A DNA stretch of 64,000 nt, taken from Lactobacillus gasseri ATCC 33323 = JCM 1131. GTDB taxonomy: Bacteria > Bacillota > Bacilli > Lactobacillales > Lactobacillaceae. Shown here piece after piece: positions 1 to 64,000 of the stretch. Every line of letters begins with the position of its first letter. Position 1 is the first letter of the stretch. Made by a program: the position numbers and the translations under genes. The notes under the pieces were generated by a model. The model was not told the DNA's origin, made no database searches, and worked only from the letters and a program-made list of their open reading frames with translations. The DNA is taken from contig NC_008530.1 of NCBI RefSeq assembly GCF_000014425.1, positions 1,798,001-1,862,000 of the forward strand. The letters are read 5' to 3'.

Positions 1-78
1 TGTATGTTTTAAAGTACATTGTGCCTAAATAATTTGTGAATTAGTATGTTAGTTTTGTTTCTAAATTATTTATTTTTA

Positions 79-1008
79 TTATTTTTCCAATCTTTTAATT
101 ATTTTGATTTTTATTTTGATTTTTTCGACTTCCTCTTGGTTTTTGACCATTTCCTTGCACGTTATCTCCACTATCTTTTCAAGCAGATACTGTTCAATCA
201 GCTGAACTACTTGTTTATTCTGCGGCAATGAAGAGTGCTGAGCATCCGCTCCAGTAACAGTCATTGTAGTATAGTGCTTTACTTGATTTTGGAAAATATA
301 TTTTCCTGCAGCCACACTACTTTCTGGCACTAATCCATCAGATTCATAATTTTGTCCACCTGATACAGAATACACATCTAAGTTCTCTGGTATTTTCTTT
401 CGATTTTTAATAAAATCATTTAGCATTTCCGTCTTATGATCAATATTACTTTCATTAAAGTTATACGGGGTACCTAAGGTCATTAATTTCTTGATACGAA
501 TTTCATCACTATAATCATCATAGTAATTTTCTAGCCAATAAGTCCAAATTAATCCCCCATTAGAATGACCAAAAGCCTTAAAATTATTAAATTTGTATTG
601 CTGACTAAGTTGCGCAAATGCTTCATCAAACCAACCAGCTTGTTTTTTGATATTAGCATAGCCATCATGATTGTTTTCAAAACCTACAACAATAAAGGGT
701 TCATTATCATTACGATTGATTTTTCCACTATATTTTAGCGTTCCATCTTTTTTAACCTGAATTTTCAGTAAACTATGCTTTTTAAAAGTACCTTTATTCA
801 GTAAATTAACTAATTCATTAAACCGTTCAGTCGTGGCACTAGAGCCGGGAATCATAATGACTGGTGACATTTGTGATTTTCGTCTCTCAGCTAAATCATG
901 ATTGGCACTTTTGATCCAGAAAAAAGTTGGAATGGACAAAACTATTAAAAAAATAAATGTTCCTAATAAAAGTAGGCGGTTTTTGGATACCTTTTTTCTA
1001 TTTAACAT
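79..1008 (-). CDS. DUF915-like membrane-anchored alpha/beta hydrolase
   Basis: Likely extracellular serine esterase/lipase of the DUF915 alpha/beta-hydrolase type; substrate unknown. An N-terminal membrane segment (about residues 11-31) acts as signal or anchor. Visible catalytic residues are the nucleophile Ser in GHSNGG, an Asp in ESDGLVP and a His in AQHSSLP. The tail after LIEQYLLE is a lysine-rich, low-complexity stretch with alternating K and I, which is unusual for the family. I start at the internal ATG at 1008 (protein begins MLNRKKV), because the longer frame from 1032 reaches well into the upstream EIIC gene. It still overlaps that gene by about 11 bp, suggesting translational coupling. 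Confidence 0.8.
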   Translation of the reverse strand: MLNRKKVSKNRLLLLGTFIFLIVLSIPTFFWIKSANHDLAERRKSQMSPVIMIPGSSATTERFNELVNLLNKGTFKKHSLLKIQVKKDGTLKYSGKINRNDNEPFIVVGFENNHDGYANIKKQAGWFDEAFAQLSQQYKFNNFKAFGHSNGGLIWTYWLENYYDDYSDEIRIKKLMTLGTPYNFNESNIDHKTEMLNDFIKNRKKIPENLDVYSVSGGQNYESDGLVPESSVAAGKYIFQNQVKHYTTMTVTGADAQHSSLPQNKQVVQLIEQYLLEKIVEITCKEMVKNQEEVEKIKIKIKIIKRLEK

Positions 1009-2317
1009 GTTTATACACCGCCTCCTCATCATTTAACAAATCAATTTCATCCTGGACATCCTTAGACATTTTAATGATCGGTAAATATAACAAAATATCT
1101 AAGGCAAATAGTAGCATTGAAAATACTAAAGCTTGCCACGTTCCATTTGTAGCAATAAAGGCTACTAAAGGGCCTGGTGTGCCAGATAAGACATTATAAG
1201 CTGAGGCAGGAACCAAATGAATTGCAATCATACTAGCAGCTAAAAGCATATTCATAACTGGTAAAACTACATATGGAAATAAGAATAGTGGATTAAGCAT
1301 AATCGGTATACCTAGAAAAGCACCCTGATTAGAACCAAATAATGTCGGTATAAAACTCCAACGTGCCACTCTAACAATGCTGCTTTTTTTAATAAAAATT
1401 AAAATACCAATTAATAAAACTAAAGTTAAGCCGCTCCCACCAAATCTTCCATAAGATTGATATAAAGAATTCCCCACATAAGGATTAGGTACATTCCAGC
1501 TTGAGCCATGAGTTAAAGCATAGTTCAGATTAGCAACATTGGTCGCACTATCGCTCCCTGCCGTCAAAGAAGCTAGCGGCTGACCAATTCCTAGCCAGTT
1601 AAGTAGTAGTGCTAGGAGTAATAAAGGAATAAATACTCCTAAGTTTAAATTGTTCTGACCTTGACTTTGAAAAAATTGATAAAAATTAGTCGCTACTACA
1701 CGCACATGAACCAAACTAGTTAAAATACCAACTATTAAGCCAATTACCCAAGTTGCAAGCATCGGACGGAAAGAATCAAAGGCTCTTTGCTTAATTTGCT
1801 GTGCGCTCTCTGTATGCCGATGGTGATATTCGACTCCTAAAAATCTAAAAATAAGCCCAGTACCAAATCCTATTAAAAGGGCGAATAAAAAGCTATTAAT
1901 ATTTAAAAAACGCCAATTAAAGGAAAGCTGAAAATCTCTCGTGTCCCTAAAACGATACGCGCACAAAAGCAAGGCTAACATTCCTGAAACTCCAGCCATT
2001 TGAGCATCTTTTTGATACAGACGAGCAGTATATTGAGCTGAAAAATAAGCGGTAAACAAACCAAAAGTGCCAAATATTACACTGGTAACGCCTTGACAAG
2101 AATACCATGCCGCATTAAATAAATGGTCAGGCAACCATTTATCAAAATAGAAAATATTTGATATTAAACTTGTAGGTGAAAAAACACTCTGCCATAAAAA
2201 TTGGAAAATACTACCGACAACAGCTAAAGGCATTAACATCATCAAAGTTCGATCTGCCACTCTAAAAAATGCTAGTCTCCGAAGTCGAACGATAGTTTTA
2301 AAAATTACTTTCTCCAT
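998..2317 (-). CDS. PTS sugar transporter subunit IIC, Lac/cellobiose family
   Basis: Membrane permease of a phosphotransferase system; about ten hydrophobic segments over 439 residues, the usual length for a stand-alone EIIC of the lactose/N,N'-diacetylchitobiose/beta-glucoside family. The family-typical stretch IPIMLNPLFLFPYVVLPV followed by an SGTPGP-containing segment is visible. No EIIA or EIIB is encoded nearby, so it must borrow these from elsewhere in the genome. It overlaps the downstream hydrolase gene, so the two are probably one transcript. Sugar specificity cannot be read from the sequence. Confidence 0.85.
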   Translation of the reverse strand: MEKVIFKTIVRLRRLAFFRVADRTLMMLMPLAVVGSIFQFLWQSVFSPTSLISNIFYFDKWLPDHLFNAAWYSCQGVTSVIFGTFGLFTAYFSAQYTARLYQKDAQMAGVSGMLALLLCAYRFRDTRDFQLSFNWRFLNINSFLFALLIGFGTGLIFRFLGVEYHHRHTESAQQIKQRAFDSFRPMLATWVIGLIVGILTSLVHVRVVATNFYQFFQSQGQNNLNLGVFIPLLLLALLLNWLGIGQPLASLTAGSDSATNVANLNYALTHGSSWNVPNPYVGNSLYQSYGRFGGSGLTLVLLIGILIFIKKSSIVRVARWSFIPTLFGSNQGAFLGIPIMLNPLFLFPYVVLPVMNMLLAASMIAIHLVPASAYNVLSGTPGPLVAFIATNGTWQALVFSMLLFALDILLYLPIIKMSKDVQDEIDLLNDEEAVYKHVK

Positions 2318-2484
2318 ATTTCACTAATCCTTAGTCCTTTAAGTCTATCCTTTAGTTTAAATTAAATATAGAAAGAAACCTATCATTTTTCATTAAAATA
2401 TCGCAAAAAATACAAAATTTAGGAATCATTGATTTAAGAGAGAACATGATATAATGATGAAGAAGATAACAAGGGAGAAAAATT

Positions 2485-2721
2485 ATGGCTAAACGAAGTT
2501 TTTCTATTAATGATGAAACTGACCGTCTACTCAATTACTACCTAAATCACTCTGAAAAAGATTGGGACTCAGTAATTAATGAAGCAATTAAATATTACAT
2601 TTGCGATCATTTAACACAAAAGCAAGTCCATGAGGCAATGAAGCATACAGGAAAGGATGCTTTTCCAGCAGATGAAGTTCTTCGTAACTTTAATAGCAGC
2701 TGGATGAATGGTGATGCTTAA
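2485..2721 (+). CDS. Small ribbon-helix-helix-like protein
   Basis: 78-residue protein. The N-terminal pattern KRSFSINDETDRLLNYYL looks like a ribbon-helix-helix strand plus first helix, as in antitoxins and small transcription factors; the family is not certain. A GGGAG site precedes the ATG. No toxin-like partner follows: the next gene is an MFS transporter beyond a terminator. It is transcribed divergently from the EIIC gene and could regulate it, which is inference only. Confidence 0.6.
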   Translation: MAKRSFSINDETDRLLNYYLNHSEKDWDSVINEAIKYYICDHLTQKQVHEAMKHTGKDAFPADEVLRNFNSSWMNGDA

Positions 2722-2774
2722 TATCGATTGCATAAAAGACTATCTTAGGTCAAAATGAAAGTAGCATTATTAAA

Positions 2775-2804
2775 AAGAAGCTGACAATTGTCAGCTTCTT
2801 TTTA
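2775..2804 (+). terminator. Rho-independent terminator after RHH gene
   Basis: Perfect stem AAGAAGCTGACA / TGTCAGCTTCTT with almost no loop, followed by a T run; separates the RHH-like gene from the MFS gene. Confidence 0.85.
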
Positions 2805-2838
2805 TACGATAAATCTTAATTTAAAAGGAGGAACACAC

Positions 2839-4038
2839 ATGTTAAAAAAGCATGCGCTAGACCCTATTAAGTTAATTTGGCTATTTGCTGGTTCTCTAAT
2901 CATCAATACTGGCGTTAGTTTTATTTGGCCACTAACTACAATTTATATTCACAATTATCTTCACGAAACGCTCACTATAGCTGGGATTGTATTATTTATT
3001 AACTCCGCTTTTACAATGGTAGGAAATGCACTAGGTGGTTTTTTATTTGATAAGTGGCATCCATATCAAACACTTTTAACTGGCGTAAGCATTTCTACAT
3101 TATCCACTTTCTTATTGGTCCTCTTTCATGGCTGGCCAGCCTATCCAATCTTGTTAATTACTTTAGGGTTAGGTAATGGGATCGTAGTTACTGGTTTAAA
3201 TTCTATTGCGACTCTAATTAGGAGTCGAAATGCTTCTTATGTTTTTAACGTTTTATATTTCACACAAAACTTGGGACTAGTCTTTGGCTCGTTAATGGTT
3301 GGATTTATTTTACCCTTCGGCATTACTTATATTTTCCTACTTGCCTTTATTATGTTTGCATTTTTAAGTATCGTAGTCTTTCTTGAATATCGCGGTTTAA
3401 ATCAGGCTCATGCTGCTAAAGGTAAAAAAGTAGCTGAATCAGAATATCAAGAACAGATTCCCTATGGTGCAAAAAAAGCTATTTTTTCTATCTTAGTTTG
3501 TGTTCTAGCAGCTTGGATTGCATATGAACAATGGAACTCAAACATTTCTTCCTACATGTTAGGCTTACATATGAGTGTACGTTTATACAGTTTGCTTTGG
3601 ACTTTAAATGCTGTTTTAATCGTACTCATTCAGCCTCTTTTAACTTACTTCGACGATTGGCTAACCCAGCACTTACACGGTCGTTTATATATTGGTTTCA
3701 GTTTATTTGGATTAGCTTTCTTATTGCTAATCGGGGCAAGTCACTATTTTAGCTTTGTCTTAGCTATGGCTGTCCTGACTTGTGGTGAAATTTTAGCCTT
3801 TCCTGCTGTTTCCACTTTCGTTAATGATCGGGCCACTAATAAAGATAAGGGAAAATATCAAGGAATTGTTCAATCAATTACTTCAGCTGGTCGTGCTTTA
3901 GGGCCACTAATTGGTGCCTTAGTAATCGATAATTTTTCCTACTTGGTTTTATTTATCTTTTGTACCATTTTAGTTTTAATTTCCGTTCTTCTATTTGCAC
4001 TGATTAATGCTTATAACAAGAAAAAGATCGCTAAATAG
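2839..4038 (+). CDS. MFS multidrug-type transporter
   Basis: Twelve-helix major facilitator superfamily permease, 399 residues. The loop after helix 2 (GNALGGFLFDKWHP) matches the MFS motif A region. I chose the ATG at 2839 (MLKKHALDPIKL) because AAAGGAGG lies 7-12 bases upstream; the longer frame from 2788 runs through the preceding terminator. Overall pattern is that of drug/proton antiporters such as the YttB/MDR group, but the substrate is unknown. It stands alone, with terminators on both sides. Confidence 0.85.
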   Translation: MLKKHALDPIKLIWLFAGSLIINTGVSFIWPLTTIYIHNYLHETLTIAGIVLFINSAFTMVGNALGGFLFDKWHPYQTLLTGVSISTLSTFLLVLFHGWPAYPILLITLGLGNGIVVTGLNSIATLIRSRNASYVFNVLYFTQNLGLVFGSLMVGFILPFGITYIFLLAFIMFAFLSIVVFLEYRGLNQAHAAKGKKVAESEYQEQIPYGAKKAIFSILVCVLAAWIAYEQWNSNISSYMLGLHMSVRLYSLLWTLNAVLIVLIQPLLTYFDDWLTQHLHGRLYIGFSLFGLAFLLLIGASHYFSFVLAMAVLTCGEILAFPAVSTFVNDRATNKDKGKYQGIVQSITSAGRALGPLIGALVIDNFSYLVLFIFCTILVLISVLLFALINAYNKKKIAK

Positions 4039-4052
4039 CGATCTTTTATTTT
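4021..4052 (+). terminator. Terminator overlapping the MFS stop codon
   Basis: AAAAGATCGC / GCGATCTTTT stem whose loop contains the TAA stop codon, followed by a T-rich tail. Confidence 0.8.
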
Positions 4053-4067
4053 ATCTATTTTACAAGA

Positions 4068-4186
4068 AAAGCCTAATTCCACCAACATCGGAATCAGGCT
4101 CACACAGTGTTAGGTACCGTTATTCTGACCAAATAAAAAGCTACGTTTTCGCTACCGTAGAAAACGCACTTTGTTACAACGGTACA
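4068..4186. other. Intergenic segment with nested inverted repeats
   Basis: Gene-free stretch. It holds GCCTAATTCC / GGAATCAGGC (4071-4099), an outer pair GTACCGTT (4114-4121) / AACGGTAC (4178-4185), and between these CGTTTTC / GAAAACG, competing with CTACG / CGTAG. No convincing coding frame. It could be a small structured RNA or a remnant element; I recognise no family. Confidence 0.35.
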
Positions 4187-4243
4187 GGTAAATATTAGCA
4201 CAGCAATCATACTTGCACAACCAGTTTTAGCGATGCTTAAATA

Positions 4244-4278
4244 GCAAAAAAAGAGATGGAAAACATGTTTCCATCTCT
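4244..4278 (-). terminator. Terminator of the dlt operon
   Basis: On the minus strand, AGAGATGGAAAC / GTTTTCCATCTCT followed by seven T; it overlaps the stop codon of the last ORF of the dlt transcript. Confidence 0.85.
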
Positions 4279-5203
4279 ATGAAGCAGCCTTTATCAGATT
4301 TTCCATAAGATCATTACACATCTGTCTTACCTTAAAATAATCCTTAACCGGATAATTAGACTGAATCACTAATACATCCCTTGTATCATTAGAAATTCGA
4401 TAGTACGTTGTGTAACCATCTCCAGAGCCATTTGAAGAATGAAAATCAGGGAAATTGTAAAAACCAGCATTATACTTAGCAGGATCGGCAGGAGTGTATA
4501 CTTTTTGCACTGAAGAAGGTTTGATTATTTCTCCATTTAAAATAGCACTAGTAGCTCGATACAAGTCTTTATTGGACATTACCAAACATCCTGCTCCTAA
4601 GTCTCCATGCACCTTATCAGCTGAGATAAAGTGCGGTACTAAATATCCTTGGGAACTCTTGGTATAAGGGATTGCAACCTTAATTTGCTTATTCTTAGGA
4701 ATATCCCAATAAAATTCAGTTTCAGACAGACCTAGTTTTTTAATATAGGTATCTTTCACAAGGCTTTCATAAGTACGATGAGTTACTTTTTCTAAAATAC
4801 CTGACAGCAAAATATAATTAATTGATGAATAGACGCGTTGATTATAGTGTCGTTTATCAAAAATCACATTGTGCTTGATGTCATATTTAATCCCTGCTTG
4901 GTTGTTTTTGAAGACAGGAGTCCCGTAATTCGACTCATCTTTTCCGCGTAAACCAGCCTCCATAGTTAGAAGCTGCTCAATCGTTATTTGATTAGCATGC
5001 GGGACTTGAGGATAAAATTTTGATAATTTATCACTAAGCTTAAGCTTTTTTCGCTCAACCTGTTTCATGACCAAAGTACCAGTAAAAACTTTATTGACTG
5101 AATTAATAAAAAAAGCAGTCTTTGGTGTATTACGGACTTTTTTACTGATATTGGCATAGCCAGTTGACTCATTGAGAATTACTTTATTATTCTTAATCGC
5201 CAA
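4277..5203 (-). CDS. Serine hydrolase (beta-lactamase/PBP-like), possible frameshift extension of DltD
   Basis: Serine beta-lactamase-like (class C / DD-peptidase fold) domain. The SxxK motif is SVNK at residues 35-38; the second motif is YSSINY; the third, KTG-like motif near NGSGDGY is degenerate. The only start is TTG at 5203, with no good ribosome binding site. There is no signal peptide, although relatives are usually extracytoplasmic. The frame stays open upstream without a start codon as far as the A9 tract at the end of dltD; a -1 shift there would encode [20 protein letters not shown] and supply the missing domain edge plus DltD's membrane anchor. Alternatives: weak TTG initiation, a decayed gene, or a homopolymer sequencing error. 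Confidence 0.65.
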   Translation of the reverse strand: MAIKNNKVILNESTGYANISKKVRNTPKTAFFINSVNKVFTGTLVMKQVERKKLKLSDKLSKFYPQVPHANQITIEQLLTMEAGLRGKDESNYGTPVFKNNQAGIKYDIKHNVIFDKRHYNQRVYSSINYILLSGILEKVTHRTYESLVKDTYIKKLGLSETEFYWDIPKNKQIKVAIPYTKSSQGYLVPHFISADKVHGDLGAGCLVMSNKDLYRATSAILNGEIIKPSSVQKVYTPADPAKYNAGFYNFPDFHSSNGSGDGYTTYYRISNDTRDVLVIQSNYPVKDYFKVRQMCNDLMENLIKAAS

Positions 5204-5229
5204 GACGTTACCAATAATCCCTGCCTGTG

Positions 5230-6531
5230 CTAGTTTTTTTTTATATCTGCCGCTGCCTTACTTTTAGTACTTGGCATTTTTACGTCAGATTTATTACCCC
5301 AAGCTTTAGTGAAGTAGTAACTATCAAGTTTGTAATTAACTGGATGATTCTTTTCTTCCATAAATGGCTTCACGTATTGATCTACTTTTAGCCAGCCATT
5401 CCAGCCGAGGTGAATCGTATCTTCCATGAAGAATTTCTTTCCACCATCTTTTGATAAATCAGCAATATTGTTAAAGCCTTGAGAGGTAAGTTGTTTAGTA
5501 ATTTTAGCAACGCACTCTTGATACATTGTTTGAGACAAGCCGGTGTACTTAGCCCATTTTTCATTAACAGGTGGGATAATAAACAAAACATTCACATGTT
5601 CATGAGCTAACTCATTTAATACTAATTCAAAGTCAGCATATTCTGGTGACTTAGTGTAGTCAAAGCTTCTTTGGGAATTCTTTAACTTCTTTAAGTGCTT
5701 ATTATTTAGCTTCTTATCAAAGAAACCATTAGAAATACCGAATTTATTGTTAGTAGTACCTTGCTTACCTTGTTCATTAGCGAATTGACGCAAATTATCA
5801 TATGCGTAAGTACCCGGTAATTTACCAGCTTCTTTTTGAATCTTAGGAATATTATTAGTCATCCCTATCGAAGAAAAGAAGTTATCCTCATTAGCTAGCA
5901 TCCGACGTCTAGCTTTCAAATATAGGGTTTGATACTTAGACAATTTCTGTCCTGAAGCTAATGTCATTAAAGCATACTTCGTAGTTTCACTAGCAGTTCC
6001 AGCAGGCATATCTAATAGCCGTCTTGCAGCGTAGCGCGTAGCAACGCTATCTTTAGCACCTAAAATCCAGTCAACAGCTTGAAGCTGAGAAAAGTACATG
6101 CCAAAAGCAGCTGGATTTTGTCCCTGCTTAGTAAACCACTGCGGAGAAATAATAAATACAGCCTTCTTGTTAGAAAGTTGATTTACTGTTTCCTGCATAG
6201 TGAAAAAGTGGGTTAATGATTGACTTCCCGGTCCTCCTAATAAGAAAGGTCGATAATTTCTCTTATATTTATAAGCTAAAACACTTGGGTGCAAAGCATC
6301 CATTCTTGACAATTCACTAGAGCCATAAAATGGAACATAGCCTTTTTCAAAAGCCGCTTGCTTAATTGATTGCCCCTTGAAAACAGTCTGAGATTGTGAA
6401 ACTGAAGCTTTAAATAAGGCATTATCCGACTTTTCACCATTTTGCCATGGAATCAAAAATAAGATCACTAGCAAAATGAAAGCACAAAGAACTGGGCCAA
6501 AAATCTGCCACAGTTTGCGTTTATTACTCAT
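5230..6531 (-). CDS. dltD: D-alanyl-lipoteichoic acid biosynthesis protein DltD
   Basis: Membrane-anchored enzyme that moves D-alanine onto teichoic acid outside the cell. Residues about 9-29 form the N-terminal membrane anchor. The SGNH-like catalytic set is visible: GSSE at residues 70-73 and DTIH at 371-374. 433 residues is normal for the family. Its ATG overlaps the end of dltC by 8 bases (coupling). The 3' end reads ATA AAA AAA AAC TAG, i.e. an A9 tract containing the classical -1 slippery heptamer A AAA AAC directly before the stop, and the -1 frame continues into the downstream serine hydrolase. Confidence 0.95.
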
Positions 6532-6763
6532 TTCTTAAGCTTTCTACCTTTGCAATGATTTTATTTGGAGTATCCCAATCTTCACGGTGAAATTCTGAAA
6601 CTGGTGCAGTAACACCACATTTATCCTGCAATTCAAGTAACATTTGAACAGTTGCCATGGAATCTAACAAACCATTTTCAAAAATGTTTTCATCCATTTG
6701 ATCACTTAAATCTTCACCAGTTAATTCATTTAAAATATCTAAAACAGCTTGCTTTGTATCCAT
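6524..6763 (-). CDS. dltC: D-alanine carrier protein DltC
   Basis: 79-residue acyl-carrier-like protein that accepts D-alanine from DltA on a phosphopantetheine arm. The modified serine is Ser35 in GLLDSM. Located between dltB and dltD in the canonical order, overlapping dltD. Confidence 0.96.
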
Positions 6764-6793
6764 AATTAAGAAAATCCTTTCAAAAATAATAAA

Positions 6794-8017
6794 TTACTTC
6801 CAGCCAAACCATAATGTACTCAAGAAACCTGAGAAAATTAGGAAACTGAAACAAACAACATTAAATGTTAAGAAGATCGCAAACCACTGGGTAAACTTAT
6901 TATGTGGAATTTGCTTACGGTGCTTACGCTTAAATCTTAGCCAAATATCATTAATGATAATTGCCAAAGCATGGTAAATACCATATACGATATAGTACCA
7001 CGTTAAGCCATGCCAGAAGCCCATAATTAAGAAATCTACTAAATATGCGACTTGCGATAATCTAATTCTATTCTTTACCAATTTATGCTTCATTGCAAAG
7101 AATGTAAAACGCATAAAGATAAAGTCACGGAACCAGAACGACAGAGTCATGTGCCATCTATTCCAGAAATCTTTAATATTTTGAGAAATAAATGGTTTAT
7201 TAAAGTTCATCGGAGTTCTAATTCCCATGAAATATGAAGTACCAACAGCAAATAAAGAATATCCCGCAAAGTCAAAGAAAAGGTACATACTGTAGCAGTA
7301 CATATAACCAAGAAGAGCCCAAGATAAACGTAGACCACCATTGGCTTGACCATAAAACAGTGCATCTTTAGCTAATTGCGGCAACCATAAGGTACCAAAG
7401 ATATAGCCAATAATAAATTTATACAAAAATCCTTGGAAAATATATCTTGTCCCAAATTTTAGGTTTTCAATATATTTGTCTCGCTCTGGTGCCTTATCAT
7501 AGTCTTCCTTAAATCTCCGATAACGATCAATAGGACCCGAAGAAATAGTTGGGAAGAAGAGCAGGAATCTTGCATATGTAATTGGATCGACTTTTTTAAT
7601 AGTTTTATCGCGAAGTTCCATAATAACTTGCACTGTCTTAAAAGTTAAATATGAAATTCCGAAGAACCCAATTAAATCAGCAGTCTTATTGTGTGCTAAA
7701 GGCGCAATCTTTACTGCTGCTAAAGGTAAAATTGCCAGGATAACGGCTAAACAAAAAACAGAGGTTTTATTCTTTCCAGAATTAACATATTTTTGATAAG
7801 CAAAAGTAATTAAAAATTGGAAAATAATATATCCAATCAGTTGAACTCCCTGTATCCAGTCTTTACCATTAAACATCAAAAACAAAAATAGTAATGAAAC
7901 GAAAGCTTCATAAGTCTTAAAGCGCCGACCATGATACAAACCAATAATTAATGGCAACAGCGCAATAAAAAGAATGACGAAGTAACGCGGATTACTATAT
8001 GGCTGAATGTTGATCAC
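6794..8017 (-). CDS. dltB: D-alanyl transfer MBOAT protein DltB
   Basis: Polytopic membrane O-acyltransferase (MBOAT) that passes D-alanine from DltC across the membrane. 407 residues with the conserved MBOAT histidine at about residue 336 in FWHGLTWYY, and the FWNRWHMTLS segment typical of the fold. Start overlaps the dltA stop (8014-8017), indicating coupling. Confidence 0.95.
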   Translation of the reverse strand: MINIQPYSNPRYFVILFIALLPLIIGLYHGRRFKTYEAFVSLLFLFLMFNGKDWIQGVQLIGYIIFQFLITFAYQKYVNSGKNKTSVFCLAVILAILPLAAVKIAPLAHNKTADLIGFFGISYLTFKTVQVIMELRDKTIKKVDPITYARFLLFFPTISSGPIDRYRRFKEDYDKAPERDKYIENLKFGTRYIFQGFLYKFIIGYIFGTLWLPQLAKDALFYGQANGGLRLSWALLGYMYCYSMYLFFDFAGYSLFAVGTSYFMGIRTPMNFNKPFISQNIKDFWNRWHMTLSFWFRDFIFMRFTFFAMKHKLVKNRIRLSQVAYLVDFLIMGFWHGLTWYYIVYGIYHALAIIINDIWLRFKRKHRKQIPHNKFTQWFAIFLTFNVVCFSFLIFSGFLSTLWFGWK

Positions 8018-9522
8018 GCGTTATTTACCTCCTTAATTACTTGTTTAATATCTACCTTACCGTTTTGAGAAATTGGCATTTCATCACGGTAGATAAAGCG
8101 TTGAGGAAGCATGTATGGCATAATATCTTGACTTAAAGACTCACGTAACTTTTTAGTCAATTCAGCATCATCGTACTTTTCTCGTACTCCATCAGCTAAT
8201 TCAACTACAGCCACTAATTGTTGAACCTTATGTTCTTTATTGTATTTAGGAGCAACAACGCCATAACGTACTAATGGATTCTTAGCAAGATAGAAGTTAA
8301 TTTCTTCTAGCTCAATTCGGTAACCATTGAACTTAACTTGGAAATCAATTCTTCCGCGATAAAAGAGCATATTGCCATCTAAAAATCCTAAGTCCCCAGT
8401 ACGGTAACTTGCATGCTCTCTATCTTTAAAGAAAGCAGCCTTAGTCTTTTCTGGATTATTTAAATATCCTTTTGAAACACTAGGTCCTTCAATAATAACT
8501 TCGCCTTGATCCTTTTCTTCACCTTTTGAAGTATCAATTGAAATTTTAGTATCTTCTTTAGAAACCCCAATTGGTAATCGATCATACTTATTCAAAACAT
8601 CATCAGTAATTTCTACTTGAGTAACAGCAACAGTTGTTTCTGTAGGACCGTAAGTGTTGAAAATATGGCTATCTGGGAATTTCATCTTAAGCATTTTAGC
8701 TGTCTTATGACTTAATTCTTCACCGCAGAATAGAAAATGTGTTAATTCCGGATGGTGCTTTGCATCAAAAGTTGGATCCAAAAAGCTCATCTCTACAAAT
8801 GATGGTGTTGAAACCCAAACGTTAAATTTTAATTGTGGCAAAGTCTTAAATAACTGACCTAAATTCTCAGTTACATCATGAGGTAATACTACTAGCTTGC
8901 CGCCTGCAGTTAAAGCAGGATATAGGCTCATAACAGATAAGTCAAAAGAATACGGAGCTTGTGCTAAAAAACTAGGTTGATCTGGAAGTGAAAAGTCATT
9001 TAACTCCCAATTTACAAAGCTCAGTAAATTATCATGACTAATTTGCACACCTTTAGGTTTACCGGTAGTACCTGAAGTAAAGATAATATAGAAGTTATCA
9101 TCCCCACTTACAAATTTACTTTGATCAACCGCTGTGTGATTATTAGAAACTTCCTCAGGAGTTAAAACTTTGATATTTTCCATTTCAATTGGAAGCTTAT
9201 CAATTGCAATTACCAATGGAGATTCAGAAACCTCTTGAATCATTAACAAACGTTCACTATTAGAATAGCTAGCAATCGGAATATAAGCATGTCCCGCTTT
9301 TACAGCACCAAGAAAACTGGCAATCATTTCAAAGGTTTGACCACCCCAAATCATTACTGGGGCTTTTTCAGGAAGATCTAATTCGCTAATCTTAGCTGCA
9401 TATGCATCTGAGCGAGCTTTCAAGTCTCCATAAGTATTAGTTTCGCCAAGATAATCATAGGCGATTCGGTTTGGATCTTCAGTAGCAATTTGATCGATTG
9501 TCTTGATTACATCTTTAATCAT
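8014..9522 (-). CDS. dltA: D-alanine--D-alanyl carrier protein ligase DltA
   Basis: Adenylation enzyme that activates D-alanine with ATP and loads it on DltC. 502 residues; the P-loop-like core TSGTTGKPKG lies at 149-158, the GYRIELEEI hinge follows RIDFQVKFN, and the conserved C-terminal lysine is in SQNGKVD (about 489). A GAAAGGG site precedes the ATG. Second gene of the dlt transcript, directly after dltX. Confidence 0.96.
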   Translation of the reverse strand: MIKDVIKTIDQIATEDPNRIAYDYLGETNTYGDLKARSDAYAAKISELDLPEKAPVMIWGGQTFEMIASFLGAVKAGHAYIPIASYSNSERLLMIQEVSESPLVIAIDKLPIEMENIKVLTPEEVSNNHTAVDQSKFVSGDDNFYIIFTSGTTGKPKGVQISHDNLLSFVNWELNDFSLPDQPSFLAQAPYSFDLSVMSLYPALTAGGKLVVLPHDVTENLGQLFKTLPQLKFNVWVSTPSFVEMSFLDPTFDAKHHPELTHFLFCGEELSHKTAKMLKMKFPDSHIFNTYGPTETTVAVTQVEITDDVLNKYDRLPIGVSKEDTKISIDTSKGEEKDQGEVIIEGPSVSKGYLNNPEKTKAAFFKDREHASYRTGDLGFLDGNMLFYRGRIDFQVKFNGYRIELEEINFYLAKNPLVRYGVVAPKYNKEHKVQQLVAVVELADGVREKYDDAELTKKLRESLSQDIMPYMLPQRFIYRDEMPISQNGKVDIKQVIKEVNNA

Positions 9523-9542
9523 TTAATGCGACCCTTTCAGTT

Positions 9543-9701
9543 CTAGAAATCTTTATAAATAAATTTTGCAGCCCCAATGCCGCTATATGAGTACAAGTAA
9601 ACTAGCACTACAAGCACTGCAAAGTAAAAGAGAGTTTTAGCAATAAATAAGCCGATTTCTTTTTTCTTTGTATTATTTTGCTTATCTTTATTTTCTGCCA
9701 T
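9543..9701 (-). CDS. dltX: Teichoic acid D-Ala incorporation protein DltX
   Basis: 52-residue protein (starts MAENKDKQNN, ends KFIYKDF). It has a charged N-terminus, one transmembrane helix (about 17-37) and the aromatic C-terminal end characteristic of DltX, which acts with DltB/DltD. ATG preceded by GAGGTG; 20 bases separate it from dltA. First gene of the dlt operon; too short for most ORF filters. Confidence 0.9.
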   Translation of the reverse strand: MAENKDKQNNTKKKEIGLFIAKTLFYFAVLVVLVYLYSYSGIGAAKFIYKDF

Positions 9702-9799
9702 GCTTACACCTCGTAATCTTTTTTCTAAATTTTACAACATTGTTATAAAACAGGTTAACATTTTTACTATTTCTTAGAAAAATAGCATGAACAGAAGTA

Positions 9800-9808
9800 A
9801 TTATACCA
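9800..9808 (-). promoter_or_regulatory. Extended -10 promoter element upstream of dltX
   Basis: On the minus strand TGGTATAAT, an extended -10 consensus about 100 bp upstream of dltX; no strong -35 is apparent. This implies a long 5' leader containing a small CTATTTTT/AAAAATAG-like hairpin. Confidence 0.5.
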
Positions 9809-9838
9809 AAAATAGCCTTAGTTATGGATAGTTCGCTA

Positions 9839-10126
9839 TTATTGATTACGTTTTCTTTCTATAAAATAACCAATTCCTAAAAAAATAGTCGGTAAAATCG
9901 AAACAAACACTAAGACTACTAAAATCACCTTTAAAAGCCAGTCAGGATTTTCCCACTTTTTATCATTGGCAGTTGTTAAAGCATAGGCTGAGAATAAAAC
10001 AATTGTAATTAGGTTTATTAAAAACAAGCTGCTATGTGAATATTGATACAGCATTAAAACACTGCTTCCTGATACCAAGCCACTCCAGCCTGCTAATCGT
10101 ACCCAAAAAGCTATCTTTTTAACCAT
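9839..10126 (-). CDS. Small membrane protein, unknown
   Basis: 95 residues with three hydrophobic segments (about 7-25, 30-50, 65-88) and a basic C-terminus (ERKRNQ). It starts one base after the stop of the upstream propeller-like gene, so the two form an operon. No family recognised. Confidence 0.7.
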   Translation of the reverse strand: MVKKIAFWVRLAGWSGLVSGSSVLMLYQYSHSSLFLINLITIVLFSAYALTTANDKKWENPDWLLKVILVVLVFVSILPTIFLGIGYFIERKRNQ

Positions 10127-10127
10127 T

Positions 10128-11279
10128 TTAACCCCCTAGTAAGGCATTAATATTCGCTGATAAAATTCGGTCGACAATCATAATTTGATCACGTGCATAC
10201 GCCTTGGCACCAGATTCAAATAACATTAGTAGCTGACCATTTTGAACATAAATTTGTTCTAAGTATGGCGGCATAACTACAACTTTTTCTGCATTTCCTT
10301 CATCTAGATAGTTCAAAGCTGAAATTGGGAAAAAGTATAACTTAGAGTCCTTGCTTCCATAAGATTGGCTTAAAATAATCCAGTTTTGATAAAAGGCGAT
10401 TCCTTGAATCTGTCGATCCATTGAAGCACTTCCAGAACCTAAGGCCCAAGATACTTGACCAGTTACTGCCTTAATTTGGTCACTAGTGATTGTTCCTTTA
10501 AAGTTCCCTGAACGGGCAATCGGATAACTAGCAATTTGTCCTTGACCATCTGTATTAAAAAAGCCAACAAACAACTGATTGTCGTAATAAGTTACACAAG
10601 ATGCCCTTTCAATTGTTGGCAAAGCAATTACATTATCATATTTAATAGGTTGCTTTTTCTTATTATAACTGTATTTTTCTAATTTCTTTAATGAAAAGGA
10701 CATTAGGGCTGAAGAATCGTCTTGACTTCCTGTTACCCAAATATTTTTAGCAACTGGATCATAAGCAATACCGCCCAAATGCGGCGCTCCTGAAACTTGA
10801 ATGGTCTTTAAATACTTACCAGTTTTTTTATCTAAGCAGTAAATTACAGAACGATGAGTATGAGTTGAATCATAGGCCGTAATTAATAAATATTTACCGG
10901 CTACAGTTAATCCTTGCGGGGTCATTGTATCGGCATCTGTTAGCTTCTTTTTATTGAAATCATAGCTTGGCGTTACAACTTGTCCTGGGATTACGACACT
11001 GCTACCGATTTTACTAGCACGTGGCGTTTCATAGGCTGCACTATAGACATCAGGATACTTTTCATTCAGTAATTTCTTAAAATAGGCTAAATTATGATGA
11101 CCTGGGCTAATGCTTGTACCATCCTTTGCCTTTTCTACATCTGGTCTAGATGTAAATGTTGCTTTTGCCTGTTCTCGCTTTTGATATTGCTGATAGCCAT
11201 AGTAACCGCCATAACTAACCCCAGCAATAATTGCCAAAATTAAGATTAGTTTAAACAGAATCTTTAAAAATCTTTTCAT
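10128..11279 (-). CDS. Membrane-anchored beta-propeller-like protein
   Basis: 383 residues: one N-terminal membrane anchor (about 6-28), a lysine-rich spacer, then repeated blade-like strands (for example LLITAYDSTHTHRSVIYCLD and IWVTGSQDDSSALMSF), suggesting a secreted seven-bladed propeller domain. No catalytic motif visible. Probably displayed on the cell surface. The function is unknown; it pairs with the small membrane protein downstream. Confidence 0.7.
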   Translation of the reverse strand: MKRFLKILFKLILILAIIAGVSYGGYYGYQQYQKREQAKATFTSRPDVEKAKDGTSISPGHHNLAYFKKLLNEKYPDVYSAAYETPRASKIGSSVVIPGQVVTPSYDFNKKKLTDADTMTPQGLTVAGKYLLITAYDSTHTHRSVIYCLDKKTGKYLKTIQVSGAPHLGGIAYDPVAKNIWVTGSQDDSSALMSFSLKKLEKYSYNKKKQPIKYDNVIALPTIERASCVTYYDNQLFVGFFNTDGQGQIASYPIARSGNFKGTITSDQIKAVTGQVSWALGSGSASMDRQIQGIAFYQNWIILSQSYGSKDSKLYFFPISALNYLDEGNAEKVVVMPPYLEQIYVQNGQLLMLFESGAKAYARDQIMIVDRILSANINALLGG

Positions 11280-11396
11280 TAGCTTTCCCTACCTAAATAA
11301 ACAACTTCCTTAATTCGATATTATACCTGAACAGTCCATTTACTATATGAAAATAAAAAATTAAGCAAGTATATTATATTTGGTTCTAGTTTGTAC

Positions 11397-11578
11397 TATA
11401 ATATATTAATTGTAGTAGTGGATTAATAATAATTCACTGCTATTAGCATTAACATCCAACTTTTTATTTTCATTCTTACTCCTCCAAGTAGATTGAATAA
11501 TAACAAGATCAGCTTAAAGGCTGATTATCTATCTTTGAAACGACTTATGCACTTCCCAGCATAGGTCGTTTTCTTTTT
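11397..11578 (+). ncRNA. Putative structured small RNA, copy A
   Basis: A TATAAT hexamer at 11397-11402 precedes a gene-free stretch ending in a rho-independent terminator (arms ACGAC.TATGC / GCATA.GTCGT, 11540-11578, then TTTTCTTTTT). It contains a 61-bp block (11439-11499) identical to 12988-13048, then a small hairpin ATCAG/CTGAT (11508-11525). The terminator loop CTTCCCAG is shared with copy B although the stem bases differ. The block carries TTACTCCTCCAAG, complementary to a strong Shine-Dalgarno sequence. The antisense strand could encode a 15-residue peptide (MKIKSWMLMLIAVNYY begins it), not conserved in length in copy B. Confidence 0.55.
11439..11499 (+). repeat. 61-bp direct repeat, left copy
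   Basis: Identical over 61 bases to 12988-13048, same orientation, 1.55 kb apart, flanking the bacteriocin/immunity genes. It lies inside putative small RNA copy A. Confidence 0.9.
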
Positions 11579-11655
11579 AACGCATTAAAAAAGAGAATCC
11601 TGATTATGGATTCTCTTTTCTTGTATTGAGGATTGTTATAAAAAATCTTGTGCAT

Positions 11656-12000
11656 TTACCAGATACCAAATTGATTGATTAATTTGAATATTATCTCGTT
11701 CTTTTGTAATTTTTTATCGGTTGGGTGCACAAACAAATTCCATGCTTCTGATTGTTTTTTAGAAAGACGCAGTCCTCTAAAAGCAAGTGCGTCATTAATG
11801 TAGCTCATTGTTTTTCCAACTCGAACAGATAAGGTTATTCCCTCATACTTCTTATTCTGTAAATCAAATATTGTTTCATCAATAACTTGATATAACTCAG
11901 TAAAATCAGTAAATTTATTTAAATCTCCATATGGCTCATGTTTTAATTGATACTCTAAATTTTTAAGCAATACAATTGCTTCTTTAACTTCTGCTTCCAT
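11656..12000 (-). CDS. Bacteriocin immunity protein (EntA_Immun-like)
   Basis: 114-residue, helical, soluble protein starting MEAEVKEAIVLL, of the size and helix pattern of pediocin/enterocin A immunity proteins, which protect the producer's mannose-PTS. The ATG at 12000 follows the bacteriocin stop (12003-12005) by two bases; a GTG at 12015 is a less likely start as no spaced ribosome binding site precedes it. Same transcript as the bacteriocin, which is the main support for the assignment. Confidence 0.7.
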   Translation of the reverse strand: MEAEVKEAIVLLKNLEYQLKHEPYGDLNKFTDFTELYQVIDETIFDLQNKKYEGITLSVRVGKTMSYINDALAFRGLRLSKKQSEAWNLFVHPTDKKLQKNEIIFKLINQFGIW

Positions 12001-12002
12001 AT

Positions 12003-12290
12003 TTATCTTGGCCACCCTCTACCACCACTAATAAATCCTGTGGCAGCACTATTAGCCATATTATTAATTGTACTACTTACTACACCGCCCCAATTAACTC
12101 TACATTTACCATTTTTTAGTGTAGTTGGTCCATAAGAATATCCCTTTCTACATTCCACGTTTGATCCCCACGGCATTGGATCATACCAGCCGGGAGTAGC
12201 AGCAGAAACGGTATTACTGCTAAAGTATAATGCAGCTCCTGTCATAACAGGAATAAATGCAGTCGCTAAGAATAATTTACTCTTTTTCAT
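12003..12290 (-). CDS. Sec-secreted class II (pediocin-like) bacteriocin precursor
   Basis: 95-residue precursor. A Sec-type signal peptide (MKKSKLFLATAFIPVMTG, cleavage likely after NTVSA at residue 30) leaves a mature peptide of about 65 residues. The mature part holds two cysteines, and the region KCRVNWGGVVSS followed by an Ala/Gly-rich helix matches the KCWVNWGEA core and C-terminal helix of class IIa peptides such as enterocin P. The usual YGNGV box is replaced by YSYGPTT, so it is divergent. I start at the ATG at 12290 after GGAGGTAAATATC; the longer frame would place five residues before the signal peptide. Confidence 0.75.
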   Translation of the reverse strand: MKKSKLFLATAFIPVMTGAALYFSSNTVSAATPGWYDPMPWGSNVECRKGYSYGPTTLKNGKCRVNWGGVVSSTINNMANSAATGFISGGRGWPR

Positions 12291-12373
12291 GATATTTACC
12301 TCCAAGTTTAGAAAAAAAGTTTTAAAAGTTTGTTTTTTAAGAAAGCGCCTTCATCTAATTAAATTTTATCATA

Positions 12374-12487
12374 CCAATTATAAATATCAATTAAATTTTT
12401 AAATATATATTTCAATATTATCTACTTTTGTACAAGTGATTTATCCGTTAGGATTCTACGTTAATATTAGTAGCATACCAATTATAC
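12374..12487. promoter_or_regulatory. Divergent bacteriocin/immunity intergenic region with repeated ACCAATTATA
   Basis: Between the bacteriocin (minus) and the second immunity gene (plus). The decamer ACCAATTATA, within CATACCAATTATA, occurs near 12376 and 12478 in the same orientation. It may be a regulator site or a promoter part. No histidine kinase/response regulator is encoded in this window. Confidence 0.3.
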
Positions 12488-12588
12488 ATTTTCACCAAAA
12501 AACAATTGTATAAAGTCAGCTTTCATAATACGATTATCTTATAAAGAAGAATTCTTAAATTTGTTGAAATATACAGAAGGTGAAAAAG

Positions 12589-12873
12589 ATGGTTTCTAAA
12601 GATACAATTATTGCTACAATGACCGATTTAGTAAACTCACTTAATGAAACAAATCCAAGTTCAGAATTTACTAACTTTCTTGCAGACAGTCTAGCAACTA
12701 TTAAATCAAGCAATGGCGTTGCTTTCACGGGTCAGCTTCAATATTTCTTCAATCGCGCACCAGTTGTAAAATTTTCTGATAATATCACTTTTACTCCTGA
12801 AGAAGAAAAGCTATACCATAAACTCCTCTCTCTAAACGAGTTAGGAAACAACCTTTGGGGCGCAAGTTTATAA
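12589..12873 (+). CDS. Second bacteriocin immunity-like protein
   Basis: 94 residues starting MVSKDTIIATMTDL; the C-terminal half FTPEEEKLYHKLLSL... matches the pattern of EntA/pediocin-type immunity proteins. ATG at 12589 preceded by AGAAGG at a spacing of 8; the GTG at 12580 overlaps that ribosome binding site and is rejected. Divergent from the bacteriocin gene, with no bacteriocin of its own next to it, so it may be an orphan giving cross-immunity. Confidence 0.7.
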   Translation: MVSKDTIIATMTDLVNSLNETNPSSEFTNFLADSLATIKSSNGVAFTGQLQYFFNRAPVVKFSDNITFTPEEEKLYHKLLSLNELGNNLWGASL

Positions 12874-12944
12874 TTTATCCCAACTTCTTTAACAAATTTA
12901 ACTTTTTTAATAAAAAACGTCACAATTTGTTCACATTTTCCCTC

Positions 12945-13120
12945 TAATATATAAACCATAGCAACGGGGGAAAACAAAAACCCCATCGCTATTAGCATTA
13001 ACATCCAACTTTTTATTTTCATTCTTACTCCTCCAAGTAGATTGAATACATTTATCAGTCTTTGACTGATCCTATACTTATATATCTAAAATCCGCGTCT
13101 TTCCCAGCGCGGATTTTTTT
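12945..13120 (+). ncRNA. Putative structured small RNA, copy B
   Basis: Same architecture as copy A: AT-rich promoter-like TAATATATAA (12945-12954), GC-rich CGGGG/CCCC hairpin (12965-12984), the identical 61-bp block (12988-13048), hairpin ATCAG/CTGAT (13054-13070), then terminator AAATCCGCG / CGCGGATTT with loop CTTTCCCAG and seven T (13088-13119). Stem sequences of the terminator differ from copy A while the loop is kept, which suggests selection on RNA structure. The antisense frame starting MKIKSWMLML runs into the immunity gene and is unlikely to be a real long protein. Confidence 0.55.
12988..13048 (+). repeat. 61-bp direct repeat, right copy
   Basis: Perfect match to 11439-11499. With that copy it brackets the bacteriocin and both immunity genes; recombination between them would delete the island. 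Confidence 0.9.
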
Positions 13121-13209
13121 GTGGGCTTATTTCCAAGACTTTCCTATAATAGAAGTGAAAGGGAATACAAATTTTAGAAATTAGTTATTTAAGCATAGGA
13201 AGGATTATT

Positions 13210-13698
13210 ATGTTCTCACCATCTATTCAATCTTTGATTGAAGAAAAAGCAGGTTCATTTATCATCCCTGCCTCTAGAATTGCATTCGTAGAAGATGAAA
13301 ATCCACTCTACCATGCTTTTTTAATTCTTACTAAAATGAAATACTCAAAAATTCCAGTTTTAGATAAGAATCAAAAAGTAGTGGGTTTAATCAGTTTGGC
13401 AATGATTACAGATAAGATGCTAACGCCTGATAATATCGTTATCGAACCTTTATCAGACTTAAAAGTCAAAGATGTAATGCAAACAGATTTTGAAACGATC
13501 AACTTTGCGCATACTAATCTTGAGACGCAGCTACATCTTTTAGTTGACAATCCTTTTGTTCCAGTTGTAAATGACAACAATATTTTTCAAGGATTACTTA
13601 CAAGAAGAGAATGGATTAAGGCGTTTAATTACGTAACTCATTCAATTGATGATAAATATGACATTACTAAGAAGAGCAAGCCAAGCGAAACAAACTAA
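13210..13698 (+). CDS. cbpB: CBS-domain protein, CbpB/DarB-like
   Basis: 162 residues with two CBS motifs (about 20-75 and 88-145). The N-terminus (FIIPASRIAFVEDENPLYHAFLILTK) matches the CbpB/DarB family, which binds cyclic di-AMP and in relatives controls the (p)ppGpp synthetase Rel or other partners. ATG preceded by AGGAAGGA. It stands between small RNA copy B and the P1B ATPase. Confidence 0.8.
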   Translation: MFSPSIQSLIEEKAGSFIIPASRIAFVEDENPLYHAFLILTKMKYSKIPVLDKNQKVVGLISLAMITDKMLTPDNIVIEPLSDLKVKDVMQTDFETINFAHTNLETQLHLLVDNPFVPVVNDNNIFQGLLTRREWIKAFNYVTHSIDDKYDITKKSKPSETN

Positions 13699-13777
13699 AT
13701 CGCTTAAATTTAATCTATTAAGTGGTATAGTAATAGTGTTTTAGTATTACTTGTTAAATTAGTTGGAGGTAAAGCTA

Positions 13778-15655
13778 ATGAGACATCAATGGAAATTTTT
13801 TACAATTCTCGGAATTGGTGTCATTGCAGCAATTTTAGACTTTCTGTGTGGAGCTCCTAAAATTGGTACATGGCCAATCTCAGGTATCTTAATTGATATC
13901 TTCGGAATTTTTATGGCAATTACAATGCTCCGTGAAATGATTCATACGCTTGAATCAGGCCGCTGGGGCGTAGATATCCTGGCAATTATTGCCGTGGTTT
14001 CAACAATGATTGTTGGCGACTACTGGGCAGCTTGGATGATCTTAATCATGCTTACCGGTGGTGACTCGCTTGAAGACTACGCTACCAGTCAAGCAGACAA
14101 GGAACTACGTTCTTTATTACAAAACTCACCAAGAATTGCTGATAAGCTAGTCAATGGAAAGATTGAAGAAGTTAAAGTCGACGATTTAAAGATTGGCGAC
14201 ACGGTCTTAATTAAGCCAGGTAGTCAAGTTCCTGTCGATGGAGAAATCATTAAAGGTAATTCTAGCTTTGACCAATCTTCATTAACTGGTGAATCAGTTC
14301 CCGTAGATAAAAAAGTCGGCGATGACTTAATGTCAGGGTCAATTAATGGGGATGCAGCAGTAGAAATGAAAGTTACTAAGGCTGCTAAAGATTCTGAATA
14401 TCAATCAATCGTTGCCTTAGTTAAGTCTTCAGAAGCAAAACCTGCTAAGTTCGTTAAGATGGCTGACCGCTATGCAGTACCATTTACCATTATTTCTTTA
14501 ATTATTGGTATTGCAGCCATGATTACTTCTGCTGTAACTAATCCAGCATTAGGTTGGCAAGGTCACTTCTTACGTTTTGCGCAAGTTATGGTTGTTGCTT
14601 CGCCTTGTCCATTGTTAATTGCTGCACCAGTTGCAATGGTTTCAGGCATGAGTTCAATGTCACGTAGCCACATTATTGTAAAATCTGGTACTACGCTTGA
14701 AAAATTATCTCGTACCCTAACTTTTGCTTTTGATAAAACTGGTACTTTAACTGAAAACCAATTAGTTATTGATCAAGTTGTTTTAGCAAAAGATAGCTCA
14801 ATTTCAAAAGAAGAATTACAAGGCTTGGCAGCTAGCGTTGAACAACAATCAAGTCATGTTATCGCTACTTCATTAGTAAAAAGCACCGATAAAAACTTAA
14901 TTAAACCAGTTACCAACTTGAAAGAAGCTACTGCTAAGGGTGTTAGCGGTGAAGTAGATGGTAAGTTAGTTAAAGTTGGTAAACTTTCTTATGTTGATCC
15001 CGATCAAGAAAAAATTACTGTTAATTCAACAGCTGTCTTTGTTTCAATTGACAATAAATTTGCTGGATACATTACTTTCCAAGATCAAATCAGAAAGAAT
15101 ACACCAGAAACCATTGCTCGTCTTCGCCGTCAAGGCATCAAGCAAATTATGATGTTAACTGGTGACCGTAGATCTGTAGCTGATAAAGTGGCTACAGAAG
15201 CTGGAATTAGAGAAAGCGAAGTTCACGCTGATTTACTTCCTGCTCAAAAGATTCAGGCTATTAGAGATGTTAAACCTAACCTCAGACCAGTTGCCATGGT
15301 TGGCGATGGTGTTAACGATGCACCTAGTTTAATGGCTGCTGATGTTGGTATCGCTATGGGTGCTAAAGGCGCAACTGCTGCTAGTGAAAGTGCTGATGCA
15401 GTTATTATGGTTAACGATATTTCTAAAGTTAATGATGCGGTCGCAATTTCTAAACATACAATGAAAGTTGCCCACGTTGATATTATTACTGCAATTTGTA
15501 TCGTTATCTTAATTGAATTGATTGCCTTTACCGGTATCATTCCAGCATTCTGGGGTGCGATCTTACAAGAAGTAGTCGACCTAATTACTATCTTGCTTGC
15601 TCTTCTTGCTAAAACTAAGCCAACCAATCCTAAACAAACAGGATTAAAAAAATAA
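13778..15655 (+). CDS. Heavy-metal P-type ATPase with SPC motif
   Basis: P1B-type ATPase exporting (or importing) a transition metal. 625 residues: actuator TGES at 170-173, metal-site motif SPCPL at 275-279 in place of CPC, phosphorylated Asp319 in DKTGT, and GDGVNDAPSL in the hinge. There is no N-terminal HMA metal-binding domain. I chose ATG 13778 because GGAGG sits 9 bases upstream. SPC-type pumps of the P1B-4 class move Co/Fe-like ions, but the HEGG(S/T) signature of that class in helix 6 is absent, so the substrate is open. Confidence 0.85.
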   Translation: MRHQWKFFTILGIGVIAAILDFLCGAPKIGTWPISGILIDIFGIFMAITMLREMIHTLESGRWGVDILAIIAVVSTMIVGDYWAAWMILIMLTGGDSLEDYATSQADKELRSLLQNSPRIADKLVNGKIEEVKVDDLKIGDTVLIKPGSQVPVDGEIIKGNSSFDQSSLTGESVPVDKKVGDDLMSGSINGDAAVEMKVTKAAKDSEYQSIVALVKSSEAKPAKFVKMADRYAVPFTIISLIIGIAAMITSAVTNPALGWQGHFLRFAQVMVVASPCPLLIAAPVAMVSGMSSMSRSHIIVKSGTTLEKLSRTLTFAFDKTGTLTENQLVIDQVVLAKDSSISKEELQGLAASVEQQSSHVIATSLVKSTDKNLIKPVTNLKEATAKGVSGEVDGKLVKVGKLSYVDPDQEKITVNSTAVFVSIDNKFAGYITFQDQIRKNTPETIARLRRQGIKQIMMLTGDRRSVADKVATEAGIRESEVHADLLPAQKIQAIRDVKPNLRPVAMVGDGVNDAPSLMAADVGIAMGAKGATAASESADAVIMVNDISKVNDAVAISKHTMKVAHVDIITAICIVILIELIAFTGIIPAFWGAILQEVVDLITILLALLAKTKPTNPKQTGLKK

Positions 15656-15661
15656 AAAAAC

Positions 15662-15735
15662 TAGTTTGCAACCAAGAAAGTTTTTAGCTAAACTAAAATT
15701 TAGTTAAATATTTTTCATTAGTGGTTGGGTTTTAT
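15662..15735 (+). promoter_or_regulatory. Possible antiterminator/leader before the antiporter gene
   Basis: GAAAGTTTT (about 15675-15683) can pair perfectly with AAAACTTTC (about 15738-15746), which is also the left arm of the terminator at 15738-15789. CAACCA / TGGTTG and the palindrome AACTAAAATTTAGTT lie between. This is a mutually exclusive pairing pattern as in attenuators or riboswitches; no known class recognised. Confidence 0.3.
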
Positions 15736-15737
15736 TT

Positions 15738-15789
15738 AAAACTTTCAAGATTTGCTTATTTGGGTCAATAAGCGCTTGGAAGTTTTTTT
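15738..15789 (+). terminator. Long nested terminator upstream of antiporter
   Basis: AAACTTTCAAG / CTTGGAAGTTT enclosing GCTTATT / AATAAGC, followed by T7. It ends the ATPase transcript or acts as attenuator for the antiporter 33 bp downstream. Confidence 0.8.
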
Positions 15790-15821
15790 ATTTACCACAA
15801 AGTTATAGAAAGCTGGAGAAG

Positions 15822-16982
15822 ATGCACTTTTTAGGAGAATTAATTTTAATTCTGCTGGCTACTACATTATTAGGGCAACTGTTTTCACGTCTTAATATGC
15901 CAGCGGTTATTGGTCAATTATTATCAGGAATTTTATTAGGTCCAGCCATTTTAGGGCTAGTTAAACCAAATGAAATTATTTCACTTTTTTCAGAGTTTGG
16001 TGTAATTCTGTTGATGTTCTTAGCTGGTCTTGAAAGTGACTTAGACTTACTGAAAAAATATTTTAATCTAAGTTTCACTGTTGCTGGAATTGGCGTTATC
16101 TTGCCTGTCTTTTTCATGGGGATTGCAAGTTACTTATTTGGAATGAACTTCCTTGAAGCCCTATTTATTGGAATCGTATTTGCAGCTACTAGTGTTTCAA
16201 TTTCAGTTGTCGTATTGCAAGAAGCTAATCAAATTCATACTCGAACTGGTACAGCTATTTTAGGCGCAGCTGTGGTTGATGATATCTTAGCAGTAATTGT
16301 ATTAAGTTTATTTACTACCTTTAGCCATGAAGGTGGTAAAAGTGGTTTAACTAATAATTTCTTTCTTAATTTATTAATTGAGGTAATCTATTTCGTCGTT
16401 GTTTGGATTATCTTCAAGTTCATTGCTCCATATTTTATGAAACTAGCTGAAAAGATTGAAGTTGATTATGCTGTAGTTATTGGCTCACTTGTACTTGCTT
16501 TATCAATGGCTTGGGCAGCAGATTTTGTAGGCTTAAGTGCGGTTGTAGGAGCCTTTTTTGGCGGTCTTGCAATCAGACAAACTCCGCAATATAAAGAAGT
16601 TCAATCTTCAGTTAGCGCAATCGGATATTCAATTTTTATTCCAGTATTTTTTGTAAATATTGGTCTCTCAATGACATTCGCCAGCTTTATTAAAGATATT
16701 TGGTTTATCATTGTAATGACAATTTTAGCTGTCGTGTCTAAGTTCTGGGCTGGTAAATATTCAAGTGAATTATTTGGCTTTACTAAAAATGAAGGAAACA
16801 TTGTCGGTGCTGGGATGGTATCACGTGGTGAAGTTGCTTTGATTGTTGCTCAAATCGGAATTACGCACCATCTCTTCCCAGAAGATATTTACTCAAGTTT
16901 AATCTTGGTAATTATTATCACCACTGTCCTCTCACCATTTATTTTGAACTACTACATTAAGCGTGGCGTAAAGAATAACTAA
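15822..16982 (+). CDS. CPA2-family cation:proton antiporter
   Basis: 386-residue, roughly 12-helix antiporter of the KefB/NapA (CPA2) family. The core acidic motif AAVVDDILAVIVL holds the paired aspartates used for ion exchange. There is no C-terminal TrkA domain. It begins MHFLGELILILLATTLLGQL after an AGCTGGAGA site. Expected to exchange Na+ or K+ for H+. Expression may depend on the leader described upstream. Confidence 0.85.
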   Translation: MHFLGELILILLATTLLGQLFSRLNMPAVIGQLLSGILLGPAILGLVKPNEIISLFSEFGVILLMFLAGLESDLDLLKKYFNLSFTVAGIGVILPVFFMGIASYLFGMNFLEALFIGIVFAATSVSISVVVLQEANQIHTRTGTAILGAAVVDDILAVIVLSLFTTFSHEGGKSGLTNNFFLNLLIEVIYFVVVWIIFKFIAPYFMKLAEKIEVDYAVVIGSLVLALSMAWAADFVGLSAVVGAFFGGLAIRQTPQYKEVQSSVSAIGYSIFIPVFFVNIGLSMTFASFIKDIWFIIVMTILAVVSKFWAGKYSSELFGFTKNEGNIVGAGMVSRGEVALIVAQIGITHHLFPEDIYSSLILVIIITTVLSPFILNYYIKRGVKNN

Positions 16983-16985
16983 AGC

Positions 16986-17026
16986 AAAAACGAATTAGCT
17001 GTGATTGTAGCTAATTCGTTTTTTTC
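16986..17026 (+). terminator. Terminator after antiporter
   Basis: AAACGAATTAGCT / AGCTAATTCGTTT stem followed by T7. Confidence 0.9.
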
Positions 17027-17031
17027 ATATT

Positions 17032-17202
17032 CTAATTTATTGAAATACTTCCTGTTGGAATATCTATATCTACTTTAGTAAATTTAGAAAGTGAATAATC
17101 TTGATTAACCACTTTTTGATTAGCTATATTAAACATAGTCCATCCTCCAACTAATATAATTACAATAATGCCAATGCTAAATAATGTCTTTTTCCAATTC
17201 AT
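17032..17202 (-). pseudogene. Truncated DUF4097-like (putative adhesin head) N-terminus
   Basis: 56-residue frame starting MNWKKTLFSIGIIVIILV (membrane anchor) and continuing SKFTKVDIDIPTGSISIN, like the first strands of DUF4097 beta-helix proteins, then a TAG stop. Full relatives are several times longer, so this looks like a remnant. Its ATG directly abuts the stop codon of the upstream ABC gene, so it was once the second gene of that operon. Confidence 0.55.
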
Positions 17203-18780
17203 CTAAATATAGTCCTTTAAATCAAGTATTTCGTCATATTGCTTTAACTCATCTTCTTCATAGTGGTGAATTACTTCAATGAAAGTTAAATTTGCAGCTA
17301 GCAAATATTGATGAATTATATCAGAAGTTTTTTTATCAAGAGAAGCGTTAATTTCATCGAGTAATAGGACTGGTCTTTCCATTAAAATTGCTCTAGCTAA
17401 TTCAATTCGTGCTAATTGTCCACCAGATAATTTATCCGCTGCTTCCCCCAATTGATAATCAAAACCTTTTTCTTTAATTAATCCATTTAAGTCTAATTTA
17501 TCGCAAACTTCCTCTACCTTTTCCCGGGAAATGTTTTTTCCTAAGGTTAAATTAAACAATAAACTATCCGCAAAAATAACCGGTGCTTGGCTTGCATATG
17601 AGAATAAGTCTGGAAATGTACCAGCTTTTACTCTTTTATCATTTAATCTAATCGCCTCTGCTTTTCCATATTTTCCATATAGTAAGAACTGCAATAAAGT
17701 CGACTTTCCTGCTCCAGATGGTCCAATGACAGCAATTTTCTTACCTGACTTGATGTTTAAGTCAATCCCAGTAGCTAATTGCTTACCATCTCTCTTTAAG
17801 ATCAAATCTTCTACTTGTAAATCCTGTAAACTTACAGCTTTACTATTTTCTTGATCTGTTTCTTTATCTAAAAAGTCATTAACCTTCTCAACAATCTTCT
17901 TAGTAGTAGACAGTTTACTTCTATCATCTAAGATAAATAAAATTGGATTTATAAATGAATTGGCTAATTGCACAATTGCAAATAAAGCTCCTAAACTTGT
18001 TTGTCCTTTTACAACTAAATAAATTCCAAATAGAAATGGCATCAAAAATGTAACAATATTCCCAACAAAATTAATCCATGAGTTCGTATCAAGGTTTAAG
18101 AGATTCATATTACTCAATGCCTGTTCTAGCTTAGAAATTGTTTGTTTATTTTTAGCACCCGCCTGATTTTGACCATCATATAAATGTAGCGTTTCAACAC
18201 CCGCTAAGAAATTTTTAGTCTGATTAACGTACTTACTATTAGCACTAGTCCACTTTTCAGAAGATTCTTGAATCGGCTTTTGAAAAACATTAGAAACAAT
18301 CATTGGAATAAAAGATCCAACTAGGAATAGTAATGTAAGTAGCCAATTAACTGCTAAAGCATAGCCTAGTGCTAATACTAATGAAAAAATCTGCATAATA
18401 ATTTCAATTTGAGCATTAAAACGATTAGTTTCAAGTAGTTTAAAATCATTAGTTAAAAATCCTAAACTATCACTATTTTCGTCTTTTGACTCTTCTAGCA
18501 TTCCACCCAAAATATGTGTTCTTAAATAAGTGTTAGTTTCCTTAATTGCACTAGTTTTCAATCTGTTAAATACTAGACTTGCAATTAAGGTAACAACTAA
18601 TGCTGCAATGATAATAGTCAAAAATTGCGCAATTTTATCCCAATTTTTATTAGTAGCAATATTAGTTAGTGTTTGCACAACATTGGCCATAATAATATTT
18701 TGAAAACTAGCAATTAAGCCGAAGATAATCATCAATACGAATCTAAATTTATTTGAATACTTAAACAGCATTTTCTTCAT
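17203..18780 (-). CDS. ABC transporter, fused permease and ATPase
   Basis: 525-residue half-transporter: about six N-terminal membrane helices and a C-terminal ATPase with Walker A GPSGAGKST, signature LSGGQLARIELARA and Walker B PVLLLDE. Exporter-type fold; works as a dimer. Divergent from an Rgg regulator across 100 bp that holds a perfect 16-bp palindrome, which suggests that Rgg controls it. Cargo unknown; no peptide gene found in the gap. Confidence 0.85.
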   Translation of the reverse strand: MKKMLFKYSNKFRFVLMIIFGLIASFQNIIMANVVQTLTNIATNKNWDKIAQFLTIIIAALVVTLIASLVFNRLKTSAIKETNTYLRTHILGGMLEESKDENSDSLGFLTNDFKLLETNRFNAQIEIIMQIFSLVLALGYALAVNWLLTLLFLVGSFIPMIVSNVFQKPIQESSEKWTSANSKYVNQTKNFLAGVETLHLYDGQNQAGAKNKQTISKLEQALSNMNLLNLDTNSWINFVGNIVTFLMPFLFGIYLVVKGQTSLGALFAIVQLANSFINPILFILDDRSKLSTTKKIVEKVNDFLDKETDQENSKAVSLQDLQVEDLILKRDGKQLATGIDLNIKSGKKIAVIGPSGAGKSTLLQFLLYGKYGKAEAIRLNDKRVKAGTFPDLFSYASQAPVIFADSLLFNLTLGKNISREKVEEVCDKLDLNGLIKEKGFDYQLGEAADKLSGGQLARIELARAILMERPVLLLDEINASLDKKTSDIIHQYLLAANLTFIEVIHHYEEDELKQYDEILDLKDYI

Positions 18781-18843
18781 CCCCTCATCGATTTAAACTT
18801 GTTGATAAGAGTATATGATGAGATTATACTTAAAAATGAATCT

Positions 18844-18859
18844 CTTGCAGATCTGCAAG
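18844..18859. promoter_or_regulatory. 16-bp palindrome between ABC exporter and Rgg gene
   Basis: CTTGCAGATCTGCAAG is a perfect inverted repeat in the divergent promoter region, 22 bp before the regulator's ATG. Likely operator, perhaps for Rgg itself. Confidence 0.6.
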
Positions 18860-18881
18860 TTAGTTTTTGGAGAATGAAAAA

Positions 18882-19742
18882 ATGTATGGTCATGAATTCA
18901 AAGAATTACGCTTAGAACAAGGTATTACGCAAAAAGAAGCCTGCCGTGGAATCTGCTCAGAATCAAAACTATCACGCTGGGAAAATGATCAAGTCGAGGT
19001 TGAATTTAGTACGGCAATGAATTTACTAAATAGAATTCACATTACTAGTCATGAATTTATGGGTTGGTCCAAATTTTCACCACGGCCAGAAATAGATCCT
19101 GAGCTTTCTGAAGCTATTGAAAAAGAAAATATTCCGTTTCTTAAACGAGTTACACAAAAACAACTAACTAAGTATCATAAAAATCATAATAAGTTTGACT
19201 TATTTATGGCCGCTAATCTATGTAATCAACTTTTTATCATCGAACATAAAAATTACTTGCCTCCTATTGACCAAAAAAAGCTTTTTGCAATTTTTTCAAA
19301 AGTCAATTTATGGAGTCAATACTATATTTCAGCATTTGGTGCATCAATTTTTCTATTCAATCCTAAGCAAATTTATGGTAGTTCAATGCAAATCATTCGT
19401 AATATTGACCGTCTTAAAGAAGCTGAAACTAGTTTTAACTTAGAAATCATTATGGGAAGTTTATCAGATGGTATTTTACGGCTGATTTCACTTAATGAAT
19501 TGTCTTACGCTCAAAAATTAGTCAAAGAGCTTAAAAAAATCGAATTACCACAATATTTAATGTTTTTTACCCTAACTTTGACCTATTTGCAAAAGGCAAT
19601 TGATTACATGAAAAATAGTGATGACAAACCAATACTTACATTAATTTCAGAAGTTTTAGATTTAGGATGCAGTGTCCAAGCCACCACCTACTTAGATATG
19701 TTTAAGTATTTAAAAGCTCAGCGAAAAAAATACAATTTTTAA
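18882..19742 (+). CDS. Rgg/GadR/MutR-family transcriptional regulator
   Basis: 286 residues, the usual Rgg length: N-terminal XRE helix-turn-helix (about 5-60, LRLEQGITQKEACRGICS...KLSRWEN) then an all-helical repeat domain that in relatives binds short hydrophobic peptides. I chose ATG 18882 (MYGHEFKELR) with GGAG 9 bases upstream over the TTG at 18867. No peptide pheromone gene was found in the flanks, so it may respond to another ligand. Confidence 0.85.
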   Translation: MYGHEFKELRLEQGITQKEACRGICSESKLSRWENDQVEVEFSTAMNLLNRIHITSHEFMGWSKFSPRPEIDPELSEAIEKENIPFLKRVTQKQLTKYHKNHNKFDLFMAANLCNQLFIIEHKNYLPPIDQKKLFAIFSKVNLWSQYYISAFGASIFLFNPKQIYGSSMQIIRNIDRLKEAETSFNLEIIMGSLSDGILRLISLNELSYAQKLVKELKKIELPQYLMFFTLTLTYLQKAIDYMKNSDDKPILTLISEVLDLGCSVQATTYLDMFKYLKAQRKKYNF

Positions 19743-19806
19743 CATAGCGTCTACATTCCTTTTTAAACAATCCCAATATATAGTCACGATCACTTAATAG
19801 GCATAA

Positions 19807-19837
19807 TAAAAAACGCAGTTTAAAGCTGCGTTTTTTA
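19807..19837. terminator. Bidirectional terminator
   Basis: AAAAAACGCAG / CTGCGTTTTTT stem serving the convergent Rgg gene and the small membrane protein cluster. Confidence 0.85.
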
Positions 19838-19853
19838 TAACTATAAAATACGA

Positions 19854-20114
19854 TCAAATTATCGTAGCAACAATCCAGACCATATTCGTAACCAATAATA
19901 CCAAATCTACTAGCCCTTTAAATAAATTTATTCTCCTTGTAACAGAATATCTATTAACTAAATATTCCATACTCGCACCAACAACTATATTCATTAATAC
20001 CATTACCATACGATAAGGAAAGCTTCCCCACCATGATGTCAAATTTAGCACTGCTAGTAGCGTAAAAGTTATTGTTACACTGTAAGAATAACTGATTAAT
20101 TTTACATTTTTCAT
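19854..20114 (-). CDS. Small membrane protein, unknown
   Basis: 86 residues with three hydrophobic segments, starting MKNVKLISYSYSV. ATG overlaps the stop of the upstream frameshifted gene in an ATGA arrangement, so translation was coupled. No family recognised; part of a cluster of four tiny membrane proteins. Confidence 0.6.
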   Translation of the reverse strand: MKNVKLISYSYSVTITFTLLAVLNLTSWWGSFPYRMVMVLMNIVVGASMEYLVNRYSVTRRINLFKGLVDLVLLVTNMVWIVATII

Positions 20115-20328
20115 AGGCTATTTTGGATCTCTTTAAAAATTGCATACCAGAAATATAGATATGCTGAAATACACATGACTAAAATAGGAACCTTAATCAA
20201 CAATGACCACTGCATTGTCATATTCATAATTGACACACGAATATTTGTTTTGAAAATAGCATCTACAAATAAAGGTAAAAAGGAACTACTCCTAGTAATA
20301 TCTTAAAAACTAATACTAATTTTTTCAT
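20111..20328 (-). pseudogene. Frameshifted small membrane protein gene
   Basis: ATG at 20328 opens MKKLVLVFKILLGVVPF and then hits TAG after 22 codons. Adding one T to the T5 run (minus strand CCTTTTTACC, near 20280) restores a frame of about 72 codons that ends at the TGA overlapping the next start codon. So it is a one-base deletion in a homopolymer, or a sequencing error. Confidence 0.6.
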
Positions 20329-20351
20329 AATATTATCCCTTTCAAAACAAT

Positions 20352-20591
20352 TTATTTCTTGAACTGTCTAGCTACTGCAGTAATTACCGTAAGTGCGTTA
20401 ACACAGACAAGAAATATAGTACCCATTAAGATTTCAGTATTCCAAAAGTCTTTAACTGCAGCTGCAGTGTGAACACCAAATAGCATAGTTCCAAAACTAT
20501 AATAGGCTGAATAAATCGTTATCAATATTAATCCGACTACATTGATAGCTATTAGACCTAATATCCATTTAATGAAATTCGTTCTAATCAC
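20352..20591 (-). CDS. Small membrane protein, unknown
   Basis: 79 residues, two long hydrophobic segments (about 8-32 and 51-73), GTG start at 20591. No recognised domain. Belongs to the small membrane protein cluster between the Rgg and pcp regions; such clusters often accompany ABC exporters or bacteriocins, but nothing here proves that. Confidence 0.55.
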   Translation of the reverse strand: MIRTNFIKWILGLIAINVVGLILITIYSAYYSFGTMLFGVHTAAAVKDFWNTEILMGTIFLVCVNALTVITAVARQFKK

Positions 20592-20614
20592 CCTGCACTT
20601 CTTTCAGTTAATTA

Positions 20615-20857
20615 TTATGATCTTAATAAAAAGTAATGGTACAAATACCAAGTTTCAACTATAAACACAATTACCAGATAACCATACCAATCGAAATTCG
20701 TATCATGATTACCAAATTGAGTTAAACAAACAAAGCTAGAAACAATAATCCCAATTAAGCAATAAGCAAATGGAAAACCATAGTTAATAATGTGCTGCCT
20801 AACTAATAGGCACAAAACAAAACCGATAACAGCTAAACTTAAAAAGATTCAAAACAT
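20615..20857 (-). pseudogene. Small membrane protein gene with early nonsense codon
   Basis: ATG at 20857 is preceded by AGGTGA, but codon 3 is TGA; the same frame then stays open for about 77 codons (IFLSLAVIGFVLCLLV...). Reading through gives a normal three-helix membrane protein, so the TGA (perhaps from TGG) probably inactivated it. Reinitiation at the TTG at 20815 would give a 66-residue product. Confidence 0.55.
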
Positions 20858-20872
20858 AGAGTCACCTATATT

Positions 20873-21520
20873 CTAGTGATTTGCGCCTTCAACTGCTTTA
20901 ATATCGCCTTTGCCGTCACGTTCAACAATTGCACCAAGAGCTGCAGTTAAACCTTTAACAATATCATCAAGAGCCATTGATGGTGTATTAGGACGATTTA
21001 CAACTTGCTCAGGTAAGAATGGAATATGAATAAATCCCGCCTTAATGTTAGGAAATTCCTTATCTCTCATATATTGAACTTGATACATAATATGATTACA
21101 TACATAAGTACCGGCAGTATTTGAAATGCTAGCTGGTAGGCCTGCATCCCTAATTGCCTTTGCTTCTGCCTTAATTGGCAATTGTGTAAAGTAGGCAGTT
21201 TCTCCATCTTCATGAATTGGTTCACCAAGTGGTTGATAACCTTCATTGTCTGGAATTCGACCATCATTGATATTAATTGCTACTCGCTCTGGGGTTAAGC
21301 CAAAGCGTCCGCCAGCTTGACCAACATTTAAAACATAATCAGGATTTTCTTTTTCAATTGCTTCTTTGACAACTTCAGCTGATTTATTAAAGACAGTTGG
21401 AATTTCCAATTTAATAATTTCAGCACCATTTATTTCATCAGGTAATCTTTTAACTGCTTCAATTGCGGGATTAATTTTATCTCCGCCAAATGGATCAAAT
21501 CCTGTTACTAAAATTTTCAT
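20873..21520 (-). CDS. pcp: Pyrrolidone-carboxylate (pyroglutamyl) peptidase
   Basis: 215-residue cysteine peptidase that removes N-terminal pyroglutamate from peptides. The signature [13 protein letters not shown] is at the N-terminus, and the catalytic Cys is in [11 protein letters not shown]. Follows DUF979 and DUF969 membrane genes with 18 bases between, a known conserved trio suggesting uptake of 5-oxoproline or its peptides. Confidence 0.93.
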
Positions 21521-21538
21521 AATATTATCCTTTCAAAA

Positions 21539-22462
21539 TTAAAATGCTAAAAAGTACATCAAACCAATTTGAATAATCAACAAAATAACTGCAACTGGTG
21601 CCTGCTGCTTAATAACGCCCATCTGATCTTTCATTTCTAAAAGAGCTACTGGCAAGGTGTTAAAGTTAGCAGCCATTGGCGTTACCAACGTTCCGCAGTA
21701 TCCTGATGTCATTCCAATTGCCGCAACAACTACTGGATTGGCTCCTTGAGCAATTACAAATGGAATACCAATTGCTGCTGTAATTACGGCAAAGGCTGCA
21801 AAAGCGTTACCCATGATATAAGTAAAGAGCGCCATCGCAATACAGTATAACGCCACTCCTAAGAAATGATTTCCAGCTGGAAAAACATGACTAATCATAT
21901 CAGCGGTTAACTTACCAACACCGCAGGTAGTAAAGACTACTCCCAGCATTGCTAATAGTTGCGGTAAAACGCCAGGTGCACCAACGCTACGCACCATTCG
22001 CTGAGAATCTTTAAAGACTTGCTTAGCTGGGGCCTTAGTTAAAATAATTGCTAAGATCAATGAAACAACGGCACCGATACCAATTCCAACTTGACCACCC
22101 AACGGTGTAAACTGCGCAATCAAAATAGAAGTTAACGCTAAAACTATACTTGGTAAAAATACTTTTGCACCTAAGCGCTTAGCACCTTCTTGTGCAGTTT
22201 TAGGATCTAACTTAGGTAAGTTACCAACTTGAATTTGTTTAAACAAGGCTAAAATTCCAATTACTAAAACCATTGCCCCAGAAACAACTGCTGGAATCCA
22301 ATCTCCGAAGGCAAAAATAATCGCTAAAAAGAACCAAAAAATAGCAGTTCCAATTCTTGCCTTATTTGCCTTATCGCGTAAAGTTTCAATTCCAGCAACT
22401 GCCATACACAGACCAATCAAGGCATAAAGAATGGCGAGTAAAAAGTTAATCGTATTTTGCAT
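21539..22462 (-). CDS. DUF979 family membrane protein
   Basis: 307 residues, about ten membrane helices. It always pairs with DUF969 and often with pcp; together they are thought to form a transporter. One base separates it from the DUF969 gene upstream. Confidence 0.88.
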   Translation of the reverse strand: MQNTINFLLAILYALIGLCMAVAGIETLRDKANKARIGTAIFWFFLAIIFAFGDWIPAVVSGAMVLVIGILALFKQIQVGNLPKLDPKTAQEGAKRLGAKVFLPSIVLALTSILIAQFTPLGGQVGIGIGAVVSLILAIILTKAPAKQVFKDSQRMVRSVGAPGVLPQLLAMLGVVFTTCGVGKLTADMISHVFPAGNHFLGVALYCIAMALFTYIMGNAFAAFAVITAAIGIPFVIAQGANPVVVAAIGMTSGYCGTLVTPMAANFNTLPVALLEMKDQMGVIKQQAPVAVILLIIQIGLMYFLAF

Positions 22463-22463
22463 T

Positions 22464-23147
22464 TTATTGACCCTCCCATTTCTTCATTTGACGGTCAAAG
22501 TATAGATTATAAGCAAAGACTAAAATAAAAGTGATAATCGCAATTGGAATCGTATTAAGCACAATCCCAACTGGATCAACCTTGTAGCCGAGCGATTTCA
22601 TGGTTGAAGAAATTAAAAGCACACCGCCGGAAGCCACAAATAAGTTTTGAGCAAAGAAGTTACCGAAGTTATCAACTGCTGCACTACGTCCCTTAATCAA
22701 GTCAATTTCTGACTCAGTTAATTTCTTCTTATCTTGGTCTTCAGCAGCCGCAATTACCATTGGAGCAATTAATGGACGAACAAATTGAACTTGTCCTTGA
22801 AGAGAAATTCCAAAGACGCCTGCTAATTCACGAATTAACAGATAGATATTTAAAATCTTTCCAGCAGTTAATTTTTTTAGCTTTTTAATTGCATTAACCG
22901 CATAATCTCTTAATCCGTGAGATTCAACTAACCCGATCATCGGTAAAGTTAGGAAGAACAAACTTACCATGCGATTATCTACAAAACTTTTTCCAATTAC
23001 TTCCAGCAATTTGACAAAATCCATCCCTGAGAATAATCCTGTTACAATTGCTGCAATAACTACAACTGCAGTCGTATCCCACTTTAGGACAAAACCGACC
23101 ACAATTATCAATATTCCTAACAGCTTTAAATATTCCATATCGCTCAT
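22464..23147 (-). CDS. DUF969 family membrane protein
   Basis: 227 residues, first gene of the DUF969-DUF979-pcp operon. Several helices; conserved segments LPMIGLVESHGLRDYA and LAGVFGISLQGQVQFVRPL typify the family. Likely transporter half. Confidence 0.88.
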   Translation of the reverse strand: MSDMEYLKLLGILIIVVGFVLKWDTTAVVVIAAIVTGLFSGMDFVKLLEVIGKSFVDNRMVSLFFLTLPMIGLVESHGLRDYAVNAIKKLKKLTAGKILNIYLLIRELAGVFGISLQGQVQFVRPLIAPMVIAAAEDQDKKKLTESEIDLIKGRSAAVDNFGNFFAQNLFVASGGVLLISSTMKSLGYKVDPVGIVLNTIPIAIITFILVFAYNLYFDRQMKKWEGQ

Positions 23148-23244
23148 TCCTTAAATAAAAAATAGAAAAATACTATAAAAACATTATACAAAATATAATA
23201 AAAAAATACGAGGGTTAACCTGTCCTTAGCATTAAGTAACTTGC

Positions 23245-23275
23245 TTGACCCCCCCCATCTGGATATACTTATGTT
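23245..23275 (+). promoter_or_regulatory. Promoter-like region with C8 tract before first GatC
   Basis: TTGACC (23245-23250) begins a C8 run; TATGTT lies 19 bp downstream and TATACT 13 bp downstream. A run of eight C is exceptional in this AT-rich DNA and lies in the promoter spacer, so its length would set promoter strength. Confidence 0.35.
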
Positions 23276-23302
23276 ATTAGTTACAAGGGATGATCACCAT
23301 TG

Positions 23303-24754
23303 ATGAATACTATTAATTTTTTCTTTAATTCTTTTGGTACAACAATAGTTATTCCAACAACAATTTTTATCATTGCTTTATTTGTAGGGTATGATCCTAA
23401 GAAAAGTTTACTTTATGGACTGTATGCGGGAATCGGGTTGACTGGTTTCTCATGGATTATCAATCAATTTACTCCAATAGTTATCAAAATTGTTTACAAA
23501 ATGGTCAATAATACTGGAATTAAAAGACCCATCGTTGACATAGGCTGGGAGGCTGGAGCAGTTGCCAGTTTTGGATCAGCTATTGGCTTAACATTTTTCA
23601 TATTTGGACTATTGGTAGAAATAATCTTATTTGCCACAAGAATTACAAAAGTCTTCATGCCATCCAACTTATGGAATAACTTTATCTTTATGCTCTGGGG
23701 AACACTAGCATTCTACATTACTCATGATTGGTGGCTTTCTTTAGGGCTTTCATTCTTTATGCTCCTCTACACCCTACTTTTTGCCGAAATTCAAGCAGAT
23801 CGCTGGGCAACTTACTATAAAAGCAAAAACATTACTGTTTGTTCTGCACAAAATATAGTTCAAACAATCCCCACGATTTTACTTGATCCACTTTGGAATC
23901 GACTAGGTTTTAATCGAACTACTCTCACACCAACTACTTTAAAGCAGAAGTTAGGAATATTTGGTGAGCCACCAATTCTAGGAGCTGCCTTAGGACTATT
24001 CATTAGCTTAATTGCAAATATCAAAGCTCTCAATCAGGTTAGTGCTTGGGAACAAATCTTTCAGTTTACCATTCAATTATCAGCTGTAATTACTATCTTC
24101 CCTTTAATTGCTACAGTCTTTAACATGGCCTTTACCCCTTTGGCCGAACAAATTGATAAAAGTCGCAAACAAAAGCAAAAGTCCAACACTGTTATTGAGA
24201 TAAATCCAATTCATGACAAAAAGAGGTGGTTTCTAGCAGTCGACGATAGCGTAGGATATGGTGAATCGGCTACTATAATTTCAGGCATAATTTTAATTCC
24301 AATTATGCTTATCTTGGCTTTCCTTTTACCTGGCAACAAAACTTTGCCAATCGTTGACTTAGTTTTACTTCCCTTTATGGTGGAATCGATCGTTGCAATA
24401 ACAAATGGTAATATTCTAAAAATCATTGCGACCAGTATAGTTTGGTTTAGTTTAGGACTTTATACAGCTAGCTGGCTAGGCCCGATTTATACCAACGCCA
24501 TTGCTCACTATGGTGTATCAATTCCTGCTGGCATTATTTTAGTTACCAGCTTTAGTTTGATGGCTCAGCCCTTTAATGCATTAATCTTTGTTGCCTTTAT
24601 TTCTCGCAGTCCTTTTTGGATTAGCTTATGTATTATCATTTATTTAATTTTATTATTTATTCTTAGACGATATCGTTCACAAATTTGGATTTACTTAAAC
24701 AAGATGGCTGCTAAAAATATCCAGATAAGGCATAAATCATCTTTTCAAAAATAA
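23303..24754 (+). CDS. PTS galactitol-type EIIC, copy 1
   Basis: 483 residues, polytopic EIIC of the galactitol (Gat) family: NTGIKRPIVDIGWEAGAVASFGS near residue 70 and FLAVDDSVGYGESAT in the second half. ATG 23303 directly follows an in-frame TTG. No EIIA/EIIB or metabolic genes adjoin. It is followed by a closely similar paralog. Confidence 0.85.
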   Translation: MNTINFFFNSFGTTIVIPTTIFIIALFVGYDPKKSLLYGLYAGIGLTGFSWIINQFTPIVIKIVYKMVNNTGIKRPIVDIGWEAGAVASFGSAIGLTFFIFGLLVEIILFATRITKVFMPSNLWNNFIFMLWGTLAFYITHDWWLSLGLSFFMLLYTLLFAEIQADRWATYYKSKNITVCSAQNIVQTIPTILLDPLWNRLGFNRTTLTPTTLKQKLGIFGEPPILGAALGLFISLIANIKALNQVSAWEQIFQFTIQLSAVITIFPLIATVFNMAFTPLAEQIDKSRKQKQKSNTVIEINPIHDKKRWFLAVDDSVGYGESATIISGIILIPIMLILAFLLPGNKTLPIVDLVLLPFMVESIVAITNGNILKIIATSIVWFSLGLYTASWLGPIYTNAIAHYGVSIPAGIILVTSFSLMAQPFNALIFVAFISRSPFWISLCIIIYLILLFILRRYRSQIWIYLNKMAAKNIQIRHKSSFQK

Positions 24755-24881
24755 AATAATTTAAAACTACTGGACTACACTGAGAGACATAATTCTAATT
24801 ATTAGCCTTCGCTTTTCTTCTTTTCTATACTTTTCTATACTAAGACTGGATGCTTGAGATGAAAAGAAAAGAGGCAAACTA

Positions 24882-26336
24882 ATGCTAAACAATATTCATA
24901 CTTTCTTTAACGCTTTTGGAGCAACCGTTATTGTTCCTATTATGATCTTTATTATTGCTTTATTTCTAAAAGTAAAACCAAAAAAAGCAATGATGTGTGG
25001 ATTTTATGCTGGAGTAGGTTTAACCGGATTTTCTTGGATTATTAACGAATTTACACCTGTAGTTACGAAGATTGTCCGTCAAATGGTCAATAACACTGGC
25101 ATCAAATTACCCGTTGTTGATATAGGCTGGCAGGCTGGTTCTCTTGCTAGTTTTGGTTCGCCGGTTGGCCTTACTTTTTTTGTATTTGGCTTAATAGCAG
25201 AATTTATTTTATTTGCTGTTGGAGTAACCAAGGTGTTCATGCCATCTAATCTTTGGAATAATTTTGGTTTCATGATTTGGGGGACTCTTGCTTTCTACGT
25301 AACTCATAATTGGTGGATTTCACTAGGTTTATCCTTTTTTATGCTTCTTTACACCTTACTATTAGCTGAAGTTCAGGCTGACCGTTGGTCAAGTTATTAT
25401 AAAATTGAAAATACCACTGTCTGTGCCGCACAAAACATTGTTCAAACAGTCCCCGCTATTCTTTTAGATCCTTTGTGGGATTTGCTTGGTTTTAATAAAG
25501 CGAACTTAACACCAGCAGCTTTTAAAGATAAGTTTGGCGTTTTTGGCGAACCAACAACATTAGGTGCTATTTTAGGAATAGTAATTGGTATTTTAGGTAA
25601 TATTAAAGATCTAACAACCATTAAGGCATGGGGACAAATTCTACAGTTTGCTGTTCAACTGTCAGCTGTTATGACAATCTTTCCTTTAGTTACTAATGTA
25701 TTCAGTAAGGCTTTTACTCCTCTAGCTAAGCAAATTGATAAAGAGAGGAAACAAAGTAAGAATCAAGATTCTGAGATAGATCCTATTCACGATAAAAAGC
25801 GTTGGTTCCTAGCAGTTGATGACGGTGTAGGTTATGGTGAGTCAGCTACGATTATTTCAGGAATTATCTTAATCCCAATTATGGTTGTTATTGCCTTTCT
25901 TTTACCAGGAAACAAAACGCTTCCTGTCGTTGATTTAATTTCACTCCCATTTATGGTTGAATCAATTGTTGCTATCACTGATGGTAATATCTTAAAGGTT
26001 ATTGCAAACGGGATTGTATGGTTTAGCTTAGGTTTGTATGCAGCTAGCTGGCTAGGTTCAATTTATACTGGAGCTATTTCTCAGTATGGTGCGACAATTC
26101 CGGCTGGTATTGTATTAGTTACTAGCTTTAACTTAATGGCTCGTCCCCTCAATGCGTTAGTTTTTGCAGCTTTCATCTCACAAAATCCTCTTTGGATTAG
26201 TCTATGCATCATTGTTTACTTGGCTTTGTTATTCATTTTAAGAAAATATCGCCCACAAATTTGGACTTACTTAAACAAAATGGCCACTAAAAATGTTCAC
26301 GCTAATCAAGACCTTAAACCATCCCCTAAAGACTGA
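24882..26336 (+). CDS. PTS galactitol-type EIIC, copy 2
   Basis: 484 residues, aligned to copy 1 without large gaps over nearly its whole length (for example VDIGWQAGSLASFGSPVGLT and FLAVDDGVGYGESAT). Tandem duplication, 127 bp between copies with its own AAAGAGG site. As with copy 1 the partner EIIA/EIIB proteins are not here. A pair of divergent EIICs could form a system with altered specificity. Confidence 0.85.
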   Translation: MLNNIHTFFNAFGATVIVPIMIFIIALFLKVKPKKAMMCGFYAGVGLTGFSWIINEFTPVVTKIVRQMVNNTGIKLPVVDIGWQAGSLASFGSPVGLTFFVFGLIAEFILFAVGVTKVFMPSNLWNNFGFMIWGTLAFYVTHNWWISLGLSFFMLLYTLLLAEVQADRWSSYYKIENTTVCAAQNIVQTVPAILLDPLWDLLGFNKANLTPAAFKDKFGVFGEPTTLGAILGIVIGILGNIKDLTTIKAWGQILQFAVQLSAVMTIFPLVTNVFSKAFTPLAKQIDKERKQSKNQDSEIDPIHDKKRWFLAVDDGVGYGESATIISGIILIPIMVVIAFLLPGNKTLPVVDLISLPFMVESIVAITDGNILKVIANGIVWFSLGLYAASWLGSIYTGAISQYGATIPAGIVLVTSFNLMARPLNALVFAAFISQNPLWISLCIIVYLALLFILRKYRPQIWTYLNKMATKNVHANQDLKPSPKD

Positions 26337-26384
26337 ATTTGTTACAATAAGTACAAAGGATCTGACAAAAGGACGTGAATATTG

Positions 26385-26894
26385 ATGACAAAATTTAGTT
26401 GGAAAAACGTATTAATTGCTGGTACTGCTGCTGGCGTTATTTCTGGATTAGTTAAATTAGGCTGGGAAAATATTCTTCCTCCAAGAACACCAGAGAGAAA
26501 TAAAACTAATCCTCCGCAAAAATTGTTGGAGCAAATGGGCGTGCCTGCAAAATTAACTCATGCAACTTATACTTATTCTGGTGAAAAATTACCATGGGTC
26601 AGCTATTTAGTTCACTTTGGCTTTTCTATTTCTTTTGCAACTGCTTATGCAGCTTTATTAGAAAAAAAAATTAAATGGCTAACTGTAGATCAAGGCGTTC
26701 CTTTTGGTTTAGCAGTTTGGATTGCCTTTCACTTAGTTATCATGCCATTAATGAAGACGGTTCCCTCTCCTAAAGATCAACCACTAGAGGAACATATTTC
26801 AGAAGCACTAGGTCATATTGCTTGGATGTGGACTAATAATGAAATTGCCGAGATAGTTTTGAAACAATTAGGTCAAAGAAAAAAAGAGCGTTAA
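26385..26894 (+). CDS. YagU family membrane protein (DUF1440)
   Basis: 169 residues, three to four membrane segments, in the pattern of YagU: TAAGVISGLVKLGWENILPPR at the N-terminus and EHISEALGHIAWMW near the end. YagU is an inner-membrane protein linked to acid resistance in E. coli. Close downstream of the EIIC pair. Confidence 0.75.
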   Translation: MTKFSWKNVLIAGTAAGVISGLVKLGWENILPPRTPERNKTNPPQKLLEQMGVPAKLTHATYTYSGEKLPWVSYLVHFGFSISFATAYAALLEKKIKWLTVDQGVPFGLAVWIAFHLVIMPLMKTVPSPKDQPLEEHISEALGHIAWMWTNNEIAEIVLKQLGQRKKER

Positions 26895-26910
26895 AGCTCT
26901 TTTTTTTTTA
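26880..26910. terminator. Terminator overlapping yagU-like stop
   Basis: AAAAAGAGC / GCTCTTTTT stem with a long T run; also fits the convergent protease gene. Confidence 0.8.
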
Positions 26911-27558
26911 CTATAAAATTGACAGAATATTGTTTAGCATGTGGGTTAAAATCGAATATCTAATATCTTTTGTTTCCACATACGTCCACGCCAGAATCAT
27001 TCCCATTACCCAATATAGGTAAATAAATTTACTAAACATTGGATCATGACCATAAGCAAAAACAAAGCCACTTGCCACAATTCCAACCCACTTATTTAAA
27101 GTATTATCTGCTGGGAAAAAAGTGTTGAAGAACAGCGCTCTGAAGATGAACTCTTCACAGATTGGTGCTACAACAACTAGCAAGACATTAAACATTGGGG
27201 ATGCTACTTTTCTAACTTCATCAAGTTCTGCTTGGTTCTGAGAAATAGTATTGCCACCAATTAGTCTAATATAAGCCACTTGAAAAATTACCAGCGCAAA
27301 AAAGGCAGCTACTGCGATAATAATTCTTTTTGCATCCCAGTGTGGTTTAGCATTAAAGAACCAGTCATTTTCTTGTTTAAGTTCTCTTTTATAAATCCAA
27401 TACATCCAGTAAATCGCTACTACTGTTAAAACGGCTAAAATAATTGCAAATAATAAGTTCACCTTTTTTTGTGCATATCCCAATTGCAAAACGGTATAAA
27501 ACACAAAAGCGATAATAATTATTGCTAAATTTCCTAAAAAGCGTAAAAAAGTCTTCAT
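26911..27558 (-). CDS. CPBP-family intramembrane metalloprotease
   Basis: 215 residues, about six helices. CAAX-protease/bacteriocin-processing (CPBP) motifs are visible: CEEFIFRAL (EExxxR), then FAYGHDP, and a final His in LTHMLNNI. Membrane protease or bacteriocin self-immunity in relatives; target unknown. Confidence 0.85.
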   Translation of the reverse strand: MKTFLRFLGNLAIIIIAFVFYTVLQLGYAQKKVNLLFAIILAVLTVVAIYWMYWIYKRELKQENDWFFNAKPHWDAKRIIIAVAAFFALVIFQVAYIRLIGGNTISQNQAELDEVRKVASPMFNVLLVVVAPICEEFIFRALFFNTFFPADNTLNKWVGIVASGFVFAYGHDPMFSKFIYLYWVMGMILAWTYVETKDIRYSILTHMLNNILSIL

Positions 27559-27637
27559 TCGAACACTTCCCCTAATTGAAATTACCTACTTCTTTTCATT
27601 ATAATTATTTATCAAAAAGACATAAGGACATTTAATC

Positions 27638-28759
27638 ATGCAATCACAACTCATGCAATCTTTACATCAATTTCTTAATTTTACCATTCATCATAAAGTG
27701 ACAATCACTACTTTACTGATGTTTATGCTTTTAGCCTTATTTTTAATTTCTTGGCTAATTGAACCACGCCGGTTAATTAATGGCCTAATCTTTACTGCAC
27801 TTGGCCTTACATTTTTAACTTGGGCTGCCATTTTAATCTTTTCGCAGCATAATGCTGTTTTAACTTCTTCATTTTCATTTATTGCCCTGGCTTTCTTGTT
27901 TGGGATCTTTTTCTTAGTTACATTTTCATGGATTTTCTTTCTTTGGAATGCGTACTTTGTTTGGAAATATGAAAGTCACTCACTGCCAAATCTTTTAACG
28001 CTAATTATCGGACTCTTTTTAGTAGCCTTGTGGACTTTATATCGCTTAGGAGTCTTTCATAAACTGCCAGGCTGGCTTCATTCCCTAGTTGCAGGTGCTG
28101 CCTTGATTGCCTTTTATCTATTATTTGTAATGTACAATTTTTTACTCAACCTAGTTTTATATCAGATTGTGCCACGTCGCTACAAGCAAGACTACTTAAT
28201 TGTTTTAGGAGCAGGTCTCATTAATGGTAAAAAGGTTTCACGTCTTCTTGGTTCAAGAATTGACCGGGCTATTGCTTTTTCTAACAAACAATACGACAAA
28301 GGCCACAAACGTCCTAAATTGATTATGTCAGGTGGACAAGGTAAGGATGAAGATTTATCAGAAGCTGAAGCAATGAAGAACTATGCAGTTAAACGCGGCT
28401 ATGATCCAGACCTAATCTTGCTTGAAGATAAATCAACTAATACTTATCAAAATATGATCTACTCAAAAGCAGTCGCCATCAAAGATTATGGTAGTGACAA
28501 GTTCAAAGCTAAATTCTTTACCAATAATTACCACCTCTTTAGAGCTGGTCTATATGCAAAAATGGCACATTTAAAGGCTAACGGCATCGGTTCTACTACG
28601 AGATTTTATTTCTTACCCAACGCTACGATCCGTGAGTTTGCTGGGGTCTTTATCATGCATAAGAAACGACACTTTGTTATCATTGGTTTAATCGCAATTT
28701 TATTTATAGTCCAAGCAGTCTTCGCCCTTTTAGGATGGACAAGATACTTAATTGCCTAG
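27638..28759 (+). CDS. YdcF-like DUF218 membrane protein
   Basis: 373 residues: five to six N-terminal helices, then a cytosolic-type DUF218 (YdcF) domain with LIVLGAGLINGKKVSRLLG, MSGGQGKDEDLSEAEAM and DKSTNTYQNM, and a last C-terminal helix. DUF218 proteins of this layout are linked to envelope metabolism. 12 bases before the ABC gene, so an operon. Confidence 0.8.
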   Translation: MQSQLMQSLHQFLNFTIHHKVTITTLLMFMLLALFLISWLIEPRRLINGLIFTALGLTFLTWAAILIFSQHNAVLTSSFSFIALAFLFGIFFLVTFSWIFFLWNAYFVWKYESHSLPNLLTLIIGLFLVALWTLYRLGVFHKLPGWLHSLVAGAALIAFYLLFVMYNFLLNLVLYQIVPRRYKQDYLIVLGAGLINGKKVSRLLGSRIDRAIAFSNKQYDKGHKRPKLIMSGGQGKDEDLSEAEAMKNYAVKRGYDPDLILLEDKSTNTYQNMIYSKAVAIKDYGSDKFKAKFFTNNYHLFRAGLYAKMAHLKANGIGSTTRFYFLPNATIREFAGVFIMHKKRHFVIIGLIAILFIVQAVFALLGWTRYLIA

Positions 28760-28771
28760 AGAGGAATTTAT

Positions 28772-31111
28772 ATGCTCCAACTTTTACACTTAAAAAAAAC
28801 ATACCATGTCGGCGATACTGTAACGCATGCACTAGATGATGTTACTATTAACTTTCGTAACAGCGAATTTGTAGCAATTCTAGGCCCAAGTGGTTCCGGA
28901 AAAACGACGCTTTTAAACGTAATTGGTGGCTTAGACCATTACGATTCTGGTGATATTATCATTAACGGTAAGTCCACCAAGAACTTTTCTCAAACCGACT
29001 GGGATGCTTATCGTAATAATTCTGTTGGCTTTATCTTTCAGAGCTATAACTTAATTTCTCACCTGTCGATTATTGAAAACGTAGAATTAGGCATGACCCT
29101 TTCAGGCGTAAGCAGCAGTGAACGTCATGAAAAAGCTGTTTCTGCCTTAGAGCGCGTTGGTCTTGGTGATCACTTAAAAAAGCATCCTAATCAATTATCT
29201 GGTGGACAGATGCAACGTGTCGCTATTGCCCGGGCAATAGCTAATGATCCAGATATTCTTTTATGCGACGAGCCAACTGGCGCTTTAGATACTAAGACTA
29301 GTGAAAGTATCATGAAGCTAATTAAAGAATTAAGTCATGATAAGTTAGTCATCATGGTAACTCACAACCCAGAATTGGCTGAAGAATATGCTAGTCGAAT
29401 TGTTCATTTTCAAGATGGTAAAATTCTCAGTGATTCAAATCCTTTTGAGCCAAAGAAAGAAGTAAAAGATACTTTCAAACTCAAAAAGACCAAAATGTCT
29501 TACTGGAATGCTCTAAAATTAAGTTTTACTAACATTATGACTAAGAAGGGTAGAACTTTTTTAACTGCATTTGCCTCAAGTATTGGCATTATTGGAATTG
29601 CAATTGTTCTTGCCTTATCTCATGGTTTTCAAAAGCAAATTAACGATACACAAAGTAAAACGCTAGCCAAGTTTCCGATCTCTATTTCACAAACAGCGAC
29701 CGATATGAACGCTGCCACAAATCGAAATGAATCAGATAAAAACGTCAAAAATAAGGGCTATTTAATTGCTTCAAAACCTGACAACGAAAAAAATACGCAC
29801 GAAAATAAAATTACCCAGTCTTACATTAACTATGTTAAAAAGATTGATCCTGATTATGCTAACAATATTTCTTTCATTCGTGGCACCCAGCTCAATCTTT
29901 TGACTAATGATAATGGCAAAATTAAGCATGTAGAATTTTCTAACGTTAACAATTCAGGTTCAGCTATTGCTAGTGCACAACTTCAAGGAATGAATAGTGT
30001 AGGTATCAATACTAGCGTCTTTCCCAAAACACTTGATTCAAAGCAAGGAACATTTTTAAAAGATAATTACCAGATTCTTGCTGGATCATGGCCTAAGTCA
30101 AATAATGATGTAGTTCTCGTTTTAAATAATAAAAATCAGGCTAACATTAACGCACTTAAGAACTTAGGTATTTCAATTAAAGATGGTCAAAAGTTAGATC
30201 TTAATAAAATCGTTGGTCGAACTTTTAAAGTGATCAGTAATAACGACTACTATCAAGAACTACCTACTGGAAACTTTGTTCCGCAAAAAGCTTCTAAATC
30301 TATGTATGATTCAAGCAACTTAACTTTGAAAGTAACTGCAGTCATTCGTGGTAAAAATAATAGCCAAATGGCTCTTTTAGATAACGGTATTGCTTACAGC
30401 GATGGCTTGACTCAAGAAATTATTAAACAAAATGAAAACTCCAAGATTGTTAAGGCCCAAAAGAACAGTTCAACTAATGTTATGACTAATCAGCCAATAA
30501 ACAAAACTCAAAAAGAACAATTCATTGCTTCTCTAGGTGGCTCTGGCATCCCGAGTGGTATTCTCATTTATCCAAATTCCTTTAAGTCAAAAGATAAAGT
30601 ACTTGATTACTTAGACAAATATAATAAGGGTAAGTCGAAAAAAGACCAGATTATTTATACTGATATGTCAGGTACCGTAACTAAATTAACTGGGGGCTTA
30701 CTAGACGGAATCACCGATGTTTTAGTTGCCTTTGCTGGAATTTCATTAGTAACCTCTATGATTATGATCGGTATTTTGACTTATACTTCTGTTTTAGAGC
30801 GTACTAAAGAAATTGGCGTGTTAAAAGCACTTGGAGCTAGAAAACGCGACATCACGCGCGTCTTTGATGCAGAAACATTCATTTTAGGATTATTCTCTGG
30901 TATTTTAGGTATTTTCATTGCCTATTTATGTACTTTTCCAATCAATGCTGTCTTATACGCAATTACTAATATGAGTAATGTGGCTCAGCTTGATCCAATG
31001 CAAGCTCTAATCTTAGTAATCATTAGTACTATCTTAACTATGCTTGGCGGACATATTCCTGCTCGAATGGCAGCCAAAAAGGATGCCGCAATCGCATTAA
31101 GAAGTGAATAA
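28772..31111 (+). CDS. MacB-like ABC transporter, fused ATPase and FtsX permease
   Basis: 779 residues: N-terminal ATPase (Walker [10 protein letters not shown] near 40, signature [14 protein letters not shown] near 143, Walker [13 protein letters not shown]), then one helix, a large extracellular domain of about 350 residues and three C-terminal FtsX helices ([19 protein letters not shown]). Type VII mechanotransmission ABC proteins export peptides or resist antimicrobials. No two-component system is adjacent. Confidence 0.85.
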
Positions 31112-31127
31112 GATAACTACTTACTTA

Positions 31128-31159
31128 ACAGAACTTCAGAATTGAAGTTCTGTTTTTTA
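31128..31159 (+). terminator. Terminator after MacB-like gene
   Basis: AACAGAACTTCA / TGAAGTTCTGTT stem followed by T6. Confidence 0.85.
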
Positions 31160-31207
31160 TTCTAATTTTAAGCAAGCTAAAATTTATAAACTTATTCTTA
31201 TATATTA

Positions 31208-31223
31208 TTGAAAACGTCATCAA
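31208..31223 (+). promoter_or_regulatory. cre-like site upstream of cydA
   Basis: TTGAAAACGTCATCAA fits the catabolite-responsive element consensus WTGNAANCGNWNNCW with one mismatch; 62 bp before the cydA start. CcpA control of cyd genes is known in related Firmicutes. Confidence 0.5.
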
Positions 31224-31284
31224 GAAAGTATATGCTTAAGGTAACAGATGTTATATATGTGGATATAGAAATAGGTGAATGAAA

Positions 31285-32676
31285 ATGTTATCGGGTGTAA
31301 CAATGTTAGATCTTGCCCGCTTCCAATTCGCAATGACTACAGTATTCCACTTCTTCTTTGTTCCTTTCTCTATCGGGATGGGATTCATTGTATCAATTAT
31401 GGAAACACTCTATGTCGTTAAAAAGGACGAAGTATATAAAAAGATGGCTCAGTTCTGGGGAAAAATTTATCTCTTGAGCTTTGCTGTCGGGGTAGTTACA
31501 GGTATTATTCAGGAATTCCAATTCGGAATGAACTGGTCTGACTACTCTCGTTTTATGGGAGATATTTTTGGTGCTCCATTAGCTATTGAAGCCTTACTTG
31601 CTTTCTTTATGGAATCAACCTTCATTGGCTTATGGATGTTTACTTGGGATAAGTTTAAACCAGGTCTGCACTGTGCTTTAGTTTGGATTTCTTTTATTGG
31701 ATCAATGTTAAGTGCGATCTGGATTTTAACGGCTAACGCCTTCATGCAACACCCTGTTGGCTATGTCATTAAAAATGGTAAAGCACAAATGGCTAGCTTC
31801 TGGGCTTTAATTGCAAATGAACAACTTTGGGCTAGTTTCCCACACGTAGTAATCGGTGCGATCGTTACTGCATCATTTGTAGTAATTGGTATGGCTGCTT
31901 TTGGCTTACTTAGAAAGCGCGATGTCAACTTCCACAAGAAGTCAATGCGCGTTGCTTTATGGATTGCTCTGTTTGCTTCAATTGCTGAAATTGGTGCAGG
32001 CGATTACCAAACTCAAGTTGAAATTCATGAACAACCAATGAAGTTTGCTGCAACTGAAGGTGTTTATGATACTACTGGTGATCACGCTCCTTGGGATATT
32101 GTTGCTAACTTAAATACCAAAGAACATAAAAATGAAGGTGCAATTTCTATTCCTGATGTCTTAACTATTCTTACCTACCACAAGACTAGTGGTTCTATCA
32201 AAGGTATGAATCAAATTAACAAAGAATTGCATGCAAAATATGACAAGAAGTTCGGCAAGGACATGAGCTATTATGTTCCTGTTAAGACCTTGTTCTATAG
32301 TTTCAGAATTATGGCAGGTTTTGGTGCTTTATTTGCACTACTTTCAATTCTAGGTTTAATTTGGACTCGTCCAAAGAAGAATACAATTGAAAACAAGCGT
32401 TGGTTCCTATGGATCTTAGGTATTTCTACCTTCCTTCCATTTGTTGCTAATACTTGTGGTTGGTTCATTACAGAACTTGGTCGTTTTCCATGGACTGTTT
32501 ACGGACTCTTCACAATTGCAGACTCAATTTCTGCAAGTACAACAACCGGCGAGCTTTGGTTCACGAATATTATGTACTTCCTAATCTTCTCAACTCTTGG
32601 CGGAGTAATGATCTATTACTGCAAACGTCAGCTTGACATGGGTGTAGCTGGTGCACTTGAAAGGGGTGCATACTAA
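31285..32676 (+). CDS. cydA: Cytochrome bd ubiquinol/menaquinol oxidase subunit I
   Basis: 463-residue quinol oxidase subunit starting MLSGVTMLDLARFQFAMTTVF. Haem-ligand His in the N-terminal helix, and the GRFPWTVYG loop near the C-terminus are visible. ATG 31285 has AGGTGA at good distance; the ATG at 31279 is too close. Needs exogenous haem in lactobacilli. First gene of cydABCD-menA. Confidence 0.95.
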   Translation: MLSGVTMLDLARFQFAMTTVFHFFFVPFSIGMGFIVSIMETLYVVKKDEVYKKMAQFWGKIYLLSFAVGVVTGIIQEFQFGMNWSDYSRFMGDIFGAPLAIEALLAFFMESTFIGLWMFTWDKFKPGLHCALVWISFIGSMLSAIWILTANAFMQHPVGYVIKNGKAQMASFWALIANEQLWASFPHVVIGAIVTASFVVIGMAAFGLLRKRDVNFHKKSMRVALWIALFASIAEIGAGDYQTQVEIHEQPMKFAATEGVYDTTGDHAPWDIVANLNTKEHKNEGAISIPDVLTILTYHKTSGSIKGMNQINKELHAKYDKKFGKDMSYYVPVKTLFYSFRIMAGFGALFALLSILGLIWTRPKKNTIENKRWFLWILGISTFLPFVANTCGWFITELGRFPWTVYGLFTIADSISASTTTGELWFTNIMYFLIFSTLGGVMIYYCKRQLDMGVAGALERGAY

Positions 32677-33698
32677 TGATCGACGGAATTGATTTTTTAC
32701 AGTTGCTTTGGTTCTTATTAATCGGCCTCCTATTCATGATCTTCTACTTCACTGAAGGTTTTGACTATGGTGTAGGGATGGCAACAAAGTTTTTAGCAAG
32801 AAATGATCAAGAAAAACATCTCATGATGGAAACTATCGGACCTCACTGGGATGGAAATGAAGTATGGCTAATCACAGCTGGTGGTGCTATGTTTGCTTCA
32901 TTCTCCGACTGGTACGCAAGTCTATTTAGTGGCTATTACATTTTGCTATTCTTTACTTTATTTGCTCTAATTATCAGAGGGGTGTCATTTGAGTTCTCTG
33001 CTCATGCAGAAACTGAACATGGTTTTAGAATTTGGACTAGCGCTCTATTTTGGGGTAGTTTATTAGCACCATTTTTCCTAACAATGATGTTTGGTAGCTT
33101 GATTCAAGGTGTTCCAATTGATGCTCAAGGAAATATGAGCTTAAGTGTTTGGAATATTGTTAATCCACTCTCAGTTGTTGCTGGTGTTGCCGGCGTACTT
33201 CTTTGCTTAATCCATGGAATTAACTTCTTAAGATTAAGAATTGATGATCCAGAATTAAGCGAGCGTGCTGCTAGTCTAAATGAAAAGCTTTATCTTGTGG
33301 CCTACTTAGGTGAAGTTGTTTTTGCCTTGCTAGTCTTCTTCCAAACTGATTTCTTCAAGTTAAGACCAATTTCCTCAACAATTATTACTTTAATTATTGT
33401 CGTCCTAACTGCTTGGTCAGATATATCTTTGATTAAGAACAAACAAGTAGCAGCCTTTGTAACAAGTGGCTTAACTTTAGTGGGTGTTGTTGGACTCTTG
33501 TTCAATGGACTTTTCCCACGCGTTTTAATCGCAACCGATTCAGCACACTCACTCTTGATTAAGACTGCTGCTAACTCTAAATTGACACTTGAGGTAATGA
33601 CAATTGTTGCTCTTATTCTCTTGCCAATTGCCTTGGTTTACATTATCTGGTCATATGTAGTCTTTAGACGCCGGATTAAAGTAAATCAAAACGCCTAA
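32676..33698 (+). CDS. cydB: Cytochrome bd oxidase subunit II
   Basis: 340 residues, about eight helices; FTEGFDYGVGMATKF and GPHWDGNEVWLITAGGAMFASF are family hallmarks. Start overlaps the last base of cydA's stop codon. Confidence 0.95.
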   Translation: MIDGIDFLQLLWFLLIGLLFMIFYFTEGFDYGVGMATKFLARNDQEKHLMMETIGPHWDGNEVWLITAGGAMFASFSDWYASLFSGYYILLFFTLFALIIRGVSFEFSAHAETEHGFRIWTSALFWGSLLAPFFLTMMFGSLIQGVPIDAQGNMSLSVWNIVNPLSVVAGVAGVLLCLIHGINFLRLRIDDPELSERAASLNEKLYLVAYLGEVVFALLVFFQTDFFKLRPISSTIITLIIVVLTAWSDISLIKNKQVAAFVTSGLTLVGVVGLLFNGLFPRVLIATDSAHSLLIKTAANSKLTLEVMTIVALILLPIALVYIIWSYVVFRRRIKVNQNA

Positions 33699-33716
33699 TC
33701 TAGAACAGGAATAAAA

Positions 33717-35534
33717 ATGATTGATAAACGACTTTTCAAATTACCAAAAGCCAAAATCATGCTCGCAATGCTTGCAGGACTAATGTTCTTGCAAGCATTT
33801 GCTATTTTAGGACAAGGTATTTTTCTTGCCCGAGCAATTGTTGGCTCTTGGAAACAGCAACCTTTTTCTGAAATTACACAAGATGTGCTACTTTTTTTGA
33901 TTTTCTATTTATTAAGACAAGGTATCAACTGGTTTCAAAAATGGTACATGAATCGTTATGCAAATCAAACAACTACCCTTTTGCGTCAACAACTACTTAA
34001 TAAAACTTACGACGGGGGAATTGCGCTAGTATCAAGAATTGGAACCGGGAATTTGGTTTCTACCCTGCTAGACGGAATGGATGAAATTTCTAACTATCTA
34101 TCTTTAATTTTTCCAAAATTAATTGCCCTTGCAATTGTTCCTTGGGTTATTTTGATTTATATTTTCACCCTAAATGCTCTGTCAGGCTGGATTCTATTAT
34201 TAGTATTTCCTTTGCTGATCCTATTTATGATAATTCTCGGAACAGCAGCTCAAAGCAAGGCAAGTAAGCAATATGCTGGCTATGTTAAATTGCAAAATCA
34301 TTTTGTCGATGCCTTGCGTGGCTTAAGCACTTTAAAAGTTTTGGGACTTGCTAGAAAATATGGCAATATTGTTTACAAAAACAGTGAAAACTATCGTAAA
34401 AAAACAATGGGCGTTTTAAGAGTAGCTATCTTGTCTACTTTTACACTTGATTTCTTTACAACCTTGTCAATTGCGATGATTGCCATGTTTCTTGGAATTG
34501 GCTTAATCAACGGCAATTTGGTTCTCTATCCTTCGCTGGTTATTTTGATCTTATCACCCGAATACTTTTTACCTATTCGTGATTTTGGGAATGACTTTCA
34601 TGCAACATTAAATGGTAAAAATGCGCTTGGACAGATTTTCGATATTTTAGCTTTTCCTACTACACCACAAGAAGATCAGCTATCTAGTTTCACGTGGAAC
34701 AAAGATAGTACTTTTATAGCTAAGAATCTTGCTTTTAACTATAGTCATGTTGATCAAAGTGAGTTCACTGTTAATAAAAATGCTAAAATGAGCGGCGTCG
34801 TAAAAAAGAAATCGAAGCCTAAAGTAAACAAACATACCGCTGATGAATTACGTAATATTAATTTAAGCCTTACTGGCTTTCAAAAAGTCGGCATTATCGG
34901 CCCAACTGGGGCTGGTAAGACAACTTTAATGCGAATCTTAGCTGGTTTTCTTACCCCGCACCTTAAAGATGATAACTTCACTATTAATGGACAAAATCTT
35001 GCTCAACTTAATCAAAAAAGTTGGCAAAATCAAATTACTTATATTCCGCAGGATCCCTACATGTTTGCAAGCAGCATCAGGGATAATCTAACTTTCTATA
35101 ATCCGAATGCCAGCCAAGAAGAGATTGACGCAGCTTTAAAGGCAACTGACTTAGATAATTTTGTTGCCAGTTTAAAAGACGGTTTAAATACGCGAATTGG
35201 TGAAAATGGACGTGGTATTTCTGGTGGTCAAAAGCAGCGAATTGCTTTGGCACGTGCATTTTTGGCAAAAGACCGCAAAATTCTATTCTTTGATGAACCA
35301 ACTGCTCACCTTGATATTGAAACTGAATACGAATTAAAGCAACCAATGAAAAAACTAATGGAAAATCATTTAGTCTTTTTTACAACTCACCGTTTGCACT
35401 GGCTAAATGACATGGACTGGTGCCTAGTTATTGAAAATGGGGAAATTGTTGAACAAGGTACTCCTGATGATCTAGCAAAAAACGGAACTGTATTTAAGAA
35501 ATTAACTCAGCCACTGAAAGAAGATCTACTATGA
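33717..35534 (+). CDS. cydD: ABC exporter subunit CydD
   Basis: 605-residue half-transporter needed for bd oxidase assembly (heterodimer with CydC, moving thiols/haem-related cargo). Walker A GPTGAGKTT, signature ISGGQKQRIALARA, Walker B KILFFDEPTAHLD. Contains an insertion of lysine-rich residues (VVKKKSKPKVNKHTADE) just before the ATPase strand. Stop overlaps the cydC start (ATGA). Confidence 0.92.
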   Translation: MIDKRLFKLPKAKIMLAMLAGLMFLQAFAILGQGIFLARAIVGSWKQQPFSEITQDVLLFLIFYLLRQGINWFQKWYMNRYANQTTTLLRQQLLNKTYDGGIALVSRIGTGNLVSTLLDGMDEISNYLSLIFPKLIALAIVPWVILIYIFTLNALSGWILLLVFPLLILFMIILGTAAQSKASKQYAGYVKLQNHFVDALRGLSTLKVLGLARKYGNIVYKNSENYRKKTMGVLRVAILSTFTLDFFTTLSIAMIAMFLGIGLINGNLVLYPSLVILILSPEYFLPIRDFGNDFHATLNGKNALGQIFDILAFPTTPQEDQLSSFTWNKDSTFIAKNLAFNYSHVDQSEFTVNKNAKMSGVVKKKSKPKVNKHTADELRNINLSLTGFQKVGIIGPTGAGKTTLMRILAGFLTPHLKDDNFTINGQNLAQLNQKSWQNQITYIPQDPYMFASSIRDNLTFYNPNASQEEIDAALKATDLDNFVASLKDGLNTRIGENGRGISGGQKQRIALARAFLAKDRKILFFDEPTAHLDIETEYELKQPMKKLMENHLVFFTTHRLHWLNDMDWCLVIENGEIVEQGTPDDLAKNGTVFKKLTQPLKEDLL

Positions 35535-37276
35535 TGAATAAAAAATTTTCTTGGAAAAATGAACGGTGGGTAAAGCCCTACCTAGCACAATATAAATGGA
35601 ATTTTATTCTAGCAATTTTTCTCGGCGTTGTGATGTTCTTTTGTGGTGGAGCCTTGATGTTTTATGCCGGCTATACCATCGATAAAGCCGCTACGCGTCC
35701 AGAAAACATTTTGATGATTTATGTTCCTATAGTTTTAATGAGAGCTGTTGGTATTGGACGGCCTTTATTTAGATATTTAGAACGTCTGGTATCCCACAAC
35801 TGGATTTTACGCGTTACTAGTTCTTTGAGAAGACGCCTCTTTTATATTGCTGAAAGAAATACCTCGGCTGTTGGCTCAAGTTTTCAAACAGGCAGCATTT
35901 TATCACTGTTGACTGATGATATTGGACACTTGCAAAATCTTTATTTAAGAACTATTTTCCCGGCAATTTTAAGTTACTTAGTTGGCTTTATCGTTGTAAT
36001 TTTATTGGGACTTTTTTCCTGGCCTCTAGCTGGAGTAATCGCAATTTTATTAGTTGCGGAATTAGTATTGGTTCCCTTCTTTTCTCTTTTAAAGCAAGCT
36101 GCTGTTCGCACTAAGGAAAAAGAAGAAAAAGCGCAGCTTTACACTGAATTTACTGATCAAGTTTTAGGCGCTGGTGACTGGAAAATTTCTGGTAGACGGG
36201 ATGCTTTTTTCAATCAAACTAAAGGAACTTTAAAATCTTTAGGACAATATGAAAAGAAGTCTGGAAAATTTGATTGGGCTAGAGACTTTGGTCTTGAATT
36301 TATTTTTGGCTTGATGGCAGTTGCCCTCCTTTATTTCACGAACCAAACTCTTACCAATAATCAAGAAGCAGCAAATTATGTTGGAGCAGTTGTCTTAGCT
36401 CTCTTTCCTTTATCAGATGCCTTTATTCCAGTTGGACAAGGAATTGAAGAATGGCATACATATAGTGATTCTGTAAAACACTTAAATGAATTAAAAGTAC
36501 CAGAGAACCGTTTACCTGCCCAACAATATTTTGATCCTGCTTTTGCTGGCACTTTAAGAGTTTCAAATATTTCATTTACTTATCCTGGAGAAGACTATCC
36601 AATTATTCAAAACTTTTCCCTTACCCTAAAAAGAGGACAAAAAGCGGCTTTAATTGGTCCATCAGGTGCTGGTAAAAGTACTATCCTGCAATTAATCTTA
36701 GGTGATTTAAAGCCTCGCCAAGGAACTGTTACGCTCGACCGCTTTAATGTTCTTGAACTTCAAAAAGAGCGTTCGAAGTTATTTTCTGTATTAAATCAAG
36801 AGCCATTTTTATTTAATACGACGATCTATGAAAATTTAAAAATGGCCAATCCAGACGCTAGTGCTGATCAAATGATGCAAATCTTAGAAAAAGTCCAATT
36901 AGCCGATTTTGTTAATTCACTCCCTAAGAAATTAGATACCGAAGTAGCTGAAGCTGGAGCACGCTTTTCTGGTGGTCAGAAAGAGCGTTTAGCACTAGCA
37001 CGTGTACTTTTGCAAGATACGCAAATTGTCCTCTTAGACGAGCCAACAGTCGGCTTAGATCCACTCACAGAGCAAAAGCTCTTAAATTTGGTATTTGATG
37101 TCTTAAAAAATAAGACAGTCGTTTGGGTAACCCACCACTTACAAGGTGTAAAATATATGAACGAAGTTCTCTTCTTTAAAGATGGAAAAGTCACAATGCA
37201 AGGAGATCCGCATGAACTCTTTAAACACAATGAACACTTCCACCAACTTTATTTAATGGATCAAGGACTAATCTAA
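35531..37276 (+). CDS. cydC: ABC exporter subunit CydC
   Basis: 581-residue partner of CydD: six membrane helices, Walker A GPSGAGKST, signature FSGGQKERLALARV, Walker B IVLLDEPTVGLD. Translationally coupled to cydD; a second ATG lies three bases on. Confidence 0.92.
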   Translation: MMNKKFSWKNERWVKPYLAQYKWNFILAIFLGVVMFFCGGALMFYAGYTIDKAATRPENILMIYVPIVLMRAVGIGRPLFRYLERLVSHNWILRVTSSLRRRLFYIAERNTSAVGSSFQTGSILSLLTDDIGHLQNLYLRTIFPAILSYLVGFIVVILLGLFSWPLAGVIAILLVAELVLVPFFSLLKQAAVRTKEKEEKAQLYTEFTDQVLGAGDWKISGRRDAFFNQTKGTLKSLGQYEKKSGKFDWARDFGLEFIFGLMAVALLYFTNQTLTNNQEAANYVGAVVLALFPLSDAFIPVGQGIEEWHTYSDSVKHLNELKVPENRLPAQQYFDPAFAGTLRVSNISFTYPGEDYPIIQNFSLTLKRGQKAALIGPSGAGKSTILQLILGDLKPRQGTVTLDRFNVLELQKERSKLFSVLNQEPFLFNTTIYENLKMANPDASADQMMQILEKVQLADFVNSLPKKLDTEVAEAGARFSGGQKERLALARVLLQDTQIVLLDEPTVGLDPLTEQKLLNLVFDVLKNKTVVWVTHHLQGVKYMNEVLFFKDGKVTMQGDPHELFKHNEHFHQLYLMDQGLI

Positions 37277-37296
37277 AAAATAGAAAGAAGTTTACT

Positions 37297-38223
37297 ATGT
37301 CTGCTGAAGCTAAGCAAGGCTACTATGAATTAGTTGAACCACGTACACTATTTAATTCAATTATTCCCGTATTATTAGGAATGATGTATACAGAATATAA
37401 TTTTCAGTTTTTCAGAATTTTTCCTACAATTGAAATGTGTATTGCCACAATCGTTCTACAAGTTTTCATGAACGTAAATGATGGCTATTGGGATTATAAA
37501 CGTGAAAAAGCAGCTAAAACGGGTGATCATAAGAAGAATCCCATTGGTAAGTATCACCTTAATCCTAAACACGTTTTAGCTTTTGTTTGGGTATTATTCA
37601 TCATTTCAGCTGTTTGCGCTATTCTGATTGGATTTCAAACTAATATCTATATTTGGATTGTTGGAATTATTTGTTATGCTATTGCTATTTCTTATTCAAC
37701 GGGTTCACACACAAGTTCTGCTGGACCGTTTGGAGAGATTGCAGCTTGTTTTGCAATGGGCTTTGGTATTTTCTTGGTAATGGTTTACATCAATGTTTGT
37801 TCTAAGGTTTCCTTTAATTGGAACTTTATTTATCCAATTATTCTAGCTGCTGGAATACCTGAAATTTGTAACTTTACTTTAATGCTAGGTAACAATTTAT
37901 GTGATCATGATGCCGATATTGCAAATGGTCGCCACACACTAGTTTCATACATTGGAATCAAAGGCGGATTATATTTATTTGTATTCAATTATTTACTTGG
38001 TTTCTTTTTAACAGGTTGGGCAATTTGGATTGGTGTCCTTCCTTGGAGTGTAGCTTTAATTTTAATTTGTATTCCAACTATCTATAAGAACATGCGCTTT
38101 CTTTGGAAAATCCAAACTAAACCTAAATCATTTCCTAAAGTGGTGCAAAATACACAAGTTCTATTTATTACTGAAGCCGTTGGATTCTTTATTGGTTTGA
38201 TTTTAAATCTTAGAATTAGATAA
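37297..38223 (+). CDS. menA: UbiA-type prenyltransferase, MenA-like
   Basis: 308-residue membrane prenyltransferase. The two aspartate motifs are NVNDGYWDYKREK and NNLCDHDADIANGRHT, as in 1,4-dihydroxy-2-naphthoate prenyltransferase, the step that makes demethylmenaquinone. 21 bases after cydC, so the operon supplies both the oxidase and its quinone; the rest of the menaquinone pathway is not in the window, pointing to scavenged DHNA. Confidence 0.88.
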   Translation: MSAEAKQGYYELVEPRTLFNSIIPVLLGMMYTEYNFQFFRIFPTIEMCIATIVLQVFMNVNDGYWDYKREKAAKTGDHKKNPIGKYHLNPKHVLAFVWVLFIISAVCAILIGFQTNIYIWIVGIICYAIAISYSTGSHTSSAGPFGEIAACFAMGFGIFLVMVYINVCSKVSFNWNFIYPIILAAGIPEICNFTLMLGNNLCDHDADIANGRHTLVSYIGIKGGLYLFVFNYLLGFFLTGWAIWIGVLPWSVALILICIPTIYKNMRFLWKIQTKPKSFPKVVQNTQVLFITEAVGFFIGLILNLRIR

Positions 38224-38224
38224 T

Positions 38225-38276
38225 AAAATAAGGTCGAAACTTCATCTTAGTACGAAGTTTCGACCTTATTTTATTT
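38225..38276. terminator. Bidirectional terminator menA / solute-binding gene
   Basis: AAATAAGGTCGAAACTTC pairs perfectly with its reverse complement across an 11-base loop; T-rich on both strands. Confidence 0.92.
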
Positions 38277-38286
38277 CAAATTATTT

Positions 38287-39582
38287 TTATTGCTTCCACG
38301 CTGCATCAAATTTTGCTTTACCTGCTTTAATTTGATTATCAACATTTTGACCATTCTTAGCTGCATACAAAATCTTAGCCATAATTGGATCTAATTGACT
38401 ATAGGCAGCGTTTGAGTTCTTAGCTACTGGAATACTGTACAAGTGTTTCATAGCCCCTTCTAGCTTAGCTGGAAGCTTAGTCTTGGTGTTTTCTTTGTAT
38501 TCTTTAGATTTCACAACAGAATCATTAACTGGAATATAGCCAGTTGCATTTGCCCATTTAAGTTGAGTAGATTTAGAAGTTAAAAATTGCATATATTTAA
38601 ATGCGGCAGTTCTTTGCGTTGCTGTTGCTTTTTTAAACATATAAATATCAGTACCTTGCTGCATAGTATATTTACCAGGACGCGCAGCTACATCATAAGT
38701 AAACTTATCACCGACTGCCTTTTTAACGTAGCCTTCACCTGCTGATGTTCCAATATACATTGCTACCTTTTCATTAGCAAATGGACCTGATAAGTAGTGT
38801 GCTGAACCAGCAGTTGTAAAGTAGCCCTTCTTCATACCTTGAGCGTAGTAATCAATAACTTTCTTGGAATCTTTACCAGTAAAGTTAACTTTATCAGTTA
38901 AATTAATTCCTTCATTTTTCATACCCAAAGTATAGTAATTAGCTAAAGAATCAAAACCTGCACCAATAACTTGATGGTTACTCTTCTTATAAATAGTTTC
39001 TGAAACTTGTGCTAATTCCTTCATAGTTGTAGGAACTTTTTTAATACCATATTTTTCAAACATGGACTTGTTATAGGTTAAAACTTCAATAGATTTATTA
39101 AATGGAATACCGTATTGTTTTCCTTGAATTTTAGCTCCATCCAATAATTCAGTTCTAATATTTGACTTAGTAGCACTTCCCCAACCGAGCTTACTGTTAT
39201 TAATGTATGAGGAAAGATCAACCAACATATTACTCTTAGCAGCATTATAGAGCCAACCAGGATATGCTTGCGTAATTGTTGGTAAATTATTTGGCGATTG
39301 TAGTGTCGAATTTACCTTGGCTTGTAAATCAATGTAAGAACCCTGATTTTCAAGCTTGATTTTAATATTAGGATTTTTCTTTTCAAATTCTGCAGTTAAT
39401 TTCTCTAATTCTGCACGCTGACCACCATTCATTCCATGCCAAAAGGTTACCGTAGTTTTCTTTGTAATTTTAGTTGGAATATTTGCTGCTGAACTATCTT
39501 CTTTATTTTCTTTTGAACATCCAGTAGCAATTAATGCCACCCCTGCAACTAAACCTAAAGCAATCTTTTTATATAAATTCAT
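38287..39582 (-). CDS. Sugar-type ABC substrate-binding lipoprotein (UgpB-like)
   Basis: 431 residues, lipoprotein signal with lipobox IATGC, then a family 1 extracellular solute-binding fold (KKTTVTFWHGMNGGQRAELE). Resembles glycerol-3-phosphate/oligosaccharide binders. I start at ATG 39582 after GGAGGATTTTG, removing 11 residues from the longer frame. No permease or ATPase genes are adjacent. Confidence 0.85.
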   Translation of the reverse strand: MNLYKKIALGLVAGVALIATGCSKENKEDSSAANIPTKITKKTTVTFWHGMNGGQRAELEKLTAEFEKKNPNIKIKLENQGSYIDLQAKVNSTLQSPNNLPTITQAYPGWLYNAAKSNMLVDLSSYINNSKLGWGSATKSNIRTELLDGAKIQGKQYGIPFNKSIEVLTYNKSMFEKYGIKKVPTTMKELAQVSETIYKKSNHQVIGAGFDSLANYYTLGMKNEGINLTDKVNFTGKDSKKVIDYYAQGMKKGYFTTAGSAHYLSGPFANEKVAMYIGTSAGEGYVKKAVGDKFTYDVAARPGKYTMQQGTDIYMFKKATATQRTAAFKYMQFLTSKSTQLKWANATGYIPVNDSVVKSKEYKENTKTKLPAKLEGAMKHLYSIPVAKNSNAAYSQLDPIMAKILYAAKNGQNVDNQIKAGKAKFDAAWKQ

Positions 39583-39871
39583 CAAAATCCTCCAGTAATT
39601 TAAAAATTGAAGCACTATTTATTGTACCAAAGTAAAAATCATATACAAGATATTGTAGTGTAAAAAATTGAATTTTTTATTTTGAAATTTTTTATATTTT
39701 AAATTACGCGAAAAACGCGCATTATACGTAGCTTTTGTATATATAAAATACGGATATATACGTACATTATAAAGAATAATGTTTATAATTATTCATATTT
39801 TTCCTTGAATTACGATTAATAGTCTGCTATCTTTAAATCGTCAACTTCATTAAATAGTTCTGGAGGAAAAA

Positions 39872-40804
39872 ATGAAGATAAAGAAATTTTTGATTGGCGC
39901 TGCTATGGTTTTACTCGCTGCAACAAGTGCAGCTTGCTCGAACAGTAAATCTGCTTCTAAATCAAGCGATGGTTATACTCCTAAGGAGTTAAACGTTCAA
40001 TTCGTTCCTAGTGTCCAAGCTTCTAAGCTTGAAGCTAAAGCTAAACCATTACAGGGTTTACTTGAAAAGCAATTACACATGCCCGTTCACGTAACTGTTT
40101 CAACTGATAATTCCGCTTTGGTTGAAGCAATGGCATCTAAGAAAGTTGATGTCGGTTTCTTACCACCTGATGCTTATGTTTTAGCTCACAAACGTGGTGT
40201 AGCTGACGTTTTACTTCAGGCACAACGCTATGGCTACGATGAACCAAGTGGTAAGCAAAATCATAAATTGATGGATAGCTACCGTTCAATGATCGTTGTT
40301 AAAAAAGGATCTAAGATTAAGTCTTGGAAAGACCTTAAAGGTAAAACTATCGCAGTTCAAGACCCAACTTCTACTTCTGGCTATGTCCTACCAATTGCCG
40401 AACTTCACAAGAAAGGTTTAAATGTACCAAAGGATTGTAAGTTAGTTCAAGTTAAGGGACACGATCAAGCTGTTTTATCAGTTTATAACGGAGACGCTGA
40501 CGCTGCCTTTGTCTTCTCAGACGCTCGTCCACTTGCTGCTAAGGATGCACCAGCTGTAATGAAGGATGTTGTTCCAATTTACTTCACTAAGTACATTCCA
40601 AACGATACTGTTTCAGTTAGAAGTGGTATGTCTAAGTCATTCAAAAAGAAGCTTGCTAAAGCATTCAAGGATATTGCTAAGACTAAGAAAGGCAAGAAGA
40701 TCCTTGAAAACATTTACCAACACTATGGCTATGTAGATTCTAAAGACTCTAACTTCAATATTGTTCGTGAATATGAAGCTGAAGCTAAAAAAGCTCAAAA
40801 ATAA
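39872..40804 (+). CDS. PhnD-like phosphate/phosphonate-binding lipoprotein
   Basis: 310 residues: signal with lipobox TSAAC, then PhnD-type binding domain (LNVQFVPSVQA, VDVGFLPPDAYVLA, QDPTSTSGYVLP). Binds phosphonate, phosphite or related oxyanions. The partner PhnC/PhnE genes are absent here. GGAGG precedes the ATG. The 289-bp AT-rich gap upstream holds divergent promoters. Confidence 0.85.
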   Translation: MKIKKFLIGAAMVLLAATSAACSNSKSASKSSDGYTPKELNVQFVPSVQASKLEAKAKPLQGLLEKQLHMPVHVTVSTDNSALVEAMASKKVDVGFLPPDAYVLAHKRGVADVLLQAQRYGYDEPSGKQNHKLMDSYRSMIVVKKGSKIKSWKDLKGKTIAVQDPTSTSGYVLPIAELHKKGLNVPKDCKLVQVKGHDQAVLSVYNGDADAAFVFSDARPLAAKDAPAVMKDVVPIYFTKYIPNDTVSVRSGMSKSFKKKLAKAFKDIAKTKKGKKILENIYQHYGYVDSKDSNFNIVREYEAEAKKAQK

Positions 40805-40817
40805 GTTTAATATTTTT

Positions 40818-40856
40818 AAAGGCCACCCTGCTTTGACTTGTAGGATGGCCTTTTTC
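40818..40856 (+). terminator. Terminator after PhnD-like gene
   Basis: AAAGGCCACCCT / AGGATGGCCTTT stem then T5. Confidence 0.85.
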
Positions 40857-40896
40857 TCGTTTAAAATTAGAGTAGATTTTTAACCGAGGTTTTTAA

Positions 40897-41970
40897 ATGA
40901 AACTAAATAAAAAATTTTCTCTATTACTAATAGCAAGTATGATCTTTCTAAGCTTAAGTGCTTGTAGCAAACCCACTCATGAAGACCAAACAAATAAAAA
41001 ATTAACTAATCACATCGCCTTAATCTCAGACACCAACGGCATTAAGGATAATTCTTTAAATCAATCTGCTTGGCAAGGTGTTAAGAATTACGGTACTAAG
41101 AATAATCTTGTTGAAGGAAATAAAGGCTACAATTACTTCGTTCCTAAAGATCCTAAAGATTATCAAGCAACCATCTCAAAAGCCTTAGACAATGATTTTT
41201 CAACAATTATTGGCGTTGGTTATACACTTAGGCCTAATATTATTAAGGCAGCTAAGAATAATCCTAAAAAGAACTTTGTTATTATTGATACTCATGCTTC
41301 TAAGATCAAAAACTTGGCTAGTATCTCTTTTAAAAATCAAGAAGGAGCTTATTTAGCAGGCGTTGCAGCTGCCTACACCACAAAAAGCCACACAGTGGGA
41401 CTTATTTTAGGACAAGACAGTAAAGAAATGGATTCCTTTAAAGCTGGTTTTACTCAAGGTGTTGCAGCTACTAGCCGTAAACTTCACAAGCATATTAAAG
41501 TATTAACCCAAACTGTAGGTAACTTTTCGGATGCTAATAAAGCTCATGATATTGCCCAGGAAATGTACAGCAAGAAAGCTGATATAATCTTTCAAGCTGC
41601 AGGCAAAAGCGGTCAAGGCGTCTTTAAGGCTGCCAAAGAAGTCAATCAAGCCAATCCGGTAGGACAAAAAGTTTGGGTTATTGGTTCAGATGAGGATCAA
41701 ACAAAACTTGGAAATTACCAGGCAAAAGGCGGTCAACCAGCTAATTTTACCCTTACCTCTGTAATCAAAAGCGCAGATGTAGCTGTTGAAGATCTTGCTA
41801 ATCAAACTGCTAAGGGTGATTTTCCTGGTGGAAAGAACTTAAATTACGGTCTTAAAAACAAGGGTATTTCTCTAGTACAAGGTAATTTATCTTATCACAC
41901 CTGGATCAAAGTTCAGAAAGCTAAGCAGAAAATTATTGATGGTAAAATCAAAATAATGGTTGATCGCTAA
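40897..41970 (+). CDS. BMP-family nucleoside-binding lipoprotein
   Basis: 357 residues, lipobox LSACS at the end of the signal peptide, then a basic membrane protein (PnrA/Med) fold with IALISDTNGIKDNSLNQSAW and EGAYLAGVAAAY. Relatives bind purine nucleosides for an ABC importer; no importer genes are nearby. Confidence 0.85.
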   Translation: MKLNKKFSLLLIASMIFLSLSACSKPTHEDQTNKKLTNHIALISDTNGIKDNSLNQSAWQGVKNYGTKNNLVEGNKGYNYFVPKDPKDYQATISKALDNDFSTIIGVGYTLRPNIIKAAKNNPKKNFVIIDTHASKIKNLASISFKNQEGAYLAGVAAAYTTKSHTVGLILGQDSKEMDSFKAGFTQGVAATSRKLHKHIKVLTQTVGNFSDANKAHDIAQEMYSKKADIIFQAAGKSGQGVFKAAKEVNQANPVGQKVWVIGSDEDQTKLGNYQAKGGQPANFTLTSVIKSADVAVEDLANQTAKGDFPGGKNLNYGLKNKGISLVQGNLSYHTWIKVQKAKQKIIDGKIKIMVDR

Positions 41971-41999
41971 AAAAGCTGTAGCATATATAAGTTCAGCAC

Positions 42000-42050
42000 A
42001 AAAAAGTCATATTAACTTCTGGCAAAAAGTTACTTGTGGCTTTTTTTCTT
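42000..42050 (+). terminator. Terminator after BMP gene
   Basis: AAAAAGTCA...AACTT / AAGTT...TGTGGCTTTTT imperfect stem with T7. Confidence 0.65.
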
Positions 42051-42131
42051 TACTCTTGTTTCTCCATTAGTACTCATATTACAAAACACACTATAATATA
42101 GTTGTATAGATACAAAGAAAGCGTGTTTAAG

Positions 42132-43016
42132 ATGGCTAATGAAAGTAAAATAGTAACTCTAAAAAATGGTTATCATGTATGGACTCGTAAAGAAGGACAT
42201 GGTCCGATTAAGATTTTACTTCTGCACGGTGGTCCCGGTATGGATCATGAATATCTTGAGCCTTTTTCCGATTACATTAAAATACATCCTGAGATAGAAA
42301 TTATCTATTATGATCAATTGGGATCATACTTTTCAGATCAACCTAATGATCCAAAGCTATGGACAATTCCTCGTTTTATAGAAGAAATAGAAGAAGTTCG
42401 TAAAGCATGGAATCTAGATCAATTTTATTTATACGGTCAATCATTTGGCGGATTATTTGCTTTAGAATATGCCGCTTCTAAATATGGTAAACATGTGAAA
42501 GCCCTAATTGATTCAAACATGGTCGATTCATATCAAGATTACGCAAAATATATTAATAAGTACCGCGAATCAATGGATCCTGCTGATGTTTCATATATGA
42601 AGAAGCAAGAAGAACAACACAACTATAATGATCCTCATTATCAAGAATTATTGATGAAACTATATCACCGCTGCATTTGTAGAATATCCCCATGGCCAGA
42701 TGCCGTGCAAAGAACTTTTGACCATATGAATGAGCAAGTTTATGTCACCCTACAAGGACCAACGGAATTTAACATTACTGGTTCATGTAAAAATTGGACA
42801 ATTCGGGATCGTTTATCCAAAATTACGATGCCTACTCTTGTATTAGGAGGAAAATATGACAGCATGAATCCAGATGACATTAAAGCTTTGGCCGATAGAT
42901 TACCTAATGGCACAGCTCATATATGTCCTAATGGAAGCCACTTTTCTATCTTCGATGATCAAGAAGATTATTTTAATGCTATTACCAACTTTATTACATC
43001 AGTAGAAAAAGAATAA
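42132..43016 (+). CDS. Proline iminopeptidase-family alpha/beta hydrolase
   Basis: 294 residues. The oxyanion motif LLHGGPGMDHEYLEPF, nucleophile GQSFGG and final His in NGSHFSIFDD match proline iminopeptidases (PepI/PepIP, S33), which release N-terminal proline. ATG 42132 (MANESKIVTL) chosen; the longer frame adds ten residues with no homologous look. Single-gene unit. Confidence 0.85.
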   Translation: MANESKIVTLKNGYHVWTRKEGHGPIKILLLHGGPGMDHEYLEPFSDYIKIHPEIEIIYYDQLGSYFSDQPNDPKLWTIPRFIEEIEEVRKAWNLDQFYLYGQSFGGLFALEYAASKYGKHVKALIDSNMVDSYQDYAKYINKYRESMDPADVSYMKKQEEQHNYNDPHYQELLMKLYHRCICRISPWPDAVQRTFDHMNEQVYVTLQGPTEFNITGSCKNWTIRDRLSKITMPTLVLGGKYDSMNPDDIKALADRLPNGTAHICPNGSHFSIFDDQEDYFNAITNFITSVEKE

Positions 43017-43018
43017 GA

Positions 43019-43056
43019 AAAAACTAGAGCTTACAAATTTAAGCTCTAGTTTTTTG
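43019..43056 (+). terminator. Terminator after peptidase gene
   Basis: AAAACTAGAGCTTA / TAAGCTCTAGTTTT stem then T run. Confidence 0.88.
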
Positions 43057-43069
43057 TGCTATGACGATG

Positions 43070-44086
43070 TTATGGTAATTGTTCTGGGCTATTGAAAAAT
43101 AGACTTACTGCCAATCTTCTCACATTTATCCATTTTTGGTTTCTTCTAGTAGGATTTACTCGATTAGTTAAACAAATAAAGAAAGTAGAATGATCTAAAT
43201 CAAGTGCAATTGATGTTCCAGTAAATCCAGTATGCCATAAAGTTTTACTATTTTTATTCCATCTTTGCCACCCTAAAGTTCTACCCATAAAGTTATATTT
43301 AAATAGTACATTAATTATATCAGATGGAATTATCGTTTTGTCTTTATACCTTCCTTTTTGAAGATACATTATGCAGAACTTTTTTAGATCCCCAATTGTA
43401 GAAAATAATCCTGCATTACCTGAAACTCCATTTAACATATAAGCTGTTTCATCATGAACTTCGCCCTGAATCAATCCTCTTTGATCCGTCTTTTCTGTTG
43501 GTACAAAATCCTGTTTATTTTTATTTAAACAATATCCTGTACTATTCATTTTTAAAGGTTCAAAGACATGGACCTTTAAGCTTTCATCAAGAGACTCTTT
43601 ATCCACTTTTTCAATAATCATCCCTAGCAAAATAAAATTAAGATCAGAATATATCATATCTGTTCCAGTTGGATAAATAAGTTTCTGTTTAAAAATAGCA
43701 TCTATCACTTCATCTTTATTTGCATATGAATATACATTGGATAAATCAGCAGCCAATCCAGAATTATGAAGCAAAAGATTCTTAATAGTAATATCTGGAT
43801 AACTAATTTGTGGAAAATATTTACTTACTTTATCATCTAAATCAATAATTTTCTTCCCCAATAATTGAAGTATACGACTTGTTACACCAACAACTTTAGT
43901 TAGCGATGCTAAGTCATAAACATCGCCATCTTTTAACGGTATTTCCTTGTCATAAGTTTTGTACCCTAAAAAACTAGTTTCTACTATTTTATTTTTTATA
44001 TCTTCTAAGGCATAGCTTATCCCGGGCGTAGCACAATCAGTTATTGCTTGTTTCATTAATATAGATATTTCATTAGTATTTTTCAT
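43070..44086 (-). CDS. Cytosolic serine hydrolase (beta-lactamase/esterase-like)
   Basis: 338 residues, class C-like serine hydrolase: SxxK as SLTK in YDLASLTKVVG, YSDLNF as second motif, HTG in TLWHTGFTG as third. No signal peptide, so probably cytosolic. It follows the muropeptide-locus EIIC on the same strand beyond a hairpin, which suggests it trims imported peptidoglycan fragments; the exact bond is unknown. Confidence 0.8.
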   Translation of the reverse strand: MKNTNEISILMKQAITDCATPGISYALEDIKNKIVETSFLGYKTYDKEIPLKDGDVYDLASLTKVVGVTSRILQLLGKKIIDLDDKVSKYFPQISYPDITIKNLLLHNSGLAADLSNVYSYANKDEVIDAIFKQKLIYPTGTDMIYSDLNFILLGMIIEKVDKESLDESLKVHVFEPLKMNSTGYCLNKNKQDFVPTEKTDQRGLIQGEVHDETAYMLNGVSGNAGLFSTIGDLKKFCIMYLQKGRYKDKTIIPSDIINVLFKYNFMGRTLGWQRWNKNSKTLWHTGFTGTSIALDLDHSTFFICLTNRVNPTRRNQKWINVRRLAVSLFFNSPEQLP

Positions 44087-44104
44087 TTATATTTCTCCAA
44101 AATT

Positions 44105-44141
44105 AAAGCCCACTATAACTTTTCTAGCTATAGTGGGCTTC
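44105..44141 (-). terminator. Hairpin between EIIC and serine hydrolase
   Basis: AAGCCCACTATA / TATAGTGGGCTT stem with a T-rich minus-strand tail; may reduce expression of the downstream hydrolase. Confidence 0.75.
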
Positions 44142-44151
44142 CTATTAAACA

Positions 44152-45609
44152 CTAAGCATTTTCTTTTGCTAATCTCTTAAACTTATTCAGCGTATCAAAA
44201 AGTGCAATTATCTTTGTGCTTATAGTTGTTTTTAAAGAACTAGATTCAACCGATAAATTATTGTCAGTTAAATTAATTGCTTCAACATTATTACCTTTTG
44301 AAGCTTCTGTATTAGTAGATTTACTTGCGCTGTCTTTAGCTTCCTTTTCTAGTTGTTTCTTATCCCAAACTTTAAAGAATGGATAGTAAATAACAATAGA
44401 AATAATGACGTTAATAATAGATAAAACAGCAGCACGCCAATCAAATCCAGTTGCCATATAAGCCCCAATTGGTCCTGGTAAAGTCCATGGAACCAAAGCG
44501 ATAGTACGTGATACTAAATGAAGAGCCATTGCAAAGTATGTCAAAGCACCAGTTACCATAGGTGTTACAACAAATGGAATTGCAAAGTATGGGTTTAAAA
44601 CAATTGGTAAACCAAAAATAATAGGTTCATTAATGTTGAAAATACTTGGAATAATAACTGCCTTACCTAAGGTCTTACCAAATGAAGACTTAGACATAAA
44701 GGCTAACAAAATACATAGACCTAAGATAGTACCTGAACCACCAATATAAACAAACCATTGGAAGAATTGTTCAGTCATAAATCTTGGAGCATTAGCAGCG
44801 CTCACGCCATGTGCAATTGATGCCATGTTTGCATCTAGGTTCTTGTACCAGTATGGATAAATTGGAGTCGAAGTAATAGCACCATGGATACCAAATAACC
44901 AAAATAGTGAGTTAAAGAATGGTGGAATAACTGATGAAATAAAGTTATCTTTACCAAAGTTAGACAATGGTGACAATATTGCCAAAAGTCCTGCATTCAA
45001 GTCAAAATGCAATACTTCTTTAATTACCCAAGCTAAAATAATAATTACTGAAGCTGGTACCAAAGAAACAAATGAATTAGAAACTGCAGGTGGAACACCA
45101 TCCGGCATCTTAATAACTAAATTCTTCTCTTTAAACCAACGAATAATTTCAACTGATATCATTGAAACTAACATTGCAGTAAACAAACCTTGTGCACCAA
45201 AATTGGTTGAAGGAAGAACTGTTCCAGCTAACATGCCAGATAATTTAGCTGCTTTAGCTGTTAAAGTACCTGGACTTACAGCTAATATAAAGAATGCCAT
45301 CGTTGCAACAGTAGCTGAAGAATTTCTATCCAGTTGATAGTGCTCAGCCAATGCAGCAGCCATCGCATAGCATGAATACAAGGCCATCATACCAATAGAA
45401 AAAGTAACTGGTACTTGCAATGCAGGTAAATATGGAGTAATAAACTTTTTCCAACTATCTATTGGAAATTGAGAAATAATTGTAAAGAATGAACCGACAA
45501 TAGCTACGGGAATAATAACTGCCATCCCATCTCTAATTGCCACAAAATAGCGATTACCCGCTAGTTTCGACATTTTAGAGGTGATTTTTGCGGCATTAAA
45601 CTTAGCCAT
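44152..45609 (-). CDS. PTS EIIC, Lac/cellobiose family, of muropeptide locus
   Basis: 485 residues, starts MAKFNAAKITSKM after GGGAGG; ten-helix EIIC with IIFGLPIVLNPYFAIPFVV and a PGPIGAY loop. A C-terminal tail of about 60 residues, rich in Ser/Asn/Lys and ending in a helix, exceeds the usual family length. Divergent from the kinase/MupG/MurQ operon, so probably imports an amino-sugar disaccharide or muropeptide. It is not the MurP type (no fused EIIB), and its EIIA/EIIB are elsewhere. Confidence 0.85.
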   Translation of the reverse strand: MAKFNAAKITSKMSKLAGNRYFVAIRDGMAVIIPVAIVGSFFTIISQFPIDSWKKFITPYLPALQVPVTFSIGMMALYSCYAMAAALAEHYQLDRNSSATVATMAFFILAVSPGTLTAKAAKLSGMLAGTVLPSTNFGAQGLFTAMLVSMISVEIIRWFKEKNLVIKMPDGVPPAVSNSFVSLVPASVIIILAWVIKEVLHFDLNAGLLAILSPLSNFGKDNFISSVIPPFFNSLFWLFGIHGAITSTPIYPYWYKNLDANMASIAHGVSAANAPRFMTEQFFQWFVYIGGSGTILGLCILLAFMSKSSFGKTLGKAVIIPSIFNINEPIIFGLPIVLNPYFAIPFVVTPMVTGALTYFAMALHLVSRTIALVPWTLPGPIGAYMATGFDWRAAVLSIINVIISIVIYYPFFKVWDKKQLEKEAKDSASKSTNTEASKGNNVEAINLTDNNLSVESSSLKTTISTKIIALFDTLNKFKRLAKENA

Positions 45610-45705
45610 ATTAATACCTCCCGATATATGAAACAAAAGTTAATATAACGTATGAATGAATACGCTATCACTTCTGGCTTTAATATAGCACTATTTTTCA
45701 GAAAA

Positions 45706-45720
45706 TGAAATATTTTTTCT
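45706..45720. promoter_or_regulatory. Operator-like palindrome 1 of divergent muropeptide promoters
   Basis: TGAAATATTTTTTCT: inverted repeat TGAAA-N5-TTTC(T), one base from the perfect copy 51 bp away. It overlaps a TTTCAT -35 of the EIIC promoter (minus strand, -10 TATATT 17 bp on). Shape fits RpiR/MurR-type regulators. Confidence 0.5.
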
Positions 45721-45756
45721 TAATTATGTTTATTTTATGCATTTTTAGATATTTTG

Positions 45757-45771
45757 TGAAATATTTTTTCA
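45757..45771. promoter_or_regulatory. Operator-like palindrome 2
   Basis: TGAAATATTTTTTCA, perfect TGAAA-N5-TTTCA inverted repeat 8 bp upstream of the kinase-gene -35 element. Confidence 0.5.
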
Positions 45772-45778
45772 AGTTTTA

Positions 45779-45820
45779 TTGAATAGTTACATAAAAAAAG
45801 TTACTATGAAATCGCATACA
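45779..45820 (+). promoter_or_regulatory. Promoter of the muropeptide operon with overlapping cre site
   Basis: -35 TTGAAT (45779-45784), 17-bp spacer, -10 TACTAT (45802-45807). TGAAATCGCATACA at 45807-45820 matches the cre consensus TGNAANCGNWNNCA at every defined position and overlaps the -10/start region, so CcpA should repress the operon on preferred sugars. Confidence 0.65.
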
Positions 45821-45851
45821 GTATTAGTAAAAAGTGCTTAGGAGGTTTCTC

Positions 45852-46739
45852 ATGAGCTATGTAATCGGAATTGATAGTGGCGGTACCCACATAACGGCTA
45901 CCGCTTATAAAGATAATATTGCAATTGCTACCACTACTGCTGGTCCAGGAAATATATTTCTGGATCCACAGCAAACCATTAAGAATTTAATTAACGTTAT
46001 TACTGAAATTTCAGAAAAGTTATCATCAAATACTTGTAACTTAATTTTGATTGGAATTGCCGGACTAGAAAGTGCTGATAATCCACAGCCTTATTTAGAT
46101 AAAATAAACGATCACTTCAAGTCATTAACTAAAAATATTATTTTTATAAGTGATGCCAAACTGGCTTTAATAAATGGTCTTGAAGGAAAAGATGGATTTT
46201 TAGCAATTGCCGGTACTGGATCAATTGTATATGGAAAACAAAAGAATAAATATTTACGTGCTGGCGGTTGGGGATATTTATTAGATGATATTGGTTCTGG
46301 CTATCGCATCTCCCAAGAAGCAGTTACCACCGCATTAGAAAAAATGGATCGAGGAGAAAATTCTTCTTTAACACCTGCTATTCTTGAATACTTTAAGGCG
46401 GACAATTTAAAAAATATAGTTAGTGAATATTACAAACTTAATCGTACAGAAATAGCAGCTTTTTCATTAAAGCTTGCTCAAGAAGCCGATCGGCAAAATG
46501 ATGAAGCAATTATGATCTTACAACATCAGGCCGACTTATTAGCTGATGAAATTATTCACTTAATTGAACGTTATCCTCAAGAAAGTATTTCTCTAAATCT
46601 TGCCTTATCAGGATCCGTTTTAGTCAATAACCTTATTATTCAGAAAGAAATCGCATCAAAAGTAAAACATGTTTATCCTACTATAAAAATTATGGTTTCT
46701 GACAGAAGTAATACAGCAGCAGTCAATTATATTCAGTAA
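45852..46739 (+). CDS. BadF/BadG-type amino sugar kinase (GlcNAc/MurNAc kinase, MurK-like)
   Basis: 295-residue ASKHA-fold kinase: phosphate loop GIDSGGTHITA at the N-terminus, second loop AGTGSIVYG, adenosine motif LALSGSVL. Homologous to N-acetylglucosamine and N-acetylmuramic acid kinases. ATG 45852 is preceded by TTAGGAGG. Next to mupG and murQ it would phosphorylate the free amino sugar released by MupG. Confidence 0.82.
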   Translation: MSYVIGIDSGGTHITATAYKDNIAIATTTAGPGNIFLDPQQTIKNLINVITEISEKLSSNTCNLILIGIAGLESADNPQPYLDKINDHFKSLTKNIIFISDAKLALINGLEGKDGFLAIAGTGSIVYGKQKNKYLRAGGWGYLLDDIGSGYRISQEAVTTALEKMDRGENSSLTPAILEYFKADNLKNIVSEYYKLNRTEIAAFSLKLAQEADRQNDEAIMILQHQADLLADEIIHLIERYPQESISLNLALSGSVLVNNLIIQKEIASKVKHVYPTIKIMVSDRSNTAAVNYIQ

Positions 46740-46754
46740 AGGAAGTAGTTAAGT

Positions 46755-47846
46755 ATGACAATGAGAAATTTAGGCCTGTCAATCTATCCAGACCATAGTA
46801 ATTACGATGACAATGTTCAATACCTTGAGCTTGGACATAAATATGGCTTTAAGCGTATTTTTATGAGTATGCTCGAAGTACAAGGAAGCGTAGAAGAAAC
46901 TAAAGAAAAATACAAAAAGATAATCTCAATGGGAAACAGATTGGGATATCAAACGTTTCTGGATGTTTCACCACGTATTTTTAAAGATTTAAAAATTGAT
47001 TATCATGATCTATCCTTTTTCCATGATATTGGGGCAACTGGATTACGATTAGACCAAGCATTTGATGGAGCAACTGAAGCTCTAATGTCTTACAATCCTT
47101 ATAATTTAATTATTGAATTAAATATGAGTAATAATGTGGACTACTTAAATAACATTATTTCTTACCAAGCAAACACGCCATATATCTATGGTTGCCACAA
47201 TTTTTATCCACAAAAAGGCACCGCTCTTCCTTATGATTTCTTTGTAGAATGTTCAAAACGCTTCAAAAAATTTAACATTCACACAGCTGCATTTGTTACG
47301 AGCCAAGTTGGAAAAATGGGACCATGGAATGTCACAGATGGCTTACCAACACTTGAAGAAGATCGTTACCTTCCAATTCAAGTTCAAGCAAAGCAGCTGT
47401 GGGCAACTGGATTAATTGACGATGTTATCATAGGTAACGCTTATGCATCTGGGGAAGAACTAAAAGCATTGTCTGAAGTTAATCCATATCAATTAGTTTT
47501 ACATGTAAACTATGTTCCAAAGATAAACGACATTGAAAAGACAATTGTTGAAAAACCACAACATTTCCGTAGAGGCGACATGAATAGTATCGTTATTCGG
47601 TCAACAATGCCACGTGTAACTTATAAAGACATCCCTAACCCAGCTCACGATAATGAACAAGAATTTAAACGCGGGGATGTTTTAATTGGAAATGATAGCT
47701 TTGGAATATATAAAAATGAACTACAAATTGTATTAAAGCCACACATGGAATCAAGAAAAAATAAAGTCGGAGAAATTTCAAAAGATGAATTATTCTTATT
47801 AGACTTTATCAAACCGTGGACTAAGTTTAAGCTGTCATCAAAATAA
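46755..47846 (+). CDS. mupG: 6-phospho-N-acetylmuramidase MupG-like (DUF871)
   Basis: 363-residue DUF871 protein: TIM barrel starting LGLSIYPDHSNYDDN followed by the C-terminal cyclophilin-like domain. The S. aureus member MupG splits MurNAc-6P-GlcNAc inside the cell. 15 bases after the kinase gene and upstream of murQ, the same logic as in staphylococci. Cytosolic. Confidence 0.85.
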   Translation: MTMRNLGLSIYPDHSNYDDNVQYLELGHKYGFKRIFMSMLEVQGSVEETKEKYKKIISMGNRLGYQTFLDVSPRIFKDLKIDYHDLSFFHDIGATGLRLDQAFDGATEALMSYNPYNLIIELNMSNNVDYLNNIISYQANTPYIYGCHNFYPQKGTALPYDFFVECSKRFKKFNIHTAAFVTSQVGKMGPWNVTDGLPTLEEDRYLPIQVQAKQLWATGLIDDVIIGNAYASGEELKALSEVNPYQLVLHVNYVPKINDIEKTIVEKPQHFRRGDMNSIVIRSTMPRVTYKDIPNPAHDNEQEFKRGDVLIGNDSFGIYKNELQIVLKPHMESRKNKVGEISKDELFLLDFIKPWTKFKLSSK

Positions 47847-47847
47847 A

Positions 47848-48642
47848 ATGAGTACCATAATAACATCCACACTTTACTCTCCGCATTTAAAATTAGATTG
47901 GAACTATGATATCTATCTTCCAGATCAAGTTAATGTCCAGCAAAAGTATCCATTGCTTTTAATGCTCCATGGATTATATGGAAATCATACTAATTTTTTA
48001 GATACTAATCGTATTGACTCAAAAAATATCCTAGATAACCTAATGCGCAATACCAAAAAGAAAATTATCGTAGCTTTTGTAGACGGGTTTAATAGCTTCT
48101 ACATCAACTCTCCATATGGTTTCAAAATGGAAACAGCAATTATTCAGGACTTATTACCCTATCTAATTCAGCAGTATCCTATCGCTACCAAAATTGGTAT
48201 TGGTGGCATTTCAATGGGTGGATATGGTGCATCAAGACTTGCTTTAAAATATCCTCAAATATTTTCGGCAGCGTTCTTAATTTCACCTGCTGTTTGGAAT
48301 ATTAAACATATTCCTCATTTTATTCATAATTCTATTCATACATTTCAAGATGAACAACATAGTTGGTCAGAAAATTTCTACAATAAAATCTATCCGACTA
48401 CTTATTTATCACCTATTTCAAATAAAATTAATTTTTATATTGAGAGTAGCAAAACAGATAACGTTGTTCCTATCGAAGATGTAATATGTTTTGCTCAAAA
48501 AGTTTCAAGCAACCAGAATCGTGTTCAACTAATAACTGATTCGTTTGGCGCCCACGAATGGAGCTATTGGCAAAAAGCAATAGTTCCAGCTTATATATGG
48601 ATGATCGATCAATTAGAGCAGAAGAAAGGAGTGATAAATTAA
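47848..48642 (+). CDS. Esterase D/tributyrin esterase-like hydrolase
   Basis: 264 residues, alpha/beta hydrolase of the EstA/esterase D family: LLLMLHGLYGNHTNFL, nucleophile GGISMGGYGASR, and GAHEWSYW with the final His. No signal peptide. One base after the mupG stop. Inside a muropeptide operon it could remove O-acetyl groups from muramic acid, which would otherwise block the 6-position; this is inference. Confidence 0.8.
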   Translation: MSTIITSTLYSPHLKLDWNYDIYLPDQVNVQQKYPLLLMLHGLYGNHTNFLDTNRIDSKNILDNLMRNTKKKIIVAFVDGFNSFYINSPYGFKMETAIIQDLLPYLIQQYPIATKIGIGGISMGGYGASRLALKYPQIFSAAFLISPAVWNIKHIPHFIHNSIHTFQDEQHSWSENFYNKIYPTTYLSPISNKINFYIESSKTDNVVPIEDVICFAQKVSSNQNRVQLITDSFGAHEWSYWQKAIVPAYIWMIDQLEQKKGVIN

Positions 48643-49697
48643 TGAATTTAAAAATTAAAAATATTACATGTTCCATTAAAAAAGTCCCATTAAAGAGACC
48701 GTTTATTACTGCCTTACACAAAGTCACAGAAATTGAAGGACTGAAAATTGTTGTTGAATTAAGCGACGGTCAAACAGGTACCGGAACTGCAACTCCTAAT
48801 GAAAAAGTCACCGGCGACACCTTACAAAGCTCGTTAGATATTGTTAATCAAGTCATTAAACCTGCATTAATAAACCAAGACTTCAAAAATTGGAACAAAC
48901 TTTTAACCACACTTCAAACCTGCATCGTTCATAATACTGCCGCAAAAGCAGCAATGGATATTGCCTTATATCAATTAAAGGCTAAAGAAAACAATGAATC
49001 TCTAGTCAACCTGCTTGGCAGTGAAAAAGGTAAATTAACAACCGACTATACAATTAGTATCGGTTCAGATGACCATATGGTTTCTGAAGCTAAATCCTTA
49101 GTTAAAGACGGCTTTACTGCTATCAAAATTAAATTAGGCAACAATTCTGTGAGTCATGATATTAAAACCATTCAAAAAATTAGTAAAGCGGTTGGTCCTG
49201 ATATTTCCTTACGTATTGATTGCAATCAAGCCTGGAATTACAAAGACACTTTAAAAGCTAGTCGAATCTGGGCACAGGATAATTTAAATATTGATTTTAT
49301 TGAGCAACCTGTTCTAAAAGACGCAATCTCAGATTTAACTTTATTAAGCGAAAATTCACCTTACCCAATTATGGCTGACGAAAGTGTCGCTTCATATCAA
49401 GATGCCATTAACTTAATCAAACATCACGCTTGTGACTACATCAACATTAAGTTAATGAAAACTGGTGGCTTATCAGAGGCAATCAAAATTAACGATTTAG
49501 CACAGGCTTGTGGTATTAAAACTATGGTTGGTTGCATGATTGAGCCGGTTGAAAGTATTGCCGCAGCTGCTGCATTTGCTGTTGCAAATAAAAATGTTAA
49601 ATTTATTGATCTCGATTCAATTTTTATGGCTACACAAGATCCCGATCTTGGTAAGTATTTAAAAATTAAAAATAATGAAATTATTCTAAAGGACTAA
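48642..49697 (+). CDS. Dipeptide epimerase (L-Ala-D/L-Glu epimerase-like)
   Basis: 351-residue enolase-superfamily enzyme of the muconate lactonizing group. Catalytic lysines in AIKIKLG (second Lys) and NIKLMKTGG, metal ligands in RIDCNQAW, DFIEQP and MADESV. The family epimerises L-Ala-D-Glu from murein peptides so that ordinary peptidases can digest them. ATG at 48642, overlapping the esterase stop by one base, with AAAGGAG upstream; the longer frame from 48558 lies inside the esterase. Confidence 0.87.
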   Translation: MNLKIKNITCSIKKVPLKRPFITALHKVTEIEGLKIVVELSDGQTGTGTATPNEKVTGDTLQSSLDIVNQVIKPALINQDFKNWNKLLTTLQTCIVHNTAAKAAMDIALYQLKAKENNESLVNLLGSEKGKLTTDYTISIGSDDHMVSEAKSLVKDGFTAIKIKLGNNSVSHDIKTIQKISKAVGPDISLRIDCNQAWNYKDTLKASRIWAQDNLNIDFIEQPVLKDAISDLTLLSENSPYPIMADESVASYQDAINLIKHHACDYINIKLMKTGGLSEAIKINDLAQACGIKTMVGCMIEPVESIAAAAAFAVANKNVKFIDLDSIFMATQDPDLGKYLKIKNNEIILKD

Positions 49698-49701
49698 GAC
49701 A

Positions 49702-50433
49702 ATGCAACTGGCCAAGATTCAAAAACAAATAGAAAATAATCCTTGGAAAACAGCAATTACTATTCGTAAAAATAATCAAACGATTTTTGAAACTTCAAAC
49801 GCTAATATGGTTTTTAAATCAGCTTCATTAATAAAATTAGGGATTGCTCTTTATATTGAAGAAGAAAAGCCTGATACAATTGACAATACTCTTAACCTAT
49901 CTAGTGATGATATTGTTGGAGGAGCTGGCATTATCAATAGGCTAAGCATTAAATCATGGCAGATTAGTGATTTATTAGACCTGATGTTATCTGTTTCTGA
50001 TAATACAGCTACTAATGCTTTATTGAATTATTACAACATAAATACTATTAATGATTATTTACAGCAAAATTTTCCAAACATTTCTTTAGGTAGATTTTTA
50101 ATGAAAAAAAGCACTAAAGAAAATACTTGTACAGCAAATTCTATGATGGACGTTTTTGAAAAGCTGCTTGCAGCCAATAACAAAGTTAGTCATGTAGTTC
50201 TCAATGCCTTAAAGCACCAAGAAGTAAGAAATAAACTAGTAGCTTACAGCAATCCTAAGTATGAAGTCTTCAATAAAACTGGCGAGTTATTACATGAGCA
50301 GCATGATATAGCACGCTTTAAAGCAAACGCTGATGTGATTGATTGCTGCGTATTAACCAATTATCAAAGTCAAAAAGATTATGAAAATATTTTAAATATG
50401 ATGCAAAAGATCGGAAAAATACTTACACACTAG
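49702..50433 (+). CDS. Class-A beta-lactamase-like serine hydrolase, cytosolic
   Basis: 243 residues with all three class A motifs: SLIK (SxxK) in FKSASLIKLG, SDN in SVSDNTATN, KTG in VFNKTGEL. There is no signal peptide, unlike secreted beta-lactamases. The operon position suggests a cytosolic peptidase acting on muropeptide stems rather than drug resistance; bond specificity unknown. Confidence 0.8.
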   Translation: MQLAKIQKQIENNPWKTAITIRKNNQTIFETSNANMVFKSASLIKLGIALYIEEEKPDTIDNTLNLSSDDIVGGAGIINRLSIKSWQISDLLDLMLSVSDNTATNALLNYYNINTINDYLQQNFPNISLGRFLMKKSTKENTCTANSMMDVFEKLLAANNKVSHVVLNALKHQEVRNKLVAYSNPKYEVFNKTGELLHEQHDIARFKANADVIDCCVLTNYQSQKDYENILNMMQKIGKILTH

Positions 50434-50448
50434 AAAGAAGTATTTACA

Positions 50449-51342
50449 ATGGAAATTAAAAACTTAACTACGGAGCAACGGAACCCCGCGACTATGCACA
50501 TTGATTCCATGTCAACTATCGACATGGTCAAAACTATTAATAAAGAAGATCAAAAAGTCGCTGTAGCAGTCGGAACTCAAGACGACAAAATTGCCCAGGC
50601 AATAGATGAGGCAGCTAAGCGCTATAGCAAAGGTGGACGTTTAATCTATATCGGTGCTGGAACAAGCGGCCGTCTTGGCGTTTTAGATGCTGCCGAATTA
50701 GTTCCTACCTACGGTATCAAACCAGAACGCGCAATCGGATTAATTGCTGGCGGTAAAGGTGCGATGTATGTTGCTGTCGAAGGTGCTGAAGATTCACAAG
50801 ATCTAGCAAAAAGAGATTTAAAAGATCTTAAACTAAATAAAAACGATATCGTCTTAGGGCTTGCTGCCAGTGGCCGCACTCCATATGTAATTGGCGGTCT
50901 TGACTATGCTAAAGCCATAGGTGCTCTAACTATTTCCATTGCCTGTGTTAAAGACTCTAAGATAGGCCATCACGCCGATATAGCTATTGAAGCTGTTGTT
51001 GGACCTGAAGCGATTACCGGTTCAACTAGGATGAAAGCCGGAACTGCTCAAAAGATGATTTTGAATATGATTTCTACCGGTGTCATGATTAAGCAAGGAA
51101 AAGTCTTTGAAAATGTCATGATTGATGTTAAACCTACTAATTCTAAGCTAATTGATCGTGCCTGTCGCATTATTCAAACTACTACTGGTGTATCTACCCC
51201 AGAAGCTAGAAATACTCTTGAGAAGGCGAATAATGATGTTGGTTTAGCAATTGTGATGCTGAAAACTAATTCTGATCTTAATCAGGCTAAAAACTTATTA
51301 AAAGCAGAAAACGGAAATGTCGCAGAAGTTTTAAATAAGTAG
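50449..51342 (+). CDS. murQ: N-acetylmuramic acid 6-phosphate etherase
   Basis: 297-residue SIS-domain etherase that splits MurNAc-6P into GlcNAc-6P and lactate. Signature IGAGTSGRLGVLDAAELVPTYG near residue 65, and GPEAITGSTRMKAGTAQK. Last gene of the salvage operon. Confidence 0.95.
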   Translation: MEIKNLTTEQRNPATMHIDSMSTIDMVKTINKEDQKVAVAVGTQDDKIAQAIDEAAKRYSKGGRLIYIGAGTSGRLGVLDAAELVPTYGIKPERAIGLIAGGKGAMYVAVEGAEDSQDLAKRDLKDLKLNKNDIVLGLAASGRTPYVIGGLDYAKAIGALTISIACVKDSKIGHHADIAIEAVVGPEAITGSTRMKAGTAQKMILNMISTGVMIKQGKVFENVMIDVKPTNSKLIDRACRIIQTTTGVSTPEARNTLEKANNDVGLAIVMLKTNSDLNQAKNLLKAENGNVAEVLNK

Positions 51343-51415
51343 CTTGCTAGCTAAACAGAAGGGGCTTATAATACCTACCATTGCAATATATCAATTTACA
51401 ATGTGAGGTGAAATT

Positions 51416-52177
51416 ATGAGTCCTTTTTTCTTATTCATTTATCTGATTTTTGGTGGAATTTTAGGTGGCCTTCTCTCAACAATTGCAAGTATGGCGTCCC
51501 TTGCCACTTATCCAGTCCTCCTTTCAGTTGGTATTCCCCCAGTTTATGCAAATACTACTAATGATGCAGCCTTAATCTGGACTGGTGTTGGATCAACTGC
51601 ATCTTCACTTAAAGAACTAAAGGGTCACTGGAAACAAGTTAGTTTCTATTCAATTTTTACAATTATTGGATCAGCTTTAGGCTGTATGCTTTTAATTCAA
51701 TTTCCCGGAAAAATATTTGAGAAGATTGTTCCCTTCTGTATCGCTTTTTCTGGTTTAATGATTTTATTCAGTGGAGAAATTCATCTTGGAAATGAAAGTG
51801 ATCATCCTAATCGCTTAGTTCAAGCTCTATCACTTTTATGCTTATTGATTGCTGGAGCTTACGCTGGTTACTTCGGTGCTGCTAGTGGCGTTTTAATGTT
51901 AGTTATCTTGAATGCAATCAGTGACGACGATTTTCTGACTGTTAATGCTATGAAAAACATTATTGGCGCACTATCAAACTTGGTTGCGCTGATCATTTAC
52001 ATGTTTACTGAAAAAATTTATTGGAACGCTGCTATTCCCTTGGCAATTGGAGCGTTGATTGGTAGTTACTTTGGGCCACGTATCATGCGCCACATTCCGG
52101 TTAAGATCATTCGTTTGGTAATTGCTGTTTTAGCTCTCATTCAAGCTGCTTACTTTGCTTATACTGCATATAAATAA
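51416..52177 (+). CDS. TSUP-family membrane transporter (sulfite exporter TauE/SafE-like)
   Basis: 253 residues, about eight helices with the two TSUP half-repeats (GGILGGLLSTIASMASLATYPVLL and AGAYAGYFGAASGVLML). Carries sulfur or organic anions in relatives. Own ATG with GAGGTG; 73 bp after murQ, so link to the salvage operon is uncertain. Confidence 0.82.
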   Translation: MSPFFLFIYLIFGGILGGLLSTIASMASLATYPVLLSVGIPPVYANTTNDAALIWTGVGSTASSLKELKGHWKQVSFYSIFTIIGSALGCMLLIQFPGKIFEKIVPFCIAFSGLMILFSGEIHLGNESDHPNRLVQALSLLCLLIAGAYAGYFGAASGVLMLVILNAISDDDFLTVNAMKNIIGALSNLVALIIYMFTEKIYWNAAIPLAIGALIGSYFGPRIMRHIPVKIIRLVIAVLALIQAAYFAYTAYK

Positions 52178-52179
52178 AA

Positions 52180-52722
52180 AAAGATTTTTATCTAGGAAAA
52201 ATAAATTGGCTTTGCGTAATAAACATATGGGATGACTTCCTCAAATATTTAAAAGATGATAAATTTTATGAATCTTATCATACATATTCTGATCAAGATA
52301 GGTCAAAACAATTGCAGGATGGCGTGACAAAGATTATCATTAATTCACAAGTTTCAGCTGAAGGTCAGAGCGAAGATTTAAAAGCCTTGGCTAAATTAAT
52401 GAACAATGAACCTGTGAATTTAAATAAACATTTTGATTACGCGCAAAGAAGAATTAAAGAAATTAACGAAGATCCAGAAACGAGGGAAAAGATCATACTT
52501 TACGAAACGAGAATGCTAGAACGTGAACAAGCTGCAGGAAAAGCTGGATATGAACAAGGAATGAGACATGGCGTTGAACAAGGAAAAGTGGATTCTGCTA
52601 AAATTATTCTCGAAAATCAATTGAATAATGGCAGAACTTTGGAACAAGCTACGGAATTTGTGAAAAAATTGAAGCTGATTTCTGATAAAGATCTCGAAAA
52701 ATTGATCAAAATATATAAATAA
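52180..52722 (+). pseudogene. Remnant of Rpn/PDDEXK-family recombination-promoting nuclease
   Basis: The frame continues upstream (WDDFLKYLKDDKFYESYHTY...) without a start codon; the first possible start is a TTG at 52312, giving 136 residues. The C-terminus carries the G-rich coiled coil AAGKAGYEQGMRHGVEQGK typical of Rpn (former PDDEXK transposase) proteins, while the catalytic N-terminal half is missing. A truncated mobile-element-type gene. Confidence 0.6.
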
Positions 52723-52751
52723 AATTGTCAAAAAATAATTCTTAAAACAAC

Positions 52752-52808
52752 AAAAGATTGATTAATCTGCGTTACTAAAACGTTGGTTAATCAATCTTTT
52801 TATTTTTT
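52752..52808. terminator. Bidirectional terminator
   Basis: AAAAGATTGATTAA / TTAATCAATCTTTT with a 21-base loop; T-rich on both sides. Confidence 0.85.
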
Positions 52809-52813
52809 CTAAT

Positions 52814-53653
52814 CTATATCATCGCAAGCGGCGTCTTTTCAGTCGGCTGTGGGAAGTCATTATCTATTAATTTTATTTCGTCTGATGTTAATTTGATATC
52901 TTGAGCAGCAATATTCTCCTTCATATGCTTAACCGTTCCCGCTTTAGGAATCGATAAAACATTACCATGTCTTAAAGTCCAAGCTAACATAATTTGGTGC
53001 GGAGTTACATTGTGCGCACGAGCTACTATTTTAAGATTATTAGTAATCCTAATCGAATCGCCTTTACCTGAGTTAAATGGAGAATACCCAATAAAACTGA
53101 CGCTATGCTTTTCTTGCCAAGGTAAAACATCGTACTCTACCCCGCGTTCAGAAAGATTATACAGGTCTTCATTAGCAAAACAATCCTTGCCACCTGGAAC
53201 ACTAAACAGTTCTTCTAAGTCAGCTACATCAAAGTTAGATACACCCCAATGGCGAATTAAGCCTTCCTTTTGTAATTCTTTTAATCCACGTACTGTCTCA
53301 GATAAACGCTTATCGCCACGCCAATGAAGCAGATACAAGTCTAAATAATCAGTTCCTAGTCGTTTTAAACTCTTTTCTAAGCTCTGACGCTCTAATTCTG
53401 GAGAAGCATGATATGGATAAAATTTTGAGATCAAAAAAATTTGACTGCGATCATAGCCTTTGATTGCTTCACCAATTAATTTTTCACTTTTTCCTTCACC
53501 ATACATTTCTGCAGTGTCAATTACCTTAATTCCATTATCTAAACCATAGCGAAGCGCCGCTAATTCGTCTTTTTTCTTAGAAGCGTCTTCGCCAATTCCC
53601 CAAGTTCCCATGCCTAAACCTGACAAGTTATTTTCTTGAAAACTCTTCTCCAT
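52814..53653 (-). CDS. Aldo/keto reductase
   Basis: 279 residues, TIM-barrel NADPH-dependent reductase. Catalytic tetrad regions: DTAEMYGEGKSE (Asp, Tyr), ISKFYP (Lys), LLHWRG (His). GVSNFD and LSIPKAGT typical of family. Cytosolic; natural carbonyl substrate unknown. Confidence 0.9.
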   Translation of the reverse strand: MEKSFQENNLSGLGMGTWGIGEDASKKKDELAALRYGLDNGIKVIDTAEMYGEGKSEKLIGEAIKGYDRSQIFLISKFYPYHASPELERQSLEKSLKRLGTDYLDLYLLHWRGDKRLSETVRGLKELQKEGLIRHWGVSNFDVADLEELFSVPGGKDCFANEDLYNLSERGVEYDVLPWQEKHSVSFIGYSPFNSGKGDSIRITNNLKIVARAHNVTPHQIMLAWTLRHGNVLSIPKAGTVKHMKENIAAQDIKLTSDEIKLIDNDFPQPTEKTPLAMI

Positions 53654-53716
53654 CTCTTCTCACCTCATCTAAATTTTACCGCAGAAAAAAACAAATTTAA
53701 AAATGTTAGCGGTTTA

Positions 53717-53760
53717 AGTTGACTAGACCAATTTTATATTTTATAATGGACTAGACCAAT
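53717..53760 (+). promoter_or_regulatory. nagB promoter with two NagR-like operators
   Basis: -35 TTGACT (53719-53724), 17-bp spacer, -10 TATAAT (53742-53747). Two sites, AGTTGACTAGACCAAT (53717-53732) and AATGGACTAGACCAAT (53745-53760), match the GntR/NagR-type palindrome ATTGGTCTAGACCAAT at 13 and 14 of 16 positions and cover the -35 and -10/+1 regions. A weak cre-like sequence lies at 53704-53717. Confidence 0.7.
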
Positions 53761-53782
53761 GAATGAGGAGGTACACATAATT

Positions 53783-54502
53783 ATGAAAATCATCGTAACT
53801 AAAGATAATATTGAAGGCGGCACTAAGGCATTTGAAATTATTAAAAAGGGAATGGAAAACGGCGACAAAGTTTTAGGCCTTGCAACTGGTTCTTCCCCAA
53901 TTCCAATGTATGACGATATGTGCGACAGCGACTTAGACTTCTCTGACATGACAAGTATTAACTTAGATGAATACTACGGCTTAAAACCAGATAATGATCA
54001 AAGCTATCACTACTTCATGCAAAAACACTTATTCGATAAGAAGCCTTTCAAGCATTCATATATTCCAAATGGAATGGCAAAAGATATTGACGAAGAAGTT
54101 GACCGTTATAACGACATTATTGCTGCTAACCCAATTGACATCCAAATTTTAGGTATTGGTAGAAACGGACACATTGCCTTTAACGAACCAGGTACTCCAT
54201 TTGGCAGCTTAACTCACAAGGTTCAATTAACTGAAAGTACTATTAAGGCAAATTCACGCTTCTTTGACAATGAAGACGAAGTTCCTCGCCAAGCTATTTG
54301 TATGGGAATTAAGTCAATTATGCAAAGTAAGAAGATTGTTTTACTAGCCTTTGGCGAATCAAAGCAAGATGCAGTTAAAGCATTAGTTGAAGGTCCAGTT
54401 ACTGAAGAAGTTCCTGCATCTATTTTGCAAGATCACCCAGATGTAACAGTTATTTGTGACGAAGTAGCTGCAGCAAAACTTGATCCAAAATACAGAAAAT
54501 AA
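53783..54502 (+). CDS. nagB: Glucosamine-6-phosphate deaminase
   Basis: 239 residues; converts GlcN-6P to fructose-6P and ammonia. [13 protein letters not shown], the DEYYGL region with the catalytic Asp, and [14 protein letters not shown] are visible. I start at ATG 53783 (MKIIVTKDN), the family's usual start; the longer frame begins in the operator. Completes the route from murQ product (via NagA elsewhere) to glycolysis. Confidence 0.95.
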
Positions 54503-54526
54503 TCCTCATTTAAGACTATTTACTTT

Positions 54527-54565
54527 GACGAATTAATCTTTTAGATTAGTTCGTCTTTTCTTTTT
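54527..54565 (+). terminator. Terminator after nagB
   Basis: GACGAATTAATC / GATTAGTTCGTC stem followed by TTTTCTTTTT. Confidence 0.88.
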
Positions 54566-54686
54566 GCACTTTTTTGATGTGTTCTCTTGACTTTTTTCTT
54601 TTATAGCAAATTAAAAAACTACTTGTTTTCATACCAGATATTGAATTACACTATTAAAGCAAACTATATCTTGTAGAAAGAACGTG

Positions 54687-55334
54687 ATGACAGTTATTGT
54701 ATTGAGCGGGCCTATTGGAGCCGGAAAATCCAGTTTAACCAGTCTTCTTGCAGAGCATCTAGGCACCCAAGCATTTTATGAAGGTGTAGATAATAATCCA
54801 ATTTTGCCACTTTATTATAAAGACATGGCACATTACACCTTTCTTTTAAATACTTATCTTCTAAACCACCGTTTGGCTCAAATTAACCAAGCTATTCGCG
54901 ATCATAACAGTGTGTCTGATCGTTCAATTTATGAAGATGCCTTATTTTTCAAAATGAATGTTGACAGTGGAATCGCAGATCCGACTGAATTCAAGATCTA
55001 CGATAGTTTACTTGAGAATATGATGGAACAAGCTCCAGGCAACCCAAGTAAGAAACCTGATTTGTTAATTTATATTCATGTATCTCTTGATACCATGCTT
55101 CACCGCATTCAAAAGCGCGGTCGTACATTTGAACAATTATCAACTGATCCAGGCTTAAAAGACTACTATGCTCGACTTTTATCTTATTACGAGCCTTGGT
55201 ATGAAAAATATAATGCATCCCCTAAGATGATGATTGACGGCGATAAATATGACTTTGTTGCAGATGAAGAGGCACGAAAAGAAGTTATCAGCACAATTGA
55301 TCAAAAGCTTACTGATCTAGGTAATCTAAACTAG
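54687..55334 (+). CDS. dak: Deoxyadenosine kinase subunit (dAK)
   Basis: 215-residue deoxynucleoside kinase: P-loop GPIGAGKSS at 8-16, [11 protein letters not shown], and KRGRTFEQL. Length and tandem position match the dAK subunit of the heterodimeric dAK/dGK enzyme described from Lactobacillus acidophilus R-26, which salvages deoxynucleosides. ATG preceded directly by GTG in a GAACGTGATGACAG context that is repeated before the next gene. Confidence 0.88.
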
Positions 55335-55355
55335 CTAACGAATAGAAGGAACGTG

Positions 55356-56030
55356 ATGACAGTTATTGTATTAAGTGGGCCCATTGGAGCCGGAAAATCC
55401 AGTCTAACAGGTATTCTATCTAAGTATTTGGGTACTAATCCCTTTTACGAAAGCGTAGATGATAATCCTGTTTTGCCATTATTCTATGAAAATCCTAAGA
55501 AGTACGCATTTTTATTGCAAGTTTATTTCTTGAATACTCGCTTCCAAAGTATCAAGTCAGCATTAACTGATGATAATAACGTACTCGATCGTTCTATCTA
55601 CGAAGATGCACTTTTCTTTCAAATGAACGCCGATATTGGCCGTGCTACTAAAGAAGAAGTAGATACTTATTACGAACTTCTACACAATATGATGAGTGAG
55701 TTAGATCGGATGCCTAAGAAGAATCCAGATCTTCTTGTTCATATTGATGTATCATACGATACAATGCTTAAACGTATTCAAAAGCGTGGTCGTAACTATG
55801 AGCAATTAAGTTATGACCCAACTCTAGAAGACTACTACAAGCGTTTGCTTCGCTATTATAAGCCTTGGTATGAAAAGTATGATTATTCACCAAAGATGAC
55901 TATTGATGGTGATAAATTCGACTTCATGGCAAGTGAAGAAGATCGTCAAGAAGTCTTGAACCAAATTGTTGCTAAGCTCAAAGAAATGGGCAAGCTTGAC
56001 GAAGATTGGAAACCAAATTTAGTTAAATAA
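55356..56030 (+). CDS. dgk: Deoxyguanosine kinase subunit (dGK)
   Basis: 224-residue paralog of dAK, the published length of the dGK subunit; same P-loop GPIGAGKSS and [11 protein letters not shown]. 21 bp after dAK. The first fifty or so bases around the start codon are almost identical between the two genes, while the rest has diverged. Confidence 0.88.
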
Positions 56031-56033
56031 AGC

Positions 56034-56066
56034 AAAAACTGCGATCCATACTGGACCGCAGTTTTT
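56034..56066 (+). terminator. Terminator after dgk
   Basis: AAAAACTGCGATCC / GGACCGCAGTTTTT stem. Confidence 0.88.
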
Positions 56067-56086
56067 CATATATTCACACCATTAAA

Positions 56087-57325
56087 CTAATGTCTTGAAG
56101 CGCCGCTTACTGCATCTGCCGCTTCACCTGTTAGTTGATTTTCTTTAGTAACAGGATATGGCTTCATCACACTCTTACTCGTTGAAGAAATTCCCCAATC
56201 AGCAGTGTAATCAAGATGATCAATTTTTGCATGTTTAATATCTTCAATTGTCTTACAACCAGTTAATTGCATATCAATTAACAATTCCTTATTCAATTGA
56301 TCAATAACTGACTGAACGCCTTGAGCACCGCCAAGTGCTAAGCCGTATAAGAAGGGACGACCGATACCGACTAAGTCAGCGCCTAATGCTAATGCCTTAA
56401 AGACATGTGATCCGCGACGAACGCCACCATCAAGGATAATCGGAACAGGGTGATCACAACTCTTCACAGCCTTTGCAATTTCAGGCAAAACGTCAATTGT
56501 AGCAGGAGCGCCATCAACTTCACGTCCTCCGTGGTTAGAAACTACGATTCCGTCTGCACCTGCACCAATTGCAAGCATAGCATCTTCAGCGCATTCAACA
56601 CCTTTAACAATTACAGGTACATCTGCAATTTCCTTAATCTTGCGAATATCATCTGGCCCAATATTTTGAGCAGATGAAGCGTACATTTGAGCAACGCTTT
56701 GTCCCTCTCCTTTTCCACCAGTCCATTCATTAAAGAAAGCAAGTGGAACAGGATAAGTAAAGTTAGTCCGTAAATTGGCTTCACGGTAGCCACTAACTAG
56801 TGCATCTACAGTTAAGAAGAAACCAGTAAAACCGGCTTTAACTGATTCTTCAATCACCATCTTATTGAAGTCCCAGTTCTTGCTTAAATATAATTGCATA
56901 AAGCGAGGCGAGTCACCGACTGCGCTTTGCACATCTTGAACACTCTTATTCGCATAAGTACTCATCCCAAATAAAGCGCCAGCAGCCTTTGCACCCTTAG
57001 CTGTATCAACTTCTGCTTCTGCATTTGCAATACCATGACAGGCAATTGGACAAATCATGACCGGTGTCTTTAACTCCATCCCTAAAAATTCAGTATTTAG
57101 TTTCGGATCCTGCATCCCAGTTAAAGCACGAGGCACAATTTGAAAATGGTTAAATGCTTGGGTATTATTCCGCCAAGTCCATTCATTTTCAGCACCACTA
57201 GCTATGTAGTAATAGGCTGCTTCTGGTATTACGTACTTTGCTTCGTTTTCTAGTTCATCCAAGTTAACCATGTGTAGCTTTTCTTCTCTAGTACTTTGTG
57301 GAAAGCCCTTATAGTAAGTTGTCAT
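56087..57325 (-). CDS. lox: L-lactate oxidase / alpha-hydroxy-acid oxidase
   Basis: 412-residue FMN enzyme that oxidises lactate to pyruvate with release of hydrogen peroxide. Active-site segments YYYIASGAENEWTWR (Tyr), SNHGGREVDGAP (His, Arg) and ILDGGVRRGSHVFKALALGA are present. ATG 57325 follows GGAGGAAATATCA; the upstream five residues of the longer frame are dropped. Could also act on other 2-hydroxy acids. Confidence 0.88.
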   Translation of the reverse strand: MTTYYKGFPQSTREEKLHMVNLDELENEAKYVIPEAAYYYIASGAENEWTWRNNTQAFNHFQIVPRALTGMQDPKLNTEFLGMELKTPVMICPIACHGIANAEAEVDTAKGAKAAGALFGMSTYANKSVQDVQSAVGDSPRFMQLYLSKNWDFNKMVIEESVKAGFTGFFLTVDALVSGYREANLRTNFTYPVPLAFFNEWTGGKGEGQSVAQMYASSAQNIGPDDIRKIKEIADVPVIVKGVECAEDAMLAIGAGADGIVVSNHGGREVDGAPATIDVLPEIAKAVKSCDHPVPIILDGGVRRGSHVFKALALGADLVGIGRPFLYGLALGGAQGVQSVIDQLNKELLIDMQLTGCKTIEDIKHAKIDHLDYTADWGISSTSKSVMKPYPVTKENQLTGEAADAVSGASRH

Positions 57326-57482
57326 TGATATTTCCTCCAATCATTAAGTAGGTTTCTATACACCTTAATTTTAGGACGATTTCATCAATTTATTAAATAA
57401 AAGCTATTATGAAATAATTCACTAAGTCCGACATACTTACTATTTATGTCTTTCATAGCGCTTTCTTTAATTAAAATTCGTG

Positions 57483-57547
57483 TTTACATTTATTTATCAG
57501 AATGCTACACTGTAAAAGTTGCTTATTTAAAGCTAAAAACGAACATT
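57483..57547 (+). promoter_or_regulatory. Promoter and PurR-like box of first NCS2 gene
   Basis: -35 TTTACA (57483-57488), 17-bp spacer, -10 TACACT (57506-57511). TAAAAACGAACATT at 57534-57547 resembles the PurR box (consensus AWWWCCGAACWWT, one C fewer) and lies downstream of the start point, next to the ribosome binding site. Confidence 0.6.
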
Positions 57548-57563
57548 ATGTCTGGAGGACAAA

Positions 57564-58874
57564 ATGAATTTTATCAAAAACTACTTTCATTTAGAAAAGT
57601 TGGGAACTAATGTTAGAACTGAATTTATTGCAGGTCTAACAACCTTTATTAGTATGTCTTATATTCTTTTCGTTAACCCAAGTGTTCTTGGCGCTAGTGG
57701 GATGAATACTGGCGCTGTATTTACCGCAACTGCTTTAGCCGCTGCTCTTGGTACAGCAATTATGGGTATTGTAGCTAACTATCCAATTGGTGAAGCACCT
57801 GCCTTAGGTATCAACGCTTTCTTTGCCTACACTGTATGTATTGGGATGAAGGTATCTTGGGAAACTGCTTTAGCCAGTGTTTTCGTTGCATCAATTATCT
57901 TTATTTTAATTACCTTGTTTAAGCTAAGAGAAAAGATCATTGATTCTATTCCTTCAGACCTTAAATTTGCCATTTCATCAGGTATTGGTCTTTTTATTGC
58001 CTTCCTAGGTCTACAAAATGGTGGCCTAATTGTGGCTAATAAATCAACTTTAGTTGGTTTAGGATCACTTCATAATCCACTCGTTTGGATTACAATTTTT
58101 GGTTTAATCGTTACTGTAATTTTAATGATCTTAGGCGTTCCAGGTGCAATTTTCATCGGAATGATTGCTGCATCAATCTTTGGCATTTGTACTGGTCAAA
58201 TTGCTGTACCACATAAGTTCATTTCTTTAGCACCAAGTCTTGCACCTACCTTTGGTCAAGCCGTTTTCCACGTTAAAGACATTAATTCTCTCCAAATGTG
58301 GGTTGTTGTTTTAACTTTCTTACTTGTTACATTCTTTGATACTGCTGGTACCTTAATTGGTCTTGCTCAACAAGCTGGCTTTATGAAGAACAACAAAATG
58401 CCACGTGTTGGTAAAGCATTAGCCGCTGATTCAACTGCTATGATGTTTGGTTCTATCTTTGGTACTTCACCTGTTGGAGCTTTCGTTGAATCAAGTGCTG
58501 GTATTGCAGTTGGCGGTCGCTCAGGTTTAACTGCTGTCTTTGTTGCCATCTTCTTCTTAATCTCAATGATCTTTAGCCCACTACTTGGCGTCTTCACTAC
58601 TCAAGTAACTGCTCCTGCTTTAATCATTGTTGGGGTTTTAATGGCACAAAATACTGCTCACATTCATTGGAATAAGCTAGAAATTGCCGTTCCTGCCTTC
58701 TTGATTTTACTTGGTATGCCACTTACCTACTCAATTTCTGATGGTTTGGCATTAGGAATGATTACTTACCCAATTTGTATGGTTTCTGCAAAACGTGGTA
58801 AAGAAGTCAGTCCAATGATGTGGGTACTGTTTGTAGTATTCATCATCTTCTTGTGGGTTTTGAATTTTAAGTAG
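57564..58874 (+). CDS. NCS2 purine permease 1 (guanine/hypoxanthine type)
   Basis: 436 residues, 12-14 helices, AzgA/PbuG-like branch of NCS2: TEFIAGLTTFISMSYILFVNP, VTFFDTAGTLIG and SPVGAFVESSAGIAVGGRSGL are hallmark segments. Proton-coupled uptake of guanine, hypoxanthine or adenine. SD CTGGAGG. First of three paralogs. Confidence 0.92.
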   Translation: MNFIKNYFHLEKLGTNVRTEFIAGLTTFISMSYILFVNPSVLGASGMNTGAVFTATALAAALGTAIMGIVANYPIGEAPALGINAFFAYTVCIGMKVSWETALASVFVASIIFILITLFKLREKIIDSIPSDLKFAISSGIGLFIAFLGLQNGGLIVANKSTLVGLGSLHNPLVWITIFGLIVTVILMILGVPGAIFIGMIAASIFGICTGQIAVPHKFISLAPSLAPTFGQAVFHVKDINSLQMWVVVLTFLLVTFFDTAGTLIGLAQQAGFMKNNKMPRVGKALAADSTAMMFGSIFGTSPVGAFVESSAGIAVGGRSGLTAVFVAIFFLISMIFSPLLGVFTTQVTAPALIIVGVLMAQNTAHIHWNKLEIAVPAFLILLGMPLTYSISDGLALGMITYPICMVSAKRGKEVSPMMWVLFVVFIIFLWVLNFK

Positions 58875-58891
58875 GATAAAATTTACTAACG

Positions 58892-58932
58892 AAAATACCG
58901 ATTATCATCCATCTTGATAATCGGTATTTTTG
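58892..58932 (+). terminator. Terminator after NCS2-1
   Basis: AAAATACCGATTATCA / TGATAATCGGTATTTT stem. Confidence 0.9.
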
Positions 58933-58948
58933 TTGCTTTTATTATCTG

Positions 58949-58994
58949 TAAAGTATACTTAACAAAAAGCGCGATTTTTATAAAGTATACTTTA
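58949..58994. promoter_or_regulatory. Twin 14-bp palindromes
   Basis: TAAAGTATACTTAA (58949-58962) and TAAAGTATACTTTA (58981-58994), 32 bp apart (three helical turns), upstream of a small membrane protein gene. Typical of a dimeric repressor's operators; regulator not identified. A TATAAT at 59002 or 59022 may be the -10. Confidence 0.55.
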
Positions 58995-59102
58995 CAGCAT
59001 CTATAATTAAGTCGTTCATAGTATAATATAAGTATAAAAGTAATCCTTATTTTCCCCACTCAACTGTTTAATTTTTGCAAATACAGAACAGGAGGAATAA
59101 AA

Positions 59103-59282
59103 ATGATCATTACGGGTAAAACTATTTTTAAGATAGTCTATATACTTAGCATAATATTCAGCATTACTTACATCGTTTGGAACACTCTTCAGCATAATCC
59201 ATTAGATCCAACTTACCTTTTGGTTGCCGTCATCAGTATCGTAGCAATGACTTTAGTTTTTATAAAAATCAACAAAGAATAA
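59103..59282 (+). CDS. Small two-helix membrane protein
   Basis: 59 residues (MIITGKTIFKIVYILSIIFS...KINKE) with two hydrophobic helices and a charged end. Strong AGGAGG site 7 bases before the ATG. Missed by length filters. Preceded by twin palindromes and followed by a terminator-like hairpin, so it is a regulated single-gene unit. No family recognised. Confidence 0.65.
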   Translation: MIITGKTIFKIVYILSIIFSITYIVWNTLQHNPLDPTYLLVAVISIVAMTLVFIKINKE

Positions 59283-59294
59283 TAATTTCATATC

Positions 59295-59329
59295 ATAAAA
59301 AAGGCCCGTACATTCGCACGAGCTTTTTA
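59295..59329 (+). terminator. Terminator-like hairpin after small membrane gene
   Basis: AAAGGCCCGT / ACGAGCTTTTT imperfect stem with T5. Confidence 0.55.
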
Positions 59330-59590
59330 ATTACCAGTTATAATCTGCCAACAAAAGTTTCACTATTCAAACTTTGAATGCAATCTTTACTAAATTGATT
59401 AATCTTTTTGCTTGGTACTTTTTTGTTAGCTTTGTCAACCTACATCGACCACCACAAAAAATAAAAACGCCGCTCAATATTATAACTTTGGAAGAGTTAT
59501 TGAGTAGCGTTCACCGTAAAAAATAATCTTAACCACCGCTCTTAAAGCGGGCTGTATAAGGAGATCCCCGCATCGCCTTTTTTCATATCT
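59330..59590 (-). other. Gene-free stretch with remnant coding frame and palindromic end-like sequence
   Basis: On the minus strand, 59345-59440 reads VDKANKKVPSKKINQF and on to FVGRL then stop, but a stop codon also sits directly upstream, so it is at most a fragment. 59485-59512 holds an AACGC.GCTCAATA / TATTGAG..GCGTT long hairpin. 59535-59580 holds, on the minus strand, a CCGCTTTAAGAGCGG stem followed by TGGTTAAG, resembling IS200/IS605-type ends. No intact transposase. Confidence 0.35.
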
Positions 59591-59625
59591 AATTATATAG
59601 TAATGAATGTCATTTTGATATTTCT

Positions 59626-60360
59626 TTAATCTCTACAAATTTCTAAGCAATATAATTTCTTTCCACATTTTGGACAAGTTAATTTTCTAAACTTAGGTGT
59701 GTGCGGAGAAAAATTAAAAGTTAAAAATGACGGAATAAAGACATCTCCGCAATTTGGGCAAACATATTCAACTTGTTCATAGTAATACCTTGATAATCCC
59801 CAAGCTGTTGCAAAAACTATTGCAATTAAAGCTACGACTTCAATTACTAATATTGTCGTCATCTTCATCTGATATAAATAAACTGCAGTCCCAATTCCTG
59901 CTATCTCAAATAGCGTTAGGAGTCCACCCCATACCAAGAGTCTGCTTCTCAAAGCTGTCAAATTCTTTTCTTTTCTCATAATATTTGTAATGTCAGAAAT
60001 ATTGGTTAAAGTAGCAGGTAAAAAATTAATTTTTTGTAGATTCTCTATTTGTTTTTGACGCTTGTTTAATTCATTAATTTTTTGTTTATTTTCTCGATAC
60101 TGCTGCTCTAAAAGCAAATCAAGCGATTGCCCACCACGCTCATCTTGAATGAGCAACTTTATCTGCTTTAATGAAAAGCCAAGTTCTTTTAGATAAATAA
60201 TTAATTCTATCTGCCTTATCTGTTCTTTTTCATAAAAACGATAGCCATTTTCTTCAATATAAGCTGGCTTAACAAGTCCTTTTTCATCATAGAATCTTAG
60301 AGTACGCGTACTTACTTCCAGCATCGCAGCTACTTCACCAATTGAATATTTTTCTTGCAT
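59626..60360 (-). CDS. MerR-type regulator with membrane helices and C-terminal zinc ribbon
   Basis: 244 residues in four parts: MerR winged helix (about 1-70, YSIGEVAAMLEVSTRTLRFY), coiled coil (80-110), two membrane helices (about 140-185), then a zinc ribbon with CPNCG and CPKCG (about 200-235). Membrane-held MerR proteins are uncommon. ATG 60360 lies 8 bases after AGGAGG; the GTG at 60369 overlaps that site. Likely senses an envelope or metal signal and regulates its own promoter; inference. Confidence 0.75.
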   Translation of the reverse strand: MQEKYSIGEVAAMLEVSTRTLRFYDEKGLVKPAYIEENGYRFYEKEQIRQIELIIYLKELGFSLKQIKLLIQDERGGQSLDLLLEQQYRENKQKINELNKRQKQIENLQKINFLPATLTNISDITNIMRKEKNLTALRSRLLVWGGLLTLFEIAGIGTAVYLYQMKMTTILVIEVVALIAIVFATAWGLSRYYYEQVEYVCPNCGDVFIPSFLTFNFSPHTPKFRKLTCPKCGKKLYCLEICRD

Positions 60361-60380
60361 TACTTTCACCTCCTAGCTTC

Positions 60381-60411
60381 AAGATATCAATTAACGCAAG
60401 GTCAAAGTCAA
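60381..60411 (-). promoter_or_regulatory. merR promoter with 19-bp spacer
   Basis: On the minus strand -35 TTGACT (60406-60411) and -10 TATCTT (60381-60386) separated by 19 bp, the stretched spacing typical of promoters activated by MerR proteins; supports autoregulation. Confidence 0.55.
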
Positions 60412-60447
60412 TATTTAAATTATAAAATATTATATTTCCCAGGTAAT

Positions 60448-60461
60448 AATGTTCGGATTCT
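60448..60461 (-). promoter_or_regulatory. PurR-like box, inverted, upstream of NCS2-2
   Basis: Minus strand AGAATCCGAACATT matches the PurR box core CCGAACATT; 75 bp upstream of the TTGAAA / TATAAT promoter (60536-60563). Confidence 0.5.
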
Positions 60462-60535
60462 ACAAAAAATATATCATTTCTTAATTCATTAGTATCTTTT
60501 TTTGTAATTTAATCGAATAATTTTGACTATCATCC

Positions 60536-60645
60536 TTGAAATAGTTAATATTTTAGATATAATTTTAGTTGAAGATTCGTTTTTGAATGGCTAAAGAGTT
60601 AATTTAGTTGTTTAAAATTTTATTTTCTTTCAAAATACGAACATT
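60536..60645 (+). promoter_or_regulatory. Promoter and PurR-like box of second NCS2 gene
   Basis: -35 TTGAAA (60536-60541), 16-bp spacer, -10 TATAAT (60558-60563). AAAATACGAACATT at 60632-60645 repeats the core ACGAACATT found before NCS2-1, at a similar distance from the start codon. Confidence 0.55.
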
Positions 60646-60664
60646 ACCACATCTGGAGGGTTAC

Positions 60665-61975
60665 ATGAATTCAATTGGTAAATTTTTCCATTTAAATGAA
60701 AACCACACTTCATTTAAAACAGAGTTTTTAGCTGGACTAACTACGTTTGTGAGTATGTCTTACATTCTGTTTGTTAACCCAGCTGTTTTAGGAGCAAGTG
60801 GCATGAACAAGGGAGCGTTGTTTACTGCAACAGCCTTATCTGCTGCTTTCACGTGTATTGTAATGGGACTAGTTGCCAATTACCCTATTGCTTCTGCACC
60901 AACCTTAGGACTTAACGCATTCTTTACTTACACCGTCTGCTTAGGAATGCACGTTAAATGGCAAACTGCTTTAGCTGCTGTTTTTGTTGCTTCGATTCTT
61001 TTCATCTTACTAACTGTATTTAAAGTACGTGAGATGATTATCGATGCTATTCCTAGTGATATTAAATACGCAATCTCAGCTGGTATTGGTTTATTTATTG
61101 CCTTTATTGGTCTTCAAGGTGGTAAATTAATTAGCAAGAGTGATTCCACTTTAGTTACTGTTGGTGCTTTGAACAATCCACTTGTTTGGATCACAATTTT
61201 TGGTTTAGTTGTTACTATTTTCTTAATGATCGCCAGAGTCCCTGGTGCCATCTTTATCGGAATGATCGTGGCTGCTGTCTTTGGCATCGCCATCGGTCAA
61301 ATTCCAATGCCTAAGGCCTTTATTTCAGGAGTTCCAAGTCTTTCACCAATTTTTGGTCAAGCTGTTTTCCATATTAGTGATATTAATACTGTCCAAATGT
61401 GGATCGTTGTCTTCACTTTCTTACTGGTTACTTTCTTTGATACTACTGGTACTTTAATCGGACTTGTTCAACAAGCAGGCCTCATGAAAGACAACAAAAT
61501 GCCACGCGCCGGTGAAGCTCTAGCAGCTGACTCATCTGGTATGTTAGTTGGTTCTGTTCTTGGTACTTCACCTGTTGGTGCCTTTGTTGAATCAAGTGCT
61601 GGTATCGCAGTTGGTGGTAGAACTGGTCTAACTGCTGTCTGGGTTGGTATTTTCTTCTTAATTTCAACTATCTTCAGCCCAATCTTAAGTGTCTTTACTA
61701 CTCAAGTAACTGCTCCTGCTTTAATTATTGTTGGGGTATTAATGGCTGAAAACTTAGCACACGTTCACTGGACTGACCTTGAAATTGCAATTCCATGTTT
61801 CTTAATCGCACTTGGCATGCCTCTTACCTACTCAATTTCAGATGGTCTTGGCTGGGGCTTAATTATTTACCCAGTATCAATGCTTGCTGCTAAGAGATTC
61901 AAAGAAATCACGCCAATGATGTGGATTTTATTCTTTGTCTTCGTCATTTACTTCGTAGTTCTAAATGTGAAATAG
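60665..61975 (+). CDS. NCS2 purine permease 2
   Basis: 436 residues, same family and hallmark segments as copy 1 (VTFFDTTGTLIG, SPVGAFVESSAGIAVGGRTGL). ATG 60665 (MNSIGKFFHLNE) sits after CTGGAGGG; the 19 additional residues of the longer frame cover the PurR box and are rejected. A pyrophosphohydrolase gene follows 10 bases on. Confidence 0.92.
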   Translation: MNSIGKFFHLNENHTSFKTEFLAGLTTFVSMSYILFVNPAVLGASGMNKGALFTATALSAAFTCIVMGLVANYPIASAPTLGLNAFFTYTVCLGMHVKWQTALAAVFVASILFILLTVFKVREMIIDAIPSDIKYAISAGIGLFIAFIGLQGGKLISKSDSTLVTVGALNNPLVWITIFGLVVTIFLMIARVPGAIFIGMIVAAVFGIAIGQIPMPKAFISGVPSLSPIFGQAVFHISDINTVQMWIVVFTFLLVTFFDTTGTLIGLVQQAGLMKDNKMPRAGEALAADSSGMLVGSVLGTSPVGAFVESSAGIAVGGRTGLTAVWVGIFFLISTIFSPILSVFTTQVTAPALIIVGVLMAENLAHVHWTDLEIAIPCFLIALGMPLTYSISDGLGWGLIIYPVSMLAAKRFKEITPMMWILFFVFVIYFVVLNVK

Positions 61976-61985
61976 GGTTAGGATA

Positions 61986-62285
61986 ATGAAAAAGCTAGTT
62001 AGAGACAAAATACCTGAATTCGCTACCTATGCATCTTATCGTCAACTAAAACCTGATGAAAGAGAAGATGCCTTGAAAAATAAAATCGTCGAAGAAGCTA
62101 ATGAGGTTAAAGCTGCACCCGACGATCAAAATCTCCTTGAAGAATTAGCTGATGTTTATACAGTGTTAGAAGCATTTTTAGATTTTAAAAATATTAGTAA
62201 AGAGGAATTACTAAAACAAGTAGAGGCAAAAAAAGCTGAAAAAGGCGGCTTTACCAAATTCCTTTTGATGAATACTGATAAATAA
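61986..62285 (+). CDS. MazG-like nucleotide pyrophosphohydrolase
   Basis: 99 residues; all-alpha NTP pyrophosphohydrolase pattern with KLVRDKIPEF at the start and metal-binding EEANEV plus EELADVYTVLEAF. House-cleaning or phosphoribosyl-ATP pyrophosphohydrolase-like. Shares a transcript with NCS2-2, which links it to purine metabolism. Confidence 0.8.
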   Translation: MKKLVRDKIPEFATYASYRQLKPDEREDALKNKIVEEANEVKAAPDDQNLLEELADVYTVLEAFLDFKNISKEELLKQVEAKKAEKGGFTKFLLMNTDK

Positions 62286-62293
62286 TATCTCCT

Positions 62294-62326
62294 TAAACAA
62301 GTAGTTCACATGACTACTTGTTTTTT
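62294..62326 (+). terminator. Terminator after MazG-like gene
   Basis: AAACAAGTAGT / ACTACTTGTTT stem then T run. Confidence 0.9.
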
Positions 62327-62338
62327 ATTTATCTCCAT

Positions 62339-62367
62339 TTGCGTATACGATAAATTTCTGCTAGAAT
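62339..62367 (+). promoter_or_regulatory. Promoter of riboswitch-controlled NCS2 gene
   Basis: -35 TTGCGT (62339-62344), 17-bp spacer, -10 TAGAAT (62362-62367), placing the start a few bases before the aptamer. Confidence 0.55.
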
Positions 62368-62382
62368 ACTTAACAATCAAGT

Positions 62383-62449
62383 TATCTATATATCGTCGAA
62401 ATAAGGTCGACAGTATCTACCCTGAGCCATAAATTCAGGACTATAGGTA
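62383..62449 (+). promoter_or_regulatory. Purine (guanine-type) riboswitch aptamer
   Basis: Three-way junction: P1 TATCTATA / TATAGGTA, P2 GTCGA / TCGAC, P3 CCTGA / TCAGG, with junction strands GTATCTACC and GACTA. The C in GACTA at the ligand-reading position indicates guanine/hypoxanthine rather than adenine, and the U in TCTACC fits guanine rather than 2'-deoxyguanosine. Confidence 0.88.
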
Positions 62450-62471
62450 TCAGACGTCATAAATTTGCTTT

Positions 62472-62522
62472 AAAGGACATCTTTTACCCATGGCTTTTTT
62501 GGGTAAACTGTGTCCTTTTTTC
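62472..62522 (+). terminator. Riboswitch expression-platform terminator
   Basis: AAAGGACA...TTTACCC / GGGTAAA...TGTCCTTT long stem with T6, between the aptamer and the NCS2-3 start; guanine binding should favour it and switch the gene off. Confidence 0.88.
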
Positions 62523-62547
62523 ATTTTTATTTTATGTTGGAGAAATG

Positions 62548-63861
62548 ATGCAATTTTTAGATAAAGTCTTTCATTTAGAGGATGCACATACTAATGTCAA
62601 ACGCGAATTAATCGCTGCTCTTACCACGTTTGTTTCATTGTCATACATCCTTTTTGTTAACCCTAATATTTTAAGTGCAGCTGGTATTAATAAAGGCGCT
62701 GCTTTCACTGTTACTGCAATCGCAACTGCAATTGGTTGTTTCTTAATGGGATTCATTGCTAACTACCCAATTGCCTTAGCACCAACTCTTGGTAGTGCAG
62801 CCTTTTTCTCATATAACGTAGTTATTGGAATGCATATCAATTGGCAAACCGCTTTAGCTAGTGTGTTAGTTGCTTCAATCTTGTTTATTTTAATTACTGT
62901 TTTAAAATTACGTGAAAAAGTTGTTGATGCTATTCCTCAGGACTTAAAATATGCAATCTCTGCTGGTATTGGCCTATTCATTGCTTTTATTGGCTTACAA
63001 AATGGTAAATTAATCGTTGATAATAAATCTTCTCTAGTTGGTTTAGGATCATTCAATAATCCAGCTGTTTGGATTACTTTATTTGGCTTAATTTTAACTG
63101 TCATCTTAATGGCTGCTAAAGTTCCTGGTTCAATCTTCATCGGTATGATCGTGACTGCTATCTTTGGAATGGTAATTGGTCAAATTCCAATGCCACATGG
63201 TATTGTTTCAGGTGCTCCAAGTATTGCGCCTACTTTTGGTCAAGCAGTCTTTCATTTAAAGGACATTAACACGCCACAACTATTTATGGTTGTTTTAACA
63301 TTCTTATTAGTTACTTTCTTTGATACTGCTGGTACTTTAATTGGGATGACGCAACAAGCCGGGATGGTTGACAAAAACGGTAAAATTCCACGTATTGGTA
63401 AAGCCTTCTTGTCAGATTCACTTGCTATGGTTGAAGGTTCTGTTCTTGGTACTGCTCCACTTGGTACTTCTGTTGAATCAAGTGCAGGTATCGCAATGGG
63501 TGGTAGAACTGGTTTAACTGCTATTTTTGTTGGTATTTTATTCTTAGTTTCAATGATTTTCAGTCCTCTTCTAGCAGTAATCCCAACTACTGTGACTGCC
63601 CCAGCTTTAATTATCGTTGGGGTACTAATGGCAGGAAACCTTAAATATATTCACTGGGATAACTTCGAAATTGCCTTTCCATCATTCTTGGTTGTTGTTG
63701 GTATGCCATTAACTTACTCAATTTCTGATGGTTTAGCCTTAGGGATGATTGCTTACCCAATTACGATGATTGCTTCTAAGCGCTACAAAGAAGTATCACC
63801 AATGATGTACATTCTATTTGTAATATTCGTTATCTTCTTCCTTATTACAAATATGGGATAA
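62548..63861 (+). CDS. NCS2 purine permease 3, riboswitch controlled
   Basis: 437 residues, third NCS2 paralog, more diverged: the SPVGAF of copies 1 and 2 is APLGTSVESSAGIAMGG here, and the first-half motif LGSAAFFSY replaces LG(I/L)NAFF(A/T)Y, which may shift substrate choice. ATG 62548 lies 5 bases after TTGGAG; an adjacent ATG at 62545 is also possible. Regulated by the guanine riboswitch upstream. Confidence 0.92.
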   Translation: MQFLDKVFHLEDAHTNVKRELIAALTTFVSLSYILFVNPNILSAAGINKGAAFTVTAIATAIGCFLMGFIANYPIALAPTLGSAAFFSYNVVIGMHINWQTALASVLVASILFILITVLKLREKVVDAIPQDLKYAISAGIGLFIAFIGLQNGKLIVDNKSSLVGLGSFNNPAVWITLFGLILTVILMAAKVPGSIFIGMIVTAIFGMVIGQIPMPHGIVSGAPSIAPTFGQAVFHLKDINTPQLFMVVLTFLLVTFFDTAGTLIGMTQQAGMVDKNGKIPRIGKAFLSDSLAMVEGSVLGTAPLGTSVESSAGIAMGGRTGLTAIFVGILFLVSMIFSPLLAVIPTTVTAPALIIVGVLMAGNLKYIHWDNFEIAFPSFLVVVGMPLTYSISDGLALGMIAYPITMIASKRYKEVSPMMYILFVIFVIFFLITNMG

Positions 63862-63899
63862 AAATAAAAATGAGATCGTACGCGATCTCATTTTTTATT
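63862..63899 (+). terminator. Terminator after NCS2-3
   Basis: AAATGAGATCG / CGATCTCATTT stem with T6. The remaining 100 bp to the window end hold nothing I can name. Confidence 0.88.
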
Positions 63900-64000
63900 A
63901 CCTCGGCAATAATTTACTAGCTTTAGATCATTATTTATTCCATAATGTTAGATATATTTACTAGTGCGCCAAGCTAGTCAATCGAGGAGTATTTGGAATA

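Follow-up and report, generated by a model that had tools for sequence, protein, structure and literature searches.

A duplicated small RNA of Lactobacillus gasseri belongs to an unnamed family found through the lactobacilli and probably represses cell-surface genes

We report that two RNAs in the window (the whole 64,000-nucleotide stretch of Lactobacillus gasseri ATCC 33323 analysed here, NC_008530.1, positions 1,798,001 to 1,862,000) are members of an unnamed family present across the lactobacilli, and that they probably switch off the translation of cell-surface genes. On the reading we consider likely, both copies are trans-acting anti-Shine-Dalgarno sRNAs that would block translation starts in the manner of LhrC and the csRNAs; in many members, an OmpR-type regulator would drive their transcription. 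At the level of sequence, what is established is the family itself, the covariation of its stems, its synteny, its association with an operator and a CCUCC that is predicted to be exposed.

The initial annotation had described a duplicated layout of 61 identical bases, an ATCAG/CTGAT hairpin and a terminator with TTCCCAG in its loop, arranged in equal order in both copies. This layout holds, and chance can be excluded because it recurs genus-wide and covaries. The core is 100% identical between the copies (E 1.3e-25; query 11397–11578, with the identical stretch at query positions 43–103), and at an E-value of 0.001 the organism's own genome (1,894,360 bases) contains only two matches, copies 1 and 2 themselves. 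The terminator stem sequences of the two copies are unrelated. Two elements were absent from the annotation's list, namely a 5' hairpin ahead of the core in both copies and a predicted CCTCC-loop hairpin within it. In copy 1, CAT (anti-AUG) lies a few nucleotides 5' of CTCCTCC. Each copy has the sequence signals of its own transcription unit, a -10 box and a terminator; positions 11397 and 12945, originally taken as the copy starts, are the first bases of the -10 boxes, and the RNAs should begin ~10 nt later, near 11409 and 12957 (Table 1).

Table 1. Features of the two RNA copies and of the flanking marker genes, in window coordinates
Feature	Position	Strand	Basis
Copy 1 -10 box, TATAAT	11397..11402	+	sequence
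Small RNA copy 1 (class A)	11406..11577	+	covariance-model match, 143.9 bits; copy 1 is a training sequence of the model
Copy 1 5' hairpin	11412..11443	+	MFE fold
Copy 1 61-nt core, holding the CCUCC-loop hairpin	11439..11499	+	identity to copy 2
Copy 1 CTCCTCC (anti-Shine-Dalgarno), CCUCC in predicted hairpin loop	11479..11485	+	sequence; unpaired probability 1.00
Copy 1 ATCAG/CTGAT hairpin	11508..11525	+	sequence; paired changes in relatives
Copy 1 terminator hairpin, TTCCCAG in loop	11537..11572	+	-18.4 kcal/mol
Copy 2 operator GTCACA-N5-TTCACA, candidate OmpR-family response-regulator site	12919..12935	+	pattern search, operator scoring
Copy 2 -10 box, TAATAT	12945..12950	+	sequence; spacing same in relatives
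Small RNA copy 2 (class B)	12952..13125	+	covariance-model match, 154.2 bits; copy 2 is a training sequence of the model
Copy 2 5' hairpin	12958..12992	+	MFE fold
Copy 2 61-nt core	12988..13048	+	identity to copy 1
Copy 2 CCUCC loop	13030..13034	+	MFE fold
Copy 2 ATCAG/CTGAT hairpin	13054..13070	+	sequence; paired changes in relatives
Copy 2 terminator hairpin, loop with TTTCCCAG, plus T tract	13089..13119	+	-13.5 kcal/mol
Upstream syntenic marker gene, divergent, 383 aa, no Pfam family	10128..11279	-	Pfam search, synteny
Downstream syntenic marker gene, CBS-domain protein	13210..13698	+	PF00571, synteny

The family is widespread in the genus. A covariance-model search, as had been proposed at the outset, detected the RNA at E 0.1 in 66 of 75 genomes, among them all 60 of the high-quality ones (completeness ≥90%, contamination ≤5%). 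Of the 66 positive genomes, 59 had at least two matches and 53 lay outside the 13 already found with the core pattern. The copies adjoin the same marker genes as in the window in much of the genus, and the spacing between them varies from species to species. The core was invariant, as originally claimed, in the gasseri/johnsonii clade only, while in other Lactobacillus it diverges. Relatives do not carry the core alone: the flanking stems are present and covary.

Covariation was assessed in 21 of the 28 gasseri-clade copies (alignment A2, chosen before counting). Across these 21 distinct copies 51 consecutive columns are invariant, a block longer than an anti-Shine-Dalgarno seed would need, which counts against our preferred explanation. 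Both sides had changed in a compensatory manner in 66 cells of A2 compared with 21.3 in shuffles (none of 500 shuffles was as high), and 94.6% of cells were paired versus 28–42% in slid controls. In the ATCAG/CTGAT hairpin, AU was replaced by GC on both sides in 6/21 sequences. The central hairpin shows no covariation in A2, since it is invariant there. Over the 55 family members (alignment A4, without window copy 2, which was left out as the end of copy 1 falls within its locus) the 5' region gave a median fold z of -3.35, and the pentamer of the main loop, CCUCC or, in two of the 55, CCUUC, was predicted to be unpaired with a probability >0.8 in 54. RNAalifold, run on the genus-wide alignment A5 (45 of the 55 members, chosen before counting), yielded an empty consensus structure. 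UUCCCAG terminator loops occur in classes A and B, in addition to the main CCUCC loop, and other gasseri-clade copies have a single-stranded AUCCC. The observation that the terminator stems differ and still pair, initially read as the signature of selection on RNA, stands but is weak evidence by itself because a pairing stem is common to all terminators; firmer evidence comes from the 5' hairpin and the ATCAG/GTCAG helix.

Across Lactobacillaceae, the RNA was searched for with a sequence-only model (R2), because the automatic route to base pairs, RNAalifold, gave none on A5. Its tally of 179/397 genomes and 30/40 genera is an overcount because some core-only matches are ordinary gene starts read in antisense (L120–L123, L125). 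We prefer a stricter count, TTCACA located 70–100 nt ahead of ACTCCTCCAA, which was present in 119/397 Lactobacillaceae genomes and 15/40 genera compared with 7/397 genomes for the reversed pattern, and which still includes chance matches (such as G381:C1:2570289 and G445:C2:8892). In a companion pattern search the reversed pattern occurred in 7/395 genomes, and many singletons outside the family look like chance. Twenty R2 places and ten from the stricter pattern searches, chosen before counting, were inspected.

The initial annotation had concluded that selection acts here on RNA rather than on protein or on a plain DNA repeat, and both parts of this conclusion are supported. A recently duplicated DNA repeat or mobile element devoid of RNA function could account for two copies sharing an identical stretch and for the species-to-species differences in spacing, but it is exceedingly improbable given that the stems covary and the position is kept through the genus; further to that, the 33-nt core pattern had no exact match in viral contigs, copy 2 had no near match in plasmids and only short partial matches in phages, and copy 1 had only short partial matches in plasmids. 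A type I toxin-antitoxin system, in which a small membrane peptide (RBS, ATG, MKIKSWMLMLIA...) would be made from the minus strand, with the plus-strand RNA as its antisense antitoxin, is very unlikely and was rejected, even though the core read on the minus strand offers a good RBS, an ATG and then hydrophobic first residues, and the copies stand in tandem as some type I systems do. A conserved hydrophobic peptide opposite the RNA was not found: in a comparison of 28 copies, two of which are truncated at contig ends, the predicted peptides part ways after 10–12 residues, with different sequences, frames and lengths (12 to >40 aa), and outside the genus they differ again (MKNFRLCYS, MKKLGW..., MK). 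The frame thus decays and is not that of a peptide; coding does not explain the invariant wobble positions either.

Copy 2 lies directly 5' of the CBS gene on the shared strand, a synteny common to much of the genus and to a single locus in a different genus, and could be its cis-acting 5' leader, with copy 1 as the leader peptide region of the divergent gene. We regard this as unlikely: the copies are repeated, with their own terminators and each with a -10 box, and among 20 loci from other genera the fetched flanks contained the CBS gene at one and the 383-aa gene at none. It is quite improbable, too, that the RNAs act as a protein sponge or in secreted form instead of pairing with mRNA. Several copies with CU-rich single strands could titrate an RNA-binding protein, and Rli32, as outlined in a review (PMC8079631), binds SpoVG and induces interferon when secreted; against this, the 51-nt invariant block and the complementarity to translation starts point to RNA-RNA pairing, without proving it.

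Evidence on how these RNAs may be controlled comes from their upstream regions. The operator TTCACA-N5-TTCACA, matched in at least 10 of 12 bases, precedes 32 of 55 aligned copies compared with 9 of 1100 shuffles, and is a candidate site of an OmpR-family response regulator. Copy 2 has it; upstream of copy 1 it was not found (best score 6/12), and in other Lactobacillus the second type of copy frequently has just the downstream half-site (scores 7–9). When an exact operator at the proper -10 spacing was required, 12 of 16 chosen genomes had zero-mismatch sites, 19 in all, and the reversed pattern had none. Fifteen of the 19 precede family RNAs, two of these being of the CUCCCCC subtype, and four are not clearly ahead of one (L195, at a 35-aa ORF; L181, L190 and L198, in or near a gene); ten of the 19 were inspected, and the other nine coincide with RNA positions. 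With two mismatches allowed the pattern is unspecific (21 sites in the own genome versus 14 for the reversed pattern). A Pho box was also considered; no inspected exact site stood ahead of a recognised phosphate gene.

Predicted pairing is consistent with an action at translation starts. Against the 47 predicted gene starts of the window the seed scored a mean of -14.4 versus -12.1 for shuffled seeds, none of 40 being as good, a gain that is partly built in as CCUCC pairs with any good Shine-Dalgarno sequence; gene starts also surpassed intragenic sites (-14.4 vs -9.2). The first-ranked candidate in the window is a PhnD-like binding lipoprotein, its gene at 39872, and the fourth a solute-binding protein; second and third place go to a 119-aa ORF that is uncharacterised and to a P-type ATPase-like protein, neither of them a surface binding protein. 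In a relative (G022), a 21-nt perfect complement covers the Shine-Dalgarno sequence and start codon of a gene for a large protein with a signal-peptide-like start. This site occurs in two relatives, in the second with one mismatch, and was not found in the genome from which the window comes; there the best other match had three mismatches, and the other non-sRNA 21-mer sites had three mismatches each, in 13 genomes and (three sites) in 15 further genomes. Among the predicted targets are substrate-binding and secreted proteins.

We suggest that the trans-acting anti-Shine-Dalgarno sRNAs would work as follows. Each copy would give rise to a plus-strand sRNA of ~160–170 nt, consisting of a 5' hairpin, a CU-rich stretch, the CCUCC-loop hairpin, one more hairpin and a terminator that carries another C-rich site, UUCCCAG. 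Target mRNAs would be contacted at their Shine-Dalgarno sequence by the CCUCC loop, and pairing would spread to the adjoining anti-start-codon and U-rich sequence, complementary to starts like GGAGG-N-AUGAAAAUAAAA, so that ribosome entry would be blocked; secreted proteins and substrate-binding lipoproteins would be the likeliest targets. In many members, copy 2 included, an OmpR-family response regulator binding TCACA-N5-TTCACA just 5' of the -10 box would turn transcription on, and copy 1, which has no operator, would be expressed differently. In this scheme transcription and target repression, as well as the identity of the regulator and its signal, are what we infer. If it is right, an entire family of bacteria from food and gut possesses a post-transcriptional regulon, as yet unnamed, that acts on translation starts. 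The analysis yields a seed for covariance searches, a promoter motif and some candidate targets, which make surface-protein and uptake regulation in probiotic lactobacilli directly testable, and the family would offer a non-pathogen model for LhrC-type control.

The earlier statement that no named family has this layout holds at Rfam gathering scores, at which no family was found in the RNA region of the window; however, the working layout is that of LhrC and the csRNAs, and Enterococcus Ref84 gives sub-threshold matches to more distant relatives. Low-threshold matches on the window (Leu_leader, MicF, STnc50 and others) track terminators and U-rich runs and were disregarded, as were unrelated matches near relatives, some of which had E-values better than those of Ref84 or rli32 (BSnc120, 1.6e-4; rli40, 0.013; SurA, 0.014; ncr1175, 0.035, at the L114 RNA). 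Rfam holds an LhrC model, and no LhrC entry was among the cmscan matches of the window RNAs and their relatives. The csRNA model RF02379 gave only a chance-level match elsewhere (11589–11675, minus strand, 21.1 bits, E 9.1).

The LhrC family of Listeria monocytogenes comprises LhrC1-5, Rli22 and Rli33-1; LhrC1-5 depend on the two-component system LisRK, and the RNAs pair at the ribosome-binding site of surface-protein genes (lapB, oppA) and so repress them (PMC4132741, PMC8079631). Like the window RNAs, they are multicopy and have C-rich motifs in a loop, a single strand and the terminator loop (PMC4132741, PMC8079631); unlike them, they use UCCC rather than CCUCC and are 105–121 nt long with two stem-loops. 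According to the LhrC paper, no LisR consensus is known for comparison (PMC4132741). The CiaR-dependent csRNAs of streptococci resemble the window RNAs in having several similar copies and a part complementary to the RBS and AUG (PMC8186281). Their promoters are described as carrying a hexamer direct repeat with 5-nt spacing, TTTAAG-N5-TTTAAG (PMC8186281); the present family has a different repeat, TCACA-N5-TTCACA, in a similar place.

Further likenesses, all below threshold, were seen between relatives of the window RNAs and sRNA models from Enterococcus and Listeria. Ref84 (Enterococcus sRNA 84, RF02846) aligned over the whole model to relatives from other families of the order (L217, 40.1 bits; L210, 37.4; L219, 33.0; gathering score 52, not reached), sharing a U-rich stretch, a UUUACUC/GAGUAAA hairpin, ACUCCUU and a terminator; its hairpin loop is UUAUU, without CCUCC, and the window copies had no Ref84 match. 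This match is suggestive only, with unrelated families reaching similar or better E-values in the same searches. In published sRNA profiling by BLAST, which took in L. acidophilus NCFM, two sRNAs resembled Enterococcus sRNA families (PMC8220740). The Listeria model rli32 (RF01468) matched weakly, over its whole length, two loci of genus g38 (28.1 and 23.8 bits) and one of genus g12 (27.7), sharing notably ACCCUAcuCCUUU and a C-rich terminator loop; its best score, 28.1 bits, compares with a gathering score of 100, and it had no match to the window copies. Rli32 is described as VirR-dependent in a review (PMC8079631). The window family may be distantly related to known enterococcal and listerial sRNAs. 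Our more tentative proposal, which we find doubtful but worth stating, is that one ancient multicopy anti-Shine-Dalgarno RNA family, OmpR-type-driven through TCACA-N5-TTCACA, extends through the Lactobacillales with the Lactobacillaceae RNAs, Ref84 and rli32 as its branches. If true, this would amount to a shared envelope-stress riboregulon, concealed from sequence search because only the C-rich-loop hairpin and the promoter repeat have been kept.

The initial annotation had reported a duplicate pair sharing 61 bases, and the two copies do hold exactly 61 identical nucleotides; a search of the L. gasseri genome (a single contig, 1,894,360 bases) at E 0.001 finds these two places and no other. 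Common to both are a -10 box, a 5' hairpin, the core, an ATCAG/CTGAT hairpin and a terminator, which, as also annotated, carries TTCCCAG in its loop in both copies on stems unrelated in sequence. Judged from sequence comparison, a small RNA family with a predicted anti-Shine-Dalgarno (anti-SD) hairpin is real and conserved.

Selection on RNA structure, likewise proposed in the initial annotation, was borne out in an alignment of 21 distinct copies from the gasseri/johnsonii clade, where 66 cells were changed on both sides of a pair against a shuffled mean of 21.3 (0/500 shuffles as high). Under the proposed structure 94.6% of cells are paired, compared with 28–42% when partners are slid by 1–3 columns, and 14 pairs are changed on both sides; the number of further pair types was not unusual in this alignment relative to shuffles (74/500). 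Covarying changes sit in three elements (5' hairpin, ATCAG/GTCAG hairpin, terminator), and the central hairpin gives no covariation because it is invariant there. Across 55 family members, the central loop pentamer is predicted to be unpaired (>0.8) in 54. Median z is -2.1 for the central hairpin (43/55 below -1) and -3.35 for the 5' region (54/55 below -1). The opposite strand of the core reads as a ribosome-binding site (RBS), ATG and MKIKSWMLML, which might suggest a conserved peptide; this was ruled out, as the frames diverge, shift or stop after 10–12 residues.

Features of the window, with coordinates and strand
Feature	Position	Strand
dlt genes (presumed identity, from sequence)	6794-9701	
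383-aa gene, divergent	10128-11279	
Copy 1	11397-11578	plus
Core of copy 1	11439-11499	plus
95-100 aa protein (Sec-type signal peptide, two cysteines) and 119-aa partner	11656-12305	minus
Copy 2	12945-13120	plus
Core of copy 2	12988-13048	plus
CBS-domain gene (homologue used as neighbour marker)	13210-13698	
Na+ riboswitch RF03071, above Rfam cutoff; next gene presumably cation antiporter-like (from sequence)	15723-15773	
Purine riboswitch RF00167, above Rfam cutoff; next gene presumably permease-like (from sequence)	62366-62463	

The 37-nt heart of the core is present in 13 of 75 genus genomes (28 copies, 2 or 3 each), with zero mismatches in every match though up to 3 were permitted; among named genomes, exact matches came from L. 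rodentium, L. taiwanensis, L. johnsonii, L. hominis and uncultured Lactobacillus. In the 21-copy alignment 51 consecutive core columns are invariant, with both flanks variable. A covariance search, which the initial annotation had proposed, was run with a model built from these 21 copies and at E ≤0.1 matched 66/75 genus genomes, 53 of them outside the 13 with the 37-nt heart, and 60/60 of those with at least 90% completeness and at most 5% contamination. At least two matches per genome were seen in 59/66, often spaced by ~240 bp, a few third matches near E 0.06–0.09 looking like chance. In many of the remaining Lactobacillus genomes the two tandem copies belong to two types, both of which keep a U-rich stretch and ACUCCUCCAA (CCUUC in two aligned members).

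A homologue of the CBS-domain or the 383-aa gene lay in the fetched 3-kb loci of the 38 genomes tested among the 66 (loci pooled per genome), and both did in 23/38. At 20 loci from other genera, the CBS gene was directly downstream once (L107) and the 383-aa gene was found at none. The two proteins encoded between the copies, which no Pfam family matched, look like a bacteriocin/immunity pair inserted between RNA repeats. Inter-copy distance ranges from ~0.25 kb to 6 kb (G020, G022, G023 and L. gasseri), as though gene cargo were being inserted at the tandem RNAs; PMC8186281 mentions DNA lying between two csRNAs. In the relative G023, a lone copy-1-like terminator stretch (L020, 1147–1267) ~300 bp upstream of copy 2 is perhaps a recombination footprint.

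Many family promoters contain (T/G)TCACA-N5-TTCACA, separated from the -10 box by 9 nt, and at least 10 of the 12 operator bases were found in 32/55 copies against 9/1100 shuffles. Copy 1 and four aligned gasseri-group counterparts score only 6 or 7 and are therefore without the operator; in other Lactobacillus, the second type of copy often retains just the downstream TTCACA (scores 7–9). In L. gasseri, where the pattern with 2 mismatches is not specific, exact TCACA-N5-TTCACA-N9-TAnnnT occurs in two places, at copy 2 and before a 35-codon ORF. Sixteen chosen genomes hold 19 exact sites (in 12 of them) and zero exact sites for the reversed pattern; 15/19 precede family RNAs, one a 35-aa ORF (L195), one is in or near a gene (L198), and two (L181, L190) do not clearly precede a family RNA. 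Two of the 15 (L184, L193, both of genus g38) belong to a further RNA subtype, with ACUCCCCC replacing ACUCCUCC. At sites L132 (499931–499961 of the L. gasseri genome, outside the window) and L195 the operator stands in front of such an ORF (MKLLLVLGVSAMAVLAANAAIVNKPVPVPVKVRRK and a relative), which possibly encodes a small peptide, either secreted or in the membrane, controlled by the same putative regulator. Response regulators of the OmpR family typically bind direct repeats of a hexamer with a 5-nt spacer. CiaR is one example (PMC8186281).

Beyond the genus, strict TTCACA-N70-100-ACTCCTCCAA occurs in 119/397 Lactobacillaceae genomes and 15/40 genera (reversed pattern 7/397) and order-wide in 60/395 genomes (reversed 7/395), some matches at either level being chance. 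Inspected loci in 12 other Lactobacillaceae genera hold the parts more or less fully: TTCACA promoter, 5' hairpin, CAACUUUUUCAUUUU-like stretch, ACUCCUCC with hairpin, more C-rich motifs and terminator. Loci with similar parts were seen in two other families of the order; the predicted fold of the L209/L220 pair contains no CCUCC hairpin. Enterococcus Ref84 gave whole-model matches in other-family relatives (40.1, 37.4 and 33.0 bits, below the cutoff of 52) and Listeria rli32 weak ones at three Lactobacillaceae loci (28.1, 27.7 and 23.8 bits; cutoff 100); in these comparisons the E-values of unrelated families are as good or better, so the matches hint at an old common family without establishing it. 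The window copies match neither model in a low-threshold Rfam comparison.

Pairing of the 49-nt anti-SD/anti-start seed with 47 predicted gene starts in the window averaged -14.4 kcal/mol. The mean was -12.1 (sd 0.5) when the seed was shuffled, and no shuffle out of 40 equalled the real one, a gain that comes partly from the anti-SD motif itself; intragenic sites gave -9.2 kcal/mol. Predicted targets rank a phosphonate-type binding lipoprotein start (39872, -23.1) first, followed by a 119-aa ORF, a P-type ATPase-like protein and a solute-binding protein start (39585). Among relatives, a 21-mer across SD and start finds a perfect complement at one non-RNA gene, in G022, encoding a 502-aa-plus protein that begins like a signal peptide and has sub-cutoff Pfam coiled-coil matches; G059 has the same site with one mismatch. 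The remaining non-sRNA sites in 13 genomes have 3 mismatches each, among them one in L. gasseri at what we take to be an endonuclease III-like gene. When a 23-mer from the other type of copy was compared with 15 further genomes, three sites lay outside RNA loci, all with 3 mismatches.

LhrC, for which we assume an Rfam model exists, gave no match in Rfam comparisons of the window and relatives, and csRNA identity was rejected by covariance model. The listings returned by PMC searches described no such family. Some of the 307 putative sRNAs of L. casei BL23, for which PMC8220740 reports no homologue in L. acidophilus NCFM, may belong to this family. We conclude that the family, whose regulator, transcript and targets are predicted, is a variant of an already known anti-SD sRNA type. 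According to PMC4132741 and PMC8079631, LhrC is LisRK-dependent, carries UCCC in a loop, a single strand and the terminator loop, and acts on the RBS of its targets lapB and oppA; csRNAs have a common part complementary to RBS and AUG (PMC8186281). The predicted anatomy matches such C-rich-loop blockers of translation initiation, and the RNA would act in the manner of LhrC and the csRNAs, its C-rich loop blocking initiation.
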